18,368 bases of DNA from Methylomicrobium sp. (GTDB taxonomy: Bacteria > Pseudomonadota > Gammaproteobacteria > Methylococcales > Methylomonadaceae). Below, in pieces: positions 1 to 18,368 of the stretch; position 1 is the stretch's first letter; the number at the start of each line of letters is the position of its first letter. The notes under the pieces were generated by a model. That model did no database searches and was not told where the DNA came from. It saw only the letters and a list, made by a program, of their open reading frames with translations. The DNA is taken from the NCBI GenBank assembly GCA_007135635.1, contig SLIO01000102.1, forward strand, positions 1 through 18,368. Direction: 5' to 3'. The position numbers were made by a program, and so were the translations under genes.

Positions 1-266
1 CAACGATTACCTTTCACGAGGATCCGCAACGACGCTTTACCGTCATGGAACTCATTACAACAGACCATGCGGGGCTCCTATCAAAAATCGGACATGTGTT
101 CAACGAACACAACATTCAATTGCACGACGCCAAAATCACTACGATAGGAAGCCGTGCAGAAGACATGTTTTATTTTACCGATTATCAATCCAACCCGATT
201 CAAGACCACGAAACGTTACAAAATTTGGAGCAAGCCATTCAATCTGCATTAAGCGACCATTTATAG
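1..266 (+). CDS. glnD: PII uridylyltransferase / uridylyl-removing enzyme GlnD, C-terminal end (partial)
   Basis: This is the last 87 codons of a gene that enters from the left edge, with the first complete codon at base 3. The translation is a C-terminal ACT domain: it contains FTVMELITTDHAGLLSKIG, then a segment matching the GlnD pattern 'HxAKITTIGxRxEDxFxxTD', and ends in a short helix. GlnD senses glutamine through its ACT domains and uridylylates or deuridylylates the PII proteins (GlnB/GlnK), controlling glutamine synthetase and nitrogen regulation. The nucleotidyltransferase and HD domains lie outside the window. The ATG at base 45 is internal (a Met inside the ACT domain), not the start. 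The gene converges on the PilZ gene with a 74-bp spacer in which I see no clear terminator. Identification is by recognised similarity to E. coli GlnD. Confidence 0.93.
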   Translation, partial: TITFHEDPQRRFTVMELITTDHAGLLSKIGHVFNEHNIQLHDAKITTIGSRAEDMFYFTDYQSNPIQDHETLQNLEQAIQSALSDHL

Positions 267-340
267 CCCTCTTTTGCTATATACTTCGCGCAGCCAAATT
301 TGCGGTTTTCTGACGCCATGCGAAATTACCCCGCATTGGT

Positions 341-739
341 TTATAAAGACAACATCGTAACTTCATTCGAAGCCAGTCGATTTTCAATAAAACGAATAAG
401 ATTCTCATAGCCATCACCTTCAAGATCCTTATATCGCATACCGATTTCGCAACGATCCCTTGCTATCCGGCGGGAAAACTCGACGTTACAACGCGCCTTT
501 ACCTGCAGAGGACGATCGCCGGTAAGCGGCAAATCCAACCAAGCATTTAATTCCACCGGACGACCGTTACGGATGTAACACCCGCCCGGAGTCATCAAGT
601 TCCGCTGAAATATACTGCATTGAATCGAAAACCCGTCACTGGAAGTATCAATAGCCAATACTCTAAGACGCACACCTTCTTCGTTGGTTACCACAACAGG
701 TAAATGCGCAGCAACACGAGGATAAATTTTCTTTTCCAT
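341..739 (-). CDS. PilZ-domain protein (possible c-di-GMP effector)
   Basis: This 132-aa single-domain protein is of a size typical for stand-alone PilZ proteins, which bind cyclic di-GMP and act on motility, polysaccharide production or surface behaviour. The second PilZ signature, [D/N]xSxxG, is visible as D31-T-S-S-D-G36. The N-terminal arginine motif RxxxR is present only as K4-I-Y-P-R8, so the first Arg is Lys and ligand affinity is uncertain. No signal peptide or membrane segment is seen. The start was chosen at the second of two close ATGs: the Shine-Dalgarno-like GGAG is immediately adjacent to the first ATG (745) but sits six bases before the one at 739. The gene is transcribed divergently from the multicopper oxidase gene. 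The target pathway cannot be deduced from the neighbours. Confidence 0.85.
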   Translation of the reverse strand: MEKKIYPRVAAHLPVVVTNEEGVRLRVLAIDTSSDGFSIQCSIFQRNLMTPGGCYIRNGRPVELNAWLDLPLTGDRPLQVKARCNVEFSRRIARDRCEIGMRYKDLEGDGYENLIRFIENRLASNEVTMLSL

Positions 740-1263
740 AGCCATCTCCGATCAACCAAATATTCTCACCAAAATTCTAGTCTATATATTCTTTTTTACC
801 AGACTAAATATACAGTTGTCGTTCATACCTAATTTACTTATTAAGATGACTCCGCCGCGAAACGGCAGCCCTTAACAATATTTTCAAAAGCGTCAATCCG
901 AATAATTGATCAATAACCTGTAAAAACTGCCGCCCCATTATCATAGCGATCTTCACGACCTACCAACATTAAAACATTCAAATCAAGGTCTTGACTTTAA
1001 TCAACCGCTAAGAAAGAATCTCCTGTATAATTTTCACACGAGTTATGTTGTTCAACACTCATGACTGACCGATAAAGCATCTAAATAAAGTTAAAAAGCA
1101 TTAAGCATTACCGACAATATCGGTAACTAACGATCAGGTGCCCGATAAATCATATAACCAAAACTATCCAAACGTTTTTCAGTCGATATGAAATAAATAA
1201 ACTTTCGCACTTTTTCCGAGTCACAATGGCTCGAATCATGTGTTTTTATTCAGAGGTCTTCGC
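740..1263. promoter_or_regulatory. Gene-free divergent spacer between PilZ gene and multicopper oxidase gene
   Basis: This AT-rich stretch of about 520 bp contains no convincing coding sequence. It must contain the promoters of the two divergent genes. A perfect TATAAT lies at 1026-1031 on the plus strand, but no good -35 box stands 16-18 bp upstream; a TTGACT at 991-996 is 29 bp away. A short palindrome, TCAAGgtCTTGA, lies at 983-994 and overlaps that TTGACT; it could be an operator. If the TATAAT is used, the oxidase mRNA would have a leader of about 230 nt. None of this is firm. Confidence 0.35.
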
Positions 1264-3006
1264 ATGCATAAAAATTTTCTTACCCTACTTTGCGGCGCCA
1301 TGACGCTTCTTGTTCCACTTGGACTGCAAGCAGCGAATGATTTGCCCCCTTCCGCTAAGATTGAACTGGGCGAATCAGAAGAAGTCTGTTCCGATTTCAC
1401 CTCTCCTGAATGGAGGAAAGCACAAGTCATCGACGGCGTTGAGATTCAGGAATCGACAGTTTGCAACCCGGATAATCCGGCTGATATCGCAGCGTTTGTC
1501 AAAGGCACCAACAACATCTCGATGTCGACGCTGATGGACACGCAACTAGCCGCTGACGCGATCATCAAAACCAATGACGTCGACGGCGACGGCGATCCCG
1601 ACCATATCATCATTAAACTCGAAATCGTCGAATTAAACGGCCATTCGCCCGACAGCACCGAACTGACTACCCAATTCGACATAGCGCCGGGTATACAACC
1701 GACATTTTGGGTGTTTGCGCCTAAAACGCGCGACATGTCGACGTTAAGCCTTTACGAACCGCAAGCCAATCCGTTACTACGCGTACCTTCGCCAACCATA
1801 CGCGTTGAAGTTGGCGATACTGTCTGGCTGGTTGTCGAAAATACACACCACATGCCGCATTCACTGCATCTGCACGGTGTAGATCATCCTTATATGGACC
1901 ACAGCGGTAGCGGTAACGACGGCGTCGGCCAAACCAGTGCAATGGATATCATGCCAGGCGAAAGTAAAACCTATGTCATCAAACCACGCCAAGCCGGTAC
2001 TTTTTATTATCATTGCCATGTTCAACCGCACACCCATATTCCAATGGGATTGCAAGGCCTTTTCGTTGTAGAAGAAAACCGTCCCAATAATTGGGTTCAA
2101 ACCTTCAATGTCGGCAACGGCCAAGTCCGACATCCCTCGGTCGCGGTTCTGGAAAAATATGCGCGCGAATACGATATGCATTATCAATCCGCCGACAAAG
2201 AACTGCACGAACTGGCTCGCTCGGCCAACGACCCGCGTCTGCTCGCGCAAAAACTCAATATGGAATACGACGTCACCGAGGCAAGCGACGATTATTTCAT
2301 GCTGAACGGTCGCTCATTCCCTTATACGATAAGAGAATCTTTGGTTGAAATGCAGCCGGATCAAAAGGTCAAATTGCGCGTTTTGAACGGCCATACCGAG
2401 GCAATGGCCTTGCATATTCACGGTCATAAACCAACCATTACACACTATGATGGCGTCGATAACGGCCCTGGAACCTATATCCAGCGAGATGTGCACACAT
2501 TGGTTCCGGCGCAACGGATCGACCTGGAACTGGACGGCACCGACGACGGCTTACACAGCTTCGGCGAAGGGGTCTGGATGATGCATGATCATGTCGAAAA
2601 AGCCTTTACCACCAACGGCATCGGCGAAGGCGGCGATATCAGCTTGGTTGTTTACAAAAATTTTCTCGACGAAAAAGGGATTCCGAAAATGCAAGGCTGG
2701 ACTCTGGCGCCTTATTTCACAAAAGAGTTTTGGCAAGGCAAATATCCGCTATGGCAGGATTACGACAAATGGCGCAGCCTAGGCCTACCCGATGCCCGAG
2801 GTTACAAAGCTCCTCTGCCATCCCCGCCTCAAATGATACTTGAAGGCCCATCGGATTCGATAACCTCTTCCTCGACCGCTTCGGAAAAATCGTTTATTGG
2901 CGACTTATTCTCTGGATTGGTTTTAGGCATCCTTGCTTATATGGCTATCGTGCGGCGCGAAGACATTTTCGCCTTGTATCATAAGTTCGTTAAGAAACCC
3001 GCATAA
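1264..3006 (+). CDS. Multicopper oxidase, two-domain type, secreted and C-terminally membrane-anchored
   Basis: This 580-aa protein has a Sec signal peptide (MHKNFLTLLCGAMTLLVPLG, cleavage probably after LQA) and a C-terminal hydrophobic segment (about 546-562) followed by basic residues, so it is probably a periplasmic enzyme anchored in the inner membrane. Cupredoxin domain 1 carries a full type-1 copper set: H199, C251, H256 and M261. It also has trinuclear-cluster HxH pairs H202/H204 and H250/H252. Domain 2 supplies H384/H386 and H441/H443, but Met replaces the type-1 His and Asp442 replaces the Cys, so only domain 1 can hold blue copper. A DxDGDGxxD calcium-loop-like motif lies at 105-113. 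The family oxidises substrates or Cu(I) with O2; the substrate here is unknown. ATG 1264 was preferred over GTG 1240 because AGAGG lies seven bases before it and the signal peptide starts there. Confidence 0.85.
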   Translation: MHKNFLTLLCGAMTLLVPLGLQAANDLPPSAKIELGESEEVCSDFTSPEWRKAQVIDGVEIQESTVCNPDNPADIAAFVKGTNNISMSTLMDTQLAADAIIKTNDVDGDGDPDHIIIKLEIVELNGHSPDSTELTTQFDIAPGIQPTFWVFAPKTRDMSTLSLYEPQANPLLRVPSPTIRVEVGDTVWLVVENTHHMPHSLHLHGVDHPYMDHSGSGNDGVGQTSAMDIMPGESKTYVIKPRQAGTFYYHCHVQPHTHIPMGLQGLFVVEENRPNNWVQTFNVGNGQVRHPSVAVLEKYAREYDMHYQSADKELHELARSANDPRLLAQKLNMEYDVTEASDDYFMLNGRSFPYTIRESLVEMQPDQKVKLRVLNGHTEAMALHIHGHKPTITHYDGVDNGPGTYIQRDVHTLVPAQRIDLELDGTDDGLHSFGEGVWMMHDHVEKAFTTNGIGEGGDISLVVYKNFLDEKGIPKMQGWTLAPYFTKEFWQGKYPLWQDYDKWRSLGLPDARGYKAPLPSPPQMILEGPSDSITSSSTASEKSFIGDLFSGLVLGILAYMAIVRREDIFALYHKFVKKPA

Positions 3007-3017
3007 ACTGCGGCTCT

Positions 3018-3048
3018 GCTTGCGGAATCCCGGAAGGATTCTGCAAGC
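3018..3048 (+). terminator. Stem-loop after the multicopper oxidase gene
   Basis: An inverted repeat of 13 bp with one non-Watson-Crick position (GCTTGCGGAATCC and GGATTCTGCAAGC) encloses the five-base loop CGGAA. It starts 12 bp after the oxidase stop codon. There is no T-run after it, so it is a weak intrinsic terminator at best, or an mRNA-stabilising 3' hairpin. Confidence 0.55.
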
Positions 3049-3094
3049 CTACTTACCCCTAACACAAGCCAGACACTAAGCTATACCTATCGCA

Positions 3095-3447
3095 CTTCAA
3101 ATTTCGAAATTAACTTAGGGAGACGTCGGAGTGCTAGGTCGATTTTTGCTCCTGCAAAATCGACATTCACACCTTCCCTGGCGCTTGTCGATTTTTGCTC
3201 CTGCAAAATCGACATTCACACCTTCCATGGCGATCGCAAAGGCTGCGTGACAGCATCGAAGAAGGCACAGAGCCTACATAGGCGTATTAACCCACCACCT
3301 AAGGATTTGGTCGTAAATAACTTCCCCTTTTTATGGAGGGTTCGGTTGCTCGATTGACAGGTGTCGGCGGAAGGAAAAGCCGCCGTCAAGCCCACATGGA
3401 AGTATTCACGGCGTCCTTTGACGGATACCCAGACTCCGAAATTTGAT
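3095..3447. repeat. Composite dispersed repeat R1 with short terminal inverted repeats
   Basis: This gene-free 353-bp block lies between the convergent oxidase and ubiF genes. Its ends are imperfect inverted repeats: CTTCAAATTTCG at 3095-3106 and CCGAAATTTGAT at 3436-3447. Both arms recur in a second copy, R3, at 16191-16337. The left arm shares a block ending in TCGGRGTGCT, and the right 46 bp (3402-3447) matches R3 16292-16337 at about 36 positions. The middle differs: R1 contains a 49-bp tandem repeat of hairpins and, in the right half, about 115 bp absent from R3 that contains a small GGCGG/CCGCC hairpin. No open frame is convincing. It is probably a non-autonomous mobile or REP-like element. 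Confidence 0.7.
3138..3232. repeat. 49-bp tandem repeat, two copies, each with a hairpin
   Basis: Copy 1 begins at 3138 and copy 2 at 3187. The first 40 bases are identical and the similarity continues to about 3232 with one mismatch. Each unit opens with a 27-nt hairpin (3138-3164 and 3187-3213) whose arms are GTCGATTTTTGC and GCAAAATCGAC, with TCCT in the loop and one bulged T. The same hairpin core appears in the MITE-like element at 4940-4966. Confidence 0.9.
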
Positions 3448-3468
3448 TAGTAAAGGGTATACAACAAT

Positions 3469-4686
3469 TTAAATAGACTCACCCTTAGCCAACTTGGGCA
3501 AATGTCCGTCCAAGCCCATCGCGGCCCGCATAACTTTTTTATTGGCTGGCGCAATGCGTCCAGCTAAACCCAACCCCAAATTCCGCAAAATCCTAATCGG
3601 CATGATATCGTTACTGAAAACCCGGTAAAAAACATCCATGACCGTCATCATTCTTAAATTATCTGCGCGCCTTGCCTTTTCATAACGTTTCAACTCAGCG
3701 ATATCGCCAACATTCCGGCCCGATCGATAAGCGTTGACCAACACCTCGGCTAACACAGCTGCATCGAGCAAACCGATATTGACGCCCTGCCCGGCCAATG
3801 GATTTATCATATGTGCGGCATCACCGACCAAAGCGACGCCAGGCTTCACATAATCCTGAGCGTGCTGCCGTTTCAACGGAAACGAAGCGGTACCCAAAAC
3901 AGCATTGATTCGACCGAGACACTCAGGAAACGCTTCGGTCAACTCCTTCAGCAATTGATCGCTGGGTAAGGATTTTAACCGCTTGATTGCACCAGGAGAG
4001 TTATACCAAACTAGTGACCCGTATCGACCGGTTAGCGGCAAAAAAGCTTGTGGACCACTTGGCACGAATCGTTGCCAAGTAATATCCTGCTGGGGATAAT
4101 CGGTTTCCACATAAATCACCAGTGCGTGCTGCTTATAATCCCAACCGGTCACGCCGATCCCGGAGGCCTGACGTACTTTAGAATTCCCTCCATCAGCACC
4201 GACTAAGACATTCGCCGTCAAAACTGTACCGTCATCCAACTCGACCACCGAACGATGACCATTGTCATCTAAACTACAATCGATGCGCTTAATTATCGCC
4301 GGACAAAATAAATTAACATTATCGAAATCCTGCAATCGCTCCAATAAGGCTAATTGAGTTACCCGGTTTTCGACGATATACCCCAACTCACTGTAATCAA
4401 TATCGTCACTGCAAAACTCGGTATCGCCGACGGATTCCCATACTCGCATACGCCGAAAAGGGCAATAACGGCGACTCAGAACACCCTGCCACGCACCGAC
4501 CGCCTCCAAAATATGCCGCGAAGCAATACTCAACGCGGAAACCCTAAGATCATGGGGTTGGTCTGAAGAAAACTCATCGGGGAATACCTGCTCGATCACG
4601 GCAACCTTAAGACCGCTACCACCTAATCCGCAAGCTACTGCGGCCCCTACCATGCCCCCGCCGATCACTACAACATCAAAATTCAT
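3469..4686 (-). CDS. ubiF: UbiF-like FAD-dependent ubiquinone-ring hydroxylase
   Basis: This 405-aa protein of the UbiH/UbiF/VisC (COQ6) flavoprotein monooxygenase family has the expected length. It contains the N-terminal dinucleotide-binding GxGxxG in VVIGGGMVGAAVACG (6-20), the DG motif around A164-D165-G166, and the FAD-ribityl GD motif in ALVGDAAHMINPLAGQG (285-301). The segments WQRFVPSGPQAFLPL, SLVWYNSP and FPLKRQHAQDYVKPG, and the C-terminal MDVFYRVFSND...RILRNLGL, match E. coli UbiF more closely than UbiH as I remember them. UbiF hydroxylates C6 of the benzoquinol ring in aerobic ubiquinone synthesis, at the inner membrane face. Subfamily assignment (UbiF versus a broader-specificity UbiL/UbiM-type enzyme) is less certain than the family. 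It stands alone and is divergent from the GltB-like gene. Confidence 0.8.
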   Translation of the reverse strand: MNFDVVVIGGGMVGAAVACGLGGSGLKVAVIEQVFPDEFSSDQPHDLRVSALSIASRHILEAVGAWQGVLSRRYCPFRRMRVWESVGDTEFCSDDIDYSELGYIVENRVTQLALLERLQDFDNVNLFCPAIIKRIDCSLDDNGHRSVVELDDGTVLTANVLVGADGGNSKVRQASGIGVTGWDYKQHALVIYVETDYPQQDITWQRFVPSGPQAFLPLTGRYGSLVWYNSPGAIKRLKSLPSDQLLKELTEAFPECLGRINAVLGTASFPLKRQHAQDYVKPGVALVGDAAHMINPLAGQGVNIGLLDAAVLAEVLVNAYRSGRNVGDIAELKRYEKARRADNLRMMTVMDVFYRVFSNDIMPIRILRNLGLGLAGRIAPANKKVMRAAMGLDGHLPKLAKGESI

Positions 4687-4808
4687 TTTTTTATTTGGAA
4701 TCCGTAATTAACATATAGAAATAGTTAACCAAACACTTTCGACAATAGTCAAAAGACAACCGAACCGAGCCAAGGATTGATTAACAATTGATCAAGACTA
4801 TAACAATT

Positions 4809-5032
4809 CAGCAATTCCCAGTTTGAGCATTTTTTGCTATGTTTAGGGCATGAAATATGCCTGCCGAGGAATCCAGCCCTTAAATCATCGAAGTTCGATC
4901 CGATAAGTAAGGTAGTTGGAATTTAGGGGCTGGATGAATGCGAATTTTGCAGGCGCAAAAATCCGCCCAACTGCCGACAACCTCGCTAAGCAAACTCCTT
5001 ATCCTTGTTTATTTTCAAATTGGGAATTGCTG
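4809..5032. mobile_element. MITE-like element with 17-bp terminal inverted repeats and 9-bp target duplication
   Basis: The left end CAGCAATTCCCAGTTTGA is inversely repeated at the right end (TCAAATTGGGAATTGCTG, ending at 5032), with one mismatch in 18. The element is flanked by a perfect 9-bp direct repeat, ATAACAATT, at 4800-4808 and 5033-5041, which is the signature of a transposition event. Inside are a second inverted repeat (4871-4885 against 4921-4935, 14 of 15) and a hairpin at 4940-4966. At 224 bp it is too short to encode a transposase, so it would be mobilised in trans. It lies in the divergent spacer between ubiF and the GltB-like gene. Confidence 0.85.
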
Positions 5033-5157
5033 ATAACAATTTGCATCTAAATGACTTAAAATGCGACTCATGATATTATTTGCAGGTTTCTCTGAACGCA
5101 AATGTCTGCATAACTCATTGCATGCCAATGCAAACTACTCTATTTGAGCAGTACGCT

Positions 5158-5192
5158 TTGACTCTTCCATGCATTGACTCTAACATGCATTG
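5158..5192 (+). promoter_or_regulatory. Putative sigma70 promoter overlaid by CATGCATTG direct repeats
   Basis: TTGACT (5158-5163) and TAACAT (5181-5186) are separated by exactly 17 bp and stand about 70 bp before the chosen start of the GltB-like gene. Two copies of CATGCATTG (5168-5176 and 5184-5192, 16-bp period) fall in the spacer and over the -10 box. A related inverted pair, TTGCAT/ATGCAA, lies upstream at 5118-5133. Repeats placed like this suggest a repressor operator. The regulator is unknown. Confidence 0.5.
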
Positions 5193-5252
5193 CCAGAAAA
5201 ACGAACTACTAACGCTGTTGATACACAGCATGACTGGAACGGGCTGGATATA

Positions 5253-8200
5253 ATGACTGAAATTTCCCGAATAAACCTCAAAGAACCTTTGCTTTACGAC
5301 GCGGATCTTTCCCAAGATAGTTGCGGCGTGGGTTTTATTACCCACAAACAAAGCAAACAGACTCACGAGCTGCTAGTCAAGGCTCATGAAGCGCTATGCA
5401 CGATTCCTCATCGCGGCGGCATGAGTGCAGAAGGTATCGGCGACGGAGCCGGTGTGAATGTCGACTTATCATTGAAGTTTTTTCGAAAAATCACCGGAAA
5501 CAGCAACTTGCTACTCGGGGAATTCGGCGTTGCAAACTTTTTCTTTCCGGAAGATCACGAGCGTTACGATGCATCCGCTATAGAATTGATCGAGAAGCAC
5601 CTAACTCGATACGATCTGCCGGTCATTGCCTGGCGAAACATTCCAGTGGACAGCCAAGTTATCAACGAAGCTTCCAGAAAAGCGCAACTACTGATCAAGC
5701 AAGTCATTTTCGCACGCCCGGAAGCTTTGAGTACGGCGACACATGACGAATTTGAAAAACTCATTCAGAGCGCACTGCTGGATATCGAAGCCGATGGCTT
5801 TACCCGTGACGAATTAACTGGTTTCTACCCATTATCGATGAGTTCGAGAACCCAGGTTTACAAAGGCCGTCTGAATTCTTTCGAAGTAATACCGTATTTC
5901 ATTGACCTCTACGACGAAGATCATGAAATTAACACCTTGTTTTTCCATACTCGATTCTCGACCAATACCGCACCAGCAACGATGATGGCTCAACCGTTCC
6001 GCTACATGGCGCATAACGGAGAGTTAAACACCGATAAAAAGAACCGTCTCAGTGAAAACGCCATTGCGCGCTTGCACAACAAACATATCGTCTTCCCTTG
6101 CGGGCAATCCGACTCGGGTCGTCTCGATCAAACATTGACTCGCCGAATTAATGAAGACGAACTCGATATCGTCACGGCTGTTTTAGCGATGATGCCGCCC
6201 GCATGGGAAAACGACACGACCCTGTCGCCTAAAGTACGTGCGATGCTCGAGTACTTCAGTCTCTATGAAGAAAAAAACGATGGCCCCGCAGCCCTCATTT
6301 TCTGCGACGGCATACGCGTTGGCGCGCGCCTTGACCGCTTAGGACTCAGACCCTTACGCTCAGTGGAAACCGAAATCTATCTAGCCGTCATGTCGGAAGC
6401 CGGTCAAATCGATTTCCCACCCAAGGATGTTATCAAACGCGGCCGTATAGAAGCCGGCGGAATGGTTTATTTCGACCACAGCACCGGACAAACATATAAC
6501 AGCCATCAAGTCTTGGAAAAACTCGCTGGACAAAAAGACTATGAAACGATGCTCCGCGAACGCAGCATACATATCAGCGAACTACCAGACGTCTCATTTG
6601 ATGAATTAACCCAGGTCAACGGTAAATTCAACATCGACCAGCAACACACGGCATACTCGCTGAATCAGGAAAGCTTTAAATTCCTGCTTGATCCGATGTT
6701 AAGCACCGGTCTTGAAAAAGTATCCGCAATGGGCTATGGCATTGCGCCGAACGTCCTGTCCGATGCAGAAGGCGGCATGTCCCGTTATTTCAGTCAGCGC
6801 TTTGCCCAGGTTACCAACCCGCCGCTTGATTCACTCCGCGAAAGTGACGGCATGACTTTGCGCGTAGCGCTCGGCGCCAAACCAACTTTTTCCGAAGGCA
6901 ACAGCAAGCAATTGATGATCGAGTCGCCAATACTGCAAAGAACTCAACTTGAGCAGATACGCAGGCAATCGAGTGTTAAAACCATCACACTGGACATGCT
7001 GTTCACACCGGACTTCGAAGACCCCAAAAATAATGAAGCCGTTCTTGAATCGGCAGTCAAAGACGTCTGTCAACAAATCGAACAAGCGGCCCGTGACAAT
7101 ACAGGCATCATCATTCTCAGCGACACCGGCATCAACCGCGATAAAGCAGCGATTCCCGCGTTGTTGATGATTGCTGCAGCCAATCAACACTTGGTCAAAC
7201 AGGGACTTCGCTTCCACTCTTCACTGATTGCTGAAACCGGACAAGTCGCCAGCGCTCACGATATTGCAACAATACTCGGCTTCGGTGCTTCAGCGGTCTG
7301 CTCGATTAGCGCCTACAATCGCGTCGTCAGTCAGCTTCCGCCCGAGAAACAGCCAAAAGCCCTCGATAATTTCAAAAAAGCGGCCGAAAAATCGCTGATG
7401 AAAACCATGGGCAAATTCGGGCTCTGCACCGTGGAAAGCTACATAGGCGGCGAATTTTTCGAATCGAATTATCTGGACACCAACGAACCGCGCCTGCAAC
7501 CGTATTTCCCGAATATCAACGCGCCGGTCGGCGGTGTGCGCTATGCCGACATTGCGAAAAGTGCGGCCGAATGGCATCACAAAGCATTAAGCATCAAGGA
7601 CGAAAAAGATATTCCTTTTATCGGTTTGTTCAAGGAACGGCAAGACGGCGCAGGCCATAGCTTCGGCAACCTTGCGGTCCGTGAATATATCAACATGACC
7701 GACGAGCCGATCTTGTATATTCCCCAAGACAAATCGCCCGAAGCTAGCGATACCGCTTATTTCGATTTCGGTTATGACAAACGCACGCCCGAACAAATCG
7801 ATAATTTCGGCATCACACCGGCTTATCGCAGCTTCGCCAAAAACCTGTATCAAGAGCGCGACAACCGACCTGCCGCATTACGCGATATCATGGACCTGCC
7901 GGCCGATATCAGCCAAGCGCAAAGCACGGCCGATTTCGACCGTATTTTGGGTAAGCAAAGCTTGCTCGGAAACAAAAATTACATGATTCACGGCATTGCT
8001 GTTGAACGCAACAACAGTGTCAACTATTCAATTACACTGCCTGAAAACAACAGCGCCACCCGACTGACCGCCCTCGCCGAACATTTTAAAAAACGGTTCA
8101 GCGATAGCAAAGCTGCCATCAACATTGTCAACAACGCATGCGAGATCAGACTAACCGATAGCGACAATCTATTTGGACAATATCTGGCAAATATCAAAAT

Positions 8201-10736
8201 TGCCCGTTCACCCATCGCATTAACCGACGTTCAACCCGCGCATCAAATCACTGCCAAGCTCGCATCCGGCGCAATGAGTCACGGCGCGTTGATCGCCGAA
8301 GCACACGAGGCTGTAGCGCAAGGCACCAATATAGCCGGCGCGTTCAGCAACTCCGGTGAAGGCGGCGAACACTCGAGCCGTTTCAACACGCTGCGATCGA
8401 GTAAAATCAAACAGTTCGCATCGGGCCGCTTCGGCGTCTGGGCAGGTTATCTGGCAGACCCGAACATCGAAGAAATTGAAATCAAAATCGCTCAAGGGGC
8501 AAAACCCGGCGAAGGTGGCCAGCTGCCGGCACCGAAAGTGTCTGTCGAAATCGCGGCATTACGCGGCGGAACTCCGCAAGTTGAGTTGGTCAGCCCGCCG
8601 CCACATCACGATACTTATTCGATCGAAGACCTCGGTCAATTGATTCACGATGCCAAGGCAGCTCGCGTTCGCGTCGTCGTCAAGCTGGTTTCGTCCGAAG
8701 GCATCGGCACAATTGCGGTCGGTGTCGCCAAAGCCGGCGCCGATGTCATAAATGTGGCCGGCAACACCGGCGGCACGGGCGCGGCCGCGGTCACTAGCCT
8801 AAAAAACACCGGTCGCTCGGCTGAAATCGGCATTGTCGAAGTCCATCAAGCACTCGCCTTAAACGGCTTAAGAGACAAAGTCATATTACGCTGCAGCGCT
8901 GCGCACCAAAGCGGACTCGACGTCGTCAAATCGGCGATATTGGGAGGCGATTCCTTCGAATTCGGCACAACGGCGTTAATGATGCTTCGTTGTGTCATGG
9001 CGAAAAACTGCAACGTAAAATGCCCTGCAGGATTAACCACAACGCATGAAGAATTCAAGGGCGATCCGAGAGTGCTGGCGCAATACTTCATGAATCTCGC
9101 ACATGAAGTTCGCGAAATTTTGGCGGTACTGGGCTATCACAGTTTGAGTGAAATACGCGGTCAAACCGATTTATTGCATCTGATCAACCATCCTTCTATC
9201 GTCGGACAGCTCGATTTCACGAAACTCCTGACTCAAGTGCCAGTTATCAAAGTCGAAAAACCGATTTATCTCGAAGCCAACTTCAGCATCGATGACAAAA
9301 TCATCGAACATGTCAAATCGTCGGTAATTTTCGGCAATCAGACGCAAATCATCATCGAAGGCGATGAATTCAAACTAAGCAATCGCAATAAAACGGTCGG
9401 CGGCCAAACCGCAATCGATATCGAACGCATACTGGCTTACGATTTGAACGAAGAACAAATTGCCTGTTCGAAAACGATTTATACCAACCAGCACGGCCGT
9501 CGATATCTTGCGCCCGACTCGGTCGTCGTAAAAACAACCGGTTCGGCGGGGCAAAGCTATGCCGCATTCATGAACGACGGTATGCGTATGGAACACACCG
9601 GCACCTGCAACGACGGCGTCGGCAAATCGGCCTGCGGCGGCACCTTAATCGTCGAATCCCCAGGCGGCGGCATCAAAACACCCGGCAATAACGTCCTGAT
9701 CGGTAACTTTGCACTGTTCGGCGCGACCGGCGGCAAAGCTTTCATCAACGGCGAAGCCGGCGACCGTTTCGCAGTACGTAATTCAGGCGCGATGGCGGTG
9801 GTCGAAGGCGTCGGCGATTTCGCTTGCGAATACATGACCAACGGAGCGGTACTGAATCTAGGTCACTTCGGCAAAGGTTTCTGTAACGGCATGTCCGGCG
9901 GCAATGCCTATCAATACGACCCAGAAAACCTGTTACCGAAGCTTTATGACAAAACCTCGGTCGAATTACACGACCTTACCGAAGACACCGATAGAGCAAG
10001 GGCACATGAACAATTCATATTATCCATGCTGGAACAACACGCCGATTATGCAAACTCCAGCAAGGCCAAAAATATTCTGAAAAACTGGGAAACCGAACGC
10101 AAACATTTTAAATTCACGATTCCGCTTTGGTTATATAGAACACAGACAGCCGAGTTTTTAAGCCAAACACTGGATCGCAAAGCAATGATCGAGGAATTAG
10201 CGGTCGCTTACGCTGCTCGGCAAATCGAACAAATGAAATCAGCCTATCGGCAAAAACAACCATTATTCGGCGGCTTAATCCCCGGTTACGGAGAAACCGA
10301 CACTACCTTGACCTTTAGGCTTGTCAACAGCTATGCAGTGATCGACAAAGCCTTTCGAATAGCCAGCGAGCAATTAAAGCTCCATGCCGGTCCGGTGACG
10401 TCCGAAGTTATCGAAAAAGCCGCTTGGAAATTGATTGAAACCCGTCCGCGTAAAATTCAGGACGCCCTGGTTAAGGAAACCCGTGAAGCCTTTAGTAATT
10501 ACAGCGACGAACAACTCAGCTGGCTATTGGCCGGCAAACGCCTGACCGATTATAAAACTGCTCTTGCGAACCGTGATGTGCAAAGCATCTATTCGATCGG
10601 CTCGACCGCTTGGATCATGGAACAAGACAAAATCAATCGCGAAGCCTTAACCGGTATTCCAGCCATTGAACAATATCTCGCGGGATTGGTTGGCTCCGGC
10701 ATTATTCAAGAAATGATGGCACCGACCGCGGCTTAA
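5253..10736 (+). CDS. Extended glutamate synthase large-subunit-like protein (GltB-like, 1827 aa)
   Basis: The family makes glutamate from glutamine and 2-oxoglutarate. Domains in order: a short propeptide ending before C24, the N-terminal nucleophile of a class II glutaminase domain (24 to about 420, with HRGG, RFSTNT, HNGELNT); a central domain to about 780; an FMN-binding TIM barrel (about 985-1310) with GAMSHG at 1006, GAKPGEGGQLP and SPPPHHDTYSIEDL; Fe-S cysteines C1247, C1253 and C1257; and a GXGXG helix domain (about 1336-1590). Typical GltB is about 1500 aa. The excess here is about 100 residues before the FMN domain (about 885-990) and a C-terminal tail (about 1620-1827) that I do not recognise. 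Cys spacing is CX5CX3C rather than the usual CX5CX4C. ATG 5253 was preferred over TTG 5190, which overlaps the predicted -10 box. No gltD follows; a CysJ-type diflavin reductase does. It could be a second GOGAT or a related amidotransferase. Confidence 0.82.
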   Translation: MTEISRINLKEPLLYDADLSQDSCGVGFITHKQSKQTHELLVKAHEALCTIPHRGGMSAEGIGDGAGVNVDLSLKFFRKITGNSNLLLGEFGVANFFFPEDHERYDASAIELIEKHLTRYDLPVIAWRNIPVDSQVINEASRKAQLLIKQVIFARPEALSTATHDEFEKLIQSALLDIEADGFTRDELTGFYPLSMSSRTQVYKGRLNSFEVIPYFIDLYDEDHEINTLFFHTRFSTNTAPATMMAQPFRYMAHNGELNTDKKNRLSENAIARLHNKHIVFPCGQSDSGRLDQTLTRRINEDELDIVTAVLAMMPPAWENDTTLSPKVRAMLEYFSLYEEKNDGPAALIFCDGIRVGARLDRLGLRPLRSVETEIYLAVMSEAGQIDFPPKDVIKRGRIEAGGMVYFDHSTGQTYNSHQVLEKLAGQKDYETMLRERSIHISELPDVSFDELTQVNGKFNIDQQHTAYSLNQESFKFLLDPMLSTGLEKVSAMGYGIAPNVLSDAEGGMSRYFSQRFAQVTNPPLDSLRESDGMTLRVALGAKPTFSEGNSKQLMIESPILQRTQLEQIRRQSSVKTITLDMLFTPDFEDPKNNEAVLESAVKDVCQQIEQAARDNTGIIILSDTGINRDKAAIPALLMIAAANQHLVKQGLRFHSSLIAETGQVASAHDIATILGFGASAVCSISAYNRVVSQLPPEKQPKALDNFKKAAEKSLMKTMGKFGLCTVESYIGGEFFESNYLDTNEPRLQPYFPNINAPVGGVRYADIAKSAAEWHHKALSIKDEKDIPFIGLFKERQDGAGHSFGNLAVREYINMTDEPILYIPQDKSPEASDTAYFDFGYDKRTPEQIDNFGITPAYRSFAKNLYQERDNRPAALRDIMDLPADISQAQSTADFDRILGKQSLLGNKNYMIHGIAVERNNSVNYSITLPENNSATRLTALAEHFKKRFSDSKAAINIVNNACEIRLTDSDNLFGQYLANIKIARSPIALTDVQPAHQITAKLASGAMSHGALIAEAHEAVAQGTNIAGAFSNSGEGGEHSSRFNTLRSSKIKQFASGRFGVWAGYLADPNIEEIEIKIAQGAKPGEGGQLPAPKVSVEIAALRGGTPQVELVSPPPHHDTYSIEDLGQLIHDAKAARVRVVVKLVSSEGIGTIAVGVAKAGADVINVAGNTGGTGAAAVTSLKNTGRSAEIGIVEVHQALALNGLRDKVILRCSAAHQSGLDVVKSAILGGDSFEFGTTALMMLRCVMAKNCNVKCPAGLTTTHEEFKGDPRVLAQYFMNLAHEVREILAVLGYHSLSEIRGQTDLLHLINHPSIVGQLDFTKLLTQVPVIKVEKPIYLEANFSIDDKIIEHVKSSVIFGNQTQIIIEGDEFKLSNRNKTVGGQTAIDIERILAYDLNEEQIACSKTIYTNQHGRRYLAPDSVVVKTTGSAGQSYAAFMNDGMRMEHTGTCNDGVGKSACGGTLIVESPGGGIKTPGNNVLIGNFALFGATGGKAFINGEAGDRFAVRNSGAMAVVEGVGDFACEYMTNGAVLNLGHFGKGFCNGMSGGNAYQYDPENLLPKLYDKTSVELHDLTEDTDRARAHEQFILSMLEQHADYANSSKAKNILKNWETERKHFKFTIPLWLYRTQTAEFLSQTLDRKAMIEELAVAYAARQIEQMKSAYRQKQPLFGGLIPGYGETDTTLTFRLVNSYAVIDKAFRIASEQLKLHAGPVTSEVIEKAAWKLIETRPRKIQDALVKETREAFSNYSDEQLSWLLAGKRLTDYKTALANRDVQSIYSIGSTAWIMEQDKINREALTGIPAIEQYLAGLVGSGIIQEMMAPTAA

Positions 10737-10757
10737 TTTCCAAGCTAACTCTCCTAC

Positions 10758-10800
10758 ATACCGGCACATTCCCATAAAATAACTCATGGGTTGCCGGTAT
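10758..10800 (+). promoter_or_regulatory. Stem-loop between the GltB-like and diflavin reductase genes
   Basis: ATACCGGCA (10758-10766) pairs perfectly with TGCCGGTAT (10792-10800), and CCCAT (10771-10775) with ATGGG (10786-10790), giving a two-part hairpin. There is no T-run, so it is more likely an mRNA processing or partial termination element setting the ratio of the two proteins than a full terminator. It buries an ATG at 10786. Confidence 0.55.
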
Positions 10801-10827
10801 ACGGTCAATAATTTGTATTTAAACAAG

Positions 10828-12570
10828 ATGAAAACACCTCATATTCCACTTAATGCTCCCTACAGCGATAGCCAAAAAGCTTGGCTTAGCGGCTTTTTTG
10901 CAGGCATGCATACGCAAATGATTCAAAGCGCCGGAAGCAAGAGTCAGGCTGACGCCCGCACTATTTACATTCTTTACGGTACGCAGACCGGTAACTCGGA
11001 AGCGCTCGCCAATGATGCCGCCGCATCCGCGAAAGCCTACGGCTTGAAACCGCTGATTAAAAGCATGGATGAAGTCGAATTAACCCTATTCGAAAAAATA
11101 GATTACCTGCTGATTATTACCAGCACTTACGGCGAAGGCGAAATGCCGGATAATGCCCAAATGCTTTGGGATATTGTGGCATCGGACGATGCGCCCTCAT
11201 TGAAACATATGAAATATTCGGTACTGGCGCTCGGCGATACCAGTTACGATCAATTTTGCCAAGCGGGCATCGAGTGGGATCGAAGGCTTGCCGAACTTGG
11301 CGCCGAACGCATCTATGACCGGGTCGACTGCGATGTCGACTTCGAAGAACCGGCCGAAACTTGGATATCGGCCGTCATTCCTTACATGGCTGAGGGCGCC
11401 TCGACAACCGTCATCGTCGATTCCGATGCAGCCTTGATCGAAGCGCCGAAATATAGCCGTAAAAACCCATTCCCGGCCAAACTGTTAGTCAACCGTCTGT
11501 TAACTGCGGCGGAATCCTCGAAAGAAACACGGCATTATGAAATTTCGATCGCAGGCTCCGAACTAAGCTACGAAGCCGGCGATGCGCTATGCGTGGTTCC
11601 GACCAATTGCCCTGATCTGGTCAAAGACATAGCGAAAGCGATCGGTTGCACAGGCGAAGAGGAGGTACCGATCAACGGTGAACTCATGTCCCTGAGTGAA
11701 GCCTTACGAATTCATTTCGAAATCAAACTGCCATCCAAGGAATTGATCGAGGAAATCGCGCGCCGGTCCGGCGATCAAGAACTGAATACGCTGCTAGAAG
11801 AAAGCGACAAGGAAAAACTGGCTAAGTATCTTTGGGGACGCGATACGCTCGATTTGTTATTGCAATTTCCCAACATGGATATCTCGGCAGCCGAATTCAT
11901 CGCCTTGTTGAAACCACTACAACACCGCGCCTATTCAATATCGTCGAGCAGCAAGAAATTCCCTGATGCGGTGCATTTGACCGTCGCCAGCGTTCGTTAC
12001 GAAAGCCATAACCGCCAACACAAAGGAGTGTGTTCGACCTTTCTGGCCGATCTGGTTGATGAAACAACCGATGTCCGCTGTTTTTTTACACCGAACAAGG
12101 TTTTTAGGGTTCCCGAAGACAGCAGTTTACCGATGATCATGGTCGGCCCCGGCACCGGTGTCGCACCATTTCGTGCCTTCTTGCAGGAACGCGAAGCACG
12201 TCAAGCAACCGGTATGAATTGGTTGTTTTTCGGCGACCGTAATGCTGCGACTGACTTCATTTATCGGGAAGAACTCGAAGCGTTGCAAGCCTCCGGTCTT
12301 TTAACGCGGCTGGACTTGGCATTTTCCAGGGATCAGCAGGAAAAAATTTACGTTCAAGACCGAATGCGCGAACACGGCGCGGAATTATTTGCCTGGCTCG
12401 AACAAGGCGGCTATTTCTTCGTCTGCGGTGATGCCTACCGCATGGCTAAGGATGTCGACAAAGCGCTACATGATGTGATCGCCGAACACGGACAACTCAC
12501 CGAACAACAGGCGATCGACTACGTCAATCAATTGAAAAAAGACAAACGCTACGTCCGGGATGTTTATTAA
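10828..12570 (+). CDS. CysJ-type NADPH diflavin reductase (sulfite reductase flavoprotein family)
   Basis: This 580-aa soluble protein aligns along its length with E. coli CysJ as I recall it. It opens with an N-terminal QKAWLSGFFAG segment like that used by CysJ for oligomer or partner contacts. A flavodoxin-like FMN domain follows, with the phosphate loop TQTGN (52-56) and LALGDTSYDQFC. The FAD domain has RAYSISSSS at 367 and GVCSTFLADL. The NADPH domain has GPGTGVAPFRAF from 440 and VCGDAYRMAKDV, and the protein ends in KRYVRDVY. Such proteins pass electrons NADPH to FAD to FMN to a partner. No cysI is adjacent; the only neighbour on the strand is the GltB-like gene 91 bp upstream, so it is a candidate electron donor for that enzyme. 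ATG 10828 was chosen because the ATG at 10786 lies inside a hairpin and the extra 14 residues have no CysJ counterpart. A role in sulfite reduction remains possible. Confidence 0.85.
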   Translation: MKTPHIPLNAPYSDSQKAWLSGFFAGMHTQMIQSAGSKSQADARTIYILYGTQTGNSEALANDAAASAKAYGLKPLIKSMDEVELTLFEKIDYLLIITSTYGEGEMPDNAQMLWDIVASDDAPSLKHMKYSVLALGDTSYDQFCQAGIEWDRRLAELGAERIYDRVDCDVDFEEPAETWISAVIPYMAEGASTTVIVDSDAALIEAPKYSRKNPFPAKLLVNRLLTAAESSKETRHYEISIAGSELSYEAGDALCVVPTNCPDLVKDIAKAIGCTGEEEVPINGELMSLSEALRIHFEIKLPSKELIEEIARRSGDQELNTLLEESDKEKLAKYLWGRDTLDLLLQFPNMDISAAEFIALLKPLQHRAYSISSSSKKFPDAVHLTVASVRYESHNRQHKGVCSTFLADLVDETTDVRCFFTPNKVFRVPEDSSLPMIMVGPGTGVAPFRAFLQEREARQATGMNWLFFGDRNAATDFIYREELEALQASGLLTRLDLAFSRDQQEKIYVQDRMREHGAELFAWLEQGGYFFVCGDAYRMAKDVDKALHDVIAEHGQLTEQQAIDYVNQLKKDKRYVRDVY

Positions 12571-12861
12571 GGCAATTCCCAACGAAAAACATGCCGTAAG
12601 AAGGATTTTTTTGCCCATCTGCTGCGTTATAAAAATGATTATACTTCGAGCGGTCATGTTTTCGGCTTTAATGGCAATGCTATTTTGTCCGGTAGCGGCG
12701 TGGCGAAAACAGTTACATAGCTTAGCTTAACGCCTGTTTTCGCGTCTTGCATGGGAACAAAATTCCTGCGCCATCCTGACATATTTATTCTTGGATATAG
12801 CCATATTACCTATCGCTCCTAGCCAAGGTCTACCTCGGGCTTCATCCAACAGGTTTGCTTC
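12571..12861. other. Gene-free spacer before rapA with a perfect 10-bp inverted repeat
   Basis: No coding sequence is supported in these 291 bp. GCGAAAACAG (12703-12712) and CTGTTTTCGC (12734-12743) form a perfect 10-bp inverted repeat with a 21-base loop and no T-run. GCAATTCCCA right after the reductase stop is identical to ten bases of the terminal repeat of the MITE-like element at 4809, but no matching right end is found, so it is at most a remnant. I could not pick a confident rapA promoter. Confidence 0.4.
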
Positions 12862-15669
12862 ATGAATGATTTTATTCCAGGTCAACGCTGGATTAGTAAC
12901 ACCGAATCCGAACTGGGTTTAGGTATCGTCGTCGAATCCGAATTCAATCGCGTGACAATGCTCTTTTTGGCTACTGGCGAACGCCGCGTGTATGCGAAAG
13001 ATAACGCCCCCCTAACGCGCGTCATTTTCAGCGAAGGCGATACCATCGACTCCGCCGAAAATATAAAACTGATCGTAACCGACGTCATCGAACGCAACGG
13101 TCTGGTCACTTATGTCGGTAAAACCGAAACGGACCAGGAATTGAATCTCGATGAAATTGAATTGAATCATCATATTCAATTCAATAAACCGCAAGATCGC
13201 CTATTTACCGGTCAATTCGATCCGAGCACTTGGTTTCAATTGCGTTATCAGACCTGGCAATATTGCCGTGAACATCAGCAGTCGCCGGTCAAAGGACTAC
13301 AAGGCGGACGGACTTCGCTGATCGCGCATCAATTGTTTATCGCGCATGAAGCAGCTCAACGTCAGACTCCTAGAATCATGCTCGCCGACGAAGTCGGCCT
13401 TGGTAAAACCATCGAAGCCGGATTGATTCTGCATCACAGGCTTAATAACGGCCTCAGCAGCCGCGCCCTGATTATCGTGCCTGAAAGCCTTCTGCATCAA
13501 TGGCTGGTGGAAATGCTCAGACGCTTTAATCTAAGCTTCAGCATTCTCGACGAAGCGCGCTGTCTCGGTATCGAAAACATCGACATCGACTATACCGGCG
13601 AATCCGAGCTGGCAACTGAAAATCCGTTCAACACCGAACAATGGGTATTATGCAGCCGGGAGTTTTTCGCGCAACATCCGAAACGGCAACAACAAGCGTT
13701 GGAAGCCGGGTGGGATATAGTCATCGTCGACGAAGCCCATCACTTGGAATGGAGCGAAAGCTCGGCCAGCCCGGAGTATTTGTTCATCGAAAATCTCGCC
13801 GCGTTGACCCCGGGGTTGATTTTATTGACAGCGACACCGGAACAGCTCGGCAAGGAAAGCCACTTCGCCCGTTTACGCCTGTTGGATCCGGACCGATTCT
13901 ATAGTTTCAGCATCTTTCTCGAAGAAGAAACACATTTTCAACCCGTTGCCGAAGCCGCCAAATCACTGTTGGCTAATCAAGCACTAACACTGGATGAAAA
14001 AGCCCATTTAGCGCGCTTGGTCAAGCATGATCATGTCGAGACACTACTCAAGAACCTGGATAATTCGGAAAAATCTGCATCCGCTCGCGAGGAACTGCTG
14101 AAGATATTGCTCGACCATCACGGTACCGGTCGCATCTTGTTCAGAAATTCCCGGCAAACCGTACAAGGCTTTCCAGACCGCGAACGACAGGGTTACGCCT
14201 TGACCGGAACTGCATCCGATTCTTTGCAGGACGACCCGCGCACACTTTGGCTCGTCGAAAAAATCAAAGCCTTATCGGGTCAAAAAGCGTTATTGATTTG
14301 CAGGCATGCACAAACCGCAATCGCACTCGAACAAATCATCGAAAAGCGTTTCGGCATCGCCGCAGCCGTCTTTCATGAAGGCATGTCGATCATCGAACGC
14401 GACCGCGCGGCAGCCTATTTCGCCGATCAAGAAAGCTCGGCGAGACTATTGATCTGTTCCGAAATCGGTAGCGAAGGTCGCAACTTTCAGTTTGTCCATC
14501 ATTTGATTTTATTTGATTTGCCGAACAACCCTGACCTGTTACAGCAACGCATCGGCCGTCTCGACCGCATCGGTCAACGTCACATCATCGAGATTCATGT
14601 GCCTTATCTGGCCGGCAGCCGCGAACATACCTTATTCCGTTGGTACGACGAAGGCTTAAATGCCTTCCGCCATAATTCCTCGGCCGGCCAACGCGTTGCT
14701 GAACTTTTAGACGAGGAGCTGCAGGCCTCGCTCGAAAGTTGCAATACCGAGTCGATCGATCGACTGATTAGCAAAACCCAAAGCCTGGCGCAGCAAATCG
14801 AAACTGAATTGCACAATGGCCGCGACTTGCTGCTCGAATTGAACTCCTGCCGAAAAGAAGAAGCTCAACAACTGATCGACCGACTTCAACAACTCGATAA
14901 TGAAGGCGTGCTTTGGCCCTACATGGAAGACGTCTTCGAATGTTACGGTGTCAATACCGAATTCCATTCAACCGATTGCTACATTCTAAGACCTAGCGAA
15001 CATCTTCGCATGGCACATTTTCCAGGGCTTTCCGAAGACGGCTTGACTGTTACCGTGAAGCGCGACATCGCGCTGGCGCGCGAGGAACTGCAATTTTTTA
15101 CTTGGGAACATCCGATGGTCGTCGCGGCGACGGACATGATTCTATCTAGCGATACCGGTAATGCCTGCGTCAGTGTCATCAAACATGAAAACATGAAAGC
15201 CGGCCGTTTTTTATTGGAGTGCCTGTTCATCGTCGAATGCAGCGCACCGCCCGAACTGCAAGTAGGACGGTTTTTGCCGCATACACCTATCCGTATCCTA
15301 ATCGATCAAAATAAGGCCGACCTGACCGATACGATCGACCATAACGAACTTATCGATTCCGGCAAAAAATTCGACAAAACACAGATCGTCGCTTTTTTGA
15401 ACAGTCAACGCAAATATCTGACTACCCTGCTCGATATCGCCGAACAAAATGCCCACTCGCAGATGAAACGGTTGATTGAGGACAGTCAAAAAACCATGCT
15501 GGATACAATGACCGGCGAAATCAAACGGCTAACTCGGCTAAAACAAGTCAACCCGTCGATTCGCGAAGATGAAATCGAATTCCTGAAAGAAACCACAATG
15601 CTGCTGCACGAAAACATACAAGACGCGCAATTAAGGCTCGATGCGGTCAGGTTTGTCATTACCAGTTAA
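12862..15669 (+). CDS. rapA: RNA polymerase-associated SWI2/SNF2 ATPase RapA (HepA)
   Basis: This 935-aa protein is close in length to E. coli RapA (968 aa) and collinear with it. The N-terminal Tudor-like region contains GQRWISNTESELGLG. The first RecA lobe has Walker A in DEVGLGKTIEAG (176-187), DEAH at 290-293 and LTATPEQLG near 323. The second lobe has QRIGRLDRIGQ (562-572, arginine fingers R566 and R569). The C-terminal spacer and Rpb2-binding-like regions follow. RapA binds core RNA polymerase and uses ATP to recycle it from stalled or post-termination complexes. It is probably cotranscribed with the 155-aa protein that begins 12 bp after its stop codon. Start is the conserved position just before the GQRW motif; no better start is seen upstream. 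Confidence 0.96.
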   Translation: MNDFIPGQRWISNTESELGLGIVVESEFNRVTMLFLATGERRVYAKDNAPLTRVIFSEGDTIDSAENIKLIVTDVIERNGLVTYVGKTETDQELNLDEIELNHHIQFNKPQDRLFTGQFDPSTWFQLRYQTWQYCREHQQSPVKGLQGGRTSLIAHQLFIAHEAAQRQTPRIMLADEVGLGKTIEAGLILHHRLNNGLSSRALIIVPESLLHQWLVEMLRRFNLSFSILDEARCLGIENIDIDYTGESELATENPFNTEQWVLCSREFFAQHPKRQQQALEAGWDIVIVDEAHHLEWSESSASPEYLFIENLAALTPGLILLTATPEQLGKESHFARLRLLDPDRFYSFSIFLEEETHFQPVAEAAKSLLANQALTLDEKAHLARLVKHDHVETLLKNLDNSEKSASAREELLKILLDHHGTGRILFRNSRQTVQGFPDRERQGYALTGTASDSLQDDPRTLWLVEKIKALSGQKALLICRHAQTAIALEQIIEKRFGIAAAVFHEGMSIIERDRAAAYFADQESSARLLICSEIGSEGRNFQFVHHLILFDLPNNPDLLQQRIGRLDRIGQRHIIEIHVPYLAGSREHTLFRWYDEGLNAFRHNSSAGQRVAELLDEELQASLESCNTESIDRLISKTQSLAQQIETELHNGRDLLLELNSCRKEEAQQLIDRLQQLDNEGVLWPYMEDVFECYGVNTEFHSTDCYILRPSEHLRMAHFPGLSEDGLTVTVKRDIALAREELQFFTWEHPMVVAATDMILSSDTGNACVSVIKHENMKAGRFLLECLFIVECSAPPELQVGRFLPHTPIRILIDQNKADLTDTIDHNELIDSGKKFDKTQIVAFLNSQRKYLTTLLDIAEQNAHSQMKRLIEDSQKTMLDTMTGEIKRLTRLKQVNPSIREDEIEFLKETTMLLHENIQDAQLRLDAVRFVITS

Positions 15670-15681
15670 AAGCACCTGTCA

Positions 15682-16149
15682 ATGAAAAAAGTCACTGTCG
15701 AAAATTACCGCGAGGACAAATACTATCCTCGCATCATTAAAGCAACGGCTGAATTACTGACGGAACAAGGTTATGTTGCACCGGTCCGGCTGTTCCAAAA
15801 AATGGAATTATTAGCGGAACAGGACATCGTAGCCTGGCGCCGGGGCCGGCTACATTATTTGGAAAAAGCCATTCGCTGCAACTTGGCTCAAGCCAGCCGG
15901 GTTCTTCGAATACTGAGATTCCATGCGCACGACTTAAATCTCAAACCCTCGAGTACGGTATATCTACGCAAGCAACCCGGCAACCGAATGCCGCTTAAAT
16001 TCACCAAATCGGGCGACAAAAAACTCGAGGAAGCTTATGCCACACACCTGGTATCGCCTCGATTGAAAGCCGCTAAGAAACAGGCCGGAACAGTGGGTGT
16101 CGCTGCAGAAAACCCGGTAGCGCAACCAAGCATCGGATCGGGTGAATAG
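15682..16149 (+). CDS. Conserved hypothetical protein linked to rapA
   Basis: This 155-aa, basic, soluble protein has no signal peptide or membrane segment. I recognise it as a type of conserved proteobacterial protein without a known function. The core carries WRRGRLHYLEKAIRCNL (52-68) and RILRFHAHDLNLKPSSTVY (76-94), rich in Arg and His and predicted helical, which would suit nucleic-acid or RNA polymerase contact, though that is a guess. The last 45 residues are low-complexity and rich in Lys, Ala and Gly. It starts 12 bp after the rapA stop codon and is likely translated from the same mRNA, so a role alongside RapA in transcription or stress recovery is possible. A hairpin-bearing repeat follows it. 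Confidence 0.75.
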   Translation: MKKVTVENYREDKYYPRIIKATAELLTEQGYVAPVRLFQKMELLAEQDIVAWRRGRLHYLEKAIRCNLAQASRVLRILRFHAHDLNLKPSSTVYLRKQPGNRMPLKFTKSGDKKLEEAYATHLVSPRLKAAKKQAGTVGVAAENPVAQPSIGSGE

Positions 16150-16190
16150 AGCAAATTCATCCGCCTTTATCCGCAATTATCCCTTTTGTA

Positions 16191-16337
16191 CTTCAAATTT
16201 CGGCAGTGCTTAAGGAGGCATCGGGGTGCTCGGCCCCTCACCTAGCGCTAGGTGAGGGGCCAGCATGGAGCTGGCTAGAGCCTACAGGGACGTATCTACG
16301 ACGTCCTTTGACGGGCACCTCGGCGCCGAATTTTGAT
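16191..16337. repeat. Dispersed repeat R3, short copy of R1
   Basis: This 147-bp unit is bounded by CTTCAAATTTCGG (16191-16203) and the inverted CCGAATTTTGAT (16326-16337). Its arms match R1 (3095-3447), including the block AGAGCCTACA followed by a 46-bp right arm. The centre is different: a perfect 30-bp palindrome instead of the 49-bp tandem hairpins. Like R1 it lies between two convergent genes. No flanking target duplication is evident. Confidence 0.75.
16232..16261. terminator. Perfect 30-bp GC-rich palindrome, possible bidirectional terminator
   Basis: The arm GGCCCCTCACCTAGC is followed directly by its exact reverse complement, and TGCT/AGCA outside extends pairing past one unpaired C. 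It lies 82 bp after the 155-aa gene and about 120 bp past the original end of hsdR. It could stop or protect both convergent transcripts. There are no T-runs, so terminator activity is not certain. Confidence 0.5.
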
Positions 16338-16377
16338 CTCCGATGAGCATAACTTCACAATCCGCTTGCCGAAGTGT

Positions 16378-18368
16378 TCAATAATATTCCTTGATGTAAG
16401 CATAAGCCCGATCAAACAAGGCCTGATCCTTATGCAATTGGTACTTTAACAACGCTTTGCGTAAAGATTTTTGCACCTCGCGTTCGCCGGAAGAGGAATG
16501 CTGTCAACCGGGAAATCGCACCACACGAACGATAGCGTCTATATCGGCGACGATGCGTTCCACGACGGCCGGCGTTTGATCGGTTTTCAACTCCAGGAAC
16601 AGCTCGGTCAGGGCCGCTTGCGGTGATTTTTCCTGTAACGCTGCTTCAGCCTGAAGCGTCTCCTTCGCCAGCTTGCACAGCTCTTTGACGAACTCGATCG
16701 AGCTGATCAAGCCCTTCTCTGCCTTGTCGCGCAATGCTTCCAATAATTCGCTGAGCTTTTTGAACTCGGGAAGATCCGCGTGCTTTTGAAACCGCTTGAC
16801 CAGCACCCTTTCCAATTGTTTGGTTTTCTTCGGATCGGGGTGGTTGAAAATATCTTCGATGACATCGGCATCCAATACATACTCTTCCAAAATATGCACA
16901 TCGCCGCCATGGATGTTTTCGTGAATCAATTGCGTGGTTTGCGCGCCCAACGACAGCCAGAGCAGCTTGCCGATATTGTCGGACGCCGGTTTAACCGACT
17001 CGTAGACTTGAGCGAGCCATTTGTAATCATTCTGGTATAAGTTCAAGAGATTATCCGGCGATAACGACTCCCATAGCTTCGCCAAATACTTAAAATCAAG
17101 GGCAAAGGCATCCTTTTTCTCGTTACTGTTGATGGCGTTCTGCGCGGCTTCCAAGCCTTCAAAACCTTCCAAGGTTCGATCTACGCCGGCAAAATGGGCC
17201 AACGTTTCCCGGATGGCTTCCGGTAATTGCTCTTTCAATGCCGACAGATTGGTGATGACCTGCTTGACGCTTTCTTCGTTGAACTCCAAGGCTTTGGCGG
17301 CATCGTCGAACACGCCGAAATAATCGACGATCCGGCCGAAGGTTTTGTGCGGGTATAAGCGATTGGTGCGGCAGATGGCCTGCAACAACGTGTGATCTTT
17401 TAACGATTTATCCAGGTACAGCGTTTGCAATATTGGCGAATCGAATCCGGTCAGCAGTTTGGCGGTGACGATGATGAATTTCAGTTCGGAATGGGGATCG
17501 TTAAACTCATCGACCACCTTTTCCTGTGCCGACTTATCCAGCGCCCACTTTTGCTTAAATTCGAAATCGTCATTGGCGGAAGTGGAAATGACTATCCGGC
17601 TGGCCTCGGTCGGAAAATACTTGTCCAGCTCCTCCTTGTAGTGCACGCAAGTTTATCGATCCGGGGTGACGATCATGGCCTTGAAGCCTTGCGGTTCGAC
17701 CTTTTCCTTGAAATGCACGGCAATGTCGGCCAGGATTTTAGAAACGCGCTCCGGCGACTTCAAGAACGCCGCCATCTTGGCCGACTTGCGGTTCAAGGCA
17801 TCGGCTTCTTCATCGGTCAAGGCGGCGCTGTCTTTGAAATCGGCAAAGGCTTGATCGATGGCGTCCTCGTCGACATGCACATCCACCAAGCGAGGCTCGA
17901 AATGCAGCGGCAAGGTCGCTTCATCGCGAATCGAATCGTGAAAGGTATAACGCGACAAATAGCCGCCTTGATCTTCCTCCGCGCCAAAGGCCCAGAAGGT
18001 ATTCTTATCGGCCTTGTTGACCGGCGTGCCGGTTAGGCCGAACAAAAAAACATTCGGCAACGCCGCGCGCATTTGCCTGCCCAAGTCGCCTTCCTGAGTG
18101 CGATGCGCCTCATCGACCAGCACGATGATATTGTCGCGGGTATTCATATTCGGCTTGGCATCGCGGAACTTGTGAATCATCGAGATGATGATCTTGCGGG
18201 TGTCGCGTTCCAATACGCTGATGCTGTCGGTGGTTTCCACATTCGCAAAGTCTGCGGCATTGAACGTACCGCTGATTTGAGTATCCAAATCGGTGCGGTC
18301 CACCAACACAATCACGGTCGGACTCTTAAGCTCAGACGCTCTACGCAGTTTTTGCGCGGCGAACACCA
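16378..18368 (-). pseudogene. hsdR: Type I restriction enzyme subunit R (hsdR), C-terminal two-thirds, disrupted by two stop codons; partial
   Basis: The gene enters from the right edge on the minus strand. The first segment (18368-17653) shows superfamily 2 translocase motifs: VDRTDLDTQ, VDEAHRTQEG (DEAH box), FGLTGTP and KAMIVTPDR. It then meets TAA at 17655-17653. Reading on in the same frame continues with HYKEELDKYFP, IVTAKLLTGFDSPILQTLYLDKS and QAICRTNRLYPHK (motifs V and VI), then the C-terminal domain to VVRFPG. There a TGA (16506-16504) stands where relatives should have Trp. After it the frame again continues (QHSSSGEREVQKSLRKALLK...AYIKEYY) to a natural stop at 16378. Both lesions look like single-base changes with no frameshift. 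HsdR supplies DNA translocation and cleavage; losing motifs V and VI should abolish this. The nuclease domain, hsdM and hsdS are outside the window. Confidence 0.88.

What the first reader, a model, noticed from the sequence alone, without database searches (positions are those of the whole stretch)
5253..12570. Glutamate synthase homologue paired with a CysJ-type diflavin reductase instead of GltD
Seen: a GltB-family gene is followed on the same strand, 91 bp later, by a complete CysJ-like FMN/FAD/NADPH reductase, with no gltD and no cysI beside either. Known: GltB normally takes electrons from the GltD beta subunit, or from ferredoxin in plant and cyanobacterial enzymes; CysJ normally serves the hemoprotein CysI. 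Inference: the flavodoxin-like FMN domain of the reductase feeds the Fe-S/FMN centre of the GltB-like protein, forming a third kind of glutamate synthase or a new NADPH-driven amidotransferase. I do not recall this architecture being biochemically described.
Basis: partly seen in the sequence, partly recalled or inferred. Interest (0 to 1): 0.78.

Follow-up and report, generated by a model that had tools for sequence, protein, structure and literature searches.

The report
Glutamate synthase with a diflavin partner
A long form of the nitrogen-assimilating enzyme glutamate synthase travels with its own NADPH-reducing flavoprotein instead of the usual GltD subunit, and in many methane-eating bacteria it is the only glutamate synthase found.

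Summary
Window 5253-10736 encodes an 1827-aa GltB homologue ("GltL"); 91 bp downstream (10828-12570) lies a complete CysJ-like diflavin reductase ("J2"). In the family (Methylomonadaceae) both occur in the same 24 of 37 genomes; 21 of those 24 lack gltD. The pair recurs, adjacent, in other Gammaproteobacteria, in Alphaproteobacteria and in an actinomycete. GltL is a deep, separate branch with its own iron-sulfur ligand spacing (C-x5-C-x3-C; canonical GltB has x4), a shorter loop after it, a ~100-aa insert and a ~200-aa helical C-terminal extension. J2 branches apart from CysJ and scores below NCBI's CysJ cut-off; separate cysJI pairs exist in 7 carriers. Methylotuvimicrobium alcaliphilum 20Z, whose genome has GltL+J2 but no canonical gltB or gltD, has a published NADPH-dependent glutamate synthase activity. 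Best reading: an NADPH-glutamate synthase whose electrons come through J2 (NADPH-FAD-FMN) instead of GltD. Glutamate synthase function is well supported; direct J2-to-GltL electron transfer is inferred. Against: in four genomes J2 lies away from GltL, in three of them behind gltBD. I found no description in the open library searched. New variant of a known kind.

The parts
5253..10736 (+). GltL: long glutamate synthase large subunit homologue, 1827 aa
   Evidence: Pfam GATase_2, Glu_syn_central, Glu_synthase, GXGXG; NCBIfam PRK11750 1061.1 bits against cut-off 1047
5322..5324 (+). Cys24 codon, expected N-terminal catalytic cysteine of the glutaminase domain after propeptide removal (role recalled from the family)
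   Evidence: Cys in 92 of 92 GltL and 14 of 14 canonical sequences aligned; residue 24 aligns to residue 1 of A. brasilense GltB 1ea0
7899..8195 (+). GltL-specific insert, residues 883-981, before the FMN barrel
   Evidence: absent from canonical GltB in the alignment; part of an alpha/beta stretch modelled with pLDDT mostly near 90
8991..9023 (+). Fe-S ligand motif C1247-x5-C1253-x3-C1257 (CVMAKNCNVKC)
   Evidence: C-x5-C-x3-C in 95 of 95 GltL loci and in 231 of 231 database proteins over 1500 aa; canonical C-x5-C-x4-C in 13 of 13 and in E. coli
10125..10733 (+). C-terminal all-helical extension, residues 1625-1827, not in canonical GltB
   Evidence: alignments; AlphaFold2 model of residues 1590-1827, mean pLDDT 86.3
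10828..12570 (+). J2: CysJ-like FMN/FAD/NADPH diflavin reductase, 580 aa (ORF opens at 10786)
   Evidence: Pfam Flavodoxin_1, FAD_binding_1, NAD_binding_1; NCBIfam cysJ 647.8 bits, below cut-off 668.15; best solved matches are sulfite reductase flavoprotein chains 6efv and 9c91

Best explanation
GltL+J2 is an NADPH-dependent glutamate synthase in which a dedicated CysJ-like diflavin reductase has taken the place of GltD. GltL hydrolyses glutamine in its glutaminase domain, channels ammonia to 2-oxoglutarate at the FMN site and reduces the iminoglutarate to glutamate. NADPH gives a hydride to the FAD of J2, J2's FMN passes single electrons to the Fe-S cluster of GltL, and the cluster feeds GltL's FMN. 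Shown here: gene pairing, co-inheritance, kept sequence motifs, a family-specific remodelled cluster region, and absence of GltD and of canonical GltB from most carriers in the family. Inferred: physical docking, the order of electron transfer, and that the C-terminal extension or the insert forms the docking surface.
For: Co-occurrence in the same 24 of 37 family genomes. Alternation with gltBD: 21 GltL only, 3 both, 12 gltBD only, 1 neither (Fisher p 2.8e-6, not corrected for kinship). Same pair on plasmids of Shinella, Neorhizobium, Ketogulonicigenium and Tsukamurella, gaps from 16 bp to a 4-bp overlap, with different annotated flanking genes, and in Sinorhizobium. GltL is the only full-length GltB-type protein in 21 of 24 carriers; in G016 and G017 no GDH of the two Pfam families searched was found either. 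M. alcaliphilum 20Z (= G001) has no canonical GltB or GltD, yet a compiled table lists NADPH-glutamate synthase at 14 +/- 1 nmol/min/mg for it (PMC5802761 section 7). Of 12 glutaminase and FMN-domain motif patterns, 10 are in 95 of 95 GltL and the other two in 89 and 88. J2 keeps FMN, FAD and NADPH motifs in 84 to 94 of 94 sequences. GltL and J2 tree distances correlate at 0.877, against 0.726 and 0.658 with a neighbouring hydroxylase (45 loci).
Against: No biochemistry, no complex structure and no interface prediction. In four genomes J2 is not beside GltL; in three of them (L190-L192) it lies just downstream of gltB-gltD, and in Crenothrix gltBD sits between GltL and J2, so J2 could there serve another protein. 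The published activity is cited to a PhD thesis that I did not see, and glutaminase plus NADPH-GDH could mimic it. G013 and G017 have other ORFs between the two genes. One distant member (L174) sits at different places in the two trees.
Confidence: 0.8

Rival explanations
1. GltL is a glutamate synthase, but it takes electrons from a ferredoxin or flavodoxin, or from several reductases; J2 is a general diflavin reductase that happens to be linked, or that also serves sulfite or nitrite reduction.
For: J2 keeps the overall CysJ architecture. In three genomes J2 stands behind gltBD and not beside GltL. A sulfite/nitrite-reductase-type protein of about 550-600 aa is present in 35 of 37 family genomes (not in G007 and G029) and needs a donor; its donor was not looked for.
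Against: That protein is also present in 12 of the 13 genomes without J2. J2 occurs in 24 of 24 GltL genomes of the family and in 0 of the 13 without GltL. Tight pairing in distant lineages. Separate cysJ-cysI pairs exist in G001-G005, G008 and G035.
Confidence: 0.12
2. GltL+J2 is not a glutamate synthase but a related NADPH-driven amidotransferase acting on another 2-oxo acid or on a secondary metabolite.
For: GltL is very divergent from canonical GltB (branch of about 2.0 substitutions per site), scores only around the NCBI cut-off (986-1070 against 1047, window and four relatives), and in Vibrio fluminensis and G480 stands beside a gltBD.
Against: Glutaminase and FMN-domain motifs kept; only full-length GltB-type protein in 21 of 24 family carriers; M. 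alcaliphilum activity; no biosynthetic pathway evident by annotation at the four annotated plasmid loci.
Confidence: 0.06
3. An accident of genome arrangement: two unrelated housekeeping genes that stay together in one clade.
For: Within the genus part of the neighbourhood (for example RapA and the hydroxylase) is conserved anyway.
Against: The pair persists in lineages with otherwise different flanking genes, including Actinomycetota, and both genes are present or absent together in the family.
Confidence: 0.02

Closest known systems
Bacterial NADPH-glutamate synthase GltBD (Azospirillum, E. coli, B. subtilis)
   Same: Same four GltB domains and motifs; best solved matches 7mfm, 6s6s, 1ea0
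   Different: No GltD in most family carriers; Fe-S spacing C-x5-C-x3-C instead of C-x5-C-x4-C; shorter loop after it; ~100-aa insert; ~200-aa C-terminal extension
Ferredoxin-dependent glutamate synthase (Synechocystis 1llw, 1ofd)
   Same: Large-subunit fold; works without GltD (recalled)
   Different: Lower similarity (731 bits against 839 for 7mfm); here a dedicated NADPH reductase gene is linked
CysJ, flavoprotein subunit of NADPH-sulfite reductase
   Same: Same FMN-FAD-NADPH layout and cofactor motifs; best solved matches 6efv and 9c91
   Different: Below the NCBIfam cysJ cut-off in the window and in 4 of 4 tested relatives (590-648 against 668; the CysJ of relative G003 scores 781.5); separate branch (support 0.982); linked to GltL, not CysI
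Nitrate-reductase-type protein fused to a CysJ-like module (L077, genome G031; contig length equals a Methylomicrobium agile record)
   Same: A CysJ-like diflavin unit attached to a probable nitrogen-assimilation enzyme
   Different: Fused to a molybdopterin oxidoreductase, not GltB; its CysJ part falls outside the J2 branch

Membership tests
NADPH-glutamate synthase GltBD | Large subunit with glutaminase, central, FMN and GXGXG domains | tested here: met
NADPH-glutamate synthase GltBD | GltD beta subunit encoded with it or in the genome | tested here: not met
   none recognised in the window; no Fer4_20 match in G000-G005, and true gltD in only 3 of 24 GltL genomes
NADPH-glutamate synthase GltBD | [3Fe-4S] ligand spacing C-x5-C-x4-C | tested here: not met
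   C-x5-C-x3-C in 95 of 95 loci and 231 of 231 proteins over 1500 aa; 13 of 13 canonical have x4
NADPH-glutamate synthase GltBD | NCBIfam PRK11750 (glutamate synthase large subunit) cut-off | tested here: inconclusive
   window 1061.1 against 1047 (met); relatives 986.4 and 1045.8 below, 1057.5 and 1069.6 above; canonical family member 1754.6
NADPH-glutamate synthase GltBD | Glutamine- and NADPH-dependent glutamate formation | not testable with these tools
   only a published activity for M. alcaliphilum 20Z (PMC5802761)
Ferredoxin-dependent glutamate synthase | Ferredoxin as direct donor and the ferredoxin-binding loop | not tested
   loop not compared; no ferredoxin gene recognised beside the pair in the window
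CysJ (sulfite reductase flavoprotein) | FMN, FAD and NADPH domains with cofactor motifs | tested here: met
CysJ (sulfite reductase flavoprotein) | NCBIfam TIGR01931 cysJ cut-off | tested here: not met
   647.8 in the window, 590-618 in 4 relatives, cut-off 668.15
CysJ (sulfite reductase flavoprotein) | Linked hemoprotein partner CysI | tested here: not met
   none recognised in the window; separate cysJ-cysI in G001-G005, G008, G035

The most novel reading that the evidence does not exclude
A third donor class of glutamate synthase: besides NAD(P)H via GltD and ferredoxin, a diflavin-dependent enzyme (GltL+J2) that bypasses GltD and its two [4Fe-4S] clusters, has a remodelled cluster site and an added helical docking module, is spread over Pseudomonadota and Actinomycetota, and is the main or only glutamate synthase of many Methylomonadaceae methanotrophs.
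Probability: 0.75. Interest if true: 0.85.

Novelty: new variant of a known kind. Interest (0 to 1): 0.78.

Why it matters
Glutamate synthase is a textbook entry point of nitrogen, described with NAD(P)H through GltD-type units or ferredoxin as donor (PMC8097209, passages read). A third route, through a P450-reductase/CysJ-type diflavin module, would show that the electron-input unit of this enzyme is swappable, and would correct annotation wherever J2 is named a sulfite reductase subunit (as in the four annotated plasmids). It bears on ammonia assimilation in methanotrophs, where a search for gltD would score the pathway as incomplete, and it offers a simpler NADPH-to-Fe-S path for study.
Full report
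WHAT IS THERE. The window is a contig of a metagenome-assembled genome (G000, 79% complete) of a Methylotuvimicrobium-like methanotroph: its GltB protein is 94% identical to that of M. buryatense 5G. The 1827-aa protein at 5253-10736 (here GltL) has all four GltB domains. The protein at 10828-12570 (here J2) has flavodoxin, FAD and NAD(P) domains. The gap is 91 bp. No gltD or cysI was recognised in the window.

HOW GENERAL IT IS. In 61 genomes (own + 60 relatives) the long GltL occurs in 24 of 37 genomes of the family and in 0 of 24 genomes of other families of the order. A close J2 homologue (over 900 bits) occurs in exactly the same 24 of 37. It is the next ORF on the same strand in 21 of 24. 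The exceptions are G026, where gltB and gltD lie between the two, G013, with two ORFs between them, one matching GmrSD_N, and G017, with one ORF between them. One search found 524 stretches encoding a relative and kept the best 80 loci, which overlap the 24. Of these 80, 72 have J2 downstream on the same strand within 8 kb. Of the 8 misses, 5 have under 900 bases of contig left (L114, L125, L153, L158, L159) and 3 (L123, L157, L172) are separations seen within 8 kb. The genomes of those 3 and of L114 hold J2 elsewhere, 71-75% identical (the other four contig-end cases were not searched). In L190, L191 and L192 (genomes of L157, L172 and L114) that J2 stands just behind gltB-gltD. This tells against exclusive pairing, though it fits a break-up of the gltL-gltB-gltD-J2 cluster seen in Crenothrix (L120).

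BEYOND THE FAMILY. The C-terminal extension was found in 2 of the 367 class-sample genomes other than G000 and G004 and in 5 of the 397 phylum-sample genomes other than the own (the profile search gave the same). These are six distinct genomes, and all six have J2 as the next gene. The system is thus sporadic outside the family. Vibrio fluminensis carries gltB-gltD, a small ORF, then gltL-J2. A protein search with one of the distant GltLs listed relatives named as Methylobacillus, Rhizobium, Agrobacterium, Shinella, Rhodococcus, Mycobacteroides, Pantoea, Enterobacter and others (120 of 350 listed; no gene context). Of 217 plasmid records with any match, 9 are of the GltL type (60-80% identity). 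I opened 5 of these 9; all 5 have J2 directly behind GltL, in 4 by annotation ('sulfite reductase subunit alpha' or similar) and in the fifth (Sinorhizobium, no annotation) by tblastn. The gaps in the four annotated cases are 10, 16 and 4 bp and a 4-bp overlap.

WHAT MARKS THE TWO PROTEINS. GltL differs from canonical GltB by Fe-S ligand spacing: C-x5-C-x3-C in 95 of 95 loci and in all 231 of the 240 database proteins that exceed 1500 aa (those proteins were collected by the extension, so they are GltL-type by choice), against C-x5-C-x4-C in 13 of 13 canonical sequences and E. coli. The loop after it is shorter (9 residues in the 69 of 95 where the pattern matched, against 13-14 in the 13 of 14 canonical where it matched). 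There is an insert at 883-981 and an extension from 1625. The methionine proposed as an electron relay (Met479 of the Azospirillum subunit; PMC8097209, passages; equivalence from my count on the alignment) lies in SAMGYG or SAMGFG in 85 of 95 GltL (pattern not matched in 10). In trees the split between 82 GltL and 14 canonical sequences has support 1.0 and a branch of about 2.0 substitutions per site, and the split between 82 J2 and five CysJ-type reductases has support 0.982. L174 is placed differently in the two trees. Tree distances of GltL and J2 correlate at 0.877, against 0.726 (GltL) and 0.658 (J2) with a neighbouring hydroxylase (45 loci). J2 falls below the NCBI cysJ cut-off in 5 of 5 tested, while the CysJ of G003 passes; it keeps the FMN, FAD and NADPH motifs in 84 to 94 of 94 sequences, depending on the motif, the NADPH-type SRxxxxKxY in 94 of 94 (motif roles recalled). 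The extension is an all-helical domain (pLDDT 86.3) without a convincing PDB match.

IS IT A WORKING GLUTAMATE SYNTHASE. True gltD (beside canonical gltB) occurs in 15 of 37 family genomes; 3 have both systems, 21 GltL only, 12 gltBD only and 1 (G029, 76% complete) neither. Other Fer4_20 matches over the cut-off in GltL-only genomes (G008, G021, G036) are in frames of about 550-580 aa; the one of G021 carries extra ferredoxin-type matches, and the one of G008 lies beside a gene that I read as pyruvate:ferredoxin oxidoreductase (my reading). I do not count them as GltD. With PF01645, 21 of 24 GltL genomes have no other full-length GltB; six (G003, G005, G007, G013, G020, G021) also have a short relative of 347-554 aa with the FMN domain. 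In G016 and G017 neither GDH family searched was found, so GltL is the only glutamate-forming enzyme seen there; most other carriers have a large GDH. G001 is M. alcaliphilum 20Z: its first contig matches plasmid NC_016108.1 in length (128,415) and at 100% over the 6000 bases compared. A published table lists NADPH-glutamate synthase at 14 +/- 1 nmol/min/mg for this organism, with GDH at 4 (NADH) and 3 (NADPH); the source is a PhD thesis (PMC5802761, section 7 and reference passages). With no canonical GltB and no GltD in that genome, GltL with J2 is the obvious candidate. A second paper reports GOGAT transcripts up with ammonium in the same strain (PMC6570963, passages); the passages do not name the gene.

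MECHANISM. Known: in GltBD electrons run NADPH, FAD, two [4Fe-4S], [3Fe-4S], FMN (PMC8097209, passages). Proposed here: NADPH, FAD and FMN in J2, then the Fe-S cluster and FMN in GltL. The remodelled cluster loop sits where the partner must approach (recalled from the family's structures); the insert or the extension may form the dock. These steps are inferred.

NOVELTY. Ten searches of the open library returned no listing whose title or abstract describes this pair; all but three papers were seen only as listings, and subscription journals and preprints are not held. I report it as a new variant of glutamate synthase: known chemistry, apparently new electron donor.

Noticed in passing
window 3-266 (+): End of an ACT-domain protein. 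In locus L055 a complete GlnD uridylyltransferase, the nitrogen sensor, lies upstream of the pair, and related ORFs lie upstream in four more loci; this tail is probably glnD too.
   Followed up: partly
window 16504-18366 (-): Two adjacent ORFs match different parts of a type I restriction enzyme R subunit/SWI2-SNF2 ATPase; the gene looks split.
   Followed up: no
L077:2672-6988 (+), genome G031: A 1438-aa fusion of a molybdopterin oxidoreductase (nitrate-reductase type, my reading) with a CysJ-like diflavin reductase.
   Followed up: partly
L053:6219-6602 (-), genome G010: A short fragment of a second J2 (about 118 aa, 72% identical) beside the intact pair, perhaps a remnant of a duplication.
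   Followed up: no
window 3469-4686 (-): A UbiH/UbiF-type hydroxylase lies upstream of GltL in 19 of 24 family loci, on the opposite strand in 18 of the 19; no link to glutamate synthesis is apparent.
   Followed up: partly
L190-L192: J2 standing directly behind gltB-gltD, away from GltL, in three methanotroph genomes.
   Followed up: partly
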